DNA of 64,000 nt, from positions 1,364,001 to 1,428,000 of the forward strand of contig NZ_JACXZA010000001.1 of the NCBI RefSeq assembly GCF_014779765.1, given 5' to 3'. The position numbers and the translations under genes are program-made. Shown piece by piece: positions 1 to 64,000 of this stretch (positions are counted from its first letter, which is position 1; each line of letters opens with the position of its first letter). Source of the DNA: Paenibacillus terricola. Its GTDB lineage: Bacteria; Bacillota; Bacilli; Paenibacillales; Paenibacillaceae. A model generated the notes under the pieces. It worked only from the letters and a program-made list of their open reading frames with translations, was not told where the DNA came from and did not search any database.

Positions 1-254
1 CGCTGAGCAAGCAGGATGGAACGATTTTGTCCGGTCCAGACATCATCTCGCGCGGCTTCGTCTATGTACGCGAATCCGAAGGACTGCTGGATGAAGCGAA
101 CCGTATCGTCACATCGACGCTGAACAAGCTGATGAACGATAATGTGAACGAGTGGGCATCGCTGAAGACGAACGTGAAGGATGCGCTTGGCCGCTTCCTG
201 TATGAGCAAACGCGCCGTCGTCCAATGATCCTCCCGATCATCATGGAAGTATAA
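1..254 (+). CDS. rnjB: Ribonuclease J, C-terminal end (partial)
   Basis: The reading frame is open from the window edge (first full codon at base 3), so only the last 83 or so residues are present. The tail carries the RNase J features SGPDIISRGFVYV and the terminal TRRRPMILPIIMEV, the C-terminal domain that packs near the metallo-beta-lactamase/beta-CASP core. RNase J is an endo- and 5'-3' exoribonuclease in mRNA decay. The symbol follows position: in B. subtilis the paralogue RnjB lies directly upstream of tepA. The catalytic domain lies outside the window, so J1 versus J2 cannot be settled here. Confidence 0.9.
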   Translation, partial: LSKQDGTILSGPDIISRGFVYVRESEGLLDEANRIVTSTLNKLMNDNVNEWASLKTNVKDALGRFLYEQTRRRPMILPIIMEV

Positions 255-272
255 TCAATCACAGACGATACA

Positions 273-319
273 AGATGCAGCAGAAGCGCTGGAAACAGCG
301 TGAGGCTGCATCTTTTTTT
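273..319 (+). terminator. Intrinsic terminator after rnjB
   Basis: A perfect 9-bp stem, AGATGCAGC (273-281) with GCTGCATCT (305-313), encloses a second small stem (CGCTG/CAGCG) and is followed by a run of seven T. Confidence 0.9.
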
Positions 320-409
320 GTTCTCATAATCACGAGCATCTGCATAATCATTCAGTCGAGTCCCATACTATGATGAGCTACATTCCGTCATACAAAGGAG
401 CATACAGCG

Positions 410-1156
410 ATGAATGATGAGCTCGCCTATATGAAGTCTGAGCAGCCCGAGCCTACCCCGCCGGCTGATCGCAAGCCTTCTGTCGTAGATACCATCACGC
501 AGTTAGGACAGACATCAACACCGGCTCCTGCGGAGTCAAATATTTATTGCATGACGATCATTGGCCAGGTAGAAGGTCATCTCGTGCTGCCGCCGCAGAA
601 CAAAACAACCAAGTATGAGCACCTCATCCCGCAGCTAGTCGCCGCTGAACAAAATCCGAAGATAGAGGGCATTCTCATTGTGCTTAATACGGTTGGCGGC
701 GATGTCGAAGCGGGCCTTGCCATTGCAGAGATGATCGCATCGTTATCGAAACCGACCGTTACGCTCGTGTTGGGCGGCGGACATTCGATCGGTGTGCCTA
801 TCGCCGTCTCAGCCAATCAATCGTTCATAGCGGAGTCCGCGACGATGACCATTCATCCGATCCGCATGAATGGGTTAGTTATTGGAGTACCACAGACATT
901 CGAATATTTGGATAAAATGCAGGAGCGTGTCGTTCGATTCGTCACCACGCATTCCAAAGTGAGCGAACAGCAATTTAAAGAGCTAATGTTTAAGACGGGG
1001 GAATTGACCCGCGATATCGGCACAACCGTCATCGGTTCAGATGCAGTGAAATATGGCCTTATCGATGCGATCGGCGGCATCGGTGAAGCAATAGCCTCAC
1101 TTAATGCGCTCATAAGCCAGCGTCGAGCAGCGCCTGTAGGTGTGTTGCCTTCATGA
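410..1156 (+). CDS. tepA: ClpP-fold serine protease TepA/YmfB
   Basis: This 248-residue protein has the ClpP/crotonase-type fold of the TepA family. After a variable, Pro-rich N-terminus (about 1-45) come the nucleophile region [11 protein letters not shown], with Ser126 as the likely catalytic serine, and the TMTIHP region with His149 as the likely base. B. subtilis TepA (YmfB) was named for enhancing protein translocation and has also been linked to breakdown of spore small acid-soluble proteins. The ATG is preceded by AAAGGAG. The stop overlaps the next gene in ATGA, as expected for translational coupling to the ylzJ-like gene. Assignment rests on motifs plus conserved order between rnjB and spoIIIE. 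Confidence 0.9.
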
Positions 1157-1377
1157 CACTCTATACATCGATGCCCCTGGAGCTGGTGCTAGCCGGTATG
1201 AACGACGAACGCGAACCGCTCATTGAGCTGGAGCAGGACGGTGCTTTAATGCAGCTAGCCCCGCTTGCTCCCGGCATCGGCAAGCTTGTTCGTCTCGTTC
1301 ACGCACCTCTCGACCATTACTTAAATCCGCGTTATCAACCTGGCGCTTATATCGTTTATGGCTCGCCCACGAATTAA
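1153..1377 (+). CDS. ylzJ: YlzJ-like small protein
   Basis: A 74-residue protein with the YlzJ-like layout: [13 protein letters not shown] at the start and a C-terminal YIVYGSP. Its function is unknown. It starts inside the tepA stop codon (ATGA) and its last codons form the left arm of a terminator, so it is the final gene of a tepA-ylzJ unit. The same pair precedes spoIIIE in B. subtilis. Confidence 0.8.
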
Positions 1378-1394
1378 TCGTGGACGGGCTTTTT
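1361..1394 (+). terminator. Intrinsic terminator overlapping the ylzJ end
   Basis: GCTCGCCCACG (1361-1371) pairs with CGTGGACGGGC (1379-1389), with one G-U and one mismatch, followed by five T. Confidence 0.8.
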
Positions 1395-1427
1395 CCCTTT
1401 CTCTCGATAGGAACAATTGTCCACCTA

Positions 1428-1436
1428 TGGTATAAT
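1428..1436 (+). promoter_or_regulatory. Extended -10 promoter for spoIIIE
   Basis: TGG-TATAAT matches an extended -10 element (TGnTATAAT) and lies 21 bases before the likely ATG. No good -35 hexamer is seen, which is usual for this class. Confidence 0.55.
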
Positions 1437-1457
1437 CGTTAATTAGAGGTGAGCAGA

Positions 1458-4298
1458 ATGGCGAAGCGAAGACGCAAGGCACGCAAATCGATAGGTGAGA
1501 GCCTGAAGTACGAAATATACGGAATTTTGCTCATAACAATATCGGTCATTGCTCTCTCAGGTGAGGCGGCAGTTGGTCGTTCTTTGTCCAAGCTGTTTGG
1601 ATTATTTCTAGGCAAATATTATTTTGTAATCGCATTAATAGGCGTGTATGTTGGTTTGACGGTTATGATCAAGCGAGCATGGCCTAAAGGGTGGTCGGGC
1701 CGCAAAACAGGAATGCTTGTACTCGTCCTGGCCTTGACCTTATGGAGCTCAATAGCGGAGATTGATCGAAAATTCAATCCAGTCGATAGTGCGGTTGAGA
1801 TGAGTGCGAGCAGTATTCTGCATCAGCTCGGCAGCGATTTGCAAGGACAGCTGCTGTCACCAGAGGCACCTTCAGGGTCTGTTATGTCACGTGACATATC
1901 TGGCGGATATATAGGTGCTGTACAGTATACGATTTTGTATGCGCTTTTTGGCGTATACGGAACGAAGTTCTTGCTGCTCGTCATGTTCGCGATTTCGATT
2001 ATGTTAATTACAGGAAAGTCGTATGTCGACATTTTGAAATCAGTAAGGAAGCGAATCGGTCGACTTATCATTTTGCTCCGCGCTAAATATGCGAATCGTC
2101 AGCCTCGTACGGTAGCGGTGTCGGCTGCGAGAGCAGCAGGCCAAGGGAATGCGGTTCCATTATCGCGCCGAACGATGGATGACTTCGATGACGATGCGGA
2201 TGAAGATGGCGACAATGATGGAAATTCTTCAACATCGTCCAGTCGTAGAGGATCGCTGCTGTTCCCATGGATGCGTGGTCGACAACATGCGACCGAGCCG
2301 ATCGGAAGCGAGCAGCGGGAATGGACGATGGATCACGATGATGATGAGCAGGAGCCAGAACCGCCGCCACGGCAGACGAGAACGCCAGTCGTACGGATAC
2401 ATACAGATCGTAACCACAGCAATGAACCCGAAGAACAATCGTCCGACGGCAGACAATCTGAGTCGATCTTGAGCCGAATGCTGCGTCGTGCTGGCAGCCC
2501 AGATACGCGTGTTCCACAGCAATCGGAGGCTGTAACAGAAACGCAACAGCAAGCGGAAGAAGAAGCGCCGCCTTGGATGAATTCGCAGCATGAATTCGAT
2601 GAGGATGCAGAGGATAACACGCCATTCGATATAACGGACAACAATTCACAGCGCGTTGCTCCGTCCTCGCTGTCGCCTGCATTTGAAGATGGACAAGAGA
2701 CGGCAGCTAATACAACGGATCACTATGATGAACCGGATATGGATGATGAGATTATCGACGAACAGGATAACGTATATGAACCATCGTTAGAAGAACAAAC
2801 CGAAGCGCTTCAGACCGGAGCTGCAGATCATTCGGAGCAAGCCCAGCATCCTGTCGTACCGAAGGTGAAGCCGTACAGATTGCCTTCCTTGTCGCTGCTT
2901 GCGAAGCCAGCAGGCGGCGGTAAAGGCTCGGATGGCGTGGATCGTTTAGAATCGCAGCGTAAGCTCGAGGCAACGCTAGAGAGCTTTGGTGTGCGTGCGA
3001 AAGTACTCGATGTTGTACAAGGTCCTGCAGTAACTCGCTATGAAGTGCAGCCAGCAACCGGCGTTAAAGTCAGCCGTATCGTTGGGCTTCAGGACGACAT
3101 CGCATTGGCGTTAGCTGCAAAGGATATTCGGATGGAGGCTCCGATTCCAGGCAAATCTGCTATTGGTATTGAGGTGCCGAACTCTGAGGTTTCTGTCGTT
3201 ACGATGCGCGAGGTAATGGAATCGAGTGCGTTTCAGAATGCAGGTTCGAAGCTGTCGATTGCGTTCGGCCGAGATATCTCAGGTCAGTCCATTGTCGGCA
3301 ACTTGGCGAAGATGCCCCACTTGCTCGTTGCAGGTGCAACGGGTTCAGGTAAGTCGGTATGTATTAACGGCATTATTACCAGTATTCTATACAAAGCGAA
3401 ACCGGATGAAGTTAAGTTTATGATGATCGACCCGAAGATGGTCGAATTGAACATGTACAATGGCATCCCGCATCTTCTCGCGCCAGTTGTCACGGATCCA
3501 CGCCGTGCTTCACTCGCGCTGAAGAAAATCGTAGTCGAGATGGAGAAACGGTATGAGTTGTTCTCCAAGTCAGGCACTCGCAATATTGAAGGCTATAATA
3601 ACCTGATGGAATCCAATCCTGCAGCCGTTCTGCCGTACATCGTTGTTATCGTCGACGAGCTTGCCGACTTGATGATGGTTGCAGCGAACGATGTTGAGGA
3701 CGCGATTACCCGACTTGCACAGATGGCACGTGCCGCCGGTATTCACTTAATTATTGCGACACAGCGTCCATCGGTAGACGTTATTACCGGTGTCATCAAA
3801 GCGAATATCCCTTCACGTATTGCTTTTGGTGTATCGTCTCAGGTGGATTCCCGTACGATACTCGATATGGCTGGCGCAGAGAAGCTGCTAGGCCGCGGTG
3901 ACATGTTATTCCTTCCAGTTGGCATGTCGAAGCCGATTCGTGTACAAGGCGCATTTCTTTCCGATCCCGAGGTTGAATCGATCGTCGAGTATGTACGATC
4001 ACAAGGCGAAGCAGAGTACAAGCCTGAGCTTGTGCCGGAGATCGATGACTCCGGCAGCGGTCAGGACGAAGAGATGCTGGACGAGCTATTCGACCAAGCC
4101 GTTAACATCGTCATTGATGCGAAGCAGGCTTCCGTATCGCTCCTTCAACGCAGAATGCGCGTTGGTTATACTCGCGCGGCGCGTCTGATTGACCAGATGG
4201 AAGCCAAAGGTGTTGTAGGACCTTATGAAGGCAGTAAACCTCGTGAGGTGTTGTGGTCGTCGGATCACGCCAACGCACGCACAGGCGGCCAGCAGTAG
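1458..4298 (+). CDS. spoIIIE: DNA translocase SpoIIIE/FtsK
   Basis: A 946-residue DNA pump that moves chromosome into the forespore and clears DNA from division septa. Four membrane segments lie in the first 190 or so residues. A long acidic, Gln/Ser-rich linker (about 230-460) is followed by the RecA-like motor, with Walker A GATGSGKS near residue 626 and Walker [14 protein letters not shown]. The C-terminal winged-helix gamma domain ([23 protein letters not shown]) reads orientation sequences. The ATG at 1458 is chosen because AGAGGTGAG sits 6-8 bases before it; the GTG at 1449 lies inside that ribosome site. Length is above the roughly 790 residues of B. subtilis SpoIIIE, the excess being in the linker. 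Confidence 0.93.
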
Positions 4299-4351
4299 TC
4301 ATACCATGTACGCACATTCTCGCTGAATGAAGTACTCGGACTTTCAATGAA

Positions 4352-4386
4352 AGCTCGAAGCCGCATCATGCGGTTTCGAGCTTTTT
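4352..4386 (+). terminator. Intrinsic terminator after spoIIIE
   Basis: A long stem, GCTCGAAGCCGCAT pairing with ATGCGGTTTCGAGC (one G-U), ends in a T run. Confidence 0.88.
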
Positions 4387-4417
4387 GTGCTTGCGAAAGT
4401 TGACCATACAATGGGCT

Positions 4418-4432
4418 CTAAGGGGCGAAGCC
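4418..4432 (+). repeat. Isolated 15-base copy of the G-rich repeat core
   Basis: CTAAGGGGCGAAGCC here is identical to 19207-19221 at the right end of the large repeat region. It is flanked by CAATGG/CCATTG, an inverted pair, and lies just upstream of the sleB promoter. Confidence 0.5.
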
Positions 4433-4441
4433 TCCATTGCA

Positions 4442-4472
4442 TGAATAGAAAGGATAGCCGTTTCTCATACTA
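4442..4472 (+). promoter_or_regulatory. Candidate sigma-G promoter for sleB
   Basis: TGAATA (4442-4447), an 18-base spacer and CATACTA (4466-4472) match the forespore sigma-G pattern as I know it from B. subtilis (GAATA, 17-18 bases, CATNNTA). The predicted transcript starts about 50 bases before the sleB ATG, consistent with forespore expression of a germination enzyme. Confidence 0.7.
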
Positions 4473-4530
4473 CCGACAGGATGCGCTTCAAAAAACTTAC
4501 CATCTTGCATGAGAAAGGCAGATCCCGATC

Positions 4531-5319
4531 ATGAGAAATCGCCTGATAGTGATGACAGTTGTCATTGTGCTGCTGTTGTTCGGAGCATACTCGCTCCACT
4601 ATGCGGACAAAGGCCGGTCTGCAGAGACGTTCAGCAGTGCAATCATTAAGCTAGGCTCCTCCGGCAAAGATGTGACAGAGCTGCAAGGCAGGTTGAAATT
4701 CCTAGGATACTACAGCAGTTCTATTGATGGTCAATTCGGTTACACCACATTAAATTCTGTGAAGTGGTTCCAATGGAAATTCGGCATGAAGGCAGATGGC
4801 GTTGTTGGTGCTCAAACAAAGCTGAAGCTATGGAACGCGACGAAAAATTGGGCACCGTCTGCCAGTGATCAACCATCGTCATCGGGAGGCAGCTCAAGCG
4901 GAGCAGACAAATCGACCTCAACCGGCACAACAACAAACATTGGTAAATCCAACAACCTTGGCCTTTCGGCAAATGATATTAAAATAATGGCAAATGCCGT
5001 TTATGGAGAATCGCGCGGCGAGCCATATGAAGGACAGGTTGCGGTTGCTGCGGTAATTCTTAACCGGTTGAAATCGCCAAGCTTCCCGAACTCGATTTCA
5101 GGCGTCATTTACCAGCCTGGCGCGTTCACGGCAGTGGCGGATGGTCAGATTAATCTGACGCCGAACGAAACGGCGAAGAAAGCCGTGAATGATGCCATCA
5201 ATGGCTGGGATCCTAGCGGTGGATGCATCTATTACTTCAACCCGGTGACAGCAACGTCGAAGTGGATTTGGTCGCGTCCGCAGGTTAAGACGATCGGTAA
5301 GCACATTTTTTGCATGTAA
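4531..5319 (+). CDS. sleB: Spore cortex-lytic enzyme, SleB family
   Basis: A 262-residue exported hydrolase expected to cut spore cortex peptidoglycan during germination. It has an N-terminal signal or anchor (about 5-22), a peptidoglycan-binding domain (about 37-101, with SSGKDVTELQGRL and GVVGAQT), a Ser/Gly/Thr linker (about 108-140) and a C-terminal Hydrolase_2 domain (about 148-262). The conserved Glu is in VYGESRGE (Glu160). A candidate sigma-G promoter lies upstream. The usual partner gene ypeB does not follow; the next gene is ymfF. The gene is not part of the B. subtilis spoIIIE-ymf order and looks inserted. It could be a paralogue rather than the main SleB. Confidence 0.88.
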   Translation: MRNRLIVMTVVIVLLLFGAYSLHYADKGRSAETFSSAIIKLGSSGKDVTELQGRLKFLGYYSSSIDGQFGYTTLNSVKWFQWKFGMKADGVVGAQTKLKLWNATKNWAPSASDQPSSSGGSSSGADKSTSTGTTTNIGKSNNLGLSANDIKIMANAVYGESRGEPYEGQVAVAAVILNRLKSPSFPNSISGVIYQPGAFTAVADGQINLTPNETAKKAVNDAINGWDPSGGCIYYFNPVTATSKWIWSRPQVKTIGKHIFCM

Positions 5320-5485
5320 AAGGATAAATGCCTTGGCCATTCAGACAGAAGCAGCCCGCCCGATGTGGCGCAGGTTGCTTCTGCCATTTCCAATCCGTTA
5401 GAATGGTAATTGAACAACTTTGACTGGAATAGATTTACTATGGATGATCAAGCGATCAAGCTGGGATACGGAAGGGGCTGTAGGT

Positions 5486-6766
5486 ATGAGTTCTAACATT
5501 TTTGAACGAGGCCGGGTGAACCGGATTAGACTGCATGTATTGCCAACGACCCGGTTTAAGACGTTTGCAATAACGCTTTATGCAGGCATTCCGCTGGAAG
5601 AAGATCATGTGACATCGACTGCGCTGCTGCCATTTGTATTCCGTCGTGGCACGAATACAACGCCTGAGACAATTGCGCTGCGTGAGAAGCTGGATGATCT
5701 GTATGGCGCAGGCTTCGGATTTGATGTATTCAAGCGCGGAAACAATCAATTCATCCAATTCCGAATGGATGTCATTAATGATGCATTCGTGGAATCTAAG
5801 GAATCGCTGCTCGCGTCATCGCTGCGCTATCTTGGCGAGGTTGTGACGGAACCGCTGCTGGAGAACGGGCATTTTGCGTCCAAATATGTGCAGGCAGAGC
5901 GTGATACGCTGCGCAAGCGTCTAGAGGCAATCATTAATGATAAAATTCGTTATGCTGCCGAACGCTGCACTGAAGTGATGTGCGAGGGCGATCCGTACCG
6001 GTTGCACGCTCTTGGCAATCGTGCCGATCTGCCTAATATTACGGCAGAATCATTGTATGAGCGGTATCACCAATGGATCAACGAGGCTGTGTTCGATCTG
6101 TACATAGCTGGTGATACATCGCTCGCTGAAGTAGAGAAGCTAGTCGCAGAATCGTTCAAGCTGCCTGATGGCGATATTGGTACCTTTGCATCAACGGATG
6201 TTCGTACAACTGCTCGCGATGTGAAAACCGTCGTTGAGAATATGGATATCAAACAAGGTAAGCTTAATCTAGGTCTGCGCACGGGAATTAGCTACGGAGA
6301 CGAACAATATCCTGCGCTTCTTGTATATAACGGCGTGTTGGGTGCTTACCCCCACTCGAAATTGTTTATAAACGTAAGAGAGAAAGCAAGTCTCGCTTAT
6401 TATGCATCATCCCGTATCGACGGTCACAAGGGGATCCTGACGATTCAGTCCGGTATCGAGATTGATAAGTACGAGCGGGCTCTGGCAATCATTCGCGAGC
6501 AAATTGCGGATGTTCAAGCCGGCAAAATCAGTGAGCTGGAAATCAATCAGACAAAGGCGATGCTCGTCAATCATGTTCGCGAAATGCAGGATTCTGCATA
6601 CGAGCTGATCGCGTATGATTTTAATGCACTGTTCTCGGGCAGCACGCGTACGGGTGAAGAGCTGATTGCACAAATTCAAGCTGTGACGGTTGACGATATT
6701 GTGCGTGTAGCGAATGGCGTACAGCTCGATACCGTTTACTTCTTACGTGACAGGAAGGAGGCGTAG
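5486..6766 (+). CDS. ymfF: M16-family peptidase homologue YmfF, probably non-catalytic
   Basis: A 426-residue pitrilysin/processing-peptidase fold protein. The N-terminal domain, where catalytic members carry HxxEH, has no such motif (the matching region reads ALLPFVFRRGT). The C-terminal half keeps the substrate-closing segment REKASLAYYASSRID. Pairing an inactive and an active M16 protein is known for mitochondrial processing peptidase and bacterial two-gene systems, so a YmfF-YmfH complex is likely (inference). Start at 5486 is chosen over an upstream in-frame start because GGAAGGGG lies 8 bases before it. ymfH starts 2 bases after the stop. Confidence 0.87.
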   Translation: MSSNIFERGRVNRIRLHVLPTTRFKTFAITLYAGIPLEEDHVTSTALLPFVFRRGTNTTPETIALREKLDDLYGAGFGFDVFKRGNNQFIQFRMDVINDAFVESKESLLASSLRYLGEVVTEPLLENGHFASKYVQAERDTLRKRLEAIINDKIRYAAERCTEVMCEGDPYRLHALGNRADLPNITAESLYERYHQWINEAVFDLYIAGDTSLAEVEKLVAESFKLPDGDIGTFASTDVRTTARDVKTVVENMDIKQGKLNLGLRTGISYGDEQYPALLVYNGVLGAYPHSKLFINVREKASLAYYASSRIDGHKGILTIQSGIEIDKYERALAIIREQIADVQAGKISELEINQTKAMLVNHVREMQDSAYELIAYDFNALFSGSTRTGEELIAQIQAVTVDDIVRVANGVQLDTVYFLRDRKEA

Positions 6767-6768
6767 CA

Positions 6769-8061
6769 ATGGAAACACTTGCATACCCAGGCGTTCAAGA
6801 AACGCTGTACCGCGAAGTGATGCCTAATGGCCTTGAGGTGTTTGTTCTTCCGAAGGAAGGATTTCAGAAAACATATGCAACCTTCTCGACCAAATACGGT
6901 TCCGTTGACAATCGGTTCGGCGTAGAGGGGAAACCGCTTGTAAGCGTACCAGACGGAATTGCCCATTTTCTTGAGCACAAAATGTTCGAGGAACCAACAG
7001 GCGATATTTTCGCTACGTTCTCGAATCAAGGTGCATCGGCTAACGCGTACACGAGCTTCGACCGTACGGTCTATTTGTTCTCGGCAACGGAGCAAATTCC
7101 GGCGAACCTTGAGACGCTCATCGACTTTGTTCAACATCCGTATTTCACCGATGAGAATGTGAACAAAGAAAAGGGCATCATCGAACAAGAAATTCAAATG
7201 TATCAAGATAATCCGGATTGGCGTGTGTACTTCGGCTTGTTCGATGCGATGTATCATGATCACCCGATTCATATCGATATTGCGGGCACAGTGGAGTCGA
7301 TCTATCAGATAGACAAGGAAACGCTGTACAAATGTTATGAGACGTTCTACCATCCAACGAACATGATTCTGTTCGTGGTTGGCGGTGTAGACGCCAAAGA
7401 AGTGTTTGAGCTCGTTCGCCGCAATCAAGAGCGCAAGTCGTTCCCGTCGCAAGGCCGCATTATTCGCTCGTTCGATCCAGAGCCTGCAGCTGTGAAAGAG
7501 TCAAGGAAGCTGTTGAATCTTCCGGTGTCGCTGCCTAAATGCATGTTTGGCTTGAAGGAGACGAAGGTAGGCTTCACTGGCGAGGAGCTGCAGAAGCGGG
7601 AAGTGGCAACGCGGATCATGCTGGATATCGTATTCGGCGCCAGCTCGCAGCTGTATCAATCGCTGTACGATGAAGGGCTTATCTCGGACTCGTTCTCGCA
7701 TGAGTATAATGCTTCGCCAGAGTACAGCTTCTCAGTCATTGGCGGTGAGACCAAAGACCCGGACGCATTGATAGCACGCGTACGAGAAGCTGTTGATAAG
7801 CTGCTAACTGTTGGCATTAACAGCGAAGCCTTTGAGCGTTCCCGTCGCAAAAAAATAGGCGGTTACTTACGCATGCTTAATTCCCCTGAAGCAATCGCTG
7901 GCGAGTTTACTCGATATCGTTTTCGTGGCGGCGATCTATTCGCGCTGCTGCCTCAATATGAGCAGGTTACATTGCAGGAAGTTAATGATCGCCTGCGCGA
8001 GCATTTTGATTGGAACCAGCTTGCCGTTTCCATCGTTGCTGCCGAGGAGACAACGAGTTGA
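6769..8061 (+). CDS. ymfH: Zinc peptidase YmfH, M16 family
   Basis: A 430-residue M16 peptidase with the inverted zinc motif HFLEH at residues 66-70 and a downstream Glu in NKEKGIIEQEIQMYQDNPDWR as likely third ligand. It is the catalytic partner expected for YmfF, whose stop lies 2 bases upstream; the ribosome site GGAAGGAGG is inside the ymfF end. Its stop overlaps the TTG start of ymfI, so the three genes are translationally linked. The natural substrate is not known. Confidence 0.9.
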   Translation: METLAYPGVQETLYREVMPNGLEVFVLPKEGFQKTYATFSTKYGSVDNRFGVEGKPLVSVPDGIAHFLEHKMFEEPTGDIFATFSNQGASANAYTSFDRTVYLFSATEQIPANLETLIDFVQHPYFTDENVNKEKGIIEQEIQMYQDNPDWRVYFGLFDAMYHDHPIHIDIAGTVESIYQIDKETLYKCYETFYHPTNMILFVVGGVDAKEVFELVRRNQERKSFPSQGRIIRSFDPEPAAVKESRKLLNLPVSLPKCMFGLKETKVGFTGEELQKREVATRIMLDIVFGASSQLYQSLYDEGLISDSFSHEYNASPEYSFSVIGGETKDPDALIARVREAVDKLLTVGINSEAFERSRRKKIGGYLRMLNSPEAIAGEFTRYRFRGGDLFALLPQYEQVTLQEVNDRLREHFDWNQLAVSIVAAEETTS

Positions 8062-8807
8062 GCAAACCGCTTCACGAAATGACGGTGCTTATCACCGGGG
8101 GAAGCCGCGGCATCGGCGCTGCCATCGCGCAGCGCTTCGCCGCGGAGCGGATGAACATCATCATTCATTATTTGCAATCGCATGAAGCAGCCAACGAGAC
8201 GGCGCGCCGCTGCATGCGGCTCGGGTCGAACGTGATGACAATCTCGGCTGATCTGCGCTCGAAAGAACAAATTGTCCGTATGAAGGACAAGCTGCAGGAT
8301 CGCGGTTTCGTTCCAGACATACTGGTTAATAACGCTGGGGTTGCCCATTACGGGATGTTGGCTGATGTGACGGAGCAGGAATGGGATGACGTCATGTCCG
8401 TCAACCTGAAGAGCATGTTCCTCACGACACAGTTGTTTATGGCGCCGATGATTCGTCAGCGGTTCGGCCGAGTCATTAATGTGTCTTCGGTTTGGGGGCA
8501 GTCCGGCGCATCTTGCGAAGTGCTGTATTCAACGACCAAAGGCGGAATGAACGCTTTCACGAAAGCGCTGGCAAAGGAACTAGCACCTTCCGGCGTCACC
8601 GTTAATGCAGTAGCGCCTGGGGCTGTGGATACCGTTATGTTGGATAAGCTCGACAGTTCTGAGAAACAAGCGCTGGAGCAGGAAATTCCGCTGGGCCGTT
8701 TTGCACAGCCGGATGAAATTGCGTCCTTGGTTTATTTCTTATCATTACCTGAGTCAGCCTATATAACGGGTCAAATTATTAGCCCGAATGGCGGATGGAT
8801 CACTTAA
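8058..8807 (+). CDS. ymfI: SDR reductase YmfI
   Basis: A 249-residue short-chain dehydrogenase/reductase with cofactor motif TGGSRGIG (13-20), NNAG (91-94) and active-site Ser144, Tyr157 (YSTTK) and Lys161. In B. subtilis YmfI performs the last reduction in the aminopentanol modification of elongation factor P; the same role is likely here from gene order. The TTG at 8058 overlaps the ymfH stop (TTGA) and has GAGGAG 8 bases upstream. A later ATG at 8079 would also keep the cofactor motif. FabG-like activity cannot be excluded by sequence alone. Confidence 0.85.
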   Translation: MSKPLHEMTVLITGGSRGIGAAIAQRFAAERMNIIIHYLQSHEAANETARRCMRLGSNVMTISADLRSKEQIVRMKDKLQDRGFVPDILVNNAGVAHYGMLADVTEQEWDDVMSVNLKSMFLTTQLFMAPMIRQRFGRVINVSSVWGQSGASCEVLYSTTKGGMNAFTKALAKELAPSGVTVNAVAPGAVDTVMLDKLDSSEKQALEQEIPLGRFAQPDEIASLVYFLSLPESAYITGQIISPNGGWIT

Positions 8808-8922
8808 TGAACCGAAACTGAATTGTTCGAATAGACTGGCGCATACTCGCGCACACTACAATCGTTGCCCACTCAGCCATAATGTCTGAGAATGGAGCAG
8901 ATCAATGTAGGAGGCGATACCC

Positions 8923-9171
8923 GTGTCCACGGTTCTTTCGAATTTCGATTCTTGGAAGCAATTTTTGGCTGCTCGTCTAGAACAGGGTAAGAAATTAGGA
9001 CTTTCTGAAGATACCATTGCGAATCTTGCGTATGAGATCGGCTCCTTCCTCGACGAGCGCGTCGATCCCAAAAATGAAGAGCAGCGGGTGCTCAAAGAAA
9101 TTTGGGATGCCGGTGATGAAGAGGAACGCAAAACACTGGCAAGACTCATGTGCAAACTTGTACAGCATTAA
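8923..9171 (+). CDS. ymfJ: DUF3243 protein YmfJ
   Basis: An 82-residue, mainly helical, acidic soluble protein of the YmfJ/DUF3243 family, beginning with a GTG after AGGAGG. It contains NFDSWKQFLAARLEQGKKLGL and LARLMCKLVQH. Its role is unknown. It sits between ymfI and ymfK as in B. subtilis and is followed by a terminator. Confidence 0.82.
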   Translation: MSTVLSNFDSWKQFLAARLEQGKKLGLSEDTIANLAYEIGSFLDERVDPKNEEQRVLKEIWDAGDEEERKTLARLMCKLVQH

Positions 9172-9187
9172 TGCCAGTTGTATGACA

Positions 9188-9213
9188 AAGGCTCCCGTCA
9201 CCGGGGGCTTTTT
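9188..9213 (+). terminator. Intrinsic terminator after ymfJ
   Basis: GCTCCCG (9191-9197) pairs with CGGGGGC (9202-9208) around a 4-base loop, followed by five T. Confidence 0.82.
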
Positions 9214-9456
9214 AACACGTTAAATAAGATTTTTCTCATTTACAGTAAAATACGTATTTTTTGGACGCATATACTGACATCGAGGCTCGCAAAGTTTCCT
9301 TCGTGAAGCCTCAATAGTGGTATTCTGACGCGATTTATGCTGATTTGTGAGTGGTTAATAAGTCACTGGAACATAATTGCATTCGCTTGCAGGAAAGTGA
9401 CGAAAATTGTAGAATTAATTTTTGAAGATTGAACGGCAAATGGGGACGGTGGATCA

Positions 9457-10221
9457 ATGGAAAAGCGGCAGTGGTACATGGAATACAAAATACATAAAAA
9501 TCGTCCTGGTTTGCTTGGCAATATTGCTTCCTTGCTCGGGATGATGAGCGTTAACATCTTGACGATCAACGGCGTCGAAGATCGTACGCGAGGCATGCTC
9601 CTCGAGACCGATGATGACGGCAAGATCGATCTGCTTGGCCAGATGCTTGCGAAGATGGATTACATTACGGTTAACAAGCTTCGCCCACCTACGCTGCTAG
9701 ACATTCTTGCTGTAAGGCACGGGCGTTATATCGAGCGTGATTCCGATGATAAGAAGACATTTCGTTTTACACGGGATGAACTCGGTGTTCTGGTCGATTT
9801 TCTCGGAGAAATTTTCAAGCGGGAAGGCAATCAGGTTATAGGATTACGAGGCATGCCTCGTGTAGGGAAGACGGAGTCGATCATCGCTGGAAGCGTCTGC
9901 TCGAATAAACGCTGGACCTTCGTTTCGTCGACGCTGCTGCGCCAGACGGTTCGCAGTCAATTATCGGAGGAAGAAATGAATCCGAACAGCATCTTTATCA
10001 TTGACGGAATCGTCAGCACCATGCGTTCCAATGAGCGCCATTACGCACTCATTCAAGAATTAATGGCAATGCCTGCCACGAAGATTATTGAGCATCCGGA
10101 TATCTTCATTAAAGAATCACACTATGATTACAGCACTTTTGATACGATTATAGAGCTGCGTAATACGCCGGATGAAGAGATTTCGTATGAAGCGATTACG
10201 AACGGCTTTCATGATTTCTAG
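9457..10221 (+). CDS. ymfK: DUF3388 protein YmfK
   Basis: A 254-residue protein of unknown role. The first 75 or so residues look like an ACT-type ligand-binding fold (YKIHKNRPGLLGNIASLLGMMSVNI). The second half has a P-loop-like GMPRVGKTES and a possible Walker B strand SIFIIDGIV, suggesting nucleotide binding. It follows a terminator and about 240 bases of leader in which I see no convincing promoter. It precedes rodZ, as ymfK precedes ymfM in B. subtilis. Confidence 0.82.
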   Translation: MEKRQWYMEYKIHKNRPGLLGNIASLLGMMSVNILTINGVEDRTRGMLLETDDDGKIDLLGQMLAKMDYITVNKLRPPTLLDILAVRHGRYIERDSDDKKTFRFTRDELGVLVDFLGEIFKREGNQVIGLRGMPRVGKTESIIAGSVCSNKRWTFVSSTLLRQTVRSQLSEEEMNPNSIFIIDGIVSTMRSNERHYALIQELMAMPATKIIEHPDIFIKESHYDYSTFDTIIELRNTPDEEISYEAITNGFHDF

Positions 10222-10271
10222 ACTTTCTAGACCAGAGCATATATAGAAAAGGGACATCAGGAGGTGAAGAT

Positions 10272-11246
10272 ATGTCAGATTTAGGAGAACTGCTTAAGAA
10301 GGCAAGGGAGCAAAGCGGTTTATCGCTTGATGATATTCAAGAATCAACCAAGATCCGTAAACGGTATCTAGAAGCGATCGAAGAAGGCGATTATAAAGTA
10401 CTGCCAGGGACCTTCTATGTTCGCGCATTCGTAAAGACGTACGCAGAGACGCTTGGACTGAATGCGGATGACGTACTTCGCTTATACAAACACGAAATGC
10501 CTGCTGCGCCGGTTGAGGCTGCGGTAGAGCCTATGATCAAACAGCCGCGCAGGGCGTCGCAGACATCATCCGACCGATGGAGCAAGTTCGGCTTCACGGG
10601 CATTATGCTGTCGTTCGTTATTGTTATTGCGGTAGTCGTATGGATCTACGCAATTAACAATTCCGATACGAATGATAATGCGCCTAAGGCGGACGATCAG
10701 ACGAAGATTACGGATTCGATCGATTTGCCGAAGGAGACGGATCCGTCAACGGATCCACAGACGGGCACGAATACGCCTGATACAGGAACGACGGTACAGC
10801 AACCGGAGCCGCCGAAAGTCCCGGATACAACGGTTACCTTGGCGGGCAAGTCGGGCCGTATCGATCTTTACGATGTAGGACCAAGCGGCAAGGATCACGT
10901 GCTGAAGTTTACGGTTAAAGGCGGTAAGAGCTGGATTGAGGTGCGTGAAGGCGGTTCGAAAGGCAAAGAGCTTTATTCTGGTAACGCAGCTGACGGCACG
11001 GAACAGACGTTTCCGTTGAGTGGCTCCACTTATATGAATATCGGCCGTGCGGATTTAGTTGAAGTCTCGATCGATGACGTTGTTGTCGAAGACGGCAACC
11101 GGACGACGACGAAGAAGCTGCAATTCAATCCTGTGGCTGGAACTGACAACGGAACGAATACGGGCACTGGCACAGGTACAGATAATGGCGCTGGAACTGG
11201 TACTGGTGCAGCTGACCAAGAAGGCGAAGTACAGAACGTTCGATAA
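10272..11246 (+). CDS. rodZ: RodZ-like cytoskeletal membrane protein (YmfM)
   Basis: A 324-residue single-pass protein. An N-terminal helix-turn-helix (about 1-70, LGELLKKAREQSGLSLDDIQESTKIRKRYLEAIEEG) is followed by a transmembrane helix (about 112-132), a Thr/Pro-rich linker and a C-terminal RodZ/DUF4115 beta domain (about 195-285). RodZ links MreB to the cell-wall elongation machinery through its cytoplasmic domain. The last 35 residues are a low-complexity Gly/Thr/Asn tail, not part of the usual domain. GGAGGTGA precedes the ATG. Confidence 0.87.
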   Translation: MSDLGELLKKAREQSGLSLDDIQESTKIRKRYLEAIEEGDYKVLPGTFYVRAFVKTYAETLGLNADDVLRLYKHEMPAAPVEAAVEPMIKQPRRASQTSSDRWSKFGFTGIMLSFVIVIAVVVWIYAINNSDTNDNAPKADDQTKITDSIDLPKETDPSTDPQTGTNTPDTGTTVQQPEPPKVPDTTVTLAGKSGRIDLYDVGPSGKDHVLKFTVKGGKSWIEVREGGSKGKELYSGNAADGTEQTFPLSGSTYMNIGRADLVEVSIDDVVVEDGNRTTTKKLQFNPVAGTDNGTNTGTGTGTDNGAGTGTGAADQEGEVQNVR

Positions 11247-11256
11247 CTTTTCGCTG

Positions 11257-11293
11257 AATAAAGGCATTCGCCTCAGTGCGGATGCCTTTATTT
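11257..11293 (+). terminator. Intrinsic terminator after rodZ
   Basis: A perfect 11-bp stem, AATAAAGGCAT (11257-11267) with ATGCCTTTATT (11282-11292). The T-rich side is short but the stem is strong. Confidence 0.8.
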
Positions 11294-11368
11294 GTGAGCG
11301 CTTTTCGGTTATAATACGGCACAAGTAATGTATGTGTAATGTTCTATTCTAAAGGAGCGATCGAATTC

Positions 11369-11860
11369 ATGAGTGCTGAAAGTTCATTCGATATTGTATC
11401 GAAGGTCGATATGCAGGAGCTTACTAACGCAATAACCCAGGCAGAGCGGGAGCTGGAGACTCGCTTCGACTTTAAGGGCAGCAAGAGCAGCATTAAGTTT
11501 GAGAAAGAAGAGCTTATTATTTCGTCGGATGACGAATTCAAGTTGAGTAACGTTATCGATATTCTCATTGCGAAGATGGTTAAACGCGGCGTTCCGGTCA
11601 AAAACCTGGATTACGGCAAAGTTGAACCAGCTAGCCATTCTACCGTCCGCCAGCACATTAAGCTGCGAACCGGCATCGAGCAGGATGTGGCGAAGAAGAT
11701 CAACATTATGATCCGCGATTCGAAGCTCAAGGTGAAGAGCCAGATTCAAGGCGATCAAATTCGGGTAACAGGAAAAAGCAGAGATGACCTGCAGGGCGTA
11801 ATTGCGCTGCTCCGTGGTGCAGACCTGCCGGTAGAGCTGCAGTTCATTAACTATCGATAA
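11369..11860 (+). CDS. yajQ: YajQ-family nucleotide-binding protein
   Basis: A 163-residue YajQ family member: [14 protein letters not shown] at the start, the [11 protein letters not shown] segment, and a second ferredoxin-like repeat ending ELQFINYR. The family binds nucleotides or RNA, and a Xanthomonas member binds cyclic di-GMP. Start at 11369 is chosen because the family begins M-(A/S)[10 protein letters not shown] and AAAGGAGCG lies upstream; a start 30 bases earlier would add ten unconserved residues. B. subtilis has no gene at this place. Confidence 0.92.
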
Positions 11861-11906
11861 TTCCAATTTGCAGTTTCTTCTCTAAAGTGACGTCGGTTTT
11901 GTCATT

Positions 11907-11935
11907 TTGACACGCTTTAGGGCATGTATTATACT
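11907..11935 (+). promoter_or_regulatory. Sigma-A promoter for the small gene and pgsA
   Basis: TTGACA (11907-11912), a 17-base spacer and TATACT (11930-11935) make a near-consensus promoter. Transcription would begin near 11942, about 48 bases before the small reading frame that leads into pgsA. Confidence 0.82.
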
Positions 11936-11989
11936 TTAACTTATATGGATAGATAGCTTTATGGAGTCAGATCTGGGGGATTGCACGAC

Positions 11990-12130
11990 ATGACAGAACG
12001 ACATTTCGCAATGCAATGGCTGAGCGGTGCAAGTGAACAGGACAGTAAGCCTCTCACTTGTCGAATGACAGTGGACGGCAGCTTGGATAGTATGCTAGTG
12101 GCATCCTGCAGCGGGGAGGAGATGCTGTGA
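11990..12130 (+). CDS. 46-residue leader protein coupled to pgsA
   Basis: A short reading frame (MTERHFAMQWLSGASEQD... ending CSGEEML) begins with ATG about 48 bases after a strong promoter and has a GGGGGA stretch about 10 bases upstream. Its TGA stop overlaps the GTG of pgsA (GTGA). Its own last codons supply the GGGGAGGAG ribosome site for pgsA, so translation of the two is probably coupled. I do not recognise the peptide. It has two cysteines and no membrane segment. It may be a true small protein or a leader whose translation gates pgsA. Confidence 0.55.
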   Translation: MTERHFAMQWLSGASEQDSKPLTCRMTVDGSLDSMLVASCSGEEML

Positions 12131-12702
12131 ACTTAGCTAACAAGATCACGATTGCCCGCATTTTTCTCGTTCCGTTCATCATGATTTTTCTATTGATCAA
12201 GTTGGATTTGGAACCGATTCACTTTGATGATTTCTCGATTACATACAATCAGATTGCAGCCGCTCTTATCTTCATCATCGCAGCGAGCACGGACGGATTG
12301 GACGGTTACATTGCTCGTAAGAACAAAATCGTAACGAACCTTGGCAAGCTGCTTGATCCACTTGCAGACAAGGTGCTTGTTGCGGCTGTCCTAATCTCGC
12401 TTGTTGAGATGGATAAACTCGATGCATGGATCGCAGTCGTTATTATTTGCCGTGAATTCGCAGTGACAGGCTTACGCCAAATCGCGCTTCTTGAGAATAA
12501 AGTTATTGCCGCAAGCAAGTGGGGCAAATGGAAGACAGCTGTTCAGATTACGATGATCATTGCGCTCATGCTGAACAATTTCCCATTCACCTTCATCGAT
12601 ATTCGCTTTGACATCTTCGCCAGCTGGGTTGCGGCGGTCATAACCGTATACTCGGGCATCGACTATTTTGTCAAGAACAAAAACCTGATACCGATTGCCT
12701 AA
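12127..12702 (+). CDS. pgsA: CDP-diacylglycerol--glycerol-3-phosphate 3-phosphatidyltransferase
   Basis: A 191-residue membrane enzyme making phosphatidylglycerol phosphate, the committed step to phosphatidylglycerol and cardiolipin. The CDP-alcohol phosphotransferase signature is intact: Asp59-Gly60, Ala63-Arg64, Gly73, Asp77 and Asp81, in the stretch from DGYIARKN to LDPLADK. Several hydrophobic helices follow. The GTG start overlaps the stop of the upstream 46-codon frame and has GGGGAGGAG before it. cinA and recA follow, as in B. subtilis. Confidence 0.95.
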   Translation: MNLANKITIARIFLVPFIMIFLLIKLDLEPIHFDDFSITYNQIAAALIFIIAASTDGLDGYIARKNKIVTNLGKLLDPLADKVLVAAVLISLVEMDKLDAWIAVVIICREFAVTGLRQIALLENKVIAASKWGKWKTAVQITMIIALMLNNFPFTFIDIRFDIFASWVAAVITVYSGIDYFVKNKNLIPIA

Positions 12703-12707
12703 ATGAC

Positions 12708-12740
12708 GGACATCCTTCAATTCTGAAGGGTGTCCTTCCT
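12708..12740 (+). terminator. Hairpin after pgsA, probable terminator
   Basis: GGACATCCTTCA (12708-12719) pairs with TGAAGGGTGTCC (12724-12735) with one G-U. The T tract is interrupted, so termination may be partial. Confidence 0.65.
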
Positions 12741-12785
12741 TCCTTTAGCACTTACAATTTTGTTCCTGAGAGTGAGGACTAACCG

Positions 12786-14045
12786 ATGAAAGCTGAAATA
12801 ATCGCAGTAGGCACGGAGCTGCTTCTGGGTCAGATTGTGAATACGAATGCTCAGTTCTTGTCACGTCGATTGGCCGATCTTGGCATAGACGTATATTATC
12901 AGACGGTGGTGGGCGACAACCCGAACCGTATTCGCAGCGCAATCGAAACGGCACGCAGCCGCGCTGATTTGCTGCTGTTTACCGGTGGTCTAGGACCTAC
13001 GCAGGATGATTTAACGAAGGACGTGCTGGCGGATTACCTTGGACGCGAGATGACCTACGATCAGCCTTCAATGGACAAGATTACGGCATTCTTCCAAGAT
13101 CGCGGTATTCATATGGTGGAAAGCAATAAAAGACAGGCAACGTCGATTGTAGGCGCAATGCCGCTATTTAATGAGGCCGGACTTGCAGTTGGTAATGCCC
13201 TGCATGAAGACGGTACACGTTATTTGCTGCTTCCTGGGCCGCCGCGTGAGATGAAGCCCATGTTCGAAGGACCTGCTTTGACGTGGCTTCTCGGCGAATT
13301 GGGGACCGCGATTCCGCTTTATTCGAGGCTGCTTAAGTTTGCTGGCATCGGGGAATCGAAGTTGGAGCACGATCTGCTGCCATTAATTGAAGGACAGACG
13401 GATCCAACGATTGCGCCCTATGCCAAAGAAGGAGAAGTCGCGATTCGCGTGTCGACCAAGGCAACAACGGCGATGGAAGCACAGCGCAAGATCGATGTTA
13501 CGGTGGATAAAATAAAACAATATGTCGGAGCGCATTTGTTCGCCCAGGAAGATATCCCGTTAGAAGAGGCTGTCGTGCGCCTGCTTCGATTGACGGGCCG
13601 TACGATGGCTTCTGCGGAGAGCTGTTCCGGCGGGTTGTTCGCTGAGCTTATTACGAACATTCCAGGCAGCAGCGGGGAATATGCTGGCGGTGTTGTTACC
13701 TATACGAATAGGATGAAGCATCAACTTCTCGGCATCCCGATGTCGCAGCTAGAAGGCGAAGGAGCACCAGGTGCGATCAGCGAGTCGACTGCTGCAATGA
13801 TGGCGGAGCGAGTGAGAGAGATCGCTGATGCGGATTATGGCATTTCATTAACAGGTGTCGCTGGACCAGCTGAGTCAGAAGGCAAGCCAGTGGGACTCGT
13901 TTATTACGCTATTGCGCAACGCTCGAAGCCGACAGAAGTCCACACGATGCATCTGAGCGGGACGAGGGATATTATCCGCGTACGCGCTGTCAAAGCCGTT
14001 CTGTACCGTCTGTGGCAGGCGCTGGGCGGCGCTGAGCAGCAATAG
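12786..14045 (+). CDS. cinA: CinA, competence/damage-inducible protein
   Basis: A 419-residue two-domain protein. The N-terminal molybdopterin-binding-like domain (about 1-170) includes EIIAVGTELLLGQIVNTN and FTGGLGPTQDDLTKD. The C-terminal CinA domain (about 255-415, SAESCSGGLFAELITNIPGSS) is related to nicotinamide-nucleotide amidases. CinA homologues salvage NAD breakdown products and are co-expressed with recA in competent cells. The position directly before recA is conserved across Firmicutes. A terminator separates it from recA here. Confidence 0.95.
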   Translation: MKAEIIAVGTELLLGQIVNTNAQFLSRRLADLGIDVYYQTVVGDNPNRIRSAIETARSRADLLLFTGGLGPTQDDLTKDVLADYLGREMTYDQPSMDKITAFFQDRGIHMVESNKRQATSIVGAMPLFNEAGLAVGNALHEDGTRYLLLPGPPREMKPMFEGPALTWLLGELGTAIPLYSRLLKFAGIGESKLEHDLLPLIEGQTDPTIAPYAKEGEVAIRVSTKATTAMEAQRKIDVTVDKIKQYVGAHLFAQEDIPLEEAVVRLLRLTGRTMASAESCSGGLFAELITNIPGSSGEYAGGVVTYTNRMKHQLLGIPMSQLEGEGAPGAISESTAAMMAERVREIADADYGISLTGVAGPAESEGKPVGLVYYAIAQRSKPTEVHTMHLSGTRDIIRVRAVKAVLYRLWQALGGAEQQ

Positions 14046-14126
14046 CAGAGCTGGGGAGAGTGCTTGGCTATAATTTCTCTTGCCGAGTTTTTGAGAATCG
14101 TGCTATAGTAATCGTAGTTAACGGAG

Positions 14127-14164
14127 GAACCGTAGCGAATGGATCATTTGCTGCGGTTCTTTTT
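14127..14164 (+). terminator. Intrinsic terminator between cinA and recA
   Basis: GAACCGTAGCGAAT (14127-14140) pairs with ATTTGCTGCGGTTC (14146-14159), including G-U pairs, around a 5-base loop, followed by five T. Confidence 0.85.
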
Positions 14165-14204
14165 GTTCTTTCGGGCATCGTTCGTCTTCAGGAAGAAAAA
14201 AAAG

Positions 14205-14218
14205 CGAATGTATGTTCG
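14205..14218 (+). promoter_or_regulatory. LexA (DinR) box of recA
   Basis: CGAATGTATGTTCG fits the Bacillus LexA consensus CGAAC-N4-GTTCG at all but one position. It lies 9 bases upstream of the recA -35 element, placing recA under SOS control. Confidence 0.85.
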
Positions 14219-14227
14219 AAAAAATGC

Positions 14228-14256
14228 TTGGCAACAAGAACGAAATAAGCTATGAT
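14228..14256 (+). promoter_or_regulatory. Sigma-A promoter of recA
   Basis: TTGGCA (14228-14233), a 17-base spacer and TATGAT (14251-14256), immediately downstream of the LexA box. Confidence 0.78.
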
Positions 14257-14288
14257 AACACTATAAAGAGTAAAGGGATGTGAGTTAC

Positions 14289-15350
14289 TTGTCAGATCGT
14301 CGCGCAGCGTTAGAAATGGCACTCCGCCAGATTGAGAAGCAGTTCGGTAAAGGCTCCATCATGAAACTAGGCGAATCGACACACATGCAAGTTGAGACCG
14401 TATCCAGCGGCGCGCTTGCTTTAGATATTGCCCTTGGGATCGGCGGATTTCCTCGCGGTCGTATTATTGAAGTATACGGACCGGAATCTTCCGGTAAGAC
14501 GACGGTTGCACTGCATGCAATCGCAGAAGTACAGAAGATTGGTGGACAAGCTGCCTTCATCGACGCCGAGCATGCGCTCGATCCGCTGTATGCTAGCAAG
14601 CTAGGCATCAACATCGATGAGTTGCTGCTATCCCAGCCGGATACAGGCGAGCAAGCGCTCGAGATCGCGGAAGCGCTCGTTCGCAGCGGCGCGGTCGACA
14701 TTATTGTTATCGACTCCGTTGCCGCACTCGTACCGAAAGCGGAGATCGAAGGCGACATGGGTGATTCCCACGTTGGTCTTCAAGCACGTCTGATGTCGCA
14801 GGCTCTTCGTAAGTTGTCTGGTGCGATTAACAAATCGAAAGTTATCGCGATCTTTATTAACCAGCTGCGTGAGAAAGTCGGCGTTATGTTCGGCAACCCA
14901 GAGACGACGCCAGGCGGACGCGCGCTTAAGTTCTACTCTAGCGTACGTCTTGATGTACGCCGTATCGAGTCGATTAAGCAAGGCAACGATATCGTCGGTA
15001 ACCGCACTCGGATTAAAGTCGTGAAGAATAAGGTTGCACCTCCTTTCAAGCAAGCTGAGGTGGACATTATGTACGGCGAAGGCATATCGCGTGAGGGAAG
15101 CATTATTGATATTGGTACGGAACTTGAAATCGTTCAGAAGAGCGGAGCATGGTTCTCATACAATGGCGATCGACTGGGTCAAGGCCGTGAGAATGCGAAA
15201 CAATTCTTGAAGGACAATAAAGAACTTGCTGCTACGATTGAGAAACAGATTCGTCAAGCAACGCAACTTTCTGATTCCGCTCTCCAAGCTGCAGCACTTG
15301 CAGCAGAGAAGGAAGAAGAAGAAGAGCCAACTTTCGAGGATTTGCTCTAG
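14289..15350 (+). CDS. recA: Recombinase RecA
   Basis: A 353-residue RecA with Walker A GPESSGKT (64-71), the IDSVAALVP Walker B strand, the [21 protein letters not shown] loop region and an acidic tail ending EEPTFEDLL. It forms the filament for homologous recombination and stimulates LexA self-cleavage. The TTG at 14289 gives the family N-terminus [12 protein letters not shown] and has AAAGGGA 10 bases upstream. The GTG at 14280 is almost on top of that ribosome site. The LexA box upstream supports autoregulated SOS expression. Confidence 0.97.
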
Positions 15351-15378
15351 AACAATTGGTAATCACATAGCAAGAAGA

Positions 15379-15406
15379 GAACGGCACCTTATTCGAGGTG
15401 CCGTTC
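15379..15406 (+). terminator. Hairpin between recA and recX
   Basis: A perfect 11-bp stem, GAACGGCACCT (15379-15389) with AGGTGCCGTTC (15396-15406). No proper T run follows, so it may attenuate read-through into recX rather than stop it. Confidence 0.55.
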
Positions 15407-15435
15407 CTCGTTCATGAGGAGGTTACAATTGGGCG

Positions 15436-16113
15436 ATGATTTATACGGTTACATCAGTTGAACAAGACGCGAAGCAGTACCGCCGATATCATATTTATAT
15501 GAACAATGATTCGGAACCTATGTTGTCCGTTCATGAAGACCTGCTCATTCGACACCGTCTGTTTAAAGGATTAGAATTGACGGAATCTGCGATTTCCGAC
15601 ATACGAGCGGAGGATAATCAATACAAAGCTTATGCACTGGCGATTAACTATTTGGGATTGCGACCTCGGACGAGCAAAGAGATAGAACGGTATTTGCAGC
15701 GCAAGGAGATTGAGCCTGAACCAATCGCATATGCGATTGAGCGGTTGGAGCGGGAACGTCTCATTGATGATGAAGATTACGCGAAGCGGTTTGCCGAAAG
15801 CCGACTTCGTTCGGGCGGCAAGGGAAGGCTGCTTATTAAACAGGAATTGAAGATGCGTGGAGTGGACAAGCATACAGCAGATGCTGCATCTCAGGAGCTG
15901 GGGAGAGAGGCAGAGCAAGCAGTTGCAGATCTTGCAGCTGCTAAGAAATGGAGATCCATGACAGGCGAAATATATGACAAGCGGCGTAAACTTGCTCAAT
16001 TTTTGCTGAGAAGGGGCTTTCCGATGGATGTAGCCATGCAAGCTGTGAAGCGTGCATCTGCTGATCAGGAGGCTGCTCTTGATGATGAAGAGTTAGGATG
16101 GCTTGACAATTGA
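15436..16113 (+). CDS. recX: Regulatory protein RecX
   Basis: A 225-residue RecX made of three-helix repeats: ALAINYLGLRPRTSKEIERYLQRKE, then RLIDDEDYAKRFAESRLRSGGKGRLLIKQELKMRGV, then a third. RecX binds and modulates RecA filaments. It lies 85 bases after recA, is read through a leaky-looking hairpin and is preceded by GAGGAGG. B. subtilis carries recX elsewhere, so recA-recX linkage is a difference from that species. An N-terminal extension of about 60 residues precedes the repeats, as in other Firmicute RecX proteins. Confidence 0.9.
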   Translation: MIYTVTSVEQDAKQYRRYHIYMNNDSEPMLSVHEDLLIRHRLFKGLELTESAISDIRAEDNQYKAYALAINYLGLRPRTSKEIERYLQRKEIEPEPIAYAIERLERERLIDDEDYAKRFAESRLRSGGKGRLLIKQELKMRGVDKHTADAASQELGREAEQAVADLAAAKKWRSMTGEIYDKRRKLAQFLLRRGFPMDVAMQAVKRASADQEAALDDEELGWLDN

Positions 16114-16132
16114 ATTTGTCAAAAGATAAAAT
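16103..16132 (+). promoter_or_regulatory. Inverted repeat with promoter-like sequence ahead of rny
   Basis: TTGACAA (16103-16109) and TTGTCAA (16116-16122) form a perfect inverted pair overlapping the recX stop. TTGACA with TAAAAT (16127-16132, 18-base spacer) could be a promoter. The TTTGTCAAAA arm also resembles a Spo0A box. The stretch from 16114 to 16430 otherwise holds only a doubtful 51-codon frame. Confidence 0.4.
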
Positions 16133-16269
16133 GATTTTGTATTCTTTCTTTTTGAATCGATTTTCCTTCCAAAAATTGATTCGAAACAGATTATTTTCAC
16201 TTAGTTTAGTCGATTATTCGGTATGGAACCGGCTAAGGACAGGGTGAAACGGCTGTCTCCATCCTTTAT

Positions 16270-16425
16270 TTGGTTACAGAACGTTTCATTCCGGTAAAAT
16301 TCAAGCGCAAGTATGAGGGAACCTCAATCGATGCCATTCGATTGGAGGGGGAAACTTATACTTACTTGGATTTAAAACAAAATATCATCCCAAGCGTTGA
16401 AACTTGGTGTGCAACGGGGAGGTGA
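16270..16425 (+). CDS. Possible 51-residue protein upstream of rny
   Basis: A frame starting with TTG ([20 protein letters not shown]..., ending [10 protein letters not shown]) has a protein-like mix of residues and stops inside the rny ribosome site. No good ribosome site precedes the TTG and there is no ATG in the frame, so it may be spurious. Upstream the frame is closed by TAA at 16234. Confidence 0.25.
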
Positions 16426-16430
16426 ACAAG

Positions 16431-17972
16431 ATGCAAACGGCTGTATGGATCTTGATCGTTCTCGTTGTTGGTGCGATTTTCTTTGGGATAGGTTATTTCA
16501 TTCGCAAATCGATCGCCGAAGCCAAAATTCAAAGCGCTGAGCAAGCCGCTACCGTAATCGTTGAGAATGCGAAGAAAGAAGCGGAAGCGCTGAAGAAAGA
16601 AACTGTGCTTGAGGCGAAAGATGAAGTCCACAAGCTCCGTTCTGAAGCTGAACGCGATATCCGCGAGCGGCGCAATGAAACGTCTCGTCAAGAGCGTCGT
16701 CTTCAGCAGAAAGAAGAGACTCTGGATAAAAAATTAGAAGCGCTTGAGCGCAAAGAAGAACAAGTTGCCAACAAGGAGAAACGAATCGAGGAAACGCAAT
16801 CGCAAATCGATGTTCTCTACAAGCAGCAAGTAACTGAGCTGGAACGAATTTCGAATCTTTCGATGGAGGATGCACGCAGTATCATCTTGTCCAACGTAGA
16901 GCAGGAAGTTCGTCATGAAACAGCTCAGATGATCAAGGAAATCGAGCAGCAAGCGAAGGAAGAAGCAGATAAGAAAGCGCGCGACATTATCTCGTTGGCT
17001 ATTCAACGTTGTGCGGCTGACCATGTTGCAGAGACGACAGTCTCTGTTGTAGCTCTTCCGAATGAGGAAATGAAAGGCCGCATCATCGGACGTGAAGGCC
17101 GCAATATTCGCGCCCTGGAAACATTGACCGGTATCGATCTCATTATCGACGATACACCGGAAGCGGTCATACTGTCGGGATTCGACCCGATTCGTCGGGA
17201 AATTGCCCGGACTTCCTTGGAGAAGCTTGTGGCAGATGGACGGATTCACCCTGCACGGATCGAAGAAATGGTCGAGAAATCTCGGAAAGAAGTGGACGAG
17301 CGTATCCGCGAATACGGGGAGCAGGCTACTTTCGAGGTTGGTGTGCATGGATTGCATCCTGACTTGATCAAAATATTGGGCCGCTTGAAATATCGTACTA
17401 GCTACGGTCAGAACGTGCTCAAGCATTCGATGGAAGTCGCGTACCTTACAGGTCTGATGGCTGCCGAGCTCGGCGAGGATATTACGCTTGCTAAGCGCGC
17501 AGGTTTGCTGCATGACATCGGTAAAGCACTTGACCATGAAGTCGAAGGTTCGCACGTTGAGATCGGCGTAGAACTTGCTAAGAAGTACAAGGAGCATCCA
17601 GTCGTTATTAACAGTATCGCATCCCACCATGGTGATTGCGAAGCGACGTCGGTTATCGCAATGCTCGTCGGCGCAGCTGACGCCTTGTCGGCAGCACGTC
17701 CGGGCGCACGCCGCGAGACACTGGAGACGTATATCAAACGTCTGGAGAAGCTCGAAGAAATTTCCGAATCGTTCGAAGGCGTCGAGAAGTCGTACGCCAT
17801 TCAAGCTGGACGCGAAGTTCGCGTCATGGTTCAGCCTGAGAAGATCGACGACACGGAAGCGTTCCGCCTAGCACGCGATATCACGAAGAAAATCGAGAAC
17901 GAACTCGATTATCCGGGCCATATCAAGGTTACGGTCATTCGCGAAACGCGCGCTGTCGAGTACGCGAAATAA
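16431..17972 (+). CDS. rny: Ribonuclease Y
   Basis: A 513-residue membrane-anchored endoribonuclease that starts bulk mRNA decay. It has an N-terminal membrane helix (about 3-24), a long charged coiled coil (about 30-205), a KH RNA-binding domain (about 210-270, [15 protein letters not shown]) and the metal HD domain ([10 protein letters not shown] near residue 360). The ATG at 16431 follows GGGGAGGTGA; an earlier frame start would add nine residues before the membrane helix. YmdB follows, as in B. subtilis, but across a 1.3-kb repeat region. RicA, which acts with RNase Y in B. subtilis, is encoded at 29 kb. Confidence 0.96.
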
Positions 17973-17991
17973 TTGAATTAAAGCAACGACG

Positions 17992-18027
17992 AAAGTGGCT
18001 GCTAGTCAGCCACTTTTGTTTGTTTTT
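17992..18027 (+). terminator. Intrinsic terminator after rny
   Basis: AAAGTGGCTG (17992-18001) pairs with CAGCCACTTT (18007-18016), followed by a T-rich tract to 18027. Confidence 0.87.
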
Positions 18028-18180
18028 CAGGGTTATCATCCGCATGATATGCTGTCGTCTTAGTCTATTCGGGTGACACCCGGCGGATGGTTAACATTAC
18101 TTCAAGTATTCAATGTACATATATCGTTAACACTGCAATTGGCAGTACATAATGAACTTATAGGCAAACCAACTAATATC

Positions 18181-18350
18181 CAAGGGGCCAGCCCCTGACC
18201 GCACGCCCCTAACAAGAGTTGTACCCCCGCAGGGATACGCGACTCCCAGCACGATGTCACTGAGCCCCTCCAACAGCCGCTCACACGCCTCTTCCGGGGT
18301 CCAGGGGACGGAGTCCCATGGGAGGAGAATCCTCCTTGAGAGGGCGGGGG
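18181..18350 (+). repeat. G-rich hairpin repeat, unit A (diverged)
   Basis: The first copy of the element found at 18733 and 18977. It keeps the GGGGC/GCCCC hairpin, the GAGTTGTACCCC block, the AGCCCCTCCAACAGCCGCTC block and the TTCCGGGGTCCAGGGGACGG block. The right third is replaced by GAGGAGAATCCTCC. Confidence 0.75.
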
Positions 18351-18388
18351 TGAAACCGAGAGTGTGGTCAGGTGTGGAATTGGATGTA

Positions 18389-18415
18389 ACCTAATCCCCT
18401 TGAAGGGGATTAGGT
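18389..18415 (+). repeat. Perfect hairpin inside the repeat region
   Basis: ACCTAATCCCCTT (18389-18401) and AAGGGGATTAGGT (18403-18415) are exact reverse complements separated by one base, so the folded stem is about 11-12 bp. It lies between repeat units A and C and has no T run. Confidence 0.8.
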
Positions 18416-18440
18416 ATAAGAGCGATATGAGCCAACGTAA

Positions 18441-18574
18441 AGCGTGTCCCGCAGGGACGAAAGCGAGCACAAGCAGAACGATCGCGAGAACATTGAACAC
18501 GTATGCACCAGAAGAGTCCATAACCAAACGTGTACGCATTAGAGCGTGTCCGTCAGGGATGAAAGCGGGCAGAC
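18441..18574 (+). repeat. Two copies of a GCGTGTCC...AGGGA-GAAAGCG block
   Basis: A block GCGTGTCC, C-rich loop, AGGGACGAAAGCG near 18441-18466 recurs in altered form near 18543-18568 (GCGTGTCC...AGGGATGAAAGCG), about 102 bases apart. Each can fold on GTCC(C)/(G)GGAC-type pairing. No coding gene is evident. Confidence 0.5.
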
Positions 18575-18601
18575 GATCCAACAACGTACATAGATCCGTC
18601 C

Positions 18602-18732
18602 TTCGGGAGTCCAGAGGGCAATGCCCTTTGGGGTCCTCCCTTGCAGGGAGGATTTAGGCGGGTAGAGAAACAGGGTTACAATGAGGGTGCTAGCCCTTAA
18701 GATATCTGGTTTCATCGAAGTCGGGGGGGGGG
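18602..18732 (+). repeat. G-rich hairpin repeat, partial unit C
   Basis: This is the right part of the element only: GGAGTCC, CCTCCCT-TGC-AGGGAGG hairpin, GGGTAGAGAAA, GGGTTACAATGAGGG, TAGCCCTTAAGATATCTGG and TTTCATCGAAGTCG. It ends in a run of nine to ten G around 18723-18732. Confidence 0.75.
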
Positions 18733-18976
18733 CGTAAGGGGCGCAGCCCCTGACTTCCACAACGTCGAAAAAGAGTTGTACCCCGCAAGGGTACACGACT
18801 CCTAGCACGTTGTCACGGAGCCCCTCCAACAGCCGCTCACACGCCCCTTCCGGGGTCCAGGGGACGGGAGTCCCATGGGGTCCTCCCTTGCAGGGAGGAT
18901 TTAGGTGGGTAGAGAAAATTGGGTTACAATGAGGGCGCAAGCCCTTAAGATATCTGGTTTCATCGAAGTCGAGGGT
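18733..18976 (+). repeat. G-rich hairpin repeat, full unit D (244 bp)
   Basis: A full copy. In order: AGGGGC-GCA-GCCCCT hairpin, GTACCCC-GCA-AGGGTAC hairpin, the CCAACAGCCGCTCACACGCC block, TCCGGGGTCCAGGGGACGGG, CCTCCCT-TGC-AGGGAGG hairpin, TGGGTAGAGAAA, the TTGGGTTACAATGAGGGCG block, GCCCTTAAGATATCTGG, and TTTCATCGAAGTCGAGG. The next unit begins exactly 244 bases later. Confidence 0.85.
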
Positions 18977-19226
18977 CGTAAGGGGCGCAGCCCCTGACTA
19001 CCACACGTCGAACAAGAGTTGTACCCCGCAGGGGTACGCGTCTCCCAGCACGTTGTTAACTCAGCAGCACTATCGCCTCTCAAACGCCTCTTCCGGGGTC
19101 CAGGGGACGGGAGTCCCATGGGGTCCCCCTTGCAGGGAGGATTTTGGTGGGTAGAACAATTGGGTTATAGTGAGGGCGCTAGCCCTTAATCAATAAAGTT
19201 AAGGTTCTAAGGGGCGAAGCCCCTTT
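18977..19226 (+). repeat. G-rich hairpin repeat, unit E and truncated unit F
   Basis: Unit E is a close copy of unit D, with a changed middle (TCAGCAGCACTATCGCCTC) and without the ATATCTGGTTTCATCGAAG end. A last fragment (19207-19226) repeats only the first hairpin as CTAAGGGGCGAAGCCCCTTT. A further hairpin, CAAGGGGC/GCCCCTTG, lies at 19249-19268 just before the ymdB ribosome site. Confidence 0.82.
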
Positions 19227-19293
19227 AACTTCAAGACAAGTAGGGGTCCAAGGGGCAACAGCCCCTTGATGAAAGAAAACCGGAGGTTTTATT

Positions 19294-20088
19294 ATGAGAA
19301 TTCTTTTTATCGGCGATATTGTCGGAAGTGTCGGAAGAGCGGCTGTGAAGAAAGTGCTGCCGGCGCTTAAGACTAAATATAATCCGCACATCATTATTGC
19401 GAACGGCGAGAACTCGGCAGCTGGCCGGGGGATTACGGCTACAATCGCGAAAGAATTGTTCGAAGCGGGCGTACACGGCATTACGATGGGCAATCATACG
19501 TGGGATAACCGTGACATCTTCGAGTGGATCGACGACGAGCAGCGCATCGTGCGCCCTGCTAACTACGCGCCGGAGGCACCGGGCAGAGGGGCAGCAATCA
19601 TTAAAGCGAACGGGAAGACACTTGCGATTATTAATATTCAAGGCCGTACCTTCCTGCCGCCAATCGATTGCCCGTTCCGCACGGCGGATGCTTTGATCGA
19701 AGAGGTGAGCGACAAGACGAATCAGATTCTGGTCGACTTCCACGCAGAGGCGACGTCCGAGAAAATCGCAATGGGCTGGCATCTGGATGGCCGAGCTTCG
19801 CTTGTTGTTGGTACGCATACGCATGTGCAGACGAATGACGATCGGATTTTGCCGCAAGGAACCGCGTATCTGACAGATGTAGGGATGGTTGGACCTCGTG
19901 ACGGCGTGCTTGGGATGGAGCGCACAGCGGTGCTGCACAAATTCCTGACGCAGCTGCCGACCCGGTTCGTCGTGGATGAAGGCGATTGGCACTTCCACGC
20001 TGTGTTAGTGGACACAGATGATGCGACGGGTAAAGCGACTTCGATTCAGAAGATTCGTCAAACGGAAGAGACGTTAATGTTCTTCTAG
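19294..20088 (+). CDS. ymdB: Metallophosphoesterase YmdB
   Basis: A 264-residue cyclic-nucleotide phosphodiesterase of the YmdB family. Metal-binding motifs are intact: GDIVGSVGR (Asp8), NGENSAAGRG, GNHTWD and VGTHTHVQTND. In B. subtilis YmdB is a dimetal enzyme that hydrolyses 2',3'-cyclic nucleotides and governs the switch between motile cells and biofilm matrix producers. The ATG follows CCGGAGG. Its usual partner rny lies upstream, separated by the G-rich repeat region and a terminator, so the two are probably not co-transcribed from the rny promoter here. Confidence 0.95.
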   Translation: MRILFIGDIVGSVGRAAVKKVLPALKTKYNPHIIIANGENSAAGRGITATIAKELFEAGVHGITMGNHTWDNRDIFEWIDDEQRIVRPANYAPEAPGRGAAIIKANGKTLAIINIQGRTFLPPIDCPFRTADALIEEVSDKTNQILVDFHAEATSEKIAMGWHLDGRASLVVGTHTHVQTNDDRILPQGTAYLTDVGMVGPRDGVLGMERTAVLHKFLTQLPTRFVVDEGDWHFHAVLVDTDDATGKATSIQKIRQTEETLMFF

Positions 20089-20191
20089 CCGCCAATTTGA
20101 TCCAAAATCGATGCACCGATATTCAATTTCAAAATAAATTGTTCTAAATGTCAAACAATTCGGAATAGTGAACAAAGTACAAGCAAGAAAA

Positions 20192-20220
20192 GAAGGAATC
20201 TTTCTGCCTCCCTCGAATAG
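20192..20220 (+). promoter_or_regulatory. Candidate sigma-H promoter of spoVS
   Basis: GAAGGAATC (20192-20200), an 11-base spacer and CTCGAATAG (20212-20220) resemble the sigma-H pattern RnAGGAWWW / RnnGAAT. B. subtilis spoVS is sigma-H dependent, which supports the call. Three outer positions deviate. Confidence 0.55.
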
Positions 20221-20267
20221 TTATAACTAGTGGAATTAACCCATCATTCCCGAGGAGGTACTTTTTC

Positions 20268-20528
20268 ATGGAAGTATTAAAAGTTTCAGCAAAGTCCAAT
20301 CCAAACTCTGTTGCTGGCGCGCTAGCGGGTGTTTTGAGAGAACGTGGCGGCGCAGAACTTCAGGCTATCGGGGCTGGTGCGTTAAACCAAGCGATTAAAG
20401 CAGTAGCGATTGCAAGAGGGTTCGTAGCACCAAGCGGCGTCGATCTCATTTGCATTCCAGCATTCACAGACATTGTAATCGATGGTGAAGACCGCACTGC
20501 GATCAAATTGATCGTTGAACCTAGATGA
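20268..20528 (+). CDS. spoVS: Stage V sporulation protein S
   Basis: An 86-residue Alba-like protein, almost textbook SpoVS: MEVLKVSAKSNPNSVAGALAGVLRE, the AIGAGALNQAIKAVAIARG core, and a C-terminal IKLIVEPR. It affects septation and coat/cortex assembly in sporulation, and the fold suggests nucleic-acid binding. GAGGAGG lies upstream and a terminator follows, so it is likely monocistronic from its own promoter. Confidence 0.97.
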   Translation: MEVLKVSAKSNPNSVAGALAGVLRERGGAELQAIGAGALNQAIKAVAIARGFVAPSGVDLICIPAFTDIVIDGEDRTAIKLIVEPR

Positions 20529-20567
20529 TCAGTGTAGGCACGGCAGCACAATAGTTACGAAATGGAT

Positions 20568-20600
20568 AAACCTGTTTACATATTTGTAGGCAGGTTTTTT
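20568..20600 (+). terminator. Intrinsic terminator after spoVS
   Basis: AAACCTGTTTACA (20568-20580) pairs with TGTAGGCAGGTTT (20585-20597), with two G-U pairs and a TATT loop, followed by T. Confidence 0.88.
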
Positions 20601-20638
20601 GCATGCTGCATAACAATATAGGAAGGGATGACGTAGCA

Positions 20639-21601
20639 ATGCGTGAATCCGCCACTTCAGGTTATCCGATAGCTGACTTTCATTGTGACGTGCTGTGGAA
20701 GCTGCTGAAGCATGAGGAGCTCTCGTTCGATGACCGATCCGAGAGCCAAATTGATGTGACACCGGGACGACTCCATGCTTCACAAGCGATTCTGCAGACG
20801 TTTGCAGTGTTTATATCTCCGCGTATGACAAGCCAGGCTGCCGTCTGGAAGAGCGTCGATTTATTTTATGAACATGTACTCTCGAATCCGAAGATGCATC
20901 TGATACGCACAGCCGCTGATATTGACTATGCGGTCCATCATGGGCAGACAGGCGCCCTGTTGTCGCTTGAAGGTGTAGACGGGCTCTATGGCGATTTCTC
21001 GATGCTAAGGCTGCTGTACCATCTCGGGCTTCGCGCAGTCGGATTGACATGGAACCACGCGAATTGGGCAGCAGATGGCGTACTGGAGCCTAGACAAGGC
21101 GGGTTGACCGCGAGAGGGGCGCAGTTCGTTGACGAATGCGAACGGCTGGGCATCATACTTGATGTGTCGCATCTGACCGAGCAAGGCTTCTGGGAACTGG
21201 CAGATCGCGTGAAGCGGCCGTTTATTGCCTCGCATTCGAATGCGAAGTCGCTATGTCCGCATGCTCGTAACTTAGCTGACGATCAGATTAAAGCACTCAT
21301 AGCAATTGATGGACGGATTGGAATTACGTACGTGCCTTATTTTGTAAAAGAAGACGGGAACGCCACCATCACGGATGTTCTTCGGCATATCGAGCATGTA
21401 GCGGCACTGGGGGGAGCTAAGCAGCTTATGCTGGGTTCTGATTTCGACGGAATCGAGCAGTATGTTCAGTCGCTGCGCCATCCGGCAGACGTTCCTAAGC
21501 TTGTAGAAGCGATGCTGCGGGTATTCCCAGAACAAGTTGTAACCGATATCACCTCGGGTAATGCAATCCGGTATTTGAAAGAACAATTACCTACTGCATA
21601 G
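20639..21601 (+). CDS. Membrane-dipeptidase-like metallopeptidase (M19)
   Basis: A 320-residue renal-dipeptidase family enzyme. It has ADFHCDVLWKL (zinc HxD), LEGVDGLYG, GLTWNHANWAADGV, LDVSHL, FIASHSNAKSLCPHARNL and GSDFDGIE. Members hydrolyse dipeptides, and some act on D-amino-acid-containing peptides. No signal peptide is seen, so it is probably cytoplasmic. Start at 20639 is chosen because GGAAGGG lies about 11 bases upstream; a start at 20603 would add 12 unconserved residues inside the spoVS terminator. Confidence 0.9.
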   Translation: MRESATSGYPIADFHCDVLWKLLKHEELSFDDRSESQIDVTPGRLHASQAILQTFAVFISPRMTSQAAVWKSVDLFYEHVLSNPKMHLIRTAADIDYAVHHGQTGALLSLEGVDGLYGDFSMLRLLYHLGLRAVGLTWNHANWAADGVLEPRQGGLTARGAQFVDECERLGIILDVSHLTEQGFWELADRVKRPFIASHSNAKSLCPHARNLADDQIKALIAIDGRIGITYVPYFVKEDGNATITDVLRHIEHVAALGGAKQLMLGSDFDGIEQYVQSLRHPADVPKLVEAMLRVFPEQVVTDITSGNAIRYLKEQLPTA

Positions 21602-21678
21602 CTAGGCTGATGACACTATATTCTCTATTTAGCACGAATCTCATCGCAAAGACAGATCATTTATTCAGGTCGCGAGTC

Positions 21679-21707
21679 TTGCATTTTGCTGCTACCTCCC
21701 CTAAAAT
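21679..21707 (+). promoter_or_regulatory. Sigma-A promoter of korAB
   Basis: TTGCAT (21679-21684), a 17-base spacer and TAAAAT (21702-21707). Transcription would begin within the Fur-like box immediately downstream. Confidence 0.55.
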
Positions 21708-21712
21708 TTAAA

Positions 21713-21727
21713 TGATAATTATTATTA
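21713..21727 (+). promoter_or_regulatory. Fur-like (or PerR-like) box ahead of korAB
   Basis: TGATAATTATTATTA agrees with the Bacillus 7-1-7 Fur motif TGATAATnATTATCA at 13 of 14 defined positions. PerR's TTATAATnATTATAA would need two changes. It overlaps the predicted transcription start, a repressing position. Confidence 0.65.
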
Positions 21728-21789
21728 AATTCTAATCGTACACATATATACGAATGCTGCTGCGTTCTATAAAAGAGGAGATGGACGTT

Positions 21790-23523
21790 TTGATCAGTCA
21801 ATTATCATGGAAGATCGGGGGACAGCAGGGGGAAGGCGTTGAAAGTACGGACCGCATTTTCTCCACTGCGCTGAATCGTCTCGGCTACTACTTGTACGGA
21901 TACCGCCATTTCTCTTCTCGCATCAAAGGTGGACATACGAATAATAAAATTCGGATCAGCACGAGTCCGATTCGTGCGATTTCCGATGATTTAGATATTC
22001 TTGTTGCATTCGACCAAGAGAGCATTGATCTTAATGCGCATGAGCTTCGGTCTGGCGGCGTTATCGTCGCGGATGCGAAGTTTAGCCCCGTTGTGCCAGA
22101 AGGAATTGACGCTAGACTGTTTGCTGTTCCGATCACGGCGATCGCCGAAGGTCTTGGAACATCCCTGATGAAGAACATGGTTGCTTCGGGTGCATCATGG
22201 GCACTGCTTGGACTGCCGCTCGAAGTGTTTAATAAAGCAGTAGAAGAAGAATTCGGCCGTAAAGGTGCAGCAGTCGTTGAGAAGAACATCGAGGCTGTCA
22301 AACAAGGCGCTGACTTCGTGCTTGATCAAGCAGGCGGTCCAATTGAAGCATTCAAGCTGGAGCCTGCAGACGGCAAGCAGAAGATGTTTATTATCGGTAA
22401 CGAAGCAATCGGTCTCGGTACGATTGCAGCAGGCTGCCGCCTCATGTCGGCCTATCCGATTACGCCAGCATCAGAAATTATGGAATACCTCATTAAGAAA
22501 CTGCCGAAGTTCGGCGGTACAGTCGTTCAGACGGAGGACGAGATTGCTGCTGTCACGATGGCAATCGGCGCGAACTATGCAGGTGTTCGCACGATGACGG
22601 CATCGGCTGGCCCAGGCTTGTCGCTCATGATGGAAGCGATCGGTCTTGCTGGTATGACGGAGCAGCCGCTCGTTATTGTAGATACGCAGCGTGGTGGTCC
22701 TTCGACAGGTCTGCCGACCAAGCAGGAGCAATCTGACTTGAACGCGATGGTGTACGGTACGCACGGTGAAATTCCGAAGGTAGTTGTTGCGCCTGCTTCG
22801 ATCGAAGACTGCTTCTATGACATGATCGAGGCGTTCAACGTTGCCGAGCAGTATCAAGTGCCAGTTATCGTTATGACGGACCTTCAGCTGTCGCTGGGCA
22901 AACAATCATGCGAAATGCTCGATTACGATCAGATCGTCATTAAGCGCGGTAAATTGGTTGAAGAAGTGCCAGCGTCAGATGATAATGAACTGTTCAAGCG
23001 TTACGAGCTTACGGAAGATGGCGTATCGCCGCGTGTGCTTCCAGGTGTAAAAGGTGGTATCCACCATGTCACAGGCGTCGAGCACGATGAGACTGGACGT
23101 CCATCGGAGAGCACAACGAACCGTAAGAATATGATGGATAAACGTCTGAAGAAGCTGAATTCGCTGCAATTCCGTGATGCCATTCGAGTAGACGCTCCTT
23201 ACGAGCAAGCGGACCTGCTTATTATCGGCATGGGCTCGACAGGCGGCACTATCGATGAAGCGCGCCGTAGACTAGAAGCAGACGGGCTGAAGACGAATCA
23301 TGTGACGATTCGTCTGATCGCACCGTTCCCGACAGACCTGCTTACGCCGTACCTGAATAGTGCGAAGCGCGTAGTTGTTCTGGAGAACAATGCAACGGCT
23401 CAACTGGCGTCACAGATTAAGATGCACGCAGGTTACGCTGACAAAATCCATAATGTCCTCAAATATGACGGCAGCCCATTCCTGCCATCCGAAGTGTATA
23501 AAGCATGCAAGGAGTTGAACTAA
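21790..23523 (+). CDS. korA: 2-oxoacid:acceptor oxidoreductase, fused gamma-alpha subunit
   Basis: A 577-residue subunit of a CoA-dependent 2-oxoacid (probably 2-oxoglutarate or pyruvate) ferredoxin oxidoreductase. The N-terminal third is the gamma domain (WKIGGQQGEGVE...). The remainder is the pyrimidine-binding alpha domain (GNEAIGLGTIAAGCRLMSAYPITPASEIMEYL, VQTEDEIAAVTMAIGANYAG). The TTG at 21790 has AGAGGAG 9 bases upstream; the ATG at 21781 directly abuts that site. korB follows with no gap. No ferredoxin-like delta subunit is nearby, which is usual for the two-subunit class. A Fur-like box overlaps the promoter. Confidence 0.92.
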   Translation: MISQLSWKIGGQQGEGVESTDRIFSTALNRLGYYLYGYRHFSSRIKGGHTNNKIRISTSPIRAISDDLDILVAFDQESIDLNAHELRSGGVIVADAKFSPVVPEGIDARLFAVPITAIAEGLGTSLMKNMVASGASWALLGLPLEVFNKAVEEEFGRKGAAVVEKNIEAVKQGADFVLDQAGGPIEAFKLEPADGKQKMFIIGNEAIGLGTIAAGCRLMSAYPITPASEIMEYLIKKLPKFGGTVVQTEDEIAAVTMAIGANYAGVRTMTASAGPGLSLMMEAIGLAGMTEQPLVIVDTQRGGPSTGLPTKQEQSDLNAMVYGTHGEIPKVVVAPASIEDCFYDMIEAFNVAEQYQVPVIVMTDLQLSLGKQSCEMLDYDQIVIKRGKLVEEVPASDDNELFKRYELTEDGVSPRVLPGVKGGIHHVTGVEHDETGRPSESTTNRKNMMDKRLKKLNSLQFRDAIRVDAPYEQADLLIIGMGSTGGTIDEARRRLEADGLKTNHVTIRLIAPFPTDLLTPYLNSAKRVVVLENNATAQLASQIKMHAGYADKIHNVLKYDGSPFLPSEVYKACKELN

Positions 23524-24390
23524 GTGGCTACATTTAAAGATTTTCGCAATAACGTTAAGCCGAACTGGTGCCCAGGCTGCGGTGACTTCTCGATCCAAGC
23601 AGCGATTCAGCGGGCCGCGGCGAACGTAGGCTTAGAGCCAGAAGAGCTTGCTGTCATTTCGGGTATTGGCTGTTCGGGACGTATTTCGGGCTACATCAAT
23701 GCCTATGGCCTGCACGGTATTCACGGCCGCGCACTTCCAATTGCACAAGGCGTTAAGCTCGCTAACCGCGAGCTGACGGTTATCGCATCCGGCGGTGACG
23801 GCGACGGCTTCGCGATCGGTATGGGCCATACGGTTCATGCGATTCGCCGAAACTTGGACATTACGTATATCGTAATGGATAACCAAATCTATGGCCTGAC
23901 GAAAGGCCAGACATCGCCTCGCAGCGCCGAAGGCTTCAAGACGAAGTCGACGCCAGAAGGCTCGATCGAGACGACGTTGTCGCCGCTCGAGATTGCGCTG
24001 TCGGCAGGCGCAACGTTCGTTGCACAATCGTTCTCCAGCGATCTGAAGCAGCTGACGGCACTGATTGAGCAGGGCATGGCGCACAAAGGTTTCTCGTTCA
24101 TCAACGTGTTCAGCCCTTGCGTAACGTTCAACAAGGTGAATACGTATGACTGGTTCAAGGAGAACATCGTGAACCTGGCAGAGTTCCCGGACTACGATCC
24201 GACGAACCGCATACAAGCGATGACCAAGATCATGGAGACGGGCGGCTTGCTGACAGGTCTTATCTATCAGAACAAAGAACGCAAGTCTTACGAAGATATG
24301 ATCGTTGGCTTCAAGGAAGAGGCGCTCAGCTCGCAATCGCTCGACATTAGTCGCGAATCGTTCGACAAGTTGGTTGCCGAGTTCCAATAA
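23524..24390 (+). CDS. korB: 2-oxoacid:ferredoxin oxidoreductase, beta subunit
   Basis: The 288-residue thiamine-diphosphate and iron-sulfur subunit. It has NWCPGCGDF near the start, GIGCSG, the ThDP motif ASGGDGDGFAIG...NQIYGLTKGQTSPRS and a distal Cys in FSPCVTFN. Together these provide the four cysteines for a [4Fe-4S] cluster. The GTG start directly follows the korA stop codon. The pair oxidatively decarboxylates a 2-oxoacid to acyl-CoA and passes electrons to ferredoxin. Substrate cannot be fixed from sequence alone. A terminator ends the unit. Confidence 0.93.
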   Translation: MATFKDFRNNVKPNWCPGCGDFSIQAAIQRAAANVGLEPEELAVISGIGCSGRISGYINAYGLHGIHGRALPIAQGVKLANRELTVIASGGDGDGFAIGMGHTVHAIRRNLDITYIVMDNQIYGLTKGQTSPRSAEGFKTKSTPEGSIETTLSPLEIALSAGATFVAQSFSSDLKQLTALIEQGMAHKGFSFINVFSPCVTFNKVNTYDWFKENIVNLAEFPDYDPTNRIQAMTKIMETGGLLTGLIYQNKERKSYEDMIVGFKEEALSSQSLDISRESFDKLVAEFQ

Positions 24391-24403
24391 TAACAGGTAT
24401 AAT

Positions 24404-24442
24404 AAGGCATACGGCTAACGATTAGTCGTATGCCTTTTCTTG
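24404..24442 (+). terminator. Intrinsic terminator after korB
   Basis: AAGGCATACGGCTAA (24404-24418) pairs with TTAGTCGTATGCCTT (24422-24436), followed by T-rich sequence. Confidence 0.9.
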
Positions 24443-24484
24443 TTTTTTACAATAGTGATAGCATTAAAGGACGGCGATGAAGCG

Positions 24485-25057
24485 ATGGCGAAGATGGTAC
24501 CAGTGGGCGTATCTGCCCGACACATTCATTTGACAGCGGAGCATGTACAGATCTTGTTCGGCGCTGGCTATGAGCTGACAGAGATGAAACCATTGTCTCA
24601 GCCAGGCCAATATGCTGCGAATGAGACAGTTGCTGTTGTTGGCCCTAAAGGGTCGTTCCAGAAGGTTCGCATTCTGGGTCCGGTACGTCCAGCGACTCAG
24701 CTTGAGATTTCACGTACGGATGCATTCGCGATTGGCGTGAAGCCGCCTGTTCGCGAGTCTGGTGATATTAAAGGTTCGGCGGGCATTACGATTCAAGGTC
24801 CTGTCGGCGAGGTAACGATTGAAGAAGGCGTTATTGTTGCGGCTCGTCATATTCATTTCCATACTAGCGATGCAGAGCAATGGGGTATCGTGGACAAGCA
24901 GAAGCTGCGCGTACGTGTAGGCGGCGACCGCGGCGTTGTATTCGAGAATGTCGTTGCGCGGGTGTCACCGAATTTTGCGCTGGACATGCATATCGACACC
25001 GATGAAGCGAATGCGGCAGGCGTGGAGAATGGACAACAAGCGGAGATTATCGATTAA
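24485..25057 (+). CDS. pduL: Phosphate acyltransferase PduL
   Basis: A 190-residue PduL-type phosphotransacylase, which interconverts acyl-CoA and acyl-phosphate and is unrelated to Pta. Zinc-ligand histidines appear in the two repeats, VSARHIHLT and AARHIHFHTSDAEQWG, with FALDMHIDTDEANAAG at the end. No microcompartment shell genes are near and no encapsulation peptide is evident, so it is probably a stand-alone acetyl- or propionyl-phosphate enzyme. Placement after korAB, which yields acyl-CoA, suggests a metabolic link, though a terminator lies between. The ATG at 24485 is chosen on AAAGGA upstream. Confidence 0.9.
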   Translation: MAKMVPVGVSARHIHLTAEHVQILFGAGYELTEMKPLSQPGQYAANETVAVVGPKGSFQKVRILGPVRPATQLEISRTDAFAIGVKPPVRESGDIKGSAGITIQGPVGEVTIEEGVIVAARHIHFHTSDAEQWGIVDKQKLRVRVGGDRGVVFENVVARVSPNFALDMHIDTDEANAAGVENGQQAEIID

Positions 25058-25077
25058 TAAAATTGCTCTCACAGCAC

Positions 25078-25121
25078 AAGAAGCGGTCATCACTGGAGTT
25101 ATCCAGTGATGACCGCTTCTT
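25078..25121. terminator. Bidirectional terminator, pduL / lrgB
   Basis: A perfect 19-bp stem (25078-25096 with 25103-25121, starting AAGAAGCGGTC) with a 6-base loop lies between convergent genes. Confidence 0.88.
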
Positions 25122-25126
25122 CATGT

Positions 25127-25804
25127 TTAGTAGATCAGTTGTGCGAAGACCGGCAGGGCGATAATTGCAAGCAGGGCTGCAATAATCATTGACACGCTGG
25201 CAATGGCTCCGGCAAGCGAACCAAGCTCGAACGCTTTGGACGTGCCCGCGCCATGCGCGGACGTGCCAAGCATCACGCCTCGCGTAACATCGCTCTCGAC
25301 GTGAAGCATGCGTATGACTGCAGGGCCGAACAAGCTGCCTGTCAGCCCGGTAACCATGACAAGCGCAGCGGTGAAGGCCGGATTGCCGCCAAGCGTGGCA
25401 GATAAGTTCATGGCGATTGGCGTCGTCACAGACCGGGGGATCAAGCTCTCGGTAAGCGTAGCGTTGAAGTGGAATAATCCGCCAGCAGCTGCAGCGCAGA
25501 TAACAGATGCAGCTGAGCCTGCGATAACGCCGCAGACGATTTCAAGCGCATGCTTCTTCAGCACATCAAAATGCCGATACAGCGGTACGGCTAATGCAAC
25601 CGTTGCGGGCTTAAGCAGATCAGACAGCCAGTGTGCGCCGCTATCGAAGTCAGTGTATGGAATGCCAGTAATGAGCAGCAAGCCAATGAGCAGCAGCGGC
25701 GTAACGAGAACTGGCGTGAGAATGAACAATGAGAATCGAGCGTAAAGCGCGCGCGACGCGATATAGATGCCGATCGTAACGAGTAGGCAAATCAATGGGA
25801 TCAT
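25127..25804 (-). CDS. lrgB: LrgB/CidB family membrane protein
   Basis: A 225-residue protein with about six membrane helices and the family segment GTSAHGAGTSKAFELGSLAGAIASVSMI. LrgB/CidB proteins work with LrgA/CidA, holin-like partners linked to murein hydrolase activity, cell lysis and pyruvate transport. Its ATG overlaps the lrgA stop by four bases. Because a LysR regulator is divergent, this set resembles the cidAB/cidR (B. subtilis ywbHG/ywbI) arrangement more than lrgAB with a two-component system. Confidence 0.9.
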   Translation of the reverse strand: MIPLICLLVTIGIYIASRALYARFSLFILTPVLVTPLLLIGLLLITGIPYTDFDSGAHWLSDLLKPATVALAVPLYRHFDVLKKHALEIVCGVIAGSAASVICAAAAGGLFHFNATLTESLIPRSVTTPIAMNLSATLGGNPAFTAALVMVTGLTGSLFGPAVIRMLHVESDVTRGVMLGTSAHGAGTSKAFELGSLAGAIASVSMIIAALLAIIALPVFAQLIY

Positions 25805-26208
25805 GAATGGCTCACCTCGTCATGCCTTCTAAGACGGCGTCTCCCTTTGCCAGCTTGGATAACGGCTGATGGGAGTGCAATAATTGCCATCACAACGATT
25901 GTTCCGATCATAACGGCGGCGAGCAGAGTTACTCCATTCGTACGTACGATGTCCTCGTATTGAATAATGCCGACGCACGGCGGTATGAAGAAGAGCAGCA
26001 TTTGTGCGAGCAGCCAGTTCGCGCCTCGTTCAATCCAGCGGAGCCGTATGGTACCGCTTTTAAGCAGGGCGAACAAAATAATAGCGCCGATGATGCTTCC
26101 GGGAACGGGCAAATGAAGCCATTGTGCCGCCCGGTCTGATCCAAACGCGAGCGCCGTAAGCAAGGCGATCTGCGCAATGGTGAGCGACAAATTTTTGAAT
26201 AAAGCCAT
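25801..26208 (-). CDS. lrgA: LrgA/CidA family holin-like protein
   Basis: A 135-residue protein with four hydrophobic helices, including HLPVPGSIIGAIILFALL (family signature) and LLFFIPPCVGIIQY. It is the holin-like first gene of the lrgA-lrgB pair; AAAGGGGA precedes the ATG. A LysR gene is transcribed away from the shared 71-base region and is its likely regulator. Confidence 0.88.
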   Translation of the reverse strand: MALFKNLSLTIAQIALLTALAFGSDRAAQWLHLPVPGSIIGAIILFALLKSGTIRLRWIERGANWLLAQMLLFFIPPCVGIIQYEDIVRTNGVTLLAAVMIGTIVVMAIIALPSAVIQAGKGRRRLRRHDEVSHS

Positions 26209-26279
26209 GTTGATGCAGTCCCCTTTCGTTCATGACAAGTATACGAGCGAATGTAATATAGGTAAAATGAATAATAAGA

Positions 26280-27209
26280 ATGATGTTCATGAATTTGGTC
26301 TATGGGCGGGGATACGCAATCGATATCAAACATTTGCAATATGTCATAGAAGTTGCTAGGACAGGCAGCTTCACGAAAGCGGCTCAGACGATGTTCGTCA
26401 GCCAGCCTACAATCAGTAAAATGATTAAGTCTGTGGAGGAAGAGTTGGGCGTCGAGTTGTTTGATCGCTCTGGTTCCCGCATCGTACCAACGGACGTCGG
26501 CCAATTGATTGTGGATCAGGCGAATGTGATCGCGCATGCCTTTGATAATTTGACGACAGGGCTTGATGAGCTCGCTTCGCTCCGGAGAGGAAAGCTGCGC
26601 ATTGGTCTGCCGCCGATGGCAGGGGCTAGTTATTTTGCAGAACCAATCGGACGGTTTCACGCGATGTATCCGGGAATATCAATCGAGTTGGCGGAGGATG
26701 GCGCTAAGCGCATAGAAGCCGATATTGAGAATGGTGCGCTTGATTTCGGCGTCGTGCTGCTGCCAACGAAATCGGAGCTGTTCGAATCGATCCTGATCGC
26801 CGATGAACGGCTAATGGTTCTGGTGCATCCGGAGCATCGGTATGCGGCTAGAGGACGAATTGCATTGACGGAGCTTGAGCCGGAACCGCTCATCTCGTTC
26901 AGTGAAGGGTTCGCGCTGCATGATCGAATCCCCGCCGCATGTCTATCTGAAGGATTCCGTCCTAACATTGTGTGCGAAAGCTCGCAGTGGGATCTTATTG
27001 TAAGACTCGTTGCTGCCAATCTAGGCGCTGCCCTGCTGCCGGAATCGATCTGCCGGGAAGCGGGAGATGGTGTCGCTGCCGTCGCCTTGGACCAGCCAAT
27101 TATTCCATGGCGGCTTGCATTCGTATGGCGCAAGGATCGTTATTTGTCTTACGCGGCGAAGGAATGGATCCGGTTCCTGCGGACATGGTTTCCGGAGGGG
27201 CTGCAATAA
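26280..27209 (+). CDS. cidR: LysR-type regulator, CidR/YwbI-like
   Basis: A LysR-family regulator of about 300 residues. The N-terminal helix-turn-helix reads IDIKHLQYVIEVARTGSFTKAAQTMFVSQPTISKMIKSVE, followed by a periplasmic-binding-like effector domain. It is divergent from lrgA/lrgB, the classic layout for regulator and target. The start is uncertain. ATG 26280 has no ribosome site. GGGCGGGGA lies 6 bases before an ATC at 26319, exactly where relatives begin with MDI. The coordinates use the first ATG; the true N-terminus may be at 26319 or the TTG at 26295. Confidence 0.82.
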   Translation: MMFMNLVYGRGYAIDIKHLQYVIEVARTGSFTKAAQTMFVSQPTISKMIKSVEEELGVELFDRSGSRIVPTDVGQLIVDQANVIAHAFDNLTTGLDELASLRRGKLRIGLPPMAGASYFAEPIGRFHAMYPGISIELAEDGAKRIEADIENGALDFGVVLLPTKSELFESILIADERLMVLVHPEHRYAARGRIALTELEPEPLISFSEGFALHDRIPAACLSEGFRPNIVCESSQWDLIVRLVAANLGAALLPESICREAGDGVAAVALDQPIIPWRLAFVWRKDRYLSYAAKEWIRFLRTWFPEGLQ

Positions 27210-27251
27210 TATTTTTCACGAATAAGGAGAATGGAAATTGTTATAGGTAGA

Positions 27252-27260
27252 TGGTATAAT
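27252..27260 (+). promoter_or_regulatory. Extended -10 promoter of miaB
   Basis: TGG-TATAAT, the same extended -10 form as ahead of spoIIIE. No good -35 is seen at 16-18 bases. The leader to the miaB start is about 115 bases. Confidence 0.5.
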
Positions 27261-27376
27261 TCCTTGATGGAACGATAATTAAAGTTTAATAGGCTGTTCA
27301 ACAAGCACGCTTTTGATCACGATGAACACGAGCTTTAATAGAGAGATACGTGTTGATGAGGGGAAGTGAGACAACA

Positions 27377-28954
27377 GTGAGCAAGAATGAGTCAAAGGAC
27401 TACTCTAGATATTTCGATTTTAGCGGTGCGAAAGTCGTAAGCGAAGAAGAGGGTAAGATCACTTACCGCATCAACGGCAGAAACATTCAGATACATGCTG
27501 CGCCTAACCATAAAGAAGAGAAGCGCAGGGGCAAAGAAGATGTTCAGGTTCATGCATTCGGGAATGCAGAAACCGAGCATATCATGGACGGCTTCAGAGC
27601 TATGAACGAAGCGAAGCAGCATTACTATCTGATTCAAACGTACGGCTGCCAGATGAACGAGCATGACACGGAAGTCATGAAAGGCATGTTCGAACAGATG
27701 GGCTATGCGCCGACCGAAGATCGACTTGAAGCAGACGTTATTTTACTCAATACTTGTGCCATTCGGGAAAATGCGGAAGATAAAGTGTTCGGCGAACTCG
27801 GCCACCTGAAATCACTGAAACGCGAACGTCCGAACTTGTTAATCGGCGTTTGCGGTTGTATGTCACAGGAAGAATCCGTTGTCAACCGTATCATGGAGAA
27901 GCAGCAGCATGTGGATATCGTATTTGGTACCCACAACATTCACCGTCTGCCGAACCTGCTTCAGAACGCTTATTATAACAAAGAGATGGTCGTCGAAGTA
28001 TGGTCCAAGGAAGGCGACATCATCGAGAATCTGCCGAAGAAACGCGAAGGCATGCGGGCTTGGGTCAACATTATGTACGGCTGCGATAAATTCTGTACAT
28101 ACTGCATCGTACCCTATACGCGCGGCAAAGAGCGTAGTCGTCGACCGGAGGATGTTATCGCCGAGGTGCGAGAGTTGGCGCGTCAAGGCTACAAAGAAAT
28201 AACACTGCTCGGCCAGAACGTTAATGCCTATGGCAAAGACTTCGAAGATCGTGAGTATCGGTTCGGTGACCTGATGGCGGACATTTCGAGGATCGATATC
28301 CCGCGCATTCGGTTCACAACGAGTCATCCGCGTGATTTCGACGATCATCTGATCGAGGTGTTGGCAGGCAAAGGCAATCTTGTGGAGCACATTCACTTGC
28401 CTGTACAATCCGGCAGTACGGAAGTATTGAAACGAATGAGCCGTAAGTATAGCCGTGAACATTTCATCGACTTGGTGAAACGAATTAAGAAAGCGATTCC
28501 CGGCGTCGTGCTTACGACCGATATTATCGTTGGATTCCCTGGTGAGACCGAAGAGCAATTCGAAGAGACATTGTCACTCGTCCGTGAAGTTGGCTTCGAG
28601 ATGGCATACACATTCATCTACTCGCCGCGCGAAGGCACGCCTGCTGCTGGCATGGAGGACAACGTTCCGTTCGAAGAGAAGCGTGAACGGCTTGCTCGTC
28701 TGAATGGGCTAATGGCAGAGCTTGGACGCGTAGGCAATGAGAAGCTGTATGGTCAAATCGTCGAGGTATTGGTAGAGGGCGAGAGCAAGAACAACGCGAA
28801 CGTACTGTCCGGCCGCACGCGGACGAACAAGCTCGTTCACTTCGAAGGACCGAAGGAATGGATTGGGCAATTCATTCATGTCCGTGTAACGGAGCCTCTC
28901 ACTTGGCATATTAAGGGAGAACCTGTATTGCATACCGAAGAAGCTGTATCTTAA
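27377..28954 (+). CDS. miaB: tRNA-2-methylthio-N6-dimethylallyladenosine synthase MiaB
   Basis: A 525-residue radical-SAM methylthiotransferase that adds the 2-methylthio group to i6A37 in tRNAs. An N-terminal extension of roughly 70 residues precedes the UPF0004 domain with its three Cys ([29 protein letters not shown]). The radical-SAM motif is [21 protein letters not shown] and a TRAM domain ends the protein. The GTG at 27377 has a GAAGTGAG stretch upstream; starts at 27350 or 27356 are possible. ricA follows within 40 bases, as in B. subtilis. Confidence 0.95.
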
Positions 28955-28994
28955 TCGCATAGATAAAGCAAACGTAACGATAGGAGAGATTAGA

Positions 28995-29483
28995 ATGGCA
29001 GAACAGCACGCACATACTTGCGGCGGACACGACCACGATCATGATCACGAAGGACGGTGTGTTCCAAGCTTCCATACCCGTGATTTGATCGTTCGTAAGG
29101 ACGTCATGGAGAAGGCAAAAGAATTGGCAGACTTGATCTACACTTCCGAGGAGGTACAGCGTTACCGTCAAGCGGAGAAGCAAATTCAAGCACATGAGCG
29201 CGTACAATCGGTTATGGCGCTGCTGAAGAAGAAGCAGAAGGAAGTCGTTGCGTTCGAGAAAACGTTCAAGAACGAAGCAATGGCGAAGAAGATCGAGGAA
29301 GAAATGGCTGAGCTGCAGGATGAGCTGGACGGCATGCCGATCGTATCGCAATTCCAGCAAAGCCAATCCGATATCAATTACATGCTTCAGCTCGTTATCG
29401 GCGTTGTTCGCGATACGGTTGCACAGAAGCTTGAAGTGGAAGGCGCAACGGAGCAGGATGAGCCTGCGGATTGCAGCAACTAA
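28995..29483 (+). CDS. ricA: YmcA/YlbF family regulator RicA
   Basis: A 162-residue helical protein of the Com_YlbF family (core about 35-145, DVMEKAKELADLIYTSEEVQRYRQAEKQIQ). With YlbF and YaaT, B. subtilis RicA forms a complex carrying [4Fe-4S] clusters that acts with RNase Y in mRNA maturation and is needed for competence, sporulation and biofilm. The first 22 residues form a His/Asp/Cys-rich extension (EQHAHTCGGHDHDHDHEGRC) that looks metal-binding. Cysteines are at 9, 22 and 160 only. GGAGAG precedes the ATG. Confidence 0.88.
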   Translation: MAEQHAHTCGGHDHDHDHEGRCVPSFHTRDLIVRKDVMEKAKELADLIYTSEEVQRYRQAEKQIQAHERVQSVMALLKKKQKEVVAFEKTFKNEAMAKKIEEEMAELQDELDGMPIVSQFQQSQSDINYMLQLVIGVVRDTVAQKLEVEGATEQDEPADCSN

Positions 29484-29499
29484 TCCTTCTACAATAATG

Positions 29500-29536
29500 A
29501 AACAGGAAGAGCTTTTGAGCTTTTCCTGTTTTTTTA
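29500..29536 (+). terminator. Intrinsic terminator after ricA
   Basis: AAACAGGAAGAGCT (29500-29513) pairs with AGCTTTTCCTGTTT (29518-29531), with one G-U, followed by a T run. Confidence 0.9.
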
Positions 29537-29611
29537 TTACCATTTTAGGAAAGAATACAGCACGGAATTGATCATGATTTGACATTATTGATAAAACCGA
29601 TAAAACAAAGT

Positions 29612-29652
29612 GGTCAACTATGATTGACCTTGTTAACGTTTTTTATCATAAT
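29612..29652 (+). promoter_or_regulatory. Promoter with overlapping inverted repeat ahead of the alcohol dehydrogenase
   Basis: TTGACC (29624-29629), a 17-base spacer and CATAAT (29647-29652). The -35 is the right arm of GGTCAA (29612-29617) / TTGACC, a good repressor position. Confidence 0.55.
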
Positions 29653-29696
29653 GAAGAAGTGAAGATGTACATAATCGGAAGGAGAGATTAACTAGC

Positions 29697-30860
29697 ATGC
29701 GTCCTTTTGTCTACCACAATCCAACTAAACTTTACTTCGGGGATCAGTCGCTGCGTCATATTACGGCTGAAGCTGAGAAATATGGGAAGAAAGTGCTGCT
29801 TGTATATGGCGGCGGCAGCATCAAGCGCAATGGCTTGTATGATGAGGTCAATGAACTGTTGAACCAAGCGGGCTGCACCGTTTATGAATTGGCTGGCGTT
29901 GAGCCTAACCCGCGTCTGTCGACGGTACATCGCGGTGCGGATATCATTCGCCAAGAGGGCATCGACTGGGTGCTCGCAGTAGGTGGAGGCAGTACGCTCG
30001 ACTGTGCCAAAGCAATTGCAGCAGCGGCGAAGTATGACGGCAGCTTCTGGGATATTGTGACTAGAAAAGCAACTGTACAGTCCGCTTTGCCGCTCGGCAC
30101 GATCTTAACGCTTGCAGCGACGGGTTCGGAGATGAACTCGAACTCCGTTATTACGAATGAAGTGACAGAAGAGAAACACGGCTGGGCTAGCCCGCACGTG
30201 TATCCGGCTTTCTCGATTCTAGATGCGAAATGGACGGCGTCTGCACCGAAGGATCATACGGTATATGGCATGGTCGATATGATGGCTCACGTGTTCGAGC
30301 AATATTTTCACCACGACAACCGTACGCCTGTACAAGACGGCTTCTGTGAGTCGATTCTCCGTGCCGTCGTTGAAACGGCTCCTCATCTGGTCAACGACCT
30401 GACGAACCTGCAGTATCGCGAAACGATTCTGTACAGCGGTACGATGGCATTGAACGGTACGCTGTCGATGGGCATTCTCGGCGACTGGGCGAACCACGAT
30501 ATGGAGCATGCGGTATCGGCGGTTTATGACATTCCGCATGGCGGCGGCCTTGCGATTTTGTTCCCGAACTGGATGACGTATGTATTGGACGATAACGTTG
30601 CTCGTTTCCGCCAATTTGCTGTGAACGTGTTCGGAATTCGTGAAGATGGCCGTTCAGACCGTGAGATTGCCGAGGCAGGCATTAAAGCGCTGCGCGAGTT
30701 CTGGAATTCGATCGGCGCGCCTTCGCGTCTGTCCGATTACAATATCGACGCCAGCCGTTTCGAAGAAATGGCAGAGAAAACGGTCGGCAATGGTACGCGC
30801 GGTCACTTCCGCGAGTTGACCAAAGAAGATGTTGTGAACATCTATCGTCTGTCGTTGTAG
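29697..30860 (+). CDS. Iron-containing alcohol dehydrogenase (butanol-dehydrogenase type)
   Basis: A 387-residue group III alcohol dehydrogenase similar to B. subtilis YugJ/YugK and clostridial NADH-dependent butanol dehydrogenase. The nucleotide-binding stretch [16 protein letters not shown] and the metal-ligand histidines in [32 protein letters not shown] are present. It likely reduces aldehydes to alcohols using NAD(P)H, in the cytoplasm. It is transcribed alone from a promoter with an overlapping inverted repeat. It occupies the place where cotE follows ricA in B. subtilis. Confidence 0.9.
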
Positions 30861-30902
30861 AGATTGGATAAGGGTTTGATCCATCCATAAGCACATAGGT
30901 GC

Positions 30903-30939
30903 AAAAAAACAGGGAGAGCCTAGTGGCTCATCCCTGTTT
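30903..30939. terminator. Bidirectional terminator, adh / bioY
   Basis: AAACAGGGAGAGCC pairs with GGCTCATCCCTGTTT around TAGT. The A run at 30903-30909 is the T tract for bioY on the minus strand. The left arm reaches the bioY stop codon. Confidence 0.85.
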
Positions 30940-31540
30940 GGTGTGCTGCGGAAGTGGGGCTTGTCGATTGTTTGGCCCGATAAATCGCGATGAACGGATA
31001 AAGCGACATCGTGATGGCTGTTGCAACTACAGCTTTCAAAGCGTCGCCTAACAGATACGGATAGCAGCCTTTGACCATTGCCAAGTGGAATGAATAATCC
31101 AAGGAATGCATCAGCCAAGGTACGCCGCCTACGTAGCTGAGGAGCGAGCCAAACACTTCGAAGATAAGGAAAAGTCCAACAATTGTCGTGGTCCGGTTCG
31201 ACGAGAACCGGCTGTTCATCAGCATGACTACGAATAAACCGACGAAGAAGGCATTAAACGGGAATGCGGCGATAAAACCGCCCGTTGGACCGGTCATATA
31301 AGATAGGCCGCCTTGACCGTGAAGCAGCGGCAGTCCCGTTGCGGCGAGCAGCAGCACGATCGTTATGCTGGTGAAGCCCAATCTTGCGCCGAGGAAGGCA
31401 CCTGCGAGCATGACGGCTAGATTCTGAAGCGTGATCGGTACAGCCGAGAAGCCTAGATCGAATTTGACGGAGCTAAGCGCGATGAACAATGCGCCGAATA
31501 GTGCGGTGAATACGATACTGCGAATATTGAATGCTTTCAT
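30920..31540 (-). CDS. bioY: Biotin transporter substrate-binding subunit BioY
   Basis: A 206-residue membrane S-component of an ECF transporter, with about six helices and the BioY signatures AVPITLQNLAVMLAGAFLGARLG and GPTGGFIAAFPFNAFFVG. It captures biotin for uptake. AGGAAGG lies 8 bases before the ATG at 31540 (minus strand). The region shared with the divergent ECF ATPase gene contains a GTTAACC/GGTTAAC inverted repeat, like a BirA operator, supporting biotin-controlled expression of both sides. Confidence 0.92.
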   Translation of the reverse strand: MKAFNIRSIVFTALFGALFIALSSVKFDLGFSAVPITLQNLAVMLAGAFLGARLGFTSITIVLLLAATGLPLLHGQGGLSYMTGPTGGFIAAFPFNAFFVGLFVVMLMNSRFSSNRTTTIVGLFLIFEVFGSLLSYVGGVPWLMHSLDYSFHLAMVKGCYPYLLGDALKAVVATAITMSLYPFIAIYRAKQSTSPTSAAHQTGMSH

Positions 31541-31571
31541 AGATTGCACCTTCCTATGTACGTCGTTATAT

Positions 31572-31602
31572 GTTAACCTAATATCAATTGAATCTGGTTA
31601 AC
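31572..31602. promoter_or_regulatory. BirA-like biotin operator
   Basis: GTTAACC (31572-31578) and GGTTAAC (31596-31602) are perfect inverted arms 17 bases apart, between bioY and the ECF genes. Known BirA operators use GTTAACC/GGTTAAC-type arms with spacing usually a little shorter. Confidence 0.65.
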
Positions 31603-31646
31603 GAAAAGAATCATAGCATACGTTTATCGATATAGGAAGAGGTTGG

Positions 31647-32546
31647 GTGAATTTTTTGCATCGAAATCGTTGGAAGCTAGAATCCGTTGATCTGTTCGTG
31701 CAGGCAGCGGTTATGCATAAGTCTGGTGCTGGTGGCGAGAGACAACCGCTCATACATACGAGGGAGCATCAATTGCTCTTTAATATTGATCTGTCAATTA
31801 AGTCTGGCGAGTGGGTGTTTATTGTCGGAACGAATGGCAGTGGCAAAAGCACGCTTGCGCGTCTGCTTGCAGGGCTTGGTCAGCCACGAGTAAGTGGCGT
31901 GATGACAAGTGCGACAGGTGCTTCATTCGCTCCGCTCGTTACGCAGAATCCGGAAGCAGCACTTGTTGGCATGACGCCAGAAGAAGACGCTATCCTGCTG
32001 CTGGAGCAGCTTGCTGTACCTCCTGAAGAGATGGCTAGCCGGATTGATGCCGCTATGCGCATCACTGGATTAACCGAATGGATGAAGCAGCCAATCGCGC
32101 AGTTGTCCGGCGGTCAGAAGCAGCTTGCAGCCATTGCAGGTTGCATCGCTAGCGAAGCGGATGCTCTTATTGTGGATGAACCGACGGCGATGCTCGATCC
32201 TCATGCGTCGACAGCAGTGATGGCCGCTTTACGAGAGCTTCATCGAAGAGGAACGACGATTGTCTGGGTCACGCAGCGTCTGGAAGAGTTGATTGAAGGT
32301 GATCGGGTTGTCGCGATGAAAGATGGGCGGATTACATTCGATGGAAGTACGGAGCATTTCTATATAAGGTCTAGTAAGAAAAGCCCATGTGAAGAAGCGG
32401 GTCTGGATGCGACGTATGTAGTGGAGACCGTGTGGGAATTACAGCAATCAGGTGTTGCACTCGAGCCTCCAATGCCGCTCACGGCATCATCACTTGCAAA
32501 GGCGGTGAGCAGCTATGCGCAGCAACGGCAGCCTGCATGTCCATGA
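31647..32546 (+). CDS. ECF transporter ATPase subunit (EcfA1-like)
   Basis: A 299-residue ABC ATPase with Walker A GTNGSGKST near residue 61, a Q-loop in LVTQNPE, signature LSGGQKQ and Walker B ALIVDEPTAMLDP. With the next gene's ATPase half it should form the heterodimeric motor of an energy-coupling-factor transporter. The GTG follows AGGAAGAGG closely, and a TTG nine bases on is possible. It overlaps the next gene by 32 bases. Facing bioY across a BirA-like site, it is most likely the biotin-dedicated motor, though ECF motors can be shared by several S-components. Confidence 0.88.
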   Translation: MNFLHRNRWKLESVDLFVQAAVMHKSGAGGERQPLIHTREHQLLFNIDLSIKSGEWVFIVGTNGSGKSTLARLLAGLGQPRVSGVMTSATGASFAPLVTQNPEAALVGMTPEEDAILLLEQLAVPPEEMASRIDAAMRITGLTEWMKQPIAQLSGGQKQLAAIAGCIASEADALIVDEPTAMLDPHASTAVMAALRELHRRGTTIVWVTQRLEELIEGDRVVAMKDGRITFDGSTEHFYIRSSKKSPCEEAGLDATYVVETVWELQQSGVALEPPMPLTASSLAKAVSSYAQQRQPACP

Positions 32547-34263
32547 TCTTAGCGTACTTGTCGACGGTAAGACGATTGTGAACGCTCTATCTGCGGCGTT
32601 TCCGGCAGGTCGGATTACGTTAATTGTCGGGCATAACGGCGCTGGCAAATCAACGGTGCTCGAAACGTTAGCGGGGCTTCGCGAACCGGCTGGAGGCATC
32701 ATTCAACTAGCGGATCAGCAGCTGTGGTTGAAGAAGAAGCTCAATAAGGAATACTTGATGCAGATTGGTGTTTCCTTGCAGCAGTCATCCGCACAGTGGT
32801 TTCTGTCGACGGTGGCGGACGAGTTCCGTTATTCTATGCGCCCTTATCAGCTCAGCGGTGAAGAGATGAATGCACGTATGGAGGATGCGTTAGCGGCAGT
32901 AGGTCTGGAATCGGAGCGATTCCTGGAGCGGGATCCGAAGACGCTGAGCGGAGGTCAGCAGCGGCGATTGTCGCTCGCGATGCTGGCAGCGTGCCAGCCG
33001 CAATGGCTGCTGCTCGATGAGCCGACGGCGGGACTGGATGCTGATGGAATCCAACAGTTGTGTGTGTTGCTAATGAAGCATCGCGCAGCAGGAGGAAGTG
33101 CAATCATCGTCGCGCACGACTTGGAGGTTCTGCTCCCAATATCAGATGCGGTCCTTGAGATAGATAATGGCTCTGCCGTATCGATCGGAATCCGACCAGC
33201 GGTTCAGTACGCGGCGTCATTAGCCGCTTCAACGGATAGCGGTCCGCTGCCCCAGCCGCTGGAGACAGCAGCCTTCCTGCATCAAGCAGGCATCAAGCTG
33301 CCGGCTTCGGATGAAGCATGGATGGAACCGAAGGCTCTTGCTGCTGCATTAACACAGCAACTACTAAGCGGAGATCATCATGCTGTTGCTCAATCAGGCA
33401 GTCAGGCCATTGTGAATCCTCCCGATCGGCCGGATAGCATAACCGATTCTGAAGATGCTGCAGTATTGATAACAGCAGCGAATCCATCCATTCAACATAC
33501 GAATAGGCAAGCACCCCGCAGCAATACGAGAGTGATACCATCCGATCGATTTGATCCGCGTGCTGTCGTACTCAGTTATTTGCTGTTTGCTACAGGCATC
33601 CTGCTGCAGCAGAACTGGTGGGGCTTGCTCGTCGCGACGTTGTTTGCTTCGGCATTCGTCTGGTGGCCGCTTCGATATACGATTACGCCTTGGCGCAATG
33701 CCATTATTCTCTATATCCGAATGGTGATTGTATTCATTCTGTTCGCGGGAATCAAGCTGACTTCCATCGGCTACGATTGGCATCCGGTAGTGGAGACTGG
33801 TTTCCGTCTTAGTAAGCTGCTCGTAGTGATGGTGACGGGCCTTCCGATCGCTGCGTTGGTTACACCAATCCGTCTTCAGCGAGCGATTGAACAATCGCTT
33901 GGCTGGCTGCGTAAGATCAAGCTGCCAATAGACGCATTAGCTTTAACGGTTGCCCTTATTTTTCGATTCTTGCCGATGATCAAGCAAGAGTGGGAACGCT
34001 TCGTTCGTATTGCGCATGCAAGGGGCAAATCGACCACACGGCCAGGTAAGCTGCCTGCTCGAATGTTGTACGCGATTACGGCGCCTTTCATGTTGGCCAT
34101 GCTTCGTGGCGCGGATGAGATGACAGATGCGCTGGAAGCCCGGGGATACGGAAGAATGGGCGGCAGTACACCTACTCGTGGAATTGTACTCAGATGGTCG
34201 ATCTCGGACAGCAAGCTTACAGTGGTGTTTGGCATTTTATTCGCTATCTTGTATTGGTTATAA
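32515..34263 (+). CDS. ECF ATPase fused to transmembrane T-component
   Basis: A 582-residue fusion. Residues 1-225 or so are an ABC ATPase (GHNGAGKST, LSGGQQRR, WLLLDEPTAGLD). Residues about 225-345 are a low-complexity linker rich in Ala, Ser and Gln. Residues about 346-582 are an EcfT-type membrane domain with five or so helices and the two coupling motifs AHARGKS (about 500) and LEARGYGR (about 541) that grip the ATPases. EcfA2 and EcfT are normally separate proteins. The frame is continuous with no sign of a sequencing join. It starts inside the preceding gene, so the two are translationally coupled. Confidence 0.88.
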   Translation: MRSNGSLHVHDLSVLVDGKTIVNALSAAFPAGRITLIVGHNGAGKSTVLETLAGLREPAGGIIQLADQQLWLKKKLNKEYLMQIGVSLQQSSAQWFLSTVADEFRYSMRPYQLSGEEMNARMEDALAAVGLESERFLERDPKTLSGGQQRRLSLAMLAACQPQWLLLDEPTAGLDADGIQQLCVLLMKHRAAGGSAIIVAHDLEVLLPISDAVLEIDNGSAVSIGIRPAVQYAASLAASTDSGPLPQPLETAAFLHQAGIKLPASDEAWMEPKALAAALTQQLLSGDHHAVAQSGSQAIVNPPDRPDSITDSEDAAVLITAANPSIQHTNRQAPRSNTRVIPSDRFDPRAVVLSYLLFATGILLQQNWWGLLVATLFASAFVWWPLRYTITPWRNAIILYIRMVIVFILFAGIKLTSIGYDWHPVVETGFRLSKLLVVMVTGLPIAALVTPIRLQRAIEQSLGWLRKIKLPIDALALTVALIFRFLPMIKQEWERFVRIAHARGKSTTRPGKLPARMLYAITAPFMLAMLRGADEMTDALEARGYGRMGGSTPTRGIVLRWSISDSKLTVVFGILFAILYWL

Positions 34264-34264
34264 C

Positions 34265-34303
34265 AAAAAGTCCGCATGCCCAGACGCAGCATGCGGACTT
34301 TCT
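34265..34303. terminator. Bidirectional terminator, ECF / MFS
   Basis: A perfect 13-bp stem, AAAGTCCGCATGC (34267-34279) with GCATGCGGACTTT (34289-34301), lies between convergent genes. Confidence 0.9.
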
Positions 34304-34313
34304 TATGTGCATA

Positions 34314-35510
34314 TCAATGTTCCAACCTTCGTGTCGCCTCTGCGGTCTTACGTCCCCATACGAATGTCAACACGGTCGCAATGGCGCCTGCTGCTCCGCC
34401 AAGCCAGAAGCCGCTGTCAATGCTCCAGCGATCATTCATCCAGCCGGCGACGAATGGTCCAGCGAACATCCCGACCGAATAAACAGCTTGGTAGAAGCCC
34501 ATTGCTGTCGCACGTTCATTCAACTGCGCTTCACGAATAGCTAAGCTGAGCAGCATCGGCAGCAGTAAGCCTTGCATAAAGCCGTTCACTGCTTGTGTAG
34601 CTGCCAGGACGATAAGATTCGGACTAACGGAGATAAGTGCGGTGGCGATTGCACCGATGCCGAAACCAATTTGCAGCAAACGCCATTCCCCAAGCTTCGC
34701 CGATAATACGCCGCCTGCCAATAAGGATGCGATAGCGTGCGGGATCATGAACGCGAATACGATCGCCGTCAGCAGCCAACCGTCGGCGCCAAGTTCCTTG
34801 GCCTTAAGCGGTGTGAAGCCGAACATGGAGATAAACAGCATCGCATGAACAAGTACAGATAACACCGCAGCACGAACGAGCGTCTGCTGCCGGACCACTC
34901 CGCGCAGCAGGCGGATCGACATTGGCGGGCGTCCTTCTGCGGCAGGCTCTTCTCGGATGAACAACGCAACAACCAGCCCGCCAATGCCAGCTCCGATCCC
35001 GATATAGAACGGGACATGCCAGCCGAACGAATCGGCAAGCGGGGCGCTGAAGGCCATCCCTAGCAACTGGCCTGCTACTGTCATCGCACTTACCTGGCCC
35101 ATTGCCTTATACGCTTCATCGGGTCGGAAGAGCGAAGCATACATAATCGTGAAAGCAACCCAACTTGATGCACATATGCCGGCCGTTATCCGGCCAGAGA
35201 GCGACCAACCGAAACCGCCTGGGATGACGAACAGCAGACAGCTTAACGCACCGGCTGCAAGGCCAAGCATGATGAATGGCTTGCGGCGACCGAGCGTATC
35301 GGACCAGAGCCCAATCGGGAATCTTACGAGCAGCTGGACGAAGCCGTAGCTGCCCAGCACAATGCCGATCATACTTAGCGATAGCCCTCTTGATGTTAAG
35401 TAAGGGGATAATATCGGTACATACATATACATGGACGTCCAGTAGAGGACGGTCATGACGGCAAACCATACGCGTTGCTGTCGACGCGAAATTCGAAGCG
35501 CAGCAGACAT
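34314..35510 (-). CDS. MFS transporter, drug-efflux type
   Basis: A 398-residue major facilitator protein with about twelve membrane helices and motif A GLWSDTLGRRKPF between helices 2 and 3, plus the antiporter-like stretch GRITAGICASSWVAFTI. The substrate is unknown; small hydrophobic drugs are a reasonable guess for this group. GGAGGT lies 8 bases before the ATG. It is divergent from the sensor kinase gene across 190 bases that contain a direct repeat suited to a response regulator. Confidence 0.85.
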   Translation of the reverse strand: MSAALRISRRQQRVWFAVMTVLYWTSMYMYVPILSPYLTSRGLSLSMIGIVLGSYGFVQLLVRFPIGLWSDTLGRRKPFIMLGLAAGALSCLLFVIPGGFGWSLSGRITAGICASSWVAFTIMYASLFRPDEAYKAMGQVSAMTVAGQLLGMAFSAPLADSFGWHVPFYIGIGAGIGGLVVALFIREEPAAEGRPPMSIRLLRGVVRQQTLVRAAVLSVLVHAMLFISMFGFTPLKAKELGADGWLLTAIVFAFMIPHAIASLLAGGVLSAKLGEWRLLQIGFGIGAIATALISVSPNLIVLAATQAVNGFMQGLLLPMLLSLAIREAQLNERATAMGFYQAVYSVGMFAGPFVAGWMNDRWSIDSGFWLGGAAGAIATVLTFVWGRKTAEATRRLEH

Positions 35511-35634
35511 TAATCATTACCTCCGTATCCAGTCATAATCGTCGTTAGTCGAGCCGCATACAGCTTCTACTTGCGTATTATACGATAGGATAACGCTAGA
35601 ATGAGAGAATGTTTAATAATTTTGTAAGAAATGA

Positions 35635-35654
35635 GTTAAAATTCGTTAAGAATT
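35635..35654 (+). promoter_or_regulatory. Direct repeat, possible response-regulator site
   Basis: GTTAAAATTC and GTTAAGAATT are head-to-tail with 10-base phasing, as OmpR-type regulators prefer, ending 6 bases before -10-like TATTCT (35661-35666). Likely autoregulation of the kinase/regulator/RND unit. Confidence 0.4.
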
Positions 35655-35702
35655 AAACGCTATTCTAATATAGCAACATATAACAGCAGAAGGATGAGCA
35701 AT

Positions 35703-37172
35703 GTGTCGATTCGTACGAGGCTGCAAGTCGCCCTATGGGCGATGGTAATCGTTCCGAACATCATTATGATCAGCTTGATCATATCGCTGCTTTATTTTCT
35801 CAGTGACCAGACGCTTCACGAGCTAATGACGAACGAGAAATATTATAAGGATCGGCAAGCGGTTGCACTCGGTGAGCTGTCTTATGTACTGCGGTACGAG
35901 CCAGAACGGATGGAGAACGACCAATACTTGAACGATTTTCAGAAACGTCTGGCGGAATTGCAGGCCGGTGTTGTTCTGGAGCGGGAAGGGTACCCGCCAG
36001 CCGTAACCCCTATGCTGCGTGAAGCTGCGCCGCATGAAGATTGGGGCAAGCTGGTCGACGATAATCGTGATCAAATTACGTTAGACGGCTATTTGTATCA
36101 AATCGTCAGACAAGATGTCGTGTTCGCCGACGGCGTTGAAGGTAAAGTGCTGCTGCTCAGGCAGCAGGAACAGCTTCCGATATATTGGAAGATCATATTT
36201 ATTGCCATCGGACTGTTTGCGCTTGTTGGAACAAGCATTTTTCTAACCTATATCGTTTCCAGGAGCATCATTAAGCCATTATACTCGCTTAAACGATCGG
36301 CCGAGCAGATTAGTGAAGGGATGCTTGATGGTGAAGTAAAGCCGATGAACAAGGACGAGATTGGCGAGCTCAGCATTGCTTTCGAGGCGATGCGGCAGCG
36401 ACTTAAAGGCTCTATCGAAGATCGACTACAGGAGGAAGAGAACCGCAAACGGCTGCTCTCGCATATCTCCCACGATTTGAAGACGCCGATCACGGCAATC
36501 AAAGGCTACATAGAAGGCATCTTGGATGGTGTGGCCAACACGCAGGAAAAGCAGGAGAAATATTTGCGCACCGTGTACCGCAAAGCGACAGATATGGATC
36601 GCCTGATTGATGAGCTGTTCTTGTTCTCCAAGCTGGATATGCAGCATGTGGCGTACGATTTTAAACCAATCGATATTCGTCGCTACATTATGCACTTCGC
36701 CGAAGACCAGCAGATTGATCTGGAGAAAGCCGGCATTACGCTGGCGCTGCAAGGGATTGAAGGCGAGCCGTTGATGGTGGCGGCTGATACCGAAAAGTTA
36801 AGTCGGGTGTTTCACAACATTATTGGGAACAGTGTTAAGTATATGATGGATGAAACCAGCGATGACGAAGGGCGTATAGTTATCTCGCTGCATGGATTGC
36901 CAGGTGGCTACATTCAATTCGAAATTAGCGATAATGGGCCGGGTGTAGCACCGGATGCGCTGCCTATGCTGTTCGACCAGTTCTACCGGACGGAGCAGTC
37001 GCGAAGCACCGAAACAGGCGGAAGCGGTCTCGGGCTTGCGATTGTGAAACAGATCGTACAAGGACATGGCGGACATGTTGAAGCCAAGCTGCCTGCCAGC
37101 GGGGGACTAGCCATCACTGTAACACTGCGCCAATGGATGAACGATCATGAGCATGACGCAGAAAGCAGGTGA
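35703..37172 (+). CDS. Sensor histidine kinase
   Basis: A 489-residue two-component sensor. A first membrane helix (about 10-32), an extracellular domain, a second helix (about 160-182) and HAMP are followed by the HisKA box HISHDLKTPITAIKGY with His257. The ATPase domain has NIIGNSVKYM, DNGPGV and GGSGLGLAIVKQIVQGHGG. The GTG at 35703 is chosen because AGAAGGA lies about 9 bases before it; an ATG at 35694 overlaps that site. The response-regulator gene follows immediately, and an RND exporter gene after that, suggesting that the pair controls export. The signal is unknown. Confidence 0.9.
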   Translation: MSIRTRLQVALWAMVIVPNIIMISLIISLLYFLSDQTLHELMTNEKYYKDRQAVALGELSYVLRYEPERMENDQYLNDFQKRLAELQAGVVLEREGYPPAVTPMLREAAPHEDWGKLVDDNRDQITLDGYLYQIVRQDVVFADGVEGKVLLLRQQEQLPIYWKIIFIAIGLFALVGTSIFLTYIVSRSIIKPLYSLKRSAEQISEGMLDGEVKPMNKDEIGELSIAFEAMRQRLKGSIEDRLQEEENRKRLLSHISHDLKTPITAIKGYIEGILDGVANTQEKQEKYLRTVYRKATDMDRLIDELFLFSKLDMQHVAYDFKPIDIRRYIMHFAEDQQIDLEKAGITLALQGIEGEPLMVAADTEKLSRVFHNIIGNSVKYMMDETSDDEGRIVISLHGLPGGYIQFEISDNGPGVAPDALPMLFDQFYRTEQSRSTETGGSGLGLAIVKQIVQGHGGHVEAKLPASGGLAITVTLRQWMNDHEHDAESR

Positions 37173-37182
37173 AATTGTAACG

Positions 37183-37872
37183 ATGAAGTCCATTCTCATT
37201 ATTGAAGACGAGCGTTCCATCGCAGAGCTTCAACGCGATTATCTAGAGAGCAATGGCTACCGCGCCGATATTGAGGTGAAAGGTGACATTGGACTGAAGC
37301 GTGCGCTGGAAGAGAAGTTTGATCTCATTATTCTGGACGTCATGCTGCCGAATATGGATGGTTTCGAGATATGCCGACGTATTCGGCAGACTGCGAATGT
37401 GCCGATCTTAATGGTATCTGCGAAGAAAGAGGACATCGATAAAATACGCGGCCTTGGGCTTGGTGCAGATGACTACATGACGAAGCCGTTCAGTCCAAGC
37501 GAACTGGTAGCAAGGGTGAAAGCGCATCTTGCCCGTTATGAACGGCTTACTGGCGATAATCAGAACAGAAGCGACTCGTTGACGATTCGTGGACTGACGA
37601 TAGACAAGCTAACGCATCAAGTGACGATACGAGATCAGAACATGCTGCTGACGGGTAAAGAATTCGATTTATTGTTATTGCTTGCCCAACATCCGAATCG
37701 TGTTTTTACGAAGGAAGAGCTGTTCGAGCGGGTATGGGGATTGGAGTCGATTGGCGATATTGGCACCGTAACCGTTCATATTAGGCGGCTGCGGGAGAAA
37801 ATTGAGCTCGATCCATCGAATCCGCAATATATCGATACCGTATGGGGAGTCGGATACAGGCTAAAGGTATAA
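37183..37872 (+). CDS. OmpR-family response regulator
   Basis: A 229-residue regulator. The receiver domain has IIEDERS, phospho-acceptor Asp52 in LIILDVMLPNMDG and Lys in MTKPFSP. A C-terminal winged helix (about 130-228, TGKEFDLLLLLAQHPNRVFTKEELFERVWG) completes it. The ATG at 37183 has AGGTGA 10 bases upstream; an in-frame ATG at 37147 lies inside the kinase gene and would add twelve residues. It is the partner of the adjacent kinase and the probable activator of the RND gene 55 bases downstream. Confidence 0.92.
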   Translation: MKSILIIEDERSIAELQRDYLESNGYRADIEVKGDIGLKRALEEKFDLIILDVMLPNMDGFEICRRIRQTANVPILMVSAKKEDIDKIRGLGLGADDYMTKPFSPSELVARVKAHLARYERLTGDNQNRSDSLTIRGLTIDKLTHQVTIRDQNMLLTGKEFDLLLLLAQHPNRVFTKEELFERVWGLESIGDIGTVTVHIRRLREKIELDPSNPQYIDTVWGVGYRLKV

Positions 37873-37926
37873 ACATGCAGCCTGGATTTGCACTATAGAT
37901 GTAACAATTATAAATAGGGGAATGGA

Positions 37927-40900
37927 GTGACGGTATTGAAAAGCATCATTCGATTTTCATTGAACAACAAATTTGCACTCTGGATTATGACCATCATCGT
38001 CTTGTTTGCCGGTATGTACTCGAGCATGCAGATGAAGATGGAGACGCTGCCTGATATTACAATTCCGATTGTCAGCGTAACAACGGTTTATCCTGGCGCC
38101 GCGCCGGAATCGGTCATGAACGATGTGACGAAGCCGATCGAGCAGCAGGTTCGCAATCTGGAGGGAGTCGAGAACGTAACATCGACTTCGATGGAGAATG
38201 CATCCTCCATCATTATCCAGTATGGTTTTGATAAAAATATGGAAAAGGCAAAGGCCGAAATAACAGAAGCGATCAGCGGGCTGAAACTGCCTGAAGGCGT
38301 GAATGCGCCAGATATTTCGCGTATCTCGCTGAATGCTTTCCCTGTTATGTCCTTAAGCGTAGCGAATAAGGATCTGTCGCTTGAAGAGCTGACGAAGCTT
38401 GTTGAGACAGAAGTTGTTCCTGCCATTCAAGGCACAGAAGGCGTAGCGTCTGTTCAGATCTCCGGTCAGCATGTGAAGTCGGCAGAGCTGACGTTCAAGT
38501 CGGACAAAATGCAGCAATACGGTCTGACGGAAGATACGGTGAAGGGCATTATTAAAGGCTCGTCCCTATCGGTTCCGCTTGGTCTGTTCACGTTCGGCAG
38601 CGAAGAGAATACGGTAGTTGTCGACGGCAACATATGGACGGAAGACGATCTGAACAATCTGCAGATCCCAGTCACACCTGCGGGTGCGGGTGGTGCAGCA
38701 GGTGCCGGCGCTGGTGCTGGAGCAGCAGGTCAGAACGCACCGCAAGCCGGTGCAGCGATTCAACTGCCTACAGTGAAGCTGTCTGAAGTTGCAGATTTGA
38801 CGGTTATCGGCAAGGCTTCTTCAATCTCCCGTACGAACGGTCAAGATGCAATCGGCATCTCGGTCGTGAAAGGGGCAGACGCGAATACGGTTGATGTCGT
38901 CAACAGTGTGAAGGACGAAGTGAAGAGCCTGTCGGAAGACAATAAAGGCTTGGAAATTCTGACGGTATACGACCAAGGTGAGCCGATCGAGAAATCGGTC
39001 AATACGATGCTGAGCAAAGCATTCATTGGCGCTGCGTTCGCTGTCGTCATCATTCTCATCTTCCTGCGCGATATTCGTTCGACGATCATTGCCGTCGTAT
39101 CGATTCCATTGTCGATCTTCATCGCGCTGCTTATTCTGAATCAACTTGATATTACGCTTAACATAATGACACTCGGCGCCATGACCGTCGCCATAGGACG
39201 GGTAATCGATGACTCGATTGTCGTTATCGAGAACATGTACCGCCGTATGTCACTTGCTACGGAGAAGTTGACGGGTAAAGAACTGATGCTCGAATCGACA
39301 CGAGAAATGTTCATCCCGATTCTTGCATCGACGATCGTAACGATCGCTGTATTCCTGCCGATGGGCTTCGTATCGGGCGCAGTCGGCCAGATCTTCATGC
39401 CATTCGCATTGACGATCGTATTCTCGCTGCTCGCTTCATTGCTCGTTGCGATTACGGTCGTACCAATGCTTGCCCACATGATGTTCCGCAAAGGATTGAA
39501 GAATGCGAAGCATCACGAAGATAAGCCAGGTCGCTTGGCCGGCGCATATCGTCGTACGCTTCGTTGGACGCTCGATCATAAAGTCATCACGTCGCTGGTT
39601 GCGATTGTTCTGCTCGTCGGCAGCTTGTTGCTGACGCCGCTCATCGGTTTCAGCTTCCTCCCTTCCGAGGGCGAGAAGACGATGATGATTACGTATAACC
39701 CAGCACCAGGTGAGACGCTTGAGCAAGTAACAGATCTGGCTTCGAAAGCAGAGAAGGAGCTGCTCAGCCGTAACAATGTAGAAATGATGCAATACACGAT
39801 TGGCAGCGGTAATCCGCTCAACCCGGGCGCTTCGAAGCAAGGGCTTATCTACTTGAATTACAATGAAAAAACGCCGAAGTTCGAGGATGAGAAAACAGCT
39901 GTTATCGATATGCTCGCAGGCCTCGGCGGCAAAGGCGAATGGAAGCAGCAGGACTTCACAGGCGGCGGCCTTGGCGGCAGTGGCATGTCGCTGACCGTAT
40001 ACGGCCCAGATATGGACACGCTGCAAACCGTTGTAGGTCAAATCGCTGACAACTGGAAGAAGAACGACAAACTGACGAATGTCGATACCAGCCTTGCGAA
40101 GTCGTACAAGCAGTACAAGCTTGTTGCTGATCAAGCGAAGCTGAGCCAATACGGCTTGACGGCTGGTCAAGTGGCAATGGCGATCTCCCCAGTTCGTACG
40201 CAAGAGCAGCTGACGACCATCACGAAGGATGGGGAGAAGCTGAATGTTACGGTACATGTGGAAGCCAAAACGTATAACAGCATTTCGGATCTCGAGAATG
40301 AACAGCTGATGTCGCCGCTCGGATTCGAAGTTGCATTGAAGGATGTTGTGAAGGTAGAGGAAGGTCAGTCGCCGAATACGATTACGCGTAAAGACGACAA
40401 AGTATATGCGGAAGTAACCGCAGATGCGAAGACAGCCGATATCTCCAAGGTTTCGTCTGATGTACAAAAACAAATCGATGCCATGGATCTTCCTGCTGGC
40501 GTATCGACCGAAATGGGCGGTGCAACGCAGGATATGAACGAGGCGTTTACGCAGCTGATCCTTGCGATGGTTGCCGCAATCGCTATCGTATACCTCGTGC
40601 TCGTCATCACGTTCGGCGGCGCGCGTACACCGTTCGCAATTCTGTTCTCGCTGCCGTTCACCGTTATCGGTGCATTGGTTGGTCTCCTGATCGCAGGTGA
40701 GACGATTAGTGTTACGGCATTGATCGGTATGCTGATGCTCATCGGTATCGTAGTCACGAACGCGATCGTATTGGTTGACCGCGTTATTCATAAAGAAGCA
40801 GAAGGTTTGTCCGTACGTGAAGCGTTGCTCGAAGCAGCAGGCACGCGTCTGCGTCCGATTCTGATGACAGCAATCGCAACGATTGGCGCATTGCTCCCGC

Positions 40901-41061
40901 TCGCACTCGGATTTGAGTCCGGCGGTCTGATCTCCAAAGGTCTTGGCATTACGGTAATCGGCGGTCTGACGAGCTCGACGCTGCTCACGCTCATCTTCGT
41001 ACCGATGGTGTACGAGCTGCTGAACCGCAAACGGAAGTTCAAAGCTAGATCGGCTGAATAA
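37927..41061 (+). CDS. RND efflux transporter, SwrC/YerP-like
   Basis: A 1044-residue resistance-nodulation-division transporter with twelve membrane helices in two halves. Its start resembles B. subtilis SwrC (KSIIRFSLNNKFALW, then the METLPDITIPIVSVTTVYPGA stretch), a surfactin self-resistance protein. GRVIDDSIVVIENMYR carries the proton-relay region. Between the porter subdomains near residues 255-280 is a Gly/Ala-rich insert (GAGGAAGAGAGAAGQNAPQAG). No membrane-fusion protein is adjacent, as for SwrC. GTG 37927 and TTG 37936 are both supported by upstream G-rich sites. Likely role: export of lipopeptides or other amphiphiles under control of the preceding two-component pair. Confidence 0.92.
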   Translation: MTVLKSIIRFSLNNKFALWIMTIIVLFAGMYSSMQMKMETLPDITIPIVSVTTVYPGAAPESVMNDVTKPIEQQVRNLEGVENVTSTSMENASSIIIQYGFDKNMEKAKAEITEAISGLKLPEGVNAPDISRISLNAFPVMSLSVANKDLSLEELTKLVETEVVPAIQGTEGVASVQISGQHVKSAELTFKSDKMQQYGLTEDTVKGIIKGSSLSVPLGLFTFGSEENTVVVDGNIWTEDDLNNLQIPVTPAGAGGAAGAGAGAGAAGQNAPQAGAAIQLPTVKLSEVADLTVIGKASSISRTNGQDAIGISVVKGADANTVDVVNSVKDEVKSLSEDNKGLEILTVYDQGEPIEKSVNTMLSKAFIGAAFAVVIILIFLRDIRSTIIAVVSIPLSIFIALLILNQLDITLNIMTLGAMTVAIGRVIDDSIVVIENMYRRMSLATEKLTGKELMLESTREMFIPILASTIVTIAVFLPMGFVSGAVGQIFMPFALTIVFSLLASLLVAITVVPMLAHMMFRKGLKNAKHHEDKPGRLAGAYRRTLRWTLDHKVITSLVAIVLLVGSLLLTPLIGFSFLPSEGEKTMMITYNPAPGETLEQVTDLASKAEKELLSRNNVEMMQYTIGSGNPLNPGASKQGLIYLNYNEKTPKFEDEKTAVIDMLAGLGGKGEWKQQDFTGGGLGGSGMSLTVYGPDMDTLQTVVGQIADNWKKNDKLTNVDTSLAKSYKQYKLVADQAKLSQYGLTAGQVAMAISPVRTQEQLTTITKDGEKLNVTVHVEAKTYNSISDLENEQLMSPLGFEVALKDVVKVEEGQSPNTITRKDDKVYAEVTADAKTADISKVSSDVQKQIDAMDLPAGVSTEMGGATQDMNEAFTQLILAMVAAIAIVYLVLVITFGGARTPFAILFSLPFTVIGALVGLLIAGETISVTALIGMLMLIGIVVTNAIVLVDRVIHKEAEGLSVREALLEAAGTRLRPILMTAIATIGALLPLALGFESGGLISKGLGITVIGGLTSSTLLTLIFVPMVYELLNRKRKFKARSAE

Positions 41062-41112
41062 GCGAAGGTTAGTGAAGGTTAGATGAATCGCTGTTAAAGC
41101 CGCAAGATATGT

Positions 41113-41160
41113 AGAGGTTGTCCCGAAGCCAGCGCACTGGTGAAGGGGCAACCTCTTTTT
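41113..41160 (+). terminator. Intrinsic terminator after the RND gene
   Basis: AGAGGTTGTCCC pairs with GGGGCAACCTCT, enclosing CCAG/CTGG, followed by five T. Confidence 0.88.
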
Positions 41161-41286
41161 GCGCATACAAGCAGGCTCGAATTGTTGTTAGGTTTTGTGT
41201 ATGGATTAATCGTGGCAATTGGAGAGAAATTAAACAAGATCGGTTTCGGTTTCCGTTTATTCAACTATCCAACAGGGAGGATTCCC

Positions 41287-41625
41287 ATGCCAATAATGAA
41301 GTGGAAGAAGTGGTTCATTGCAGCTATTACACTTATAGCTTTGGCTGATCCAACGGCGAGCAGCGCTGCTGCTGCGAGTGCGCGGCTTCAGCCTGAATAT
41401 GCCCAATGGGGACGGCAAGCGGTTGATTACACAAGCCAGGAATATAAAGCGGAAGTAGTCGACTATGCTTATGAAGGGCGATATCCTTCCGTAGACGGCA
41501 ACGTGGAGTATCGCTTTCGGTTGTGGGTTCGTAAGGCAAGCCGTGAGTATGCCATTCGAGTAGCTGTAAGTGTCAATCCATCGACAGGTGAACGGGTAGG
41601 GCTCAAGCTGACAGAATTGCAATGA
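41287..41625 (+). CDS. DUF3889-like secreted protein
   Basis: A 112-residue protein with a signal peptide (WFIAAITLIALADPTASSAAAA, cleavage likely near residue 30) and a small domain resembling DUF3889 (YAQWGRQAVDYTSQEYKAEVVDYAYEGR, then VSVNPSTGERVGLKLTEL). Role unknown. The ATG at 41287 follows GGGAGG. A longer frame beginning at 41140 would run through the RND terminator and is rejected. Confidence 0.72.
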   Translation: MPIMKWKKWFIAAITLIALADPTASSAAAASARLQPEYAQWGRQAVDYTSQEYKAEVVDYAYEGRYPSVDGNVEYRFRLWVRKASREYAIRVAVSVNPSTGERVGLKLTELQ

Positions 41626-41662
41626 ACAACAGATCAACGATAGGCAGAAAGGATGATTCCTT

Positions 41663-41977
41663 ATGTTGATGACGACGACGAATGCGATTGAAGGCCGTGC
41701 AATCGAGGACTATATCGGTATTGTTACCGGAGAAGCCATTATGGGCGCTAACATTGTACGTGATTTCTTGGCTTCGATCACAGACGTGATCGGCGGACGC
41801 TCCGGCGCATACGAGAACAAACTAAAGGAAGCGAGAGATGTCGCCTTTGAAGAAATGCGTGCACAAGCCGTTCGATTCGGTGCGAATGGTATCGTTGGCG
41901 TCGACATTGACTATGAGGTAGTCCGAGACGGGATGCTGATGGTCGCTGTAAGCGGTACGGCTGTTAAATTCCGCTAA
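41663..41977 (+). CDS. YbjQ/UPF0145 family protein
   Basis: A 104-residue homomultimer-type protein of the YbjQ (DUF74, putative heavy-metal-binding) family: [42 protein letters not shown], and [13 protein letters not shown]. Its role is undefined; the fold suggests pentameric rings. AAAGGATGA precedes the ATG. Confidence 0.88.
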
Positions 41978-42050
41978 GGTGGACATCGCTATTGCAATCT
42001 AGTTACAATGGAATGGACGACCATTTCAGTTATTGAAGGAGACAGGATTT

Positions 42051-42365
42051 ATGTATACAGAAATAAGCACGGACGAACTGCGCGACAGATTGGAGCAAGG
42101 CGAGAAGCTGTATCTAGTCGATGTTCGTGAGCCTGATGAATGGGAAGACGGCCATGTGCAAGAGGCGATCAACATCCCGCTGTCGCAGCTGCAAGCGCGG
42201 GTTGGGGAATTGGCTGCCGGCGGCGAAGAGCCGTTCATTCTCATGTGCAGAAGCGGCAATCGCAGCAGCCGAGCATGCGATTATTTGACGGCGCTTGGCT
42301 ACGAAGTCGTTAATGTGGCCGGGGGCATGCTGAACTGGAACGGGAAAGTGGTTTCTGGCGCGTAA
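42051..42365 (+). CDS. Rhodanese-like sulfurtransferase
   Basis: A 104-residue single-domain rhodanese with active-site loop CRSGNRSSR, whose Cys (near residue 67) would carry the persulfide. Typical segments LVDVREPDEWEDGHVQEAINIPL and GGMLNWNGKV are present. It likely moves sulfane sulfur in the cytoplasm. GAAGGAGACAGG precedes the ATG at 42051; an earlier in-frame TTG lies upstream of that site. Confidence 0.9.
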   Translation: MYTEISTDELRDRLEQGEKLYLVDVREPDEWEDGHVQEAINIPLSQLQARVGELAAGGEEPFILMCRSGNRSSRACDYLTALGYEVVNVAGGMLNWNGKVVSGA

Positions 42366-42396
42366 CACGTAAGTTTTGAACAGAGATGGAATGAAT

Positions 42397-42448
42397 AAAG
42401 CTCGTATTTTCTTCGTCTACCAGGATGGGGAGGATACGGGCTTTTTTT
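42397..42448 (+). terminator. Intrinsic terminator after the rhodanese gene
   Basis: AAAGCTCGTAT (42397-42407) pairs with ATACGGGCTTT (42434-42444), with one G-U, followed by a seven-T run. Confidence 0.82.
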
Positions 42449-42557
42449 GATGCGGATAGATAGCATATGCCAGTGCCAGTATGAAACAAGAACATGAGAC
42501 ATGCTCGACGCGTAGTGGACATACAATGGGGAGAGACGAGGAAGGAGCGATGCGTCT

Positions 42558-44867
42558 ATGTCTGTTCAAATGTTAAAACCTCCGATAGAGACGGTGGACG
42601 CTGAATCTCATCCACTGGAAGCTAATCCATCTGATCCGATCTCTATCGATCTTCGAATAGGTGGTATGCACTGTACGGCTTGCGCTGCCCGGATTGAGAA
42701 AGCAGTTGGTCGTCTTCCTGGCGTGAAGCAGGCTGCGGTCAGCTATGCTTCGCGTTCGGCATGGATCGTCTATGAGCCATCACGATTAAGCGTCAATGAT
42801 ATCGGCAATGTCATTACGAGGCTTGGGTTTCAATCCTCCTCGGAGCAGCGGCCAGCGTTCGACCGGCAGGAGAGGACGATGCTCCTGCTTAGGCTCATAC
42901 TATCGGCGCTGCTGACGATTCCATTGCTGTGGCCGATGGCGCATCATTTTGAGGCGCTCTCCTTCATTCCGGTACCGACTATCTTAATGAACCGATGGGT
43001 TCAGCTCGGGCTTGCAACGTTGATCCAATTAGTGCCTGCCGCTCCATTCTACTATGGCGCTTATTATGCGTTGAAGCAGAGGGCAGCCAATATGGATGTC
43101 CTCGTAGCTACAGGAACGACAGCGGCTTATCTTTACAGTCATTACATGGTGTTCCGAGGCGGAAGCTCAATGGCTGAAACCAATTCAGCGCTTTATTTTG
43201 AGACATCGGCGGTCGTCATTACAGCTGTGCTCTTGGGCAAATGGATAGAGGCTGCGGCGGCTGGCCGCACAGCTTCGGAGCTAGGCAGTTTGGGCGAGCT
43301 TCAGCCGTTGATGGCGACCATTGTTCGCGAAGGAAGTCGAGAGCAAGTTGCGTCGGCACTACTGCAAGCGGGGGATGAGGTAATCGTTGAGCCTGGACAG
43401 CCGTTCCCTGCTGATGGCCTGCTGTTATCCGATTCGGCGGAGACGGACGAATCGCTGCTGACAGGGGAGAGCCGGCTTGTTGCCAAGCAGCGCGGTGAAC
43501 GTGTCTATGCAGGGACAATGAATGCACGAAACGAAGTTCGTGTTTATGTGAAAGCCTCAGGTGCGACTACAGCGCTGTCGCGGCTTCACGCCATGATGCG
43601 GGAAGCGTTGGCTTCCAAGACGTCTGTCCAGCGTAAAGTGGATGTGATTGCGGGCATATTCGTACCTGTGATGATCGGCCTGTCAATCGCAACGTTCATC
43701 GTAAGTATGATCTGGTGGACGAAAGGAAATGGCGAAGCAGCTTTTATACGTGCGTTGGCTGTACTGTTAGCCGCTTGTCCCTGCGCGCTTGGCCTTGCGA
43801 CACCTTTATCGCTTGCGGCAGCATCAACCGCTTCCGCTAAGCGGGGCATTGTATTGAAACAGGCTGATGCGCTGGAGACAGCAGCTCAGCTGCAGGCTGT
43901 TGTACTGGATAAGACAGGTACGCTGACAGAAGGCCGTGCACAAGTGACGGCTGTTCATGCAGAGACGTTGCATCCTGCTGCGCTGCTTCGGTTAGCTGCG
44001 GCTGCAGAAGAACATGCGACCCATCCATATGCTGCAGCCGTTCGAGCTGCTGCATCGAGTGCTGCTTATGCGCACAATAATGAAACACCAACCCGGATGT
44101 CGAACAAATCCGCTGGCAGTAGAGCAAATCACACAGAGGGCGGATCGTTAGTCGAAATGGACGGACATACGGTTGCAGTCGGCGGATACGATTATGCAAT
44201 CAAGTATAGTTGGCGGTTAACAGACTCGGTTCGACGGTTTGCAGTCGAGCATGAACGCAAAGGTGAGACGATATGGTACGTGGCAGTCGACAGCCGATGC
44301 GAAGGAGCCATTGCATTAGCAGATCCGCTTCGAGCAGATGCGCGGGAAGCGATAGCGATGCTTCGCAAAGCTGGCATTCGGCACATTGTGCTTGCGTCTG
44401 GTGACCGGGAAGCAGCTGCATCGGCCATCGCTTCACGCGTTCGGATAAGAGAAGTCCATGCATCGCTGCGCCCGGAACAGAAAGTGGCGCTCATTCATTC
44501 GCTCCAGCAGCGACACGGTTCTGTCGCCATGGTCGGTGACGGATGGAATGATGCCCCTGCGCTTGCAGCAGCTGATGTCGGCTTTGCCATTGGCGGCGGA
44601 GCAGATGCGGCGATGGGAGCGGGGCAGCTTGCGCTGCTGCATGGCCGGCTTACCGGGGTTGCGGATACGGTGCGGATCAGCCGGTTAACGATGCGCAATG
44701 TAAAGCAAAATCTAGCGCTTGCCTTTCTCTACAATGCAGCTGTCATCCCAAGTGCTGCGTTAGGGCAGCTGCAGCCATGGATGGCCGGAACTGCAATGGC
44801 GCTTAGCTCATTATCAGTTGTTGGCAATGCGATCATCCTTCGGTTGCAGCTTAGGCGGAAGTGGTAA
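42558..44867 (+). CDS. copA: Copper-type P1B ATPase (CopA-like)
   Basis: A 769-residue heavy-metal efflux ATPase. One N-terminal HMA domain carries CTAC (Cys39, Cys42). Membrane metal site Cys407-Pro-Cys409, actuator LTGES, phosphorylation DKTGT (Asp451), HATHPY and GDGWNDAPAL are all present. CPC together with a late NxxxxSxxxN-type helix points to Cu(I). Only one HMA domain is present, where B. subtilis CopA has two, and no CopZ chaperone or CsoR/CueR regulator lies beside it. It exports copper across the cytoplasmic membrane. Confidence 0.88.
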   Translation: MSVQMLKPPIETVDAESHPLEANPSDPISIDLRIGGMHCTACAARIEKAVGRLPGVKQAAVSYASRSAWIVYEPSRLSVNDIGNVITRLGFQSSSEQRPAFDRQERTMLLLRLILSALLTIPLLWPMAHHFEALSFIPVPTILMNRWVQLGLATLIQLVPAAPFYYGAYYALKQRAANMDVLVATGTTAAYLYSHYMVFRGGSSMAETNSALYFETSAVVITAVLLGKWIEAAAAGRTASELGSLGELQPLMATIVREGSREQVASALLQAGDEVIVEPGQPFPADGLLLSDSAETDESLLTGESRLVAKQRGERVYAGTMNARNEVRVYVKASGATTALSRLHAMMREALASKTSVQRKVDVIAGIFVPVMIGLSIATFIVSMIWWTKGNGEAAFIRALAVLLAACPCALGLATPLSLAAASTASAKRGIVLKQADALETAAQLQAVVLDKTGTLTEGRAQVTAVHAETLHPAALLRLAAAAEEHATHPYAAAVRAAASSAAYAHNNETPTRMSNKSAGSRANHTEGGSLVEMDGHTVAVGGYDYAIKYSWRLTDSVRRFAVEHERKGETIWYVAVDSRCEGAIALADPLRADAREAIAMLRKAGIRHIVLASGDREAAASAIASRVRIREVHASLRPEQKVALIHSLQQRHGSVAMVGDGWNDAPALAAADVGFAIGGGADAAMGAGQLALLHGRLTGVADTVRISRLTMRNVKQNLALAFLYNAAVIPSAALGQLQPWMAGTAMALSSLSVVGNAIILRLQLRRKW

Positions 44868-44954
44868 GGACTATATTGACTTTTGTGATGGGAAGGATAG
44901 ACAAAAAGCATGTCCGATGATATAGTTACTTTCGTTCATTCAATTGGATATGCA

Positions 44955-45165
44955 ATCGAGCAGGTGCTAGTCGGCGATGCAAGTCAGATCGATCCGCACG
45001 GCACAATAGGGAAGCCGGTGTAATTCCGGCACGGACCCGCCACTGTAAGAAGCGCTTGGCATGTAAGATAAACCAAGTAACCGCACCGACACCAGTCACT
45101 GAGGATCTCCTTGGGAAGACGTTGGTACGCGGGCTTCAAGTCAGGATACCTGCCTGTCTCGTACA
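44955..45165 (+). ncRNA. Cobalamin (B12) riboswitch
   Basis: The leader contains core cobalamin-riboswitch blocks: AATAGGGAAGCCGGTG, the CGGCACGGACCCGCCACTGTA block, and the B12-box AAGTCAGGATACCTGCCTG near 45138-45156, with CAGGTGC at the 5' side closing the outer stem. A terminator at 45280 follows. AdoCbl binding should favour the terminator and lower expression of the uptake and salvage genes downstream. Boundaries are approximate. Confidence 0.93.
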
Positions 45166-45279
45166 TGCATCTACCTACGTGGTGTTAGGGAAGGTGTTGG
45201 ATAATCGCTAATAACGTAGTCCTATCTGTTGTCTAGCTGCTAATGCAGTTCTAAGACAGGAGCGAGGATTCGTTGACTG

Positions 45280-45317
45280 AAGCATTTCCGACCCTTGCGG
45301 CGGGAATGCTTTTTTTA
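45280..45317 (+). terminator. Riboswitch-controlled terminator
   Basis: AAGCATTTCCG (45280-45290) pairs with CGGGAATGCTT (45301-45311), followed by a T run, 25 bases before btuF. An alternative pairing upstream, CTGTTGTCTAGCTGC with GCAGTTCTAAGACAG, could take part in the switch. Confidence 0.88.
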
Positions 45318-45341
45318 TTTTACATAGCTTGAAAGGAAGAG

Positions 45342-46367
45342 ATGAACATGAACAAGCAACAAGCACAATTGCGGTTATGGAGGAAATTGGGCCTTCTTTC
45401 AATCGTAATGGTTCTGATGCTGCTCGCAGCATGCGGCAGCAAGGACAACAGCACGAACAATGATAATAGTTCGAACAAGCAGCAGCAAGAACAGACAGCG
45501 GAGCAAACGAATGATCGGAAGACGGAGCCTGCCGCCGAGCAGCCTGGCGCGACCGTGTATCCACTGACGATCAAGGATGATTCGGGTACAGAGATTACGC
45601 TCGAGAAAGCGCCAGCTCGCATTGTGACGCTTGCGCCGAGCGAGACGGAAATCGCATTCGCAATTGGTGCTGGTGACAGTGTGGTAGGCGTCGACGAGTA
45701 CAGCAACTATCCAGAGCAAGCTGCCGCTATCGAGAAAGTCGGCGATATGACGACCAACATCGAGAAGGTTACTGCGCTGCAGCCGGATCTTATCCTAGCT
45801 TCCGTGTCTGCTAACAAGCAAGCCATCGAGCAGCTGCGCGCACTGAAGCTGAACGTATATGCAACAGAACCTAAGACTTACGATGCCGTCATTGCGAAGA
45901 TTAAGAATATCGGCATTCTGACCGATAAGCAGCAGGCTTCTGTTGAAGTGGCTGATCATATGAGCCAAGTCAAAGCAGATGTTGAATCGAAGCTTGCCGG
46001 CGCCGATAAACCAACTGTACTAATAGAAATTTCGCAAGGCTGGACGGTTGGTAAAGGTGAATTTATGGATGAGCTGCTGACACTGGCAGGCGGCACGAAC
46101 GTTGCGCAGAGTAATGGTTGGCATGAGTTCGATGCTGAACAGATCGTGAAGAGCAATCCGCAAGTCATTGTATATCCTTCGCTGGCCGAGAGCCCGAATC
46201 CGATTCTGGAAGCGATCAACTCCCGTCCAGGTTGGAAAGTGATTGACGCCGTGAAGAATAATCGTCTCGTTGAGGTGCCGGAGGATCCGCTGTCCCGTGT
46301 CGGCCCACGTCTTGCAGATGGACTGCAAGTACTCGCGAAGGCGATTCATCCGGAGCTATTTCAATAA
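45342..46367 (+). CDS. btuF: Cobalamin-binding lipoprotein BtuF
   Basis: A 341-residue ABC substrate-binding lipoprotein. The signal ends in lipobox LAAC (Cys31), followed by an Asn/Ser/Gln-rich tether and two lobes of the FhuD/BtuF fold (RIVTLAPSETEIAFAIGAGDSVVGVDEYSNYP). It captures corrinoids outside the membrane for BtuCD. It is first in the operon behind the B12 riboswitch, which fixes the ligand better than sequence alone. The ATGs at 45342 and 45348 are both possible after AAAGGAAGAG. Confidence 0.92.
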   Translation: MNMNKQQAQLRLWRKLGLLSIVMVLMLLAACGSKDNSTNNDNSSNKQQQEQTAEQTNDRKTEPAAEQPGATVYPLTIKDDSGTEITLEKAPARIVTLAPSETEIAFAIGAGDSVVGVDEYSNYPEQAAAIEKVGDMTTNIEKVTALQPDLILASVSANKQAIEQLRALKLNVYATEPKTYDAVIAKIKNIGILTDKQQASVEVADHMSQVKADVESKLAGADKPTVLIEISQGWTVGKGEFMDELLTLAGGTNVAQSNGWHEFDAEQIVKSNPQVIVYPSLAESPNPILEAINSRPGWKVIDAVKNNRLVEVPEDPLSRVGPRLADGLQVLAKAIHPELFQ

Positions 46368-46370
46368 CGA

Positions 46371-47405
46371 ATGAGACTGCGATCAGTCTTATATGGAGGA
46401 GCAGCTATGCTCCTTCTTGTCGTTTCTATCGGTCTGGCGGTTTCGATCGGTTCAGCGGGCTTATCGCTGTCAGACGTATGGGGCATTCTTATTTACAAAA
46501 TAACCGGTATCCATCTGTTCGGCGATTGGTCCGATAGTGACGTCGCGATCGTCGTGCAGATCCGACTGTCGCGCGTCATCCTTGCGGTGCTCGTCGGCGC
46601 TTGTCTAGCGACAGCTGGCACAGGCTTCCAAGGCGTGCTGCGCAATCCGCTTGCAGACCCTTACACATTAGGCGTCGCGTCCGGCTCTTCGGTTGGCGCG
46701 GCTTTTATCATTTTCTTCGGTCTGCAGTCGCTGCTTGGCCTGTGGACGATTCCGCTAGTTGCGTTCGTAACCGGCGCGCTGACGTTGTTCGCCGTATTCG
46801 CGCTTGCCCGTTCCAAAGGGGCGATGGCGATCGAAACGCTCATTCTTGCAGGCGTAATTATTCAGTCCTTCCTTGGTGCTTTTGTTTCGTTCATGGTCTC
46901 TATGTCTGAAGGGGTTGTGAATCAGATTCTATACTGGCTGATGGGAAGCTTGGCACTTCGAAGCTGGGATCATGTGTACATGCTGATTCCGTTCCTAATT
47001 GTTGGCGTTCCGCTTATCGCGTTTTATGCCCATCGGCTGAATCTGTTCGCTTTCGGCGAGCGGCATGCCGCTCATCTCGGCGTTAATGTCGAGCGAACGA
47101 AGCTTATCGTGCTTATCGGCTCCACACTGCTTACCGCAGCGGCGGTGTCGGTGTCGGGCGTTATTGGTTTCGTAGGCTTAGTCGTACCGCATCTACTGCG
47201 GTTGCTAGTAGGTCCAGACTATCGTCGCATCATTCCGCTATCAGCAATTGGCGGCGGCATCTTCGTCCTCTGGGCGGATACGGTGGCTCGGATTGCATTA
47301 TCCCCGCGGGAGATACAGCTTGGGATCGTCACAGCTCTTGTTGGTGCGCCGTTCTTCGCATTGCTGTTATATCGGCATAAGCTTGGCGGGAAAGGAGACG
47401 TGTAA
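46371..47405 (+). CDS. btuC: Cobalamin ABC transporter permease BtuC
   Basis: A 344-residue FecCD-type permease with about ten membrane helices. Signatures are LSRVILAVLVGACLATAGTGFQGVLRNPLADPYTLG and VSVSGVIGFVGLVVPHLLRLLVGPDYR. It starts 3 bases after the btuF stop and pairs with the ATPase gene 3 bases downstream. Confidence 0.93.
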   Translation: MRLRSVLYGGAAMLLLVVSIGLAVSIGSAGLSLSDVWGILIYKITGIHLFGDWSDSDVAIVVQIRLSRVILAVLVGACLATAGTGFQGVLRNPLADPYTLGVASGSSVGAAFIIFFGLQSLLGLWTIPLVAFVTGALTLFAVFALARSKGAMAIETLILAGVIIQSFLGAFVSFMVSMSEGVVNQILYWLMGSLALRSWDHVYMLIPFLIVGVPLIAFYAHRLNLFAFGERHAAHLGVNVERTKLIVLIGSTLLTAAAVSVSGVIGFVGLVVPHLLRLLVGPDYRRIIPLSAIGGGIFVLWADTVARIALSPREIQLGIVTALVGAPFFALLLYRHKLGGKGDV

Positions 47406-47408
47406 CGG

Positions 47409-48245
47409 ATGATTGAAGCGAAGCAGGTTAGTCTGGCGATTGACCATTCGACAGTAGTGAATCAGATGACGTTCACGTTCTCGAAACCAGGGATGTATGG
47501 CATCATCGGACCCAATGGCGCTGGCAAAACATCGCTGCTGAGGCTCATGTCAGGTGCTGCACAGCCTTCCTCGGGAAAGATTCTACTGCATGGTAAACCG
47601 ATCGGGGGTTATCCTCGCAAAACATTAGCGCGAACAATGGCTGTCTTGCAGCAGGGTGGACTGCCGCCTGTCGGATTTTCCGTGCGCGACACAGTGGCAA
47701 TGGGACGGTTCGCCTATCAGGGCTGGTTCGGTGATGAGCGGGAGGATCCTACGCCGCTGATTGAATCAGCGCTCAGTCGAATGGGGCTTACTGAGCTTCA
47801 GCATCGTCCGCTGGATCGATTAAGCGGCGGTGAACGCCAGCGTGCGGCACTTGCCCAGATCATGGTGCAGAATCCGCTGATCATGCTGCTCGATGAGCCG
47901 ACTACGTATCTCGATATCGGCTATCAACTTCAACTGCTCGAGACCGTGCATGCGTGGCAGCGCGAGCGGGGAATGATCGTTGTGGCAGTGCTGCACGATT
48001 TGAATCTAGCCTCGTTATATTGCGATCAACTGCTTGTTATGAAAGATGGTTCTCTGTATGCCTCTGGCAAGCCAAGGGATGTCATTACGAAAGGGCTTGT
48101 CCGTGATGTTTATCATGCAGACGCGGAAGTGATATATACCGAAGAAGGCGGGACTCCGCAAATTGTTCTACACCGCGCAGGGCGGTTGTTGAAGGAGCCG
48201 TTTCCATCGGATCGAATTCAATTTATGCAGCCAATTGGGCGTTAA
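47409..48245 (+). CDS. btuD: Cobalamin ABC transporter ATPase BtuD
   Basis: A 278-residue ABC ATPase with GPNGAGKTSLLR, signature RLSGGERQRAALA, LLDEPTTYLDIGYQ and a switch His in AVLHDLNLAS. It energises the BtuC channel. About 30 C-terminal residues extend beyond the usual ATPase core. It is in a tight operon with btuF and btuC. Confidence 0.93.
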   Translation: MIEAKQVSLAIDHSTVVNQMTFTFSKPGMYGIIGPNGAGKTSLLRLMSGAAQPSSGKILLHGKPIGGYPRKTLARTMAVLQQGGLPPVGFSVRDTVAMGRFAYQGWFGDEREDPTPLIESALSRMGLTELQHRPLDRLSGGERQRAALAQIMVQNPLIMLLDEPTTYLDIGYQLQLLETVHAWQRERGMIVVAVLHDLNLASLYCDQLLVMKDGSLYASGKPRDVITKGLVRDVYHADAEVIYTEEGGTPQIVLHRAGRLLKEPFPSDRIQFMQPIGR

Positions 48246-48277
48246 TCCATTAATAAATCAAGGGAGCGTGTTGTATT

Positions 48278-49354
48278 GTGTCAACAAACCGAGAGAGTGA
48301 GCTGCGCAGCAAGCTAGAGGAGGAAATTCGGAGAATTGAGCCGCTGGACGAATCAGCAATACAGCAGGCGGAGCAGCATCTGCTTAATTTGACGAAGCCC
48401 CCTGGCAGTCTCGGCAAGCTTGAGGATATTGCACGTCAGCTTGCAGGTATTACAAGCTCGCTGCATCCCGATCTATCGCGCAAAGCCATAATTGTGATGG
48501 CTGCAGATCACGGGGTATGCGAAGAAGGCGTAAGTGCATTCCCGGCAGAGGTTACGCCGCAGATGGTGTTGAATTTCCTGGCAGGCGGAGCTGCTGTGAA
48601 CGTGCTTGCAAGACAAGCAGGCGCGGATGTCCGTTGTGTCGATATCGGCGTTAATGCCGAGCTCAGTCACCCAGAGCTGATCAGCCGTAAGCTTATGCAT
48701 GGCACGAACAATATAGCTAGAGGACCTGCAATGACCCGCGAGACAGCGATCGAAGCGGTGCTGGCCGGAATCGAAGTTGTCGATCAGCTATGGCTGGACG
48801 GTTATCGGATGTTTGCAACAGGTGAGATGGGTATCGGCAATACGACGGCAAGCTCCGCTGTGATGTCCGTTATGACCGGCGATTCGCCTGAAGAGGCGGC
48901 AGGCCGGGGAACGGGTATTAACGATGAACGTTTTGCGCACAAAATGGCTGTCATTCGCCGTGCGATCGAGACGAATGCACCGGACGCATCCGATCCGATC
49001 GACGTGCTTAGCAAAGTGGGCGGACTTGAAATCGCAGGTTTGGCAGGGGTCATTATTGGCGCAGCATCGCGCAAATGTCCGGTCGTAATCGACGGATTCA
49101 TTTCTTCAGCGGCCGCGCTTATTGCAGCTTCGTTGTGTAAGGATGCCGTGTCTTATATGATTGGGTCGCATCTGTCGGACGAGCGGGCGCACGGCCAACT
49201 GCTCCTTAAGATCGGCTTATCGCCTGTAATCCATCTGTCCATGCGTTTGGGAGAAGGAACTGGCGCAGCGTTGTGTTTCCACTTCATTGAAGCGGCGCAG
49301 CGCGTTATGCGCGAGATGGCGACGTTCGACAGTGCTGGCGTATCACGCGGGTAA
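48278..49354 (+). CDS. cobT: Nicotinate-nucleotide--dimethylbenzimidazole phosphoribosyltransferase
   Basis: A 358-residue CobT that activates the lower-ligand base to alpha-ribazole phosphate. Seen are LTKPPGSLGKLEDIARQLAG, MAADHGVCEEGVSAFP, GEMGIGNTTASSAV and the near-terminal LGEGTGAALCFHF holding the catalytic Glu. The GTG start has GGGAGCG upstream. No bluB for dimethylbenzimidazole synthesis is present in the window, so the base may be imported or made elsewhere. Confidence 0.95.
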   Translation: MSTNRESELRSKLEEEIRRIEPLDESAIQQAEQHLLNLTKPPGSLGKLEDIARQLAGITSSLHPDLSRKAIIVMAADHGVCEEGVSAFPAEVTPQMVLNFLAGGAAVNVLARQAGADVRCVDIGVNAELSHPELISRKLMHGTNNIARGPAMTRETAIEAVLAGIEVVDQLWLDGYRMFATGEMGIGNTTASSAVMSVMTGDSPEEAAGRGTGINDERFAHKMAVIRRAIETNAPDASDPIDVLSKVGGLEIAGLAGVIIGAASRKCPVVIDGFISSAAALIAASLCKDAVSYMIGSHLSDERAHGQLLLKIGLSPVIHLSMRLGEGTGAALCFHFIEAAQRVMREMATFDSAGVSRG

Positions 49355-49380
49355 CGATTGTACAGGGGGACACATCAATC

Positions 49381-49965
49381 ATGGCAGTTCTAATCACTGG
49401 CGGCGCGCGCAGCGGCAAAAGCTCGTTCGCCGAGCAATACGCAGCGAAGCTCGCAGATAAAGGCGTGTATATCGCTACAGCAGCGATAGGCGATGAGGAG
49501 ATGCGGGAGCGAATCGGGCTGCACCGCAAGCAGCGTGAGGAAGGCTCCTTCCGCTGGCAGACGATTGAGGAAACACTTGCGCTTGCGGAGCAGCTTCGTT
49601 CTTTGAAACAAGCTACGGATGCTGCGGTTAAGGAAGGTAATAAAGCACCAGTTGTTCTTGTAGATTGTTTAACCCTCTGGCTGACGAATACGTTGCTTGC
49701 CTATGAGCATGAACCGGCTGAACGACTGGAGCAGGAAGTTGATCAGCTCGTCGATGCCATTGCGGGCTACCGTTACCCGCTGCTGCTTGTTACGAATGAG
49801 GTGGGAAGCGGGATCGTGCCAGCGTATCCGTTAGGGCGGACGTTCCGTGATGCGGCGGGACGAATGAATCGCCAAATCGCAGCGATAGCGGATCGAACGT
49901 TTCTCGTCGTCAGCGGAATCCCGGTTGATCTCAGCCGGATTGCCGTATCGCTGGACGACCTGTGA
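49381..49965 (+). CDS. cobU: Adenosylcobinamide kinase/guanylyltransferase
   Basis: A 194-residue CobU with P-loop [15 protein letters not shown] (residues 7-14 core), [12 protein letters not shown] and [29 protein letters not shown]-type segments (here RMNRQIA). It phosphorylates adenosylcobinamide and then forms the GDP-cobinamide used by CobS. Its TGA overlaps the GTG of cbiB. Confidence 0.95.
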   Translation: [194 protein letters not shown]

Positions 49966-50951
49966 TCGGTATTCTATACAGTTGGCCGGAGCTTCTGTTA
50001 ATGAGCGCGGCGGCAGTGATCGTCGATCTGCTCGTCGGCGACCCGAAATGGCCAACGCATCCGGTCATTCGAATCGGCCAGTGGATCCGCTTGCTGGAGA
50101 AACGGCTTCGCCGCGGTGCTGATGTTGATGCGAAGCCTTCCGTTATTCGGCTTCGTGGCATTGTACTGACCTTAACAACGGTACTATTGGCTTGGCTAGC
50201 GATGCTGTTGATCGTATTCGCTGCCGATGCTATACATCGCTGGCTTGGTTACGCAGTCAGTGTATGGTTCATCTCGACGACGATTGCCGTCAAAGGTCTG
50301 AAGGATGCGGCGATGCTCGTTTATCGTCCGCTGGTGGCAGGCAATTTGCCCGAGGCGCGCAAATATGTCGGTTATATCGTAAGCCGCGACACGGATCATA
50401 TCGATGAACCGGATGCGGCAAGAGCGGCGGTAGAAACCGTAGCAGAGAATACGGTCGATGCGTTTCTGTCTCCGCTCTTATTCGCAATCCTAGGAGGTGC
50501 GCCGCTCGCAATGGCATACCGAGCTGCGAATACGCTAGATTCGATGGTTGGTTATCGGAATGAGAAGTATCGGTATTTCGGTTGGTGCTCTGCAAGGTTG
50601 GATGATGTGTTGAACTACGTGCCAGCAAGACTTAGCGCGCTGTTGATGCCGCTATCGGCCATGCTTCTTCCAGGTATGTCGGTTGGGCGATCGATCCGAG
50701 CTGTGTGGAAGTTTGCTCGGCTGCACCCGAGTCCTAACAGCGGTATTCCCGAATCGGCGGCTGCTGGCGCTCTTGGGATCGAGCTCGGCGGTATCAACCG
50801 TTATTTTGGACAAGACAGTGAACGGGCACGACTCGGTTGGCCGCTGCGCACGCTAGCGGCAGGCGACATCCTGCAAACGGTTAAATTGTTATATATGACG
50901 ACAATGCTGACATGGATAGGAGTAATAGCGTTATGGTGGGCCGTACGATAA
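49962..50951 (+). CDS. cbiB: Cobinamide-phosphate synthase CbiB (CobD-type)
   Basis: A 329-residue membrane protein with about five helices. Family motifs are LLVGDPKWPTHPVIRIGQWI, SRDTDHIDEPDAARAAVETVAENTVDAFLSPLL and HPSPNSGIPESAAAGALG. It attaches aminopropanol (phosphate) to adenosylcobyric acid. With CbiZ upstream in the pathway, it allows re-amidation of cobyric acid produced from scavenged cobinamides. It overlaps cobU by 4 bases and cobS by 19. Confidence 0.94.
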   Translation: MIGILYSWPELLLMSAAAVIVDLLVGDPKWPTHPVIRIGQWIRLLEKRLRRGADVDAKPSVIRLRGIVLTLTTVLLAWLAMLLIVFAADAIHRWLGYAVSVWFISTTIAVKGLKDAAMLVYRPLVAGNLPEARKYVGYIVSRDTDHIDEPDAARAAVETVAENTVDAFLSPLLFAILGGAPLAMAYRAANTLDSMVGYRNEKYRYFGWCSARLDDVLNYVPARLSALLMPLSAMLLPGMSVGRSIRAVWKFARLHPSPNSGIPESAAAGALGIELGGINRYFGQDSERARLGWPLRTLAAGDILQTVKLLYMTTMLTWIGVIALWWAVR

Positions 50952-51748
50952 GAAACAGCATGAACGGTCTGGTGGCTGCCGTTCAATTGCTGACGCGTAT
51001 CCCGCTGCCGATTCAAGTTCCCTTTGACCCGCCGACACTAGCTGTCAGTATGATTTCGTTCCCTTTTGCAGGGCTGTTGATTGGACTTCTTACAAGCGGA
51101 GCAGCATCATTGCTGCATCTGCTCGACATGCCGATGCTCGCTGCAGCGATAACGCTTGGTTGGTGGATTGCGCTTACGGGTGGATTGCACTTGGACGGTT
51201 GGATGGATACAGCTGATGGCGTGTTAAGCGGAAGGCCGAGGGAGCAAATGCTCGAGATTATGAAAGATAGCCGAGTAGGGGCGATGGGCGTCATTGCCGC
51301 TGTCGTGCTGATTCTCATTAAGTTTGCAGCACTCTATACGCTGTTCGAACGGGCAGATTCGCCTGCAGTTTGGTTGTTGGTGGCTACAGGACCGATATGG
51401 AGCCGCTGGTGGATGACGGCTGCGATTACGCTGTGGCCGAATGCAAGAGAGGGCGGAATGGGTGCGATGTTCCGTGCTGCAAGGCTACGGCATGTGTTAG
51501 GTTCATTGATCACAGCGGCGATCGTATCGGCTGTATTGTTGTATTTTTCTAATTTGGATGCCGAGAAAGCCGTCATTTCATTGGTTGTGATTGCTGCCTC
51601 GGCAGCGCTGACAGGGACATTGTTGGCGGTCTGGCTGAATCGGAAGCTGGGCGGGCTGACCGGCGATACATATGGCGCTATGAATGAAGCGGCAGAGGCG
51701 GCTTGTCTTGTCGCAGTATGCATTGCGGTCAAAGTGTGGTTGATGTAA
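50933..51748 (+). CDS. cobS: Adenosylcobinamide-GDP ribazoletransferase
   Basis: A 271-residue membrane enzyme with about six helices joining GDP-cobinamide and alpha-ribazole(-phosphate). The acidic signature GGLHLDGWMDTADGVLSG and DSRVGAMGVIA are present. The ATG at 50933 has AGGAG 10 bases upstream within cbiB; the earlier ATG at 50912 precedes that site. Confidence 0.94.
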   Translation: MVGRTIRNSMNGLVAAVQLLTRIPLPIQVPFDPPTLAVSMISFPFAGLLIGLLTSGAASLLHLLDMPMLAAAITLGWWIALTGGLHLDGWMDTADGVLSGRPREQMLEIMKDSRVGAMGVIAAVVLILIKFAALYTLFERADSPAVWLLVATGPIWSRWWMTAAITLWPNAREGGMGAMFRAARLRHVLGSLITAAIVSAVLLYFSNLDAEKAVISLVVIAASAALTGTLLAVWLNRKLGGLTGDTYGAMNEAAEAACLVAVCIAVKVWLM

Positions 51749-51772
51749 TACGAAGTTGTAGGAGGTGGCAGC

Positions 51773-52864
51773 ATGCTGGAACGGTATGGGCATGGAGGCG
51801 ACTTAGTGACCGCGTCGGATTTGTTCGGCATAACCGCCGACGAGTTTGTTGATTTTAGCTCGAATATGAATCCGTTTGGACCGCCGGAAGTTGTCCTTCA
51901 TGTGCTGGAGACGAAGTGGCGTGAGCTTGATCGGTACCCGGATCCGGCAGTTCGCGGTCTGCGAAGCAAGCTTGCACAGCGGCATGGAATCAAGCCAGAT
52001 CATATCTTGTGCGGCAACGGTGCGGCTGAGTTGATTGATCTGGCGATCCGTGCGCTGCGTCCGAATCAAGGTGTCGGACTAGCTGTGCCATGTTTTGGTG
52101 AATATGCGGATGCGGCGCACAAGTACGGTGGCAGCGTTGTGAAGGTACCGATGTTCGAGGAGGATTCGTTCCGACTGTCGGCGGAGCGTGTGTTGGAAGC
52201 AGCATCAGGCTATGATCGTCCGGGAATCTGGATGCTAGGCTCTCCGAACAATCCGACAGGGGTGACCGTAGATCGCGACTTAGTGCTGCAGTTGCTTGAC
52301 ACGGGTGCTTTCGTTGTTATCGACGAGGCGTTTCTCGACTTCGTCCCGAATGAAGAAGCTATCACGCTCATTCAGGAAGCGACGAGGCGGCCAAATCTGC
52401 TTGTCATTCGATCGATGACGAAATTCTATGCGATTCCCGGTGTTCGTCTCGGCTATGCGGTAGGCTCTGAGGAGACGATTGCTCAGATGCGCGGGCAGCA
52501 GACGCCATGGAGTGTCAGCTCGCTTGCGCAGTGGATAGGTGAGGCAGTGCTGGACGAAGAGGCGTATGCGCATCGTACGCAGAGGTGGCTCGCTGAGGAG
52601 CGGGCGTGGCTGACGAACGCGTTGGGGGCACTTGGCTGCAAGGTGTTCGATAGCATAACGAATTACTTGTTGATTAAATTACCTGACGAGTCTGCGATTG
52701 AAGCAGCTCAGCTCCAACAATTGATGGGGCAGCGCGGGGTATTAATTCGCGATGCATCGCATTTTGAAGGATTAAACGGACGGTTTATTCGTGTGGCTGT
52801 TAAGCTTCGCGAACTCAATGAACGGCTTATCCAAGCATTGTCTGAATGTTTGCAGCAGCGTTGA
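51773..52864 (+). CDS. cobD: Threonine-phosphate decarboxylase (CobD of Salmonella)
   Basis: A 363-residue fold-type I PLP enzyme making aminopropanol phosphate for CbiB. YGHGGDLVTASDLFG and DFSSNMNPFGPP are the family start. The aspartate region is VVIDEAFLDFVPNE and the PLP lysine is Lys217 in SMTKFYAIPGVRLGY. It resembles histidinol-phosphate aminotransferase, but the operon and N-terminus favour the decarboxylase. The ATG follows GGAGGTGG. The threonine kinase pduX is not in the window. Confidence 0.92.
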   Translation: MLERYGHGGDLVTASDLFGITADEFVDFSSNMNPFGPPEVVLHVLETKWRELDRYPDPAVRGLRSKLAQRHGIKPDHILCGNGAAELIDLAIRALRPNQGVGLAVPCFGEYADAAHKYGGSVVKVPMFEEDSFRLSAERVLEAASGYDRPGIWMLGSPNNPTGVTVDRDLVLQLLDTGAFVVIDEAFLDFVPNEEAITLIQEATRRPNLLVIRSMTKFYAIPGVRLGYAVGSEETIAQMRGQQTPWSVSSLAQWIGEAVLDEEAYAHRTQRWLAEERAWLTNALGALGCKVFDSITNYLLIKLPDESAIEAAQLQQLMGQRGVLIRDASHFEGLNGRFIRVAVKLRELNERLIQALSECLQQR

Positions 52865-52896
52865 TTCGCTGGTTGGAATAGGAGTGACAACATAAG

Positions 52897-53616
52897 ATGC
52901 AGCCATTTCGCACACAAGCATTGTTCCGCTCGGCGTATTGGCAGGATGTCACCGCGGAGTTATCGGGAGATAAGGACGGCGATCGGATTACGGTCGCCAT
53001 TCCTGATAGGCTCCGTACGTTGAGCAATGCTGTTTACAACGGTGGAATATCGTCTGTTGATCGGCTCGTGAATTGGAAGGTGCCGCTTGATTATAACGGT
53101 GGCGATCCACAAGAGGAGATTGCTTCGCAGCTTAGTCAATGGAACCTCGCACCGAAGCGCTCCGTCGTTCTCATGACAGCAGCCAAGCTTACGCATGCCT
53201 CAGTCGCAGAGATTGCAGATAGCCATTTCAAACTTATCTGCATCACCACGTCGGGAACACGCAACGCTGCACGCGCTGGCAGCGACAGGACAGTGTACCC
53301 GGCATGGCGAGCTGGCACAATTAACACGATGCTGCTGTTCGACGGACAAATGACCGACTCGGCAATGGTTAACGCCCTCATGACGGCAACAGAAGCCAAA
53401 GCTGCTGCCTTACAGGATATCGGCCTACGCGATATGGACAACGGACTCATCGCTACAGGCACGTCGACGGATGCCGTTATCTTAGGAGTAAGCGGCAACC
53501 CCGCCTACGGCGCTGTTCATGAATATGCTGGCACCGCAACCGAAGTGGGTGCGGCAATCGGCAAGCTCGTCTATGACACGGTATATGAGTCGGTAACGAC
53601 GCAGCATGAGGATTGA
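52897..53616 (+). CDS. cbiZ: Adenosylcobinamide amidohydrolase CbiZ
   Basis: A 239-residue CbiZ. RLRTLSNAVYNGGISSVDRLVNWKVP near the start, VVLMTAAKL, ITTSGTRNAARAG, and GTSTDAVILGVSG with EYAGTATEVGAAIGK at the end are family features. It cleaves the aminopropanol arm of adenosylcobinamide (and some cobamides) to cobyric acid, enabling salvage and lower-ligand remodelling. It is last in the operon. The 350 bases after it hold no gene, only a palindrome array (53727-53952). Confidence 0.92.
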   Translation: MQPFRTQALFRSAYWQDVTAELSGDKDGDRITVAIPDRLRTLSNAVYNGGISSVDRLVNWKVPLDYNGGDPQEEIASQLSQWNLAPKRSVVLMTAAKLTHASVAEIADSHFKLICITTSGTRNAARAGSDRTVYPAWRAGTINTMLLFDGQMTDSAMVNALMTATEAKAAALQDIGLRDMDNGLIATGTSTDAVILGVSGNPAYGAVHEYAGTATEVGAAIGKLVYDTVYESVTTQHED

Positions 53617-53726
53617 CGGGCGGGAGAGTAGGTTGGTCGCTAGCAGATGGTTGTATAGAAGTGAAAAAGTACGGGTGTTTGTCTCCGAGGAGTAGAATCA
53701 GTCGTTTCAAGCATAAATCTTTCACC

Positions 53727-53952
53727 GTAGGTGCAGAACTGCACCTACAAATCACCAAACCTCGATAAACCATCTCGGTAGGTGCAAACCTGCACCTACT
53801 GATCATTAAACCACGATATCCAATCTCCGTAGGTGCAATACTGCACCAACAGAACGTGAGACTCTCTATATCGAGCCCCATAGGTGCACTAATGCACCAA
53901 CGGTAGATGAGACCAAGAAACTCCACCGCTGTAAGTGCATAGCAGTACCAGC
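53727..53952. repeat. Array 1: five 22-bp palindromes at exactly 51-bp period
   Basis: Copies begin at 53727, 53778, 53829, 53880 and 53931. Copies 1 and 2 are perfect (arms GTAGGTGCA/TGCACCTAC, loops GAAC and AACC). Copy 3 has one arm change (loop ATAC), copy 4 two (loop CTAA), and copy 5 is degenerate. The four 29-base spacers resemble one another (ATCA..AAACC.CGATA...ATCTC in the first two). The array fills the gap between the convergent cbiZ and tetR ends, where no ordinary terminator is seen. Confidence 0.92.
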
Positions 53953-53964
53953 CCCTTGGATTGT

Positions 53965-54546
53965 TCACTCCGAATAGGACCACTTCGCAATCTCAAGCAT
54001 TTGTTCGGTCATATATTGAGCAGAGTACATGAAGTTGGATTGAATCCAATACCTGATTAAGCCTAGAATCGTGTAAACGGACTGATTTATGAAGATGGCA
54101 CGATTGATGTGAGAAGGAATTTGTGGGAACAATAATTCAAATTCGTCTTCATAGATGACTTTAATCGCTACACCCAGCTTCTCCTGAAATCCAAAGCTTG
54201 TGCCTTTGAATAACAAACTGAATGCAGCGGCATTCTCTTGGATGTACTGAAAAATTACAACCGTGGAGTGCGTCAAATTGTGAATATTATATTCCTCTCG
54301 TTTTCCCTCATACGGTGCTCGGAAAGCAGCCAAGAACCCTTCAATTGTCTCCTGAATTAGCTCGTCCAACAATTCCTCTTTGAATTGGTAATGCGCATAG
54401 AAGGCTCCCCTTGTATATTCCGCACGTGCAACAATTTCTTTAATCGTAATTTCTCTAATATCTTTCTCGTTCAGCAAAGAGATGAGGGCTGTTTTGATCG
54501 CTTTTTTCGTTCGGATCACGCTGCTATTCGGGTTCTTATTGCTCAT
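53965..54546 (-). CDS. TetR-family transcriptional regulator
   Basis: A 193-residue TetR regulator. The helix-turn-helix is in RTKKAIKTALISLLNEKDIREITIKEIVARAEYTRGAFYAHYQFKEEL (about 12-58), followed by a helical ligand/dimer domain with a TetR_C-like C-terminus. It is divergent from an SDR dehydrogenase gene, its probable target. In the shared region AAGTTTG and CAAACTT form a widely spaced inverted pair and TATATACA occurs twice. Base composition is more A+T-rich than its neighbours. The inducer is unknown. Confidence 0.87.
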   Translation of the reverse strand: MSNKNPNSSVIRTKKAIKTALISLLNEKDIREITIKEIVARAEYTRGAFYAHYQFKEELLDELIQETIEGFLAAFRAPYEGKREEYNIHNLTHSTVVIFQYIQENAAAFSLLFKGTSFGFQEKLGVAIKVIYEDEFELLFPQIPSHINRAIFINQSVYTILGLIRYWIQSNFMYSAQYMTEQMLEIAKWSYSE

Positions 54547-54645
54547 TGCACATCCCTCGCCAAGTTGTCTAAAGTTTGCGTTTCTATATACAAAATTATA
54601 TACATGTGTTCAAACTTAAACAAACGTCTACGAGATGTAAATTGA

Positions 54646-54660
54646 AGGATACGCTTTCAA
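54646..54660 (-). promoter_or_regulatory. Candidate cre (CcpA) site
   Basis: Read on the minus strand, TTGAAAGCGTATCCT fits every defined position of the cre consensus WTGNAANCGNWNNCW. It lies just upstream of or over the -35 region of a TATGAT-type promoter (-10 at 54680-54685) for the SDR gene. Confidence 0.55.
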
Positions 54661-54730
54661 GATCAATAATAAGGGTGTGTATGATATTCAAACCGTGCAA
54701 TAGCTAACTCAACATAAAGGAGTGTTTCAA

Positions 54731-55492
54731 TTGAAATTACAAGGAAAAGTAGCAGTCGTAACAGGTGCAGGTTCCGGTATGGGCAAAGCAATTGCAACGC
54801 TGTACGCGCAAGAGGGCGCTAAAGTCATTGTTGCGGATATCAATCAAGCTAGTGTAGATGCGGTAGTCACTGAAATTAAACAAAACGGCGGTGAAGCAGC
54901 AGGTGCTGTTGTCAATGTCGGGAAAAAAGAAGACGTTGAGAATATGATCAACGCTGCCGTATCGGCATACGGTTCGCTTGACATTCTCGTTAATAATGCA
55001 GGTGTAATGGACAACTTCACTCCTGTCGGAGATGTATCGGACGAGCTCTGGGATCGTCTGATCGACATTAACCTCAAAGGGCCATTCATGGCATGCCGTA
55101 CTGCAGTCAACATTATGAAAGAACAGCCGAATGGCGGTGTAATCGTCAATAATGCTTCGGTCGGCGGGTTGTTCGGTACACGCGGCGGCGCAGCCTATAT
55201 TGCATCGAAACATGGTCTTATCGGTCTTACGAAAAACATCGCTTCCACTTATGGTCGTGAAGGCGGCAATATCCGTGCAAATGCAATTGCTCCTGGCGGT
55301 GTCAACACAAACATCCAGTCGACCATTACAGCCCCACATCCGCTTGGTCTCGCTGCGCTTACGGATGCTGGTCCAGGCAAACTGGCAGATCCAATGGAAA
55401 TTGCTCGTGTCGCGTTGTTCCTTGGATCAGACGACTCCAGTTTCGTGAATGGTGATGTCATTAAAGCAGACGGAGGCTGGACGGCTCGTTAA
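54731..55492 (+). CDS. SDR-family oxidoreductase
   Basis: A 253-residue classical short-chain dehydrogenase. Cofactor motif TGAGSGMG (about 10-17), NNAGVMDNF, NNASVGG, and the catalytic pair in YIASKHG are present, with a C-terminal NGDVIKADGGWTA. An acidic residue after strand 2 (VADIN) suggests NAD preference. The substrate is unknown; glucose dehydrogenase-like and 3-oxoacyl reductase-like members look alike. The TTG at 54731 has AAAGGAG 8 bases upstream; a GTG at 54722 overlaps that site. TetR control and a cre site are likely. Confidence 0.86.
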   Translation: MKLQGKVAVVTGAGSGMGKAIATLYAQEGAKVIVADINQASVDAVVTEIKQNGGEAAGAVVNVGKKEDVENMINAAVSAYGSLDILVNNAGVMDNFTPVGDVSDELWDRLIDINLKGPFMACRTAVNIMKEQPNGGVIVNNASVGGLFGTRGGAAYIASKHGLIGLTKNIASTYGREGGNIRANAIAPGGVNTNIQSTITAPHPLGLAALTDAGPGKLADPMEIARVALFLGSDDSSFVNGDVIKADGGWTAR

Positions 55493-55505
55493 TCGCACTT
55501 ATAAC

Positions 55506-55549
55506 AAAATCCACAGTCGAGGCATTCACGCCTCGTTCTGTGGATTTTT
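55506..55549 (+). terminator. Intrinsic terminator after the SDR gene
   Basis: AAAATCCACAG (55506-55516) pairs with CTGTGGATTTT (55538-55548), enclosing GAGGC/GCCTC, followed by T. Confidence 0.9.
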
Positions 55550-55552
55550 GGT

Positions 55553-55747
55553 TTATTCAGTCCTCTTCGTATAATTGTAATCAACCACACCATCTAATAA
55601 GGTGGGACCTGTTACGTGCATTGCAACTGGTTCATCTTCTATAAATGCAATCTCGATGGGTAACGATTGAACCTGATAGACGTTAGTCGAAACTGGTATC
55701 AATCGGGTTCTAGTCCACACTTGAGGTAGGGAGTCAACGAGTAACGT
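55553..55747 (-). pseudogene. C-terminal remnant of a lost gene
   Basis: A 64-codon frame without any start reads protein-like sequence (VDSLPQVWTRTRLIPVS, IEIAFIEDEPVAMHVTG, LLDGVVDYNYTKRTE) and ends in TAA. The pattern is reminiscent of the C-terminal domain of serine hydrolases of the beta-lactamase type, but I cannot confirm the family. Upstream it is closed by a stop at 55748-55750 and I found no continuation in another frame, so it is probably a decayed gene end. Confidence 0.4.
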
Positions 55748-55749
55748 TC

Positions 55750-55962
55750 ATGATACCGATTCAATCTGAATGGAGCAGTCGGAGAGACCTTCCTGACTGT
55801 CTTGCAAAGCTAGGTGGCTCTAAGTTGGAAGGTCAACGGTACAACGACAGCGAATACGGTTATGGTGTCAAAGTATACGCCTATGGTGAACACTGCCAGA
55901 GACGCCAAAAAGTCCATTACAGACAGAGCGCTTACATCGGAGTATCCATATCGTTTATTTAG
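55750..55962 (+). CDS. Doubtful 70-residue hypothetical
   Basis: An open frame (MIPIQSEWSSRRDLPDCLAKLG...) with no good ribosome site and no recognisable domain, lying in the decayed region between the SDR and gluQ genes. It may be spurious. The frame ends 14 bases before the next gene's ATG. Confidence 0.2.
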   Translation: MIPIQSEWSSRRDLPDCLAKLGGSKLEGQRYNDSEYGYGVKVYAYGEHCQRRQKVHYRQSAYIGVSISFI

Positions 55963-55976
55963 AAAGTAGGCAGACC

Positions 55977-56336
55977 ATGAAGCTTAAAGGGACATGGACG
56001 GAACAGACTTATAGGGAACAATTAATCGCTTCGAAAACAAGACTGTTCAACGATAGAGACATGCGAAGGTTCCTTAGCGTCATCAGAGAGACATTTCCTG
56101 AGATGAAGACGGCCTACATTTTATATTGGATCCCCGAGCAGGGGGAAGATATCATTACATTCCTTATAGATACGCATTCCATAATCGATATTGAATTGGA
56201 CCGTTATGATGAGCGAATAGCACCGATCATGAGTGTGATTCCGATTGAAAACTGGTCGAAGGGGCTAAGTAAAACGAATCAGATAAAACTTGCAGTCGCT
56301 ATGGAATTGGCTAAGAAGGATCTTGAATCGAAGTAA
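55977..56336 (+). CDS. Hypothetical protein, 119 residues
   Basis: Unrecognised. It is a soluble, charged protein without signal or membrane segments, with predicted alpha/beta character: TFPEMKTAYILYWIPEQGEDIITFLIDTHSIIDIELDRYDERIAP in the middle and a helical Lys-rich C-terminus. The ATG is preceded by a weak AGTAGG. The composition resembles immunity-like or small cytosolic proteins, but nothing nearby supports a role. Confidence 0.55.
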   Translation: MKLKGTWTEQTYREQLIASKTRLFNDRDMRRFLSVIRETFPEMKTAYILYWIPEQGEDIITFLIDTHSIIDIELDRYDERIAPIMSVIPIENWSKGLSKTNQIKLAVAMELAKKDLESK

Positions 56337-56370
56337 AAGGATGGAGAATAGAAACTTTCTATAAAAAATC

Positions 56371-56411
56371 AACCTCCCATTGAGACAAAGCTGTCCTAAC
56401 GGGAGGTTTTT
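56371..56411. terminator. Bidirectional terminator, hypothetical / gluQ
   Basis: AACCTCCC (56371-56378) pairs with GGGAGGTT (56401-56408). A T run follows on the plus strand and an A run (56363-56368) precedes, serving gluQ on the minus strand. Confidence 0.8.
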
Positions 56412-56418
56412 GAATGGA

Positions 56419-57390
56419 TCAATCGTTATCTGCCAGTCCCAGCAGCTTAAACGTCGCATCATCGACAACGACGGGGGCTGTTGAGACTTTGTTTAGACTG
56501 AAGCTGCTAATTAGTTCTTGTGCTGCAATCGGTTCGGTACGATCATGCAGGCCGCTCCATGCAGCAAGCGCGCCAACGATGAGCTCTGGCGGTAGTCCGC
56601 TCTCGCGAATGGAAGCCAGCGAGATGGCGCCGTGCCTCTTCGCAAGCCGATTGCCGTCAGGTCCTAAGAGCAGCGGGACATGCGCGAAGCGCGGCGGCGT
56701 CAGACCGAGAGCTTCATACAACAGCAGCTGCCGTGGCGTGGAGTCCAGCAAATCGTAGCCGCGCAGGACATCGGTGATGCCCATTGCAGCATCGTCGACG
56801 ACGACTGCAAGCTGATAGCTGATGATGCCATCGGCACGTTTGACGACGAAGTCGCCTCCAGCGCCAGACTCGAAGGTCTGCGGACCAGCCGCTTCATCAA
56901 CGTAAGAAATCGGATGATCAGGCATGGCGAATCGGAGTGAAGGCTGCTTGGCAGCGCCGCGTTCTTCACGTTCGGATGGCGTCAAATGACGGCACAGGCC
57001 TGGATAAGCCGGCCCCTCAGATGATAAACCGTGCGGAGCGCTTGCGATCGCTTGAAGGTCGGCGCGGCTGCAGAAGCAAGGATAAAGCTTGTCCTGCTCG
57101 AGAAGCAGCTGCAGCGCAGCCTCATATTGCTCTTCCCGTTCACTCTGCACATAAGGAGAGTAGGATCCGCCGATATCAGGGCCTTCATCCCAATCAAGCC
57201 CGAGCCAGCGCAGGTCACTCAGCGCCTGCTCCGCGTAATGGGGCTTCGATCGAGGCTTATCGATATCTTCGATGCGCAGAATGAATTGGCCGCCCGCGCT
57301 GCGTATTTGCAGCCACGAGAGAAGGGCGGTTCGTGCGTTGCCAATATGCATAAGACCGGAAGGTGTCGGTGCGAATCTTCCGCGTATCAT
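56419..57390 (-). CDS. gluQ: Glutamyl-queuosine tRNA(Asp) synthetase
   Basis: A 323-residue truncated glutamyl-tRNA synthetase paralogue lacking the anticodon-binding domain. It has the HIGH-type motif in [19 protein letters not shown], the zinc cysteines CFC...[28 protein letters not shown] and the KMSKS equivalent LAKRHGA. It loads glutamate onto queuosine-34 of tRNA(Asp) rather than the 3' end. A full GluRS would be about 480 residues. GGAGGTGA precedes the ATG (minus strand). Confidence 0.92.
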
Positions 57391-57559
57391 CGATTAAGTC
57401 ACCTCCGTATTGCTGTATTGAAGCAAGCTTGGAGCGATGCTTCGTCACGATTTCAGTTTATTTGAATAAAAAATAATGGGTATGGACGCTAAGACAAGCC
57501 ATATTCTAGCATGGCCGATATTTTCGAATCAACTGCAAGTACGGATTAAGCTCATAGCG

Positions 57560-57599
57560 GGTCAATGATTGACCAATGCTACGATGGACATGGTACAAT
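57560..57599 (+). promoter_or_regulatory. Promoter with overlapping palindrome ahead of corA
   Basis: GGTCAA-TGA-TTGACC (57560-57574) is a perfect inverted repeat whose right arm can serve as -35. TACAAT (57594-57599) follows after 19 bases, a little long. The same half-sites occur ahead of the alcohol dehydrogenase at 29612. Confidence 0.45.
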
Positions 57600-57641
57600 A
57601 GATCATATTTTGGTGAACATTGGTGCTTGGAGGTTTGAAGA

Positions 57642-58604
57642 ATGCTGTCGATTATCGCCGTGACGAAGAAGCAGGAGAAGCTGATCGATTTGACGATGGA
57701 CGATATCCGCGCGAATAGCGGCGATTACGAATGGTATTGGGTCGATTTTGACCAGCCTTCGGATCAGGAGATTGAACTGTTATCGTCCTGGTTTCATTTT
57801 CACCCGCTGGCGATTGAAGATTGTCTGCATCGGCTGCAGCGCCCTAAGATGGACCATTACGGAGAAACGCATTTCTTCGTGCTGCATGCGCTGCAACCGG
57901 AATCGCTATTCGTTCACGAAGTGAATTTGTTTCTGAACGCGAAGTTCGTTGTGACGTTCCATACGCATCCGTCACCTGAAGTTCGCGCTGCAATGGATAA
58001 AGTACTGGCGACTCCTTCTTCGGATGAGAAGCGTTTGCAGCCGCTGCATGCGGCGTATCATTTGATGGACGAGCTCGTGGACCGCTATTTTCCTGCCGTA
58101 TATGCGATAGATGATCATCTTGCGGAGCGGGAAATCGAGAATTCGGAACGTTCTGGAACTGCGCTGCTCGATGCGCTGTTTGATATTCGCTCCAGACTGC
58201 TGCATTTGCGCAAGACGATCAATCCGATGCGGGATCTGCTCTATCGAATATTGGGCTCAGACCGAATTGATGAACTGCCGGGGCAGCGAGCGTTCTTCGC
58301 GGACGTTCATGACCATCTATTGAAGCTGTCGGAGATGATCGACGCAAGCCGAGAAATGACAGCCGATTTGCGGGACAGTTACATGTCCTACAGTTCCAAC
58401 CGTATGAATTCGATCATGAAAACGCTCACGGTTATAACGACGATTTTCATGCCGCTGACGTTTATCGCCGGGATATATGGGATGAACTTCGATCATATGC
58501 CTGAGCTGCATTGGCGTTCTGGATACGCGGACGTCCTTGTTCTAATGTTTGTGCTCGGCTTGCTTATGTATCTGTGGTTCAAAAGGAAAGGCTGGTTCGA
58601 TTAA
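57642..58604 (+). CDS. corA: CorA-family magnesium/divalent-cation transporter
   Basis: A 320-residue CorA. A large cytoplasmic domain with a long helix is followed by two C-terminal membrane helices, the first ending in the diagnostic YGMNF near residue 280. The loop after it is HMPELHWR. CorA pentamers conduct Mg2+ and Co2+. GGAGG precedes the ATG. No Mg2+ riboswitch is apparent in the 250 bases upstream. Confidence 0.93.
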   Translation: MLSIIAVTKKQEKLIDLTMDDIRANSGDYEWYWVDFDQPSDQEIELLSSWFHFHPLAIEDCLHRLQRPKMDHYGETHFFVLHALQPESLFVHEVNLFLNAKFVVTFHTHPSPEVRAAMDKVLATPSSDEKRLQPLHAAYHLMDELVDRYFPAVYAIDDHLAEREIENSERSGTALLDALFDIRSRLLHLRKTINPMRDLLYRILGSDRIDELPGQRAFFADVHDHLLKLSEMIDASREMTADLRDSYMSYSSNRMNSIMKTLTVITTIFMPLTFIAGIYGMNFDHMPELHWRSGYADVLVLMFVLGLLMYLWFKRKGWFD

Positions 58605-58652
58605 GCGAGAATCAGAAGATTTCACACTATCGGGTGCCGGAGGAGAAGTTGG

Positions 58653-59111
58653 ATGAAGAAAATCCGTATTGCGACTAAAGCGATCATCCGCAGGGATGGA
58701 CAAATATTGCTGATTAAGTTCAAGAACAGCGAGCGCGGCATTCATTACGGCTTTCCAGGCGGAGGACAAGAGCATGGGGAAACGCTCGAAGCCTCAATTA
58801 TTCGAGAATGTTTAGAAGAAATCGGACAGGATATACAGCCGCTTGCGCTTGTCCATGTCCGTGAGTTTATCGGGCGCAACCAGGCGCCGGCTACGATGTA
58901 CAATGAATTTCACCAAGTCGAGTGCTATTTCGAATGCAAATTGCTGTCCGATCGCCCGTATGATACGGCGACTGTACCGGATGCGAACCAGATTGGCGTA
59001 GAGTGGATCGATATTGATAAGCTTCCAACCTTAAATCTTGTTCCGCAAACGGTCGGGCAAGTGATAGCCTCGGGTCAACTGACACCCGTTTATTTGGGCG
59101 ATGTCACTTGA
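58653..59111 (+). CDS. Nudix hydrolase
   Basis: A 152-residue Nudix protein with an intact box from Gly37 to Gly58: G37, E43, R51-E52 and E55-E56 in the segment GGGQEHGETLEASII then RECLEEIGQ. It cleaves a nucleoside-diphosphate-linked compound; the substrate cannot be read from sequence. Its stop overlaps the next start, so the two genes are coupled. Confidence 0.9.
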   Translation: MKKIRIATKAIIRRDGQILLIKFKNSERGIHYGFPGGGQEHGETLEASIIRECLEEIGQDIQPLALVHVREFIGRNQAPATMYNEFHQVECYFECKLLSDRPYDTATVPDANQIGVEWIDIDKLPTLNLVPQTVGQVIASGQLTPVYLGDVT

Positions 59112-59977
59112 TGAGCGGCATGGAAACGCAGCAATCTGTGAATGCCGAACTTACGCCTGAACCGGATAGGAAGAAAGGGCGCGCAGCATCAATTGCAGCA
59201 GTTGTGCTGTTGGCAGTGGCGCTTTCTTGTGCAGCGGCTGGCATTGCGATATGGCTCACCGCAGCGCAGACGGAACATCATGGAACGAACGGTAAACCAG
59301 CCTATGACGGCTATACGTACGTGCGTGAGGAAGCAGAAGGCGTTGTTATGCACGCGCTTGTGACAGAACCAAGCAAGGTAACACTTGAGGCTGTACGCGG
59401 CAATGTTGCAAATTCAATCTATTATGGCGTGAACGGCGGATTTTTCTTTAATGGCATGCTGCTCAGCATCGCGGTCATTAATGATCAGCCCGTTGGAGGC
59501 AAGCCAGAAACGTATGGATCAGGTAACAGCAACGTGAAATTTGCTCGCGGGACGCTTGTGTGGGACGGGGCTGCAAATCAGTTGAGTGTGCAGGTTGTAT
59601 CCAATGCGGCGGACTTGAAGGTGACGGATCGTAACCATTATTGGGCGCAAGGCGGCATTAGCATGCGCCCAACGGATGAGTCAGGATGGCGTCAACAGGT
59701 GGATGCGGAGCAAGCACCTTACCCAGATGATAATCGGCTGCGGACTGCGGCTGTTTATGATAAGGATGGCAAGCTTTATTTGATCGTATCGCAGACGAAG
59801 ACGACGCTTGCGATCTTCAGGAAGGCGATACTCGAAGCTTACGGCGAGATGGAGGACGGCATTTTTCTCGACGGCGATGGATCCTCTCAGCTTCGTGCAT
59901 TCGAGGCGACGCTGCCAGGAGATGGCAGACAAGTGGAACAGATGATTCGTCTGAAGAATCCGGGAGAGACCCGATAG
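59111..59977 (+). CDS. Phosphodiester glycosidase (NAGPA)-domain membrane protein
   Basis: A 288-residue protein with one N-terminal membrane helix (about 27-50) and an outward NAGPA-type domain. YGVNGGFFFNGMLLSIAVINDQPVG and the terminal IFLDGDGSSQLRA match this family, whose uncovering-enzyme members cleave sugar phosphodiesters. Bacterial members are thought to act on envelope glycans such as teichoic acids or exopolysaccharide. The ATG at 59111 lies within the nudix stop. Confidence 0.8.
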   Translation: MSGMETQQSVNAELTPEPDRKKGRAASIAAVVLLAVALSCAAAGIAIWLTAAQTEHHGTNGKPAYDGYTYVREEAEGVVMHALVTEPSKVTLEAVRGNVANSIYYGVNGGFFFNGMLLSIAVINDQPVGGKPETYGSGNSNVKFARGTLVWDGAANQLSVQVVSNAADLKVTDRNHYWAQGGISMRPTDESGWRQQVDAEQAPYPDDNRLRTAAVYDKDGKLYLIVSQTKTTLAIFRKAILEAYGEMEDGIFLDGDGSSQLRAFEATLPGDGRQVEQMIRLKNPGETR

Positions 59978-60132
59978 AACAAATGGTATGGCAACACTTG
60001 TGGTGTGAGCGTGTGGAATGAAAGGGATGCTGGATATACATATTTTCTAATTAGATTATAGCGTCCAGATGCATGAAGAAATAAAGGATTGGACATTGCT
60101 GCAAGGTTGTAGGTTAGAAAGGGAAGGTATGT

Positions 60133-62853
60133 GTGAGACGTTTACCTCAATTACCGATTGATGAAGCGATTCCGGAGCTGTTAGAAGCGATGTCGTCCAA
60201 TTCGAACGCGGTGCTGGTTGCTCCACCGGGAGCAGGCAAGACGACGCGCGTACCGCTCGCGCTGTTGGACGAGTCATGGCTTGGCGGCGGCAAAATCATT
60301 ATGCTCGAACCGCGCAGGCTGGCAGCACGTTCGGCGGCTGCGCATATGGCATCGCTGCTTGGCGAGAAGACCGGTGAAACGGTCGGTTATCGCGTTAGGC
60401 TCGATACGAAGGTGAGTGCAGCGACACGAATCGAAGTCGTGACGGAGGGCGTATTGACGCGCATGCTGCAGAGCGACCCTTCGCTCGAAGGGGTGGGCGC
60501 CATTCTGTTCGATGAGTTTCATGAGCGGCATTTGCATGGCGATCTTGGATTGGCGTTGTGTTTGCAGGCACAGTCGCTGCTTCGTGAGGATCTGCGGCTG
60601 CTTGTCATGTCTGCAACGCTCGAGACAGCGCCAGTGGCACGTCTCCTTGGCGATGCTCCCATCATAGAGAGCAAGGGCAGAGCCTTTCCGGTTGAGACCG
60701 TCTATTCGGATCGTCCGGCAGGCTTCAGTTCGGGTGCGCTCTGGCGATCTGAATCGCTTGAGGACCGGACAGCCCGTACGGTTACGGCTGCCCTGCCGGA
60801 TCATGAAGGGGATGTGCTAGTCTTCTTGCCGGGTATGCGCGAGATGCGCCGGGTCGATTCACAGCTGCGCCAGCAGGGTATCGGACGCGGCATGTATGAG
60901 GCAGTCGATATTGTACTGCTTCATGGCAGTATGTCGCTCGAGGAGCAGGGACAGGCCGTTGCGCCAAGTCCATCGGGACGCCGCAAGATCGTACTCGCTA
61001 CATCGATTGCAGAATCATCGATTACGGTTGAAGGCGTCCGCGTTGTTGTCGACAGCGGCATGATGCGGGTACCGCGTTTCTCGCCGCGCACCGGCATGAC
61101 GCGGCTGGAGACGGTGCCGGTGTCGGCGCCGTCGGCCGATCAGCGGCGTGGACGCGCAGGGCGCGTTGCGCCTGGCGTCTGCTACCGTCTGTGGACGGAG
61201 CAGGAGCAGCTAATGCTTGCGCCGCGCAGCACGCCGGAGCTGCTCGAAGCGGATCTTGCGCCGCTGGCGCTCGAGCTCGCCGCTTGGGGCGTCAGCGCGC
61301 CAAGCGAGCTGGCGTGGCTCGACGAGCCGCCAGCCGGCGCCTATGCGAGCGCATGCGAGCTGTTGCAGCAGCTCGGCGCGCTCGATCGCGAGCGGCGGCT
61401 GACGCCGCTCGGGCGGCGCATGGCCGCGCTCGGCGCGCAGCCAAGGCTCGCGCGCATGCTGTTGTCCGCGGCGGCGATCAGCCACGCCGCCGCGGACACC
61501 GCGTGCGAGCTGGCCGCGCTGCTCAGCGGCCGCGATCCGCTGCGCGGCGAGCGCAGCGCCGACATCGCGCTGCGGCTTGGCGCGCTTCGCGCGCTCCGGC
61601 GCGGGGCGCCGGGAGGGGCGGGCGGCGGCGTAGACGAAGCCGCCGCCCGCCAGGCGCTCGCGGAAGCGCGCCAATGGCAGCGCGCGCTCGCGCAGGATGG
61701 CGCTGGGGCTTCGCCCAGCGCCGAAGCGCCGCAGGCGCAGCCGTTGCCGCGCGGCGCTAACGAAGCGGCTTCGCCGCACAGCGGCGGCTCGCAAGCCGCG
61801 CCGTCAGCGCGCAGCGCTGTCACGTCGCCGTCGTCACGCAGCGCCGACTCTTCGCTCTCAGCGCGCGACACCGACGCATCGCCTGCTCGCGAGCTGTCGA
61901 TCGGCGCGCTGCTCGCCTTCGCTTACCCCGATCGCGTCGGCCAAGGCCGCGGCGACGGGCGCTTCCTGCTCGCAAGCGGCCGAGGCGCTGTGCTGACGCC
62001 GACGCAGCCGTTGTCGTTCGCCGCCTTTATTGCGGCATCCGAGATGGAAGATGCCGACAGCGAGAGCCGGATTATACTCGCGGCAGATGTTGAAGAAAGC
62101 GAGCTGCATGCTTATCATAGCGATCGAATCTCTGAAGAGGCATCGGTCATATGGGATCGCAGCGCGCAAGCGGTTAGGGCGAGACGCAAGCTCATGTTCG
62201 GTGCGCTCGTGTTGAAGGAAGAACAGATCGCTAAGCCTGACCCCAACGCCGTAACAGCTGCATTGCTGGATGGTGTAAGGGTGGAGGGTGTCTCAATCCT
62301 TCCGTGGAGCAAACAGTCTTCGCAACTGCGGGATCGCATACGCGTCATGCGCCAGTACGATGCAGAATTGCCAGACTTGTCGGAAGAAGCGCTTCTTGCG
62401 TCACTCGAAGATTGGCTCGAGCCGCATGTGTCGGGAATACGCAGCCGCGACGGCCTTCAGAAGCTGAATATGATGCATGTACTGGAAGCGATGCTGTCGT
62501 GGAGCGACAAACAGCGATTGGATGAGCTAATGCCGACTCACATGACGGTGCCAAGCGGCTCACGAATTGCGATTGATTATACCGATCCGGAGCAGCCAGT
62601 GCTCGCGGTCAAGCTGCAGGAATTGTTCGGGTTGCAGGAGACACCGAGGATTGCGAAGGGGAAGCTTCCGCTTACGCTTCACCTGCTGTCACCTGCACAG
62701 CGGCCTGTGCAAGTGACGCAGGATCTAGCAAACTTCTGGCGGAATACGTATTTCGAAGTGAAGAAAGAATTAAAGGTTCGTTATCCGAAGCATTATTGGC
62801 CGGATGACCCGTTCGCGGCAGTGCCGACGAATCGAGTGCGGCCGAGACCGTAA
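60133..62853 (+). CDS. hrpB: ATP-dependent helicase HrpB
   Basis: A 906-residue DExH-box helicase. Walker A is APPGAGKT (30-37), then DEFH (127-130), SAT (160-162), LVFLPGMREMRR and RRGRAGRVAPGVCYRLW. An HA2-type region and the HrpB C-terminal domain (about 760-900, ending YPKHYWPDDPF) complete it. Residues about 470-590 form an Ala/Arg/Ser/Gly-rich, GC-extreme insert without family motifs. The function of HrpB is poorly defined; it is RNA-helicase-like. The GTG has GGGAAGG upstream. No gene follows for 177 bases, which hold palindrome array 2. Confidence 0.92.
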   Translation: MRRLPQLPIDEAIPELLEAMSSNSNAVLVAPPGAGKTTRVPLALLDESWLGGGKIIMLEPRRLAARSAAAHMASLLGEKTGETVGYRVRLDTKVSAATRIEVVTEGVLTRMLQSDPSLEGVGAILFDEFHERHLHGDLGLALCLQAQSLLREDLRLLVMSATLETAPVARLLGDAPIIESKGRAFPVETVYSDRPAGFSSGALWRSESLEDRTARTVTAALPDHEGDVLVFLPGMREMRRVDSQLRQQGIGRGMYEAVDIVLLHGSMSLEEQGQAVAPSPSGRRKIVLATSIAESSITVEGVRVVVDSGMMRVPRFSPRTGMTRLETVPVSAPSADQRRGRAGRVAPGVCYRLWTEQEQLMLAPRSTPELLEADLAPLALELAAWGVSAPSELAWLDEPPAGAYASACELLQQLGALDRERRLTPLGRRMAALGAQPRLARMLLSAAAISHAAADTACELAALLSGRDPLRGERSADIALRLGALRALRRGAPGGAGGGVDEAAARQALAEARQWQRALAQDGAGASPSAEAPQAQPLPRGANEAASPHSGGSQAAPSARSAVTSPSSRSADSSLSARDTDASPARELSIGALLAFAYPDRVGQGRGDGRFLLASGRGAVLTPTQPLSFAAFIAASEMEDADSESRIILAADVEESELHAYHSDRISEEASVIWDRSAQAVRARRKLMFGALVLKEEQIAKPDPNAVTAALLDGVRVEGVSILPWSKQSSQLRDRIRVMRQYDAELPDLSEEALLASLEDWLEPHVSGIRSRDGLQKLNMMHVLEAMLSWSDKQRLDELMPTHMTVPSGSRIAIDYTDPEQPVLAVKLQELFGLQETPRIAKGKLPLTLHLLSPAQRPVQVTQDLANFWRNTYFEVKKELKVRYPKHYWPDDPFAAVPTNRVRPRP

Positions 62854-62885
62854 GTGAACAGCGGAGAGAATAATATGAGTGCCAC

Positions 62886-63011
62886 TTTGTACGATAATTC
62901 ATACAAAATCCCAGCGCTGGGCAGCCACGAGCACCACTTTGTACGATAATTCGTACAAAACCCGAGCGCCGGACTGCTCATAGCGCCCTTTTGTACGATA
63001 ATTCGTACAAA
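62886..63011. repeat. Array 2: three 22-bp palindromes at exactly 52-bp period
   Basis: Copies begin at 62886, 62938 and 62990. Copies 2 and 3 are perfect (arms TTTGTACGA/TCGTACAAA, loop TAAT). Copy 1 has one arm change (TCATACAAA). Both spacers are 30 bases, GC-rich and related at their starts (A-CC-AGCGC-GG). The array lies between the convergent ends of hrpB and the LysE-family gene, with no conventional terminator in that gap. Confidence 0.93.
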
Positions 63012-63030
63012 ATCCCAGCGAATGCGCCAT

Positions 63031-63696
63031 CTAGAAATGAAGCAGAACCAAATTCGCGGCAAGCGCTGCATAGATAAGCGCCTCGATAATCGAGAGGCGC
63101 TTATTCCATTTGTTCGATCGGCGCTGGATCGATCCGCCGAGCCATCCCGCAACGATTGATGCGGCACTGAACACAAGAAGTGCTTGTATGATGAACAGTA
63201 AGCCGAGCTGGACCATCTGGAATGGAACATGTCCTTTATCCATCGATACGAATTGGGGCAGCAGAGCAAGGAAGAACAGCGAAACCTTCGGATTGAGTAC
63301 ATTCATCCAGATACCGCGCCGATATAGCGTGCCGAGTGTAACTTCATCCTGTTTCTGATCGGTATCATTGTGGGTATTGATAGCAGTTGTAGTTGTTGGT
63401 TTCGTTGTTTTCTTTCTCGGCCAGGTCTTCCAAGCGAGATAGAGAAGATAGGCAGCCCCGAGCCATTTAACTGCAGTAAAGGCGGCTTCGGAAGACAGTA
63501 CGATGGCGGATATGCCAAGTGCCGCAAGCGATGTATGAACAAGCAGGCCTGTACATAAGCCAAGCGCGACCATAATGCCGCTTCGAGCAGAACGGCTCAT
63601 GCTTTGCGCGATGACGAACAGAATATCAGGTCCCGGCATAAGCGTCAGCGCAATGGCGACGGCAATGAATGAGACAGCAGTTTGTAAATCGATCAT
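63031..63696 (-). CDS. LysE/RhtB-family amino-acid exporter
   Basis: A 221-residue membrane exporter with about six helices. The family start is LMPGPDILFVIAQSMSRSARSGIMVALG and the middle signature is NVLNPKVSLFFLALLPQFV. It likely exports an amino acid or small metabolite. GGAGGAG precedes the ATG (minus strand). Near the 3' end of the coding sequence (63074-63104) is an 11-bp perfect inverted repeat ATAAGCGCCTC/GAGGCGCTTAT. A TATGAT/ATCATA pair lies upstream at 63737-63756. Confidence 0.9.
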   Translation of the reverse strand: MIDLQTAVSFIAVAIALTLMPGPDILFVIAQSMSRSARSGIMVALGLCTGLLVHTSLAALGISAIVLSSEAAFTAVKWLGAAYLLYLAWKTWPRKKTTKPTTTTAINTHNDTDQKQDEVTLGTLYRRGIWMNVLNPKVSLFFLALLPQFVSMDKGHVPFQMVQLGLLFIIQALLVFSAASIVAGWLGGSIQRRSNKWNKRLSIIEALIYAALAANLVLLHF

Positions 63697-63787
63697 AATG
63701 TAGGCTCCTCCATGATAGTCAGCAATGATGTCGTTGTATGATTTGTATGTATCATAATATTTTCAAAGAATTGAGGTTGATTCATCC

Positions 63788-64000
63788 ATGATTCCAATCC
63801 TTATCGCCTATTACGTAGCAGTGAATTTCATTCTATGGGGCATGATGAAATATGACAAGCAGCAAGCTCGCCATCATGGTCGGCGCATTCCAGAGAAACG
63901 GTTGTTAACGCTCGGGATGATTGGCGGTGCTTTCGGCGGCATTGCCGGTATGCAGATGTTCCGTCACAAAACGAAGCATGCAGCTTTTAAGCTTGGTTAT
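63788..64000 (+). CDS. DUF1294 membrane protein (partial, runs off the window)
   Basis: The first 71 residues of a small membrane protein: a hydrophobic N-terminal helix (IPILIAYYVAVNFILWGMM), KYDKQQARHHGRRIPEKRLL, a Gly-rich helix (GMIGGAFGGIAGMQMF) and RHKTKHAAFKLGY. This is the DUF1294 pattern, whose function is unknown. GAGGTTGA precedes the ATG. The 3' end is outside the window. Confidence 0.85.
   Translation, partial: MIPILIAYYVAVNFILWGMMKYDKQQARHHGRRIPEKRLLTLGMIGGAFGGIAGMQMFRHKTKHAAFKLGY

Follow-up and report, generated by a model that had tools for sequence, protein, structure and literature searches.

Evenly spaced palindrome arrays in Paenibacillaceae adjoin genes of a predicted nuclease–winged-helix family

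Introduction

What are three short palindromes, set at an exact interval, doing in the gap between two genes whose ends face each other? The question is raised by a locus of Paenibacillus terricola, within a stretch of 64,000 nucleotides here called the window. An initial annotation of this DNA described the three palindromes together with a second array of the same design and unrelated arms, and proposed a class of repeat that may stand in for transcription terminators. Here we report that the array belongs to a large and apparently undescribed class of dispersed repeats in Paenibacillus-type bacteria, and that different members of one protein family adjoin arrays with different arms at the same spacing of 51-52 bases.

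Results

A palindrome array between two convergent genes

The array was confirmed by a scan of the window, with three 22-bp palindromes at steps of 52 + 52 bp (Table 1). The F2 pattern, TTTGTACGA-N4-TCGTACAAA with at most three mismatches, matches three times in the window where 0.03 matches are expected. The two spacers resemble each other loosely. The array lies inside a gap of 177 bp between two putative genes, an hrpB-type helicase and a LysE-type exporter, that were named in the first reading; gene calls throughout were made with our own simple caller. Also present in the window are a direct repeat of 243 bp in 2.3 copies (18629-19189; TRF), a cobalamin riboswitch (44945-45171; Rfam RF00174, 89 bits) and, within the hrpB-type gene, a tandem repeat of 27 bp in 2.5 copies (61799-61866).

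Table 1. Features of the window array, of array 1 and of the associated gene family in P. terricola
Feature	Position	Strand	Remark
F2 palindrome copy 1	62886..62907	.	one unpaired position (TCATACAAA)
Spacer 1, 30 bp	62908..62937	.	
F2 palindrome copy 2	62938..62959	.	perfect
Spacer 2, 30 bp	62960..62989	.	
F2 palindrome copy 3	62990..63011	.	perfect
hrpB-type helicase gene (putative, name from first reading)	60133..62853	+	upstream, convergent
LysE-type exporter gene (putative, name from first reading)	63031..63696	-	downstream, convergent
Array 1: four F1 palindromes GTAGGTGCA-N4-TGCACCTAC, 51-bp steps	53727..53901	.	fifth degenerate copy at ~53931-53952
F1-type gene, intact	C14:43473-44138		between two F1 arrays, own genome; likely cognate of array 1
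F2-type gene, broken	C11		in-frame stop, C-terminal piece apart; adjoins F2 array, own genome
Third, distant paralogue	own genome		no array nearby

The hrpB/LysE pair is also convergent in genomes G057, G046, G022 and G011. In two of these the genes lie 16 bp (G057) and 19 bp (G046) apart and no array intervenes; loss of an array could account for these short junctions too. No array was found by our detector (described below) in the 263-bp gap of G011, and our gene caller found no LysE gene behind hrpB in G003 and G035. A different palindrome, AACGCACCA...TGGTGCGTT, is repeated about three times at the G022 junction (L208, 1049-1219), at intervals of about 52 bp; it was considered as a further dispersed family and rejected, as it is not genome-wide in G022.

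Two dispersed families with conserved arms and step

Searches of the whole P. terricola genome (G000) at up to three mismatches gave 32 matches for F2 compared to 6 for a reversed-pattern control, and 107 matches for F1 compared to 2. In the fetched stretches F2 forms seven arrays with at least two copies each and also occurs twice as a lone palindrome, while F1 forms at least 18 arrays among the matches listed. Consecutive F2 copies are separated by 52 bp in 18 of 23 steps of this genome and in 376 of 416 steps at other loci outside P. senegalensis (among the matches listed). For F1 the step is 51 bp in 68 of 80 steps here and in 100 of 109 in the sister genome, G057. Where both neighbours are good palindromes, P. 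senegalensis keeps a step of 51-53 bp in 114 of 115 cases; of the 35 steps next to a degenerate copy, 10 measure 51/52 and 25 are scattered over 55-90. This species (among loci L072-L187) carries a dispersed MITE-like element in which four F2 palindromes at 52 bp lie between conserved flanks, often with a degenerate fifth palindrome at a variable distance; one copy, L152, contains a fragment of the nuclease gene.

A first impression that spacers are unrelated between loci was withdrawn. When oriented, F1 spacers have a weak position-specific pattern in common (score 47, null -15 with s.d. 7), as have F2 spacers of all species (score 93 compared to -2, s.d. 4). The repeat unit is therefore a conserved palindrome plus a fast-diverging spacer of 29/30 bp. 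Comparison of G000 with G057 identified six orthologous F1 array pairs at five regions common to both genomes, indicating that arrays can be stable over long times, a point against the explanation favoured below. Identity between the paired arrays is 0.83-0.93 in the arms and 0.44-0.64 in the spacers. Copy number differs between these orthologous arrays, and no counterpart of the 12-copy array L041 of G000 was detected in G057.

Changes within the arms are mostly non-covarying and usually leave one position unpaired. On each side, ~1% of F2 copies have another base in place of the inner G, and F1 copies hardly vary in the GTG core. At position 7 of F2, changes paired on both sides were counted 14 times where 6.8 were expected with P. 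senegalensis excluded, and 3 times where 21 were expected in P. senegalensis; the excess outside that species counts against the favoured explanation. Arms that mostly vary independently around near-invariant core bases suggest recognition by a protein over structure alone, and this variation fits a dimeric protein reading half-sites better than a sequence-free hairpin. The initial annotation was right that one geometry with many arm sequences marks a class of element, but its further claim, that structure and not sequence is kept, is not supported: each family conserves its sequence strongly, with some bases nearly invariant and arms that mostly vary independently, and different arm sequences track different members of one protein family.

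Arrays are not confined to convergent gene ends and coexist with terminator-like sites

Both arrays of the window lie at convergent gene ends, a restriction that is not borne out across the genome. Among the matches listed, 27 arrays of P. terricola were placed (two of them single-copy): 9 in convergent gaps, 16 in tandem gaps, 1 in a divergent gap and 1 over a weak reading frame. For arrays of at least two copies (among the matches listed), the convergent share of 9/25 is a borderline excess over 21/122 for junctions of 100 bp or more taken from control stretches (p 0.053); the divergent share of 1/25 is a small deficit relative to 26/122 (p 0.047). This deficit in the junction counts indicates that arrays tend to avoid promoters, as do other intergenic repeats.

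Our gene caller returned the same six convergent junctions in the window, four of which had been credited with strong bidirectional terminators. We could not reproduce the latter: in a simple scan, one of the four array-free junctions has a terminator-like site on both strands, two have one on a single strand and one (30861-30919) has none, while the junction of array 1 has a site on one strand. The proposal that arrays replace terminators is not supported on a wider count. Eight of nine array-bearing convergent junctions in the P. terricola genome also contain terminator-like sites, compared to 31 of 69 others (among the matches listed), an excess explained in part by the often greater length of array junctions. 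Of the nine, the window F2 junction alone lacks such a site in the simple scan. There, a separate terminator scan gave two weak sites that use spacer bases and not the palindromes, a number near chance (0.8 expected, s.d. 1.1). The window palindromes do not form the GC-rich stem and following T-run of an intrinsic terminator. Rfam gave no match to the window array at gathering score and chance-level matches only to an F1 array.

A predicted nuclease–winged-helix family lies beside the arrays

A protein family accompanying such arrays had been named as a search target, and one was found by clustering the proteins encoded near arrays across species. This small family occurs beside both F1 and F2 arrays (five sources, six loci), and tblastn located it, or pieces of it, beside arrays in further loci. 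In the clustering it ranks below three clusters of large, common families from 6-8 sources, by eye of ABC transporter, response regulator and surface-protein type, and it stands out only through the later tests. The proteins are ~225 residues long, and a Vsr/I-Bth0305I-like nuclease fold followed by a MarR-like winged helix is predicted. F1-type and F2-type proteins are ~40% identical. Cohnella lubricantis has an intact protein of F2 type.

In the predicted model (mean pLDDT 76.9, <50 at residues 91-100), residues 34-144 match the catalytic domain of I-Bth0305I and residues 153-230 match MarR-type winged helices. The top Foldseek match is another nuclease, Bax1, at a low TM-score. As modelled, the catalytic domain has the fold of the EDxHD/Vsr-like superfamily, and the E, D, H and D residues of that superfamily are present: all 59 aligned rows have E57, D69 and H91, and 57 have D96. 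We take these four residues to be the catalytic set of EDxHD nucleases. Several features of the protein count against the explanation favoured below: the Bax1 match, the location of two conserved residues in the weakest part of the model, 91-100, and an M at position 86 (FEIK/FEIM) in 35 of 59 rows.

Pfam and NCBIfam gave nothing above cut-off for the three proteins tried; matches in NCBIfam and PADLOC were weak and unconvincing (in PADLOC all E > 0.03). Weak profile matches point to DUF559, MTES_1575 and HTH families, PHROGs gave weak matches (best E 4e-4) to regulators or to families without a known function, and a sequence search of solved structures gave weak winged-helix matches only. Of the 295 Paenibacillaceae genomes sampled, 241 have the family, frequently in multiple copies; the per-genome match counts may be lower bounds, as few candidates were scored. 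In a phylum-wide draw it was found in 4 of 299 genomes, three of them Paenibacillaceae including P. terricola. A lone homologue outside Paenibacillaceae (L294, genome G430) has only a weak palindrome pair at 63 bp nearby. The protein of a viral homologue, used as query, gave no match in phage records and two in plasmid records, one of them from Streptomyces (30% over 55%).

Array and protein family are linked across species

The link was assessed at 62 member loci with a detector of tandem palindromes that is blind to arm sequence, at a period of 50-53. The 30 best loci were the best matches returned, and 20 more distant ones were picked by E-value before their DNA was inspected. Arrays were detected at 23/30 best, 10/20 more distant and 4/11 other loci and at the 1/1 plasmid-record locus. 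With the six seed loci removed, 32 of 56 members were positive compared to none of 104 distinct controls (19 hrpB loci of relatives and 85 stretches of the P. terricola genome, 113 minus nine duplicates); one of these controls is the G022 junction, whose imperfect array the detector misses. The remaining 24 of the 56, among them the third paralogue of P. terricola, have no array by the detector within ~1.5-2 kb, which counts against the favoured explanation. Kept out of the count were L288 (the F1 seed, positive), L292 (the same place as L268, positive at 50 bp) and L289 and L291, which hold the broken F2 gene of P. terricola and are negative by the strict detector because their two palindromes are degenerate. 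L216 and L217, both positive, were not used as controls because they had been fetched for a matching array. When any period of 40-66 was accepted, 24/30 best loci were positive compared to 2/85 background stretches, and 10/20 more distant loci compared to 1/19 controls. A looser detector was dropped as unspecific, with 7/19 controls positive.

The period recurs with other arms. After exclusion of F1/F2-like arms by a lenient rule, a period of 51 or 52 was found at 16 of 61 loci and every other period at no more than one locus. Arms read beside members include TCTATATGA, TAAACATGA, TGTATGCGA, TGTGCTGCA, TGTGGTGCA, ATAACTGCA, TCAAGTAGC and, in P. cellulosilyticus, TAGAGGCGA. Similarity between arms tracks similarity between proteins (Mantel test, 27 loci; r 0.80, 0/5000 permutations) in a set from which duplicates, three awkward loci and proteins >85% identical had been dropped; two of its arms (L268 and L284) come from weak two-copy arrays with a 50-bp step. 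A third arm, ATAACTGC, read beside distant members, occurs in 403 copies in G040 and 103 in G008 (reversed control 0), in 7 copies in G027, which also gave that arm, and in 2 in G062, with none in G000, G009, G023 or G026. Across 35 loci the array lies upstream of the gene in 13, downstream in 15 and on both sides in 7.

Arrays are patchy and do not simply decay with their gene

At no more than one mismatch, F2 was found in 33 of 295 Paenibacillaceae genomes, of which some have one match each; F1 was found in 2 of the 295. Among the matches listed, carriers of F2 arrays include Paenibacillus oryzae, P. nanensis, P. sp. J5C2022, P. senegalensis and several Cohnella. L216 and L217 are F2 arrays in G305, from another family of the same order. 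Matches outside Paenibacillaceae (Maribellus, Parcubacteria and others; among the matches listed) are single palindromes, apart from the overlapping pair L090, and are taken as chance. Viral contigs gave 0 matches to a two-copy F2 pattern.

Some genomes have many F2 copies and no clear F2-type gene, which also counts against the favoured explanation: 232 in G226 (best family match E 9.5e-25), 51 in G066 (9e-42) and 36 in G112 (6e-23). The mean number of arm mismatches per F2 copy is 1.7 in P. terricola, whose gene is broken, 1.38 in P. senegalensis, where the single gene copy seen is a fragment, and 0.82 in P. nanensis, which has an intact gene. It is 0.68 in P. oryzae, where no gene was seen in the pieces fetched, and 0.61 in J5C2022, whose gene has one stop. 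Array decay therefore does not simply track gene loss, since low mismatch is also found where the gene has a stop or was not seen. For F1 the mean is 1.25 in P. terricola and 0.92 in G057, and the gene is intact in both.

Discussion

We consider it moderately probable that tandem 22-bp palindromes at 51 or 52 bp and the ~225-residue nuclease–winged-helix family are linked as a selfish repeat of the REP/RAYT kind with an unrelated nuclease, and that the window F2 array is an orphan copy of this dispersed repeat. The array would be a decaying remnant, because the F2 gene of P. terricola is broken. Under this model each protein would bind as a dimer to the palindrome it is paired with, each arm contacted by one monomer, and neighbouring sites would lie about five helical turns apart, placing adjacent dimers on one face of the DNA. 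The nuclease may nick or cut the DNA of the array, and repair would then copy it, expand it and occasionally seed arrays elsewhere. Array and gene would persist together as a selfish element, in the manner of REPs and RAYT transposases. One point against this is that cleavage of plain duplex at hundreds of sites in one chromosome would be hazardous, so that any cutting must be held in check or not occur at all. Broken genes, and arrays that lack a clear cognate gene (G226, G066 and G112), are consistent with such an element arising and decaying. There is about an even chance that these repeats are a new class, selfish or domesticated, in which each member binds its own 22-bp palindrome and builds phased arrays at 51/52 bp, with cutting or nicking by the nuclease between sites driving the birth, growth and spread of arrays.

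The conserved geometry could instead reflect a host function, in which the winged-helix nuclease is a domesticated regulator or chromosome organiser and the arrays are its working sites, serving either as operators for the gene itself or as clamps where genes end. Orthologous arms conserved well above their spacers in all six G000/G057 pairs, a step held at 51/52, a position on either side of the gene and the near avoidance of divergent gaps all speak for such sites. We nevertheless regard this explanation as unlikely: presence is patchy even inside a genus (F1 in 2 of 295 genomes), copy numbers run from 1 to 403, arrays remain where genes are broken, and the neighbouring genes, the nuclease excepted, are inconstant.

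The proposal of the initial annotation, that arrays act in RNA, forming hairpins at the 3′ ends of mRNAs and thereby terminating or stabilising them, gains something from position and orientation. In 45 of 69 tandem cases the array is closer to the upstream stop codon than to the next start. F1 spacers run in the sense of the flanking tandem genes in 9 of 11 arrays of P. terricola (p 0.065; among the matches listed) and in 6 of 7 arrays of G057, some of them orthologous and not all independent (loci L020-L042 for P. terricola, and L228-L236), and by eye many F1 loops read GAAN on the sense strand. Yet compensating changes show no general excess, F2 position 7 outside P. senegalensis being the exception; terminator-like sites are present at array junctions anyway; the stems have no terminator T-run after them; and Rfam gave no match at gathering score. 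A function in RNA is thus quite improbable. Least credible is that the arrays are passive tandem repeats that grew through slippage and only happen to lie near the nuclease gene. The spacers, specific to each locus, and the variable copy number do recall staphylococcal STAR elements, as described in the part of PMC3532100 consulted, but the same period with unrelated arms beside one protein family, at 32/56 loci compared to 0/104, and arm sequences that track the protein speak against slippage. So do the P. senegalensis steps, which keep to the period between good palindromes and mostly lose it beside degenerate copies.

With the selfish repeat as the preferred reading, a puzzling intergenic repeat is tied to a specific protein family of most sampled Paenibacillaceae genomes, and its origin and upkeep become directly testable. 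If true, the REP/RAYT arrangement would have been reached a second time and independently, by way of an unrelated enzyme and with a rule for spacing. It would also offer many natural protein–palindrome pairs for the study of how DNA specificity evolves, the geometry staying fixed while specificity changes. A search of the open-licence literature found no paper linking such arrays to the nuclease family, and the portions of PMC6344855 and PMC10448857 consulted do not contain the link.

Among known systems, the arrays resemble STAR elements in being intergenic and patchy among species, with locus-specific spacers and variable copy number. The STAR motif, however, is a GC-rich 14-bp direct repeat, whereas the present repeats are 22-bp palindromes with a fixed step and a linked gene family; T(G/A/T)TGTTG(G/T)GGCCC(C/A) was not seen by eye in the printed F1/F2 palindromes and spacers. 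From I-Bth0305I and other EDxHD homing endonucleases (family features as given in the part of PMC6083498 consulted), the family differs by its predicted C-terminal MarR-like winged helix and by going with multi-copy palindrome arrays. A palindromic repeat, even spacing and a repeat-spacer look are common to these arrays and CRISPRs, but the spacers here are mostly related within an array and weakly between arrays, and the recurrent neighbour is a nuclease family and not a Cas protein. STAR-like and tandem repeats are mistaken for CRISPRs, according to the part of PMC5294841 consulted, and by analogy arrays of the F1/F2 type could be as well. This suggests that annotators should not label such arrays as CRISPRs or terminators.

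The closest parallel is with REP/RAYT systems (REPtrons). These too have short, dispersed intergenic palindromes with a dedicated enzyme gene beside or between copies, and repeats also occur where no clear enzyme gene is found. REP hairpins have a GTAG or CGTC tag at one end (as described in the part of PMC3733652 consulted), whereas F1 begins with GTAG symmetrically at both ends, and F2 and other arms read beside members are without the tag. Membership of the REP/RAYT class was considered and rejected, with 0 matches to the Y1 transposase profile PF01797 in the P. terricola genome and matches in 5 of 14 control genomes. The enzyme here is a predicted Vsr-like nuclease with a winged helix, and the palindromes are arranged in tandem, in the same orientation and at a fixed 51/52-bp step. 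The arrays would work like REP/RAYT systems but are not a member of that class.
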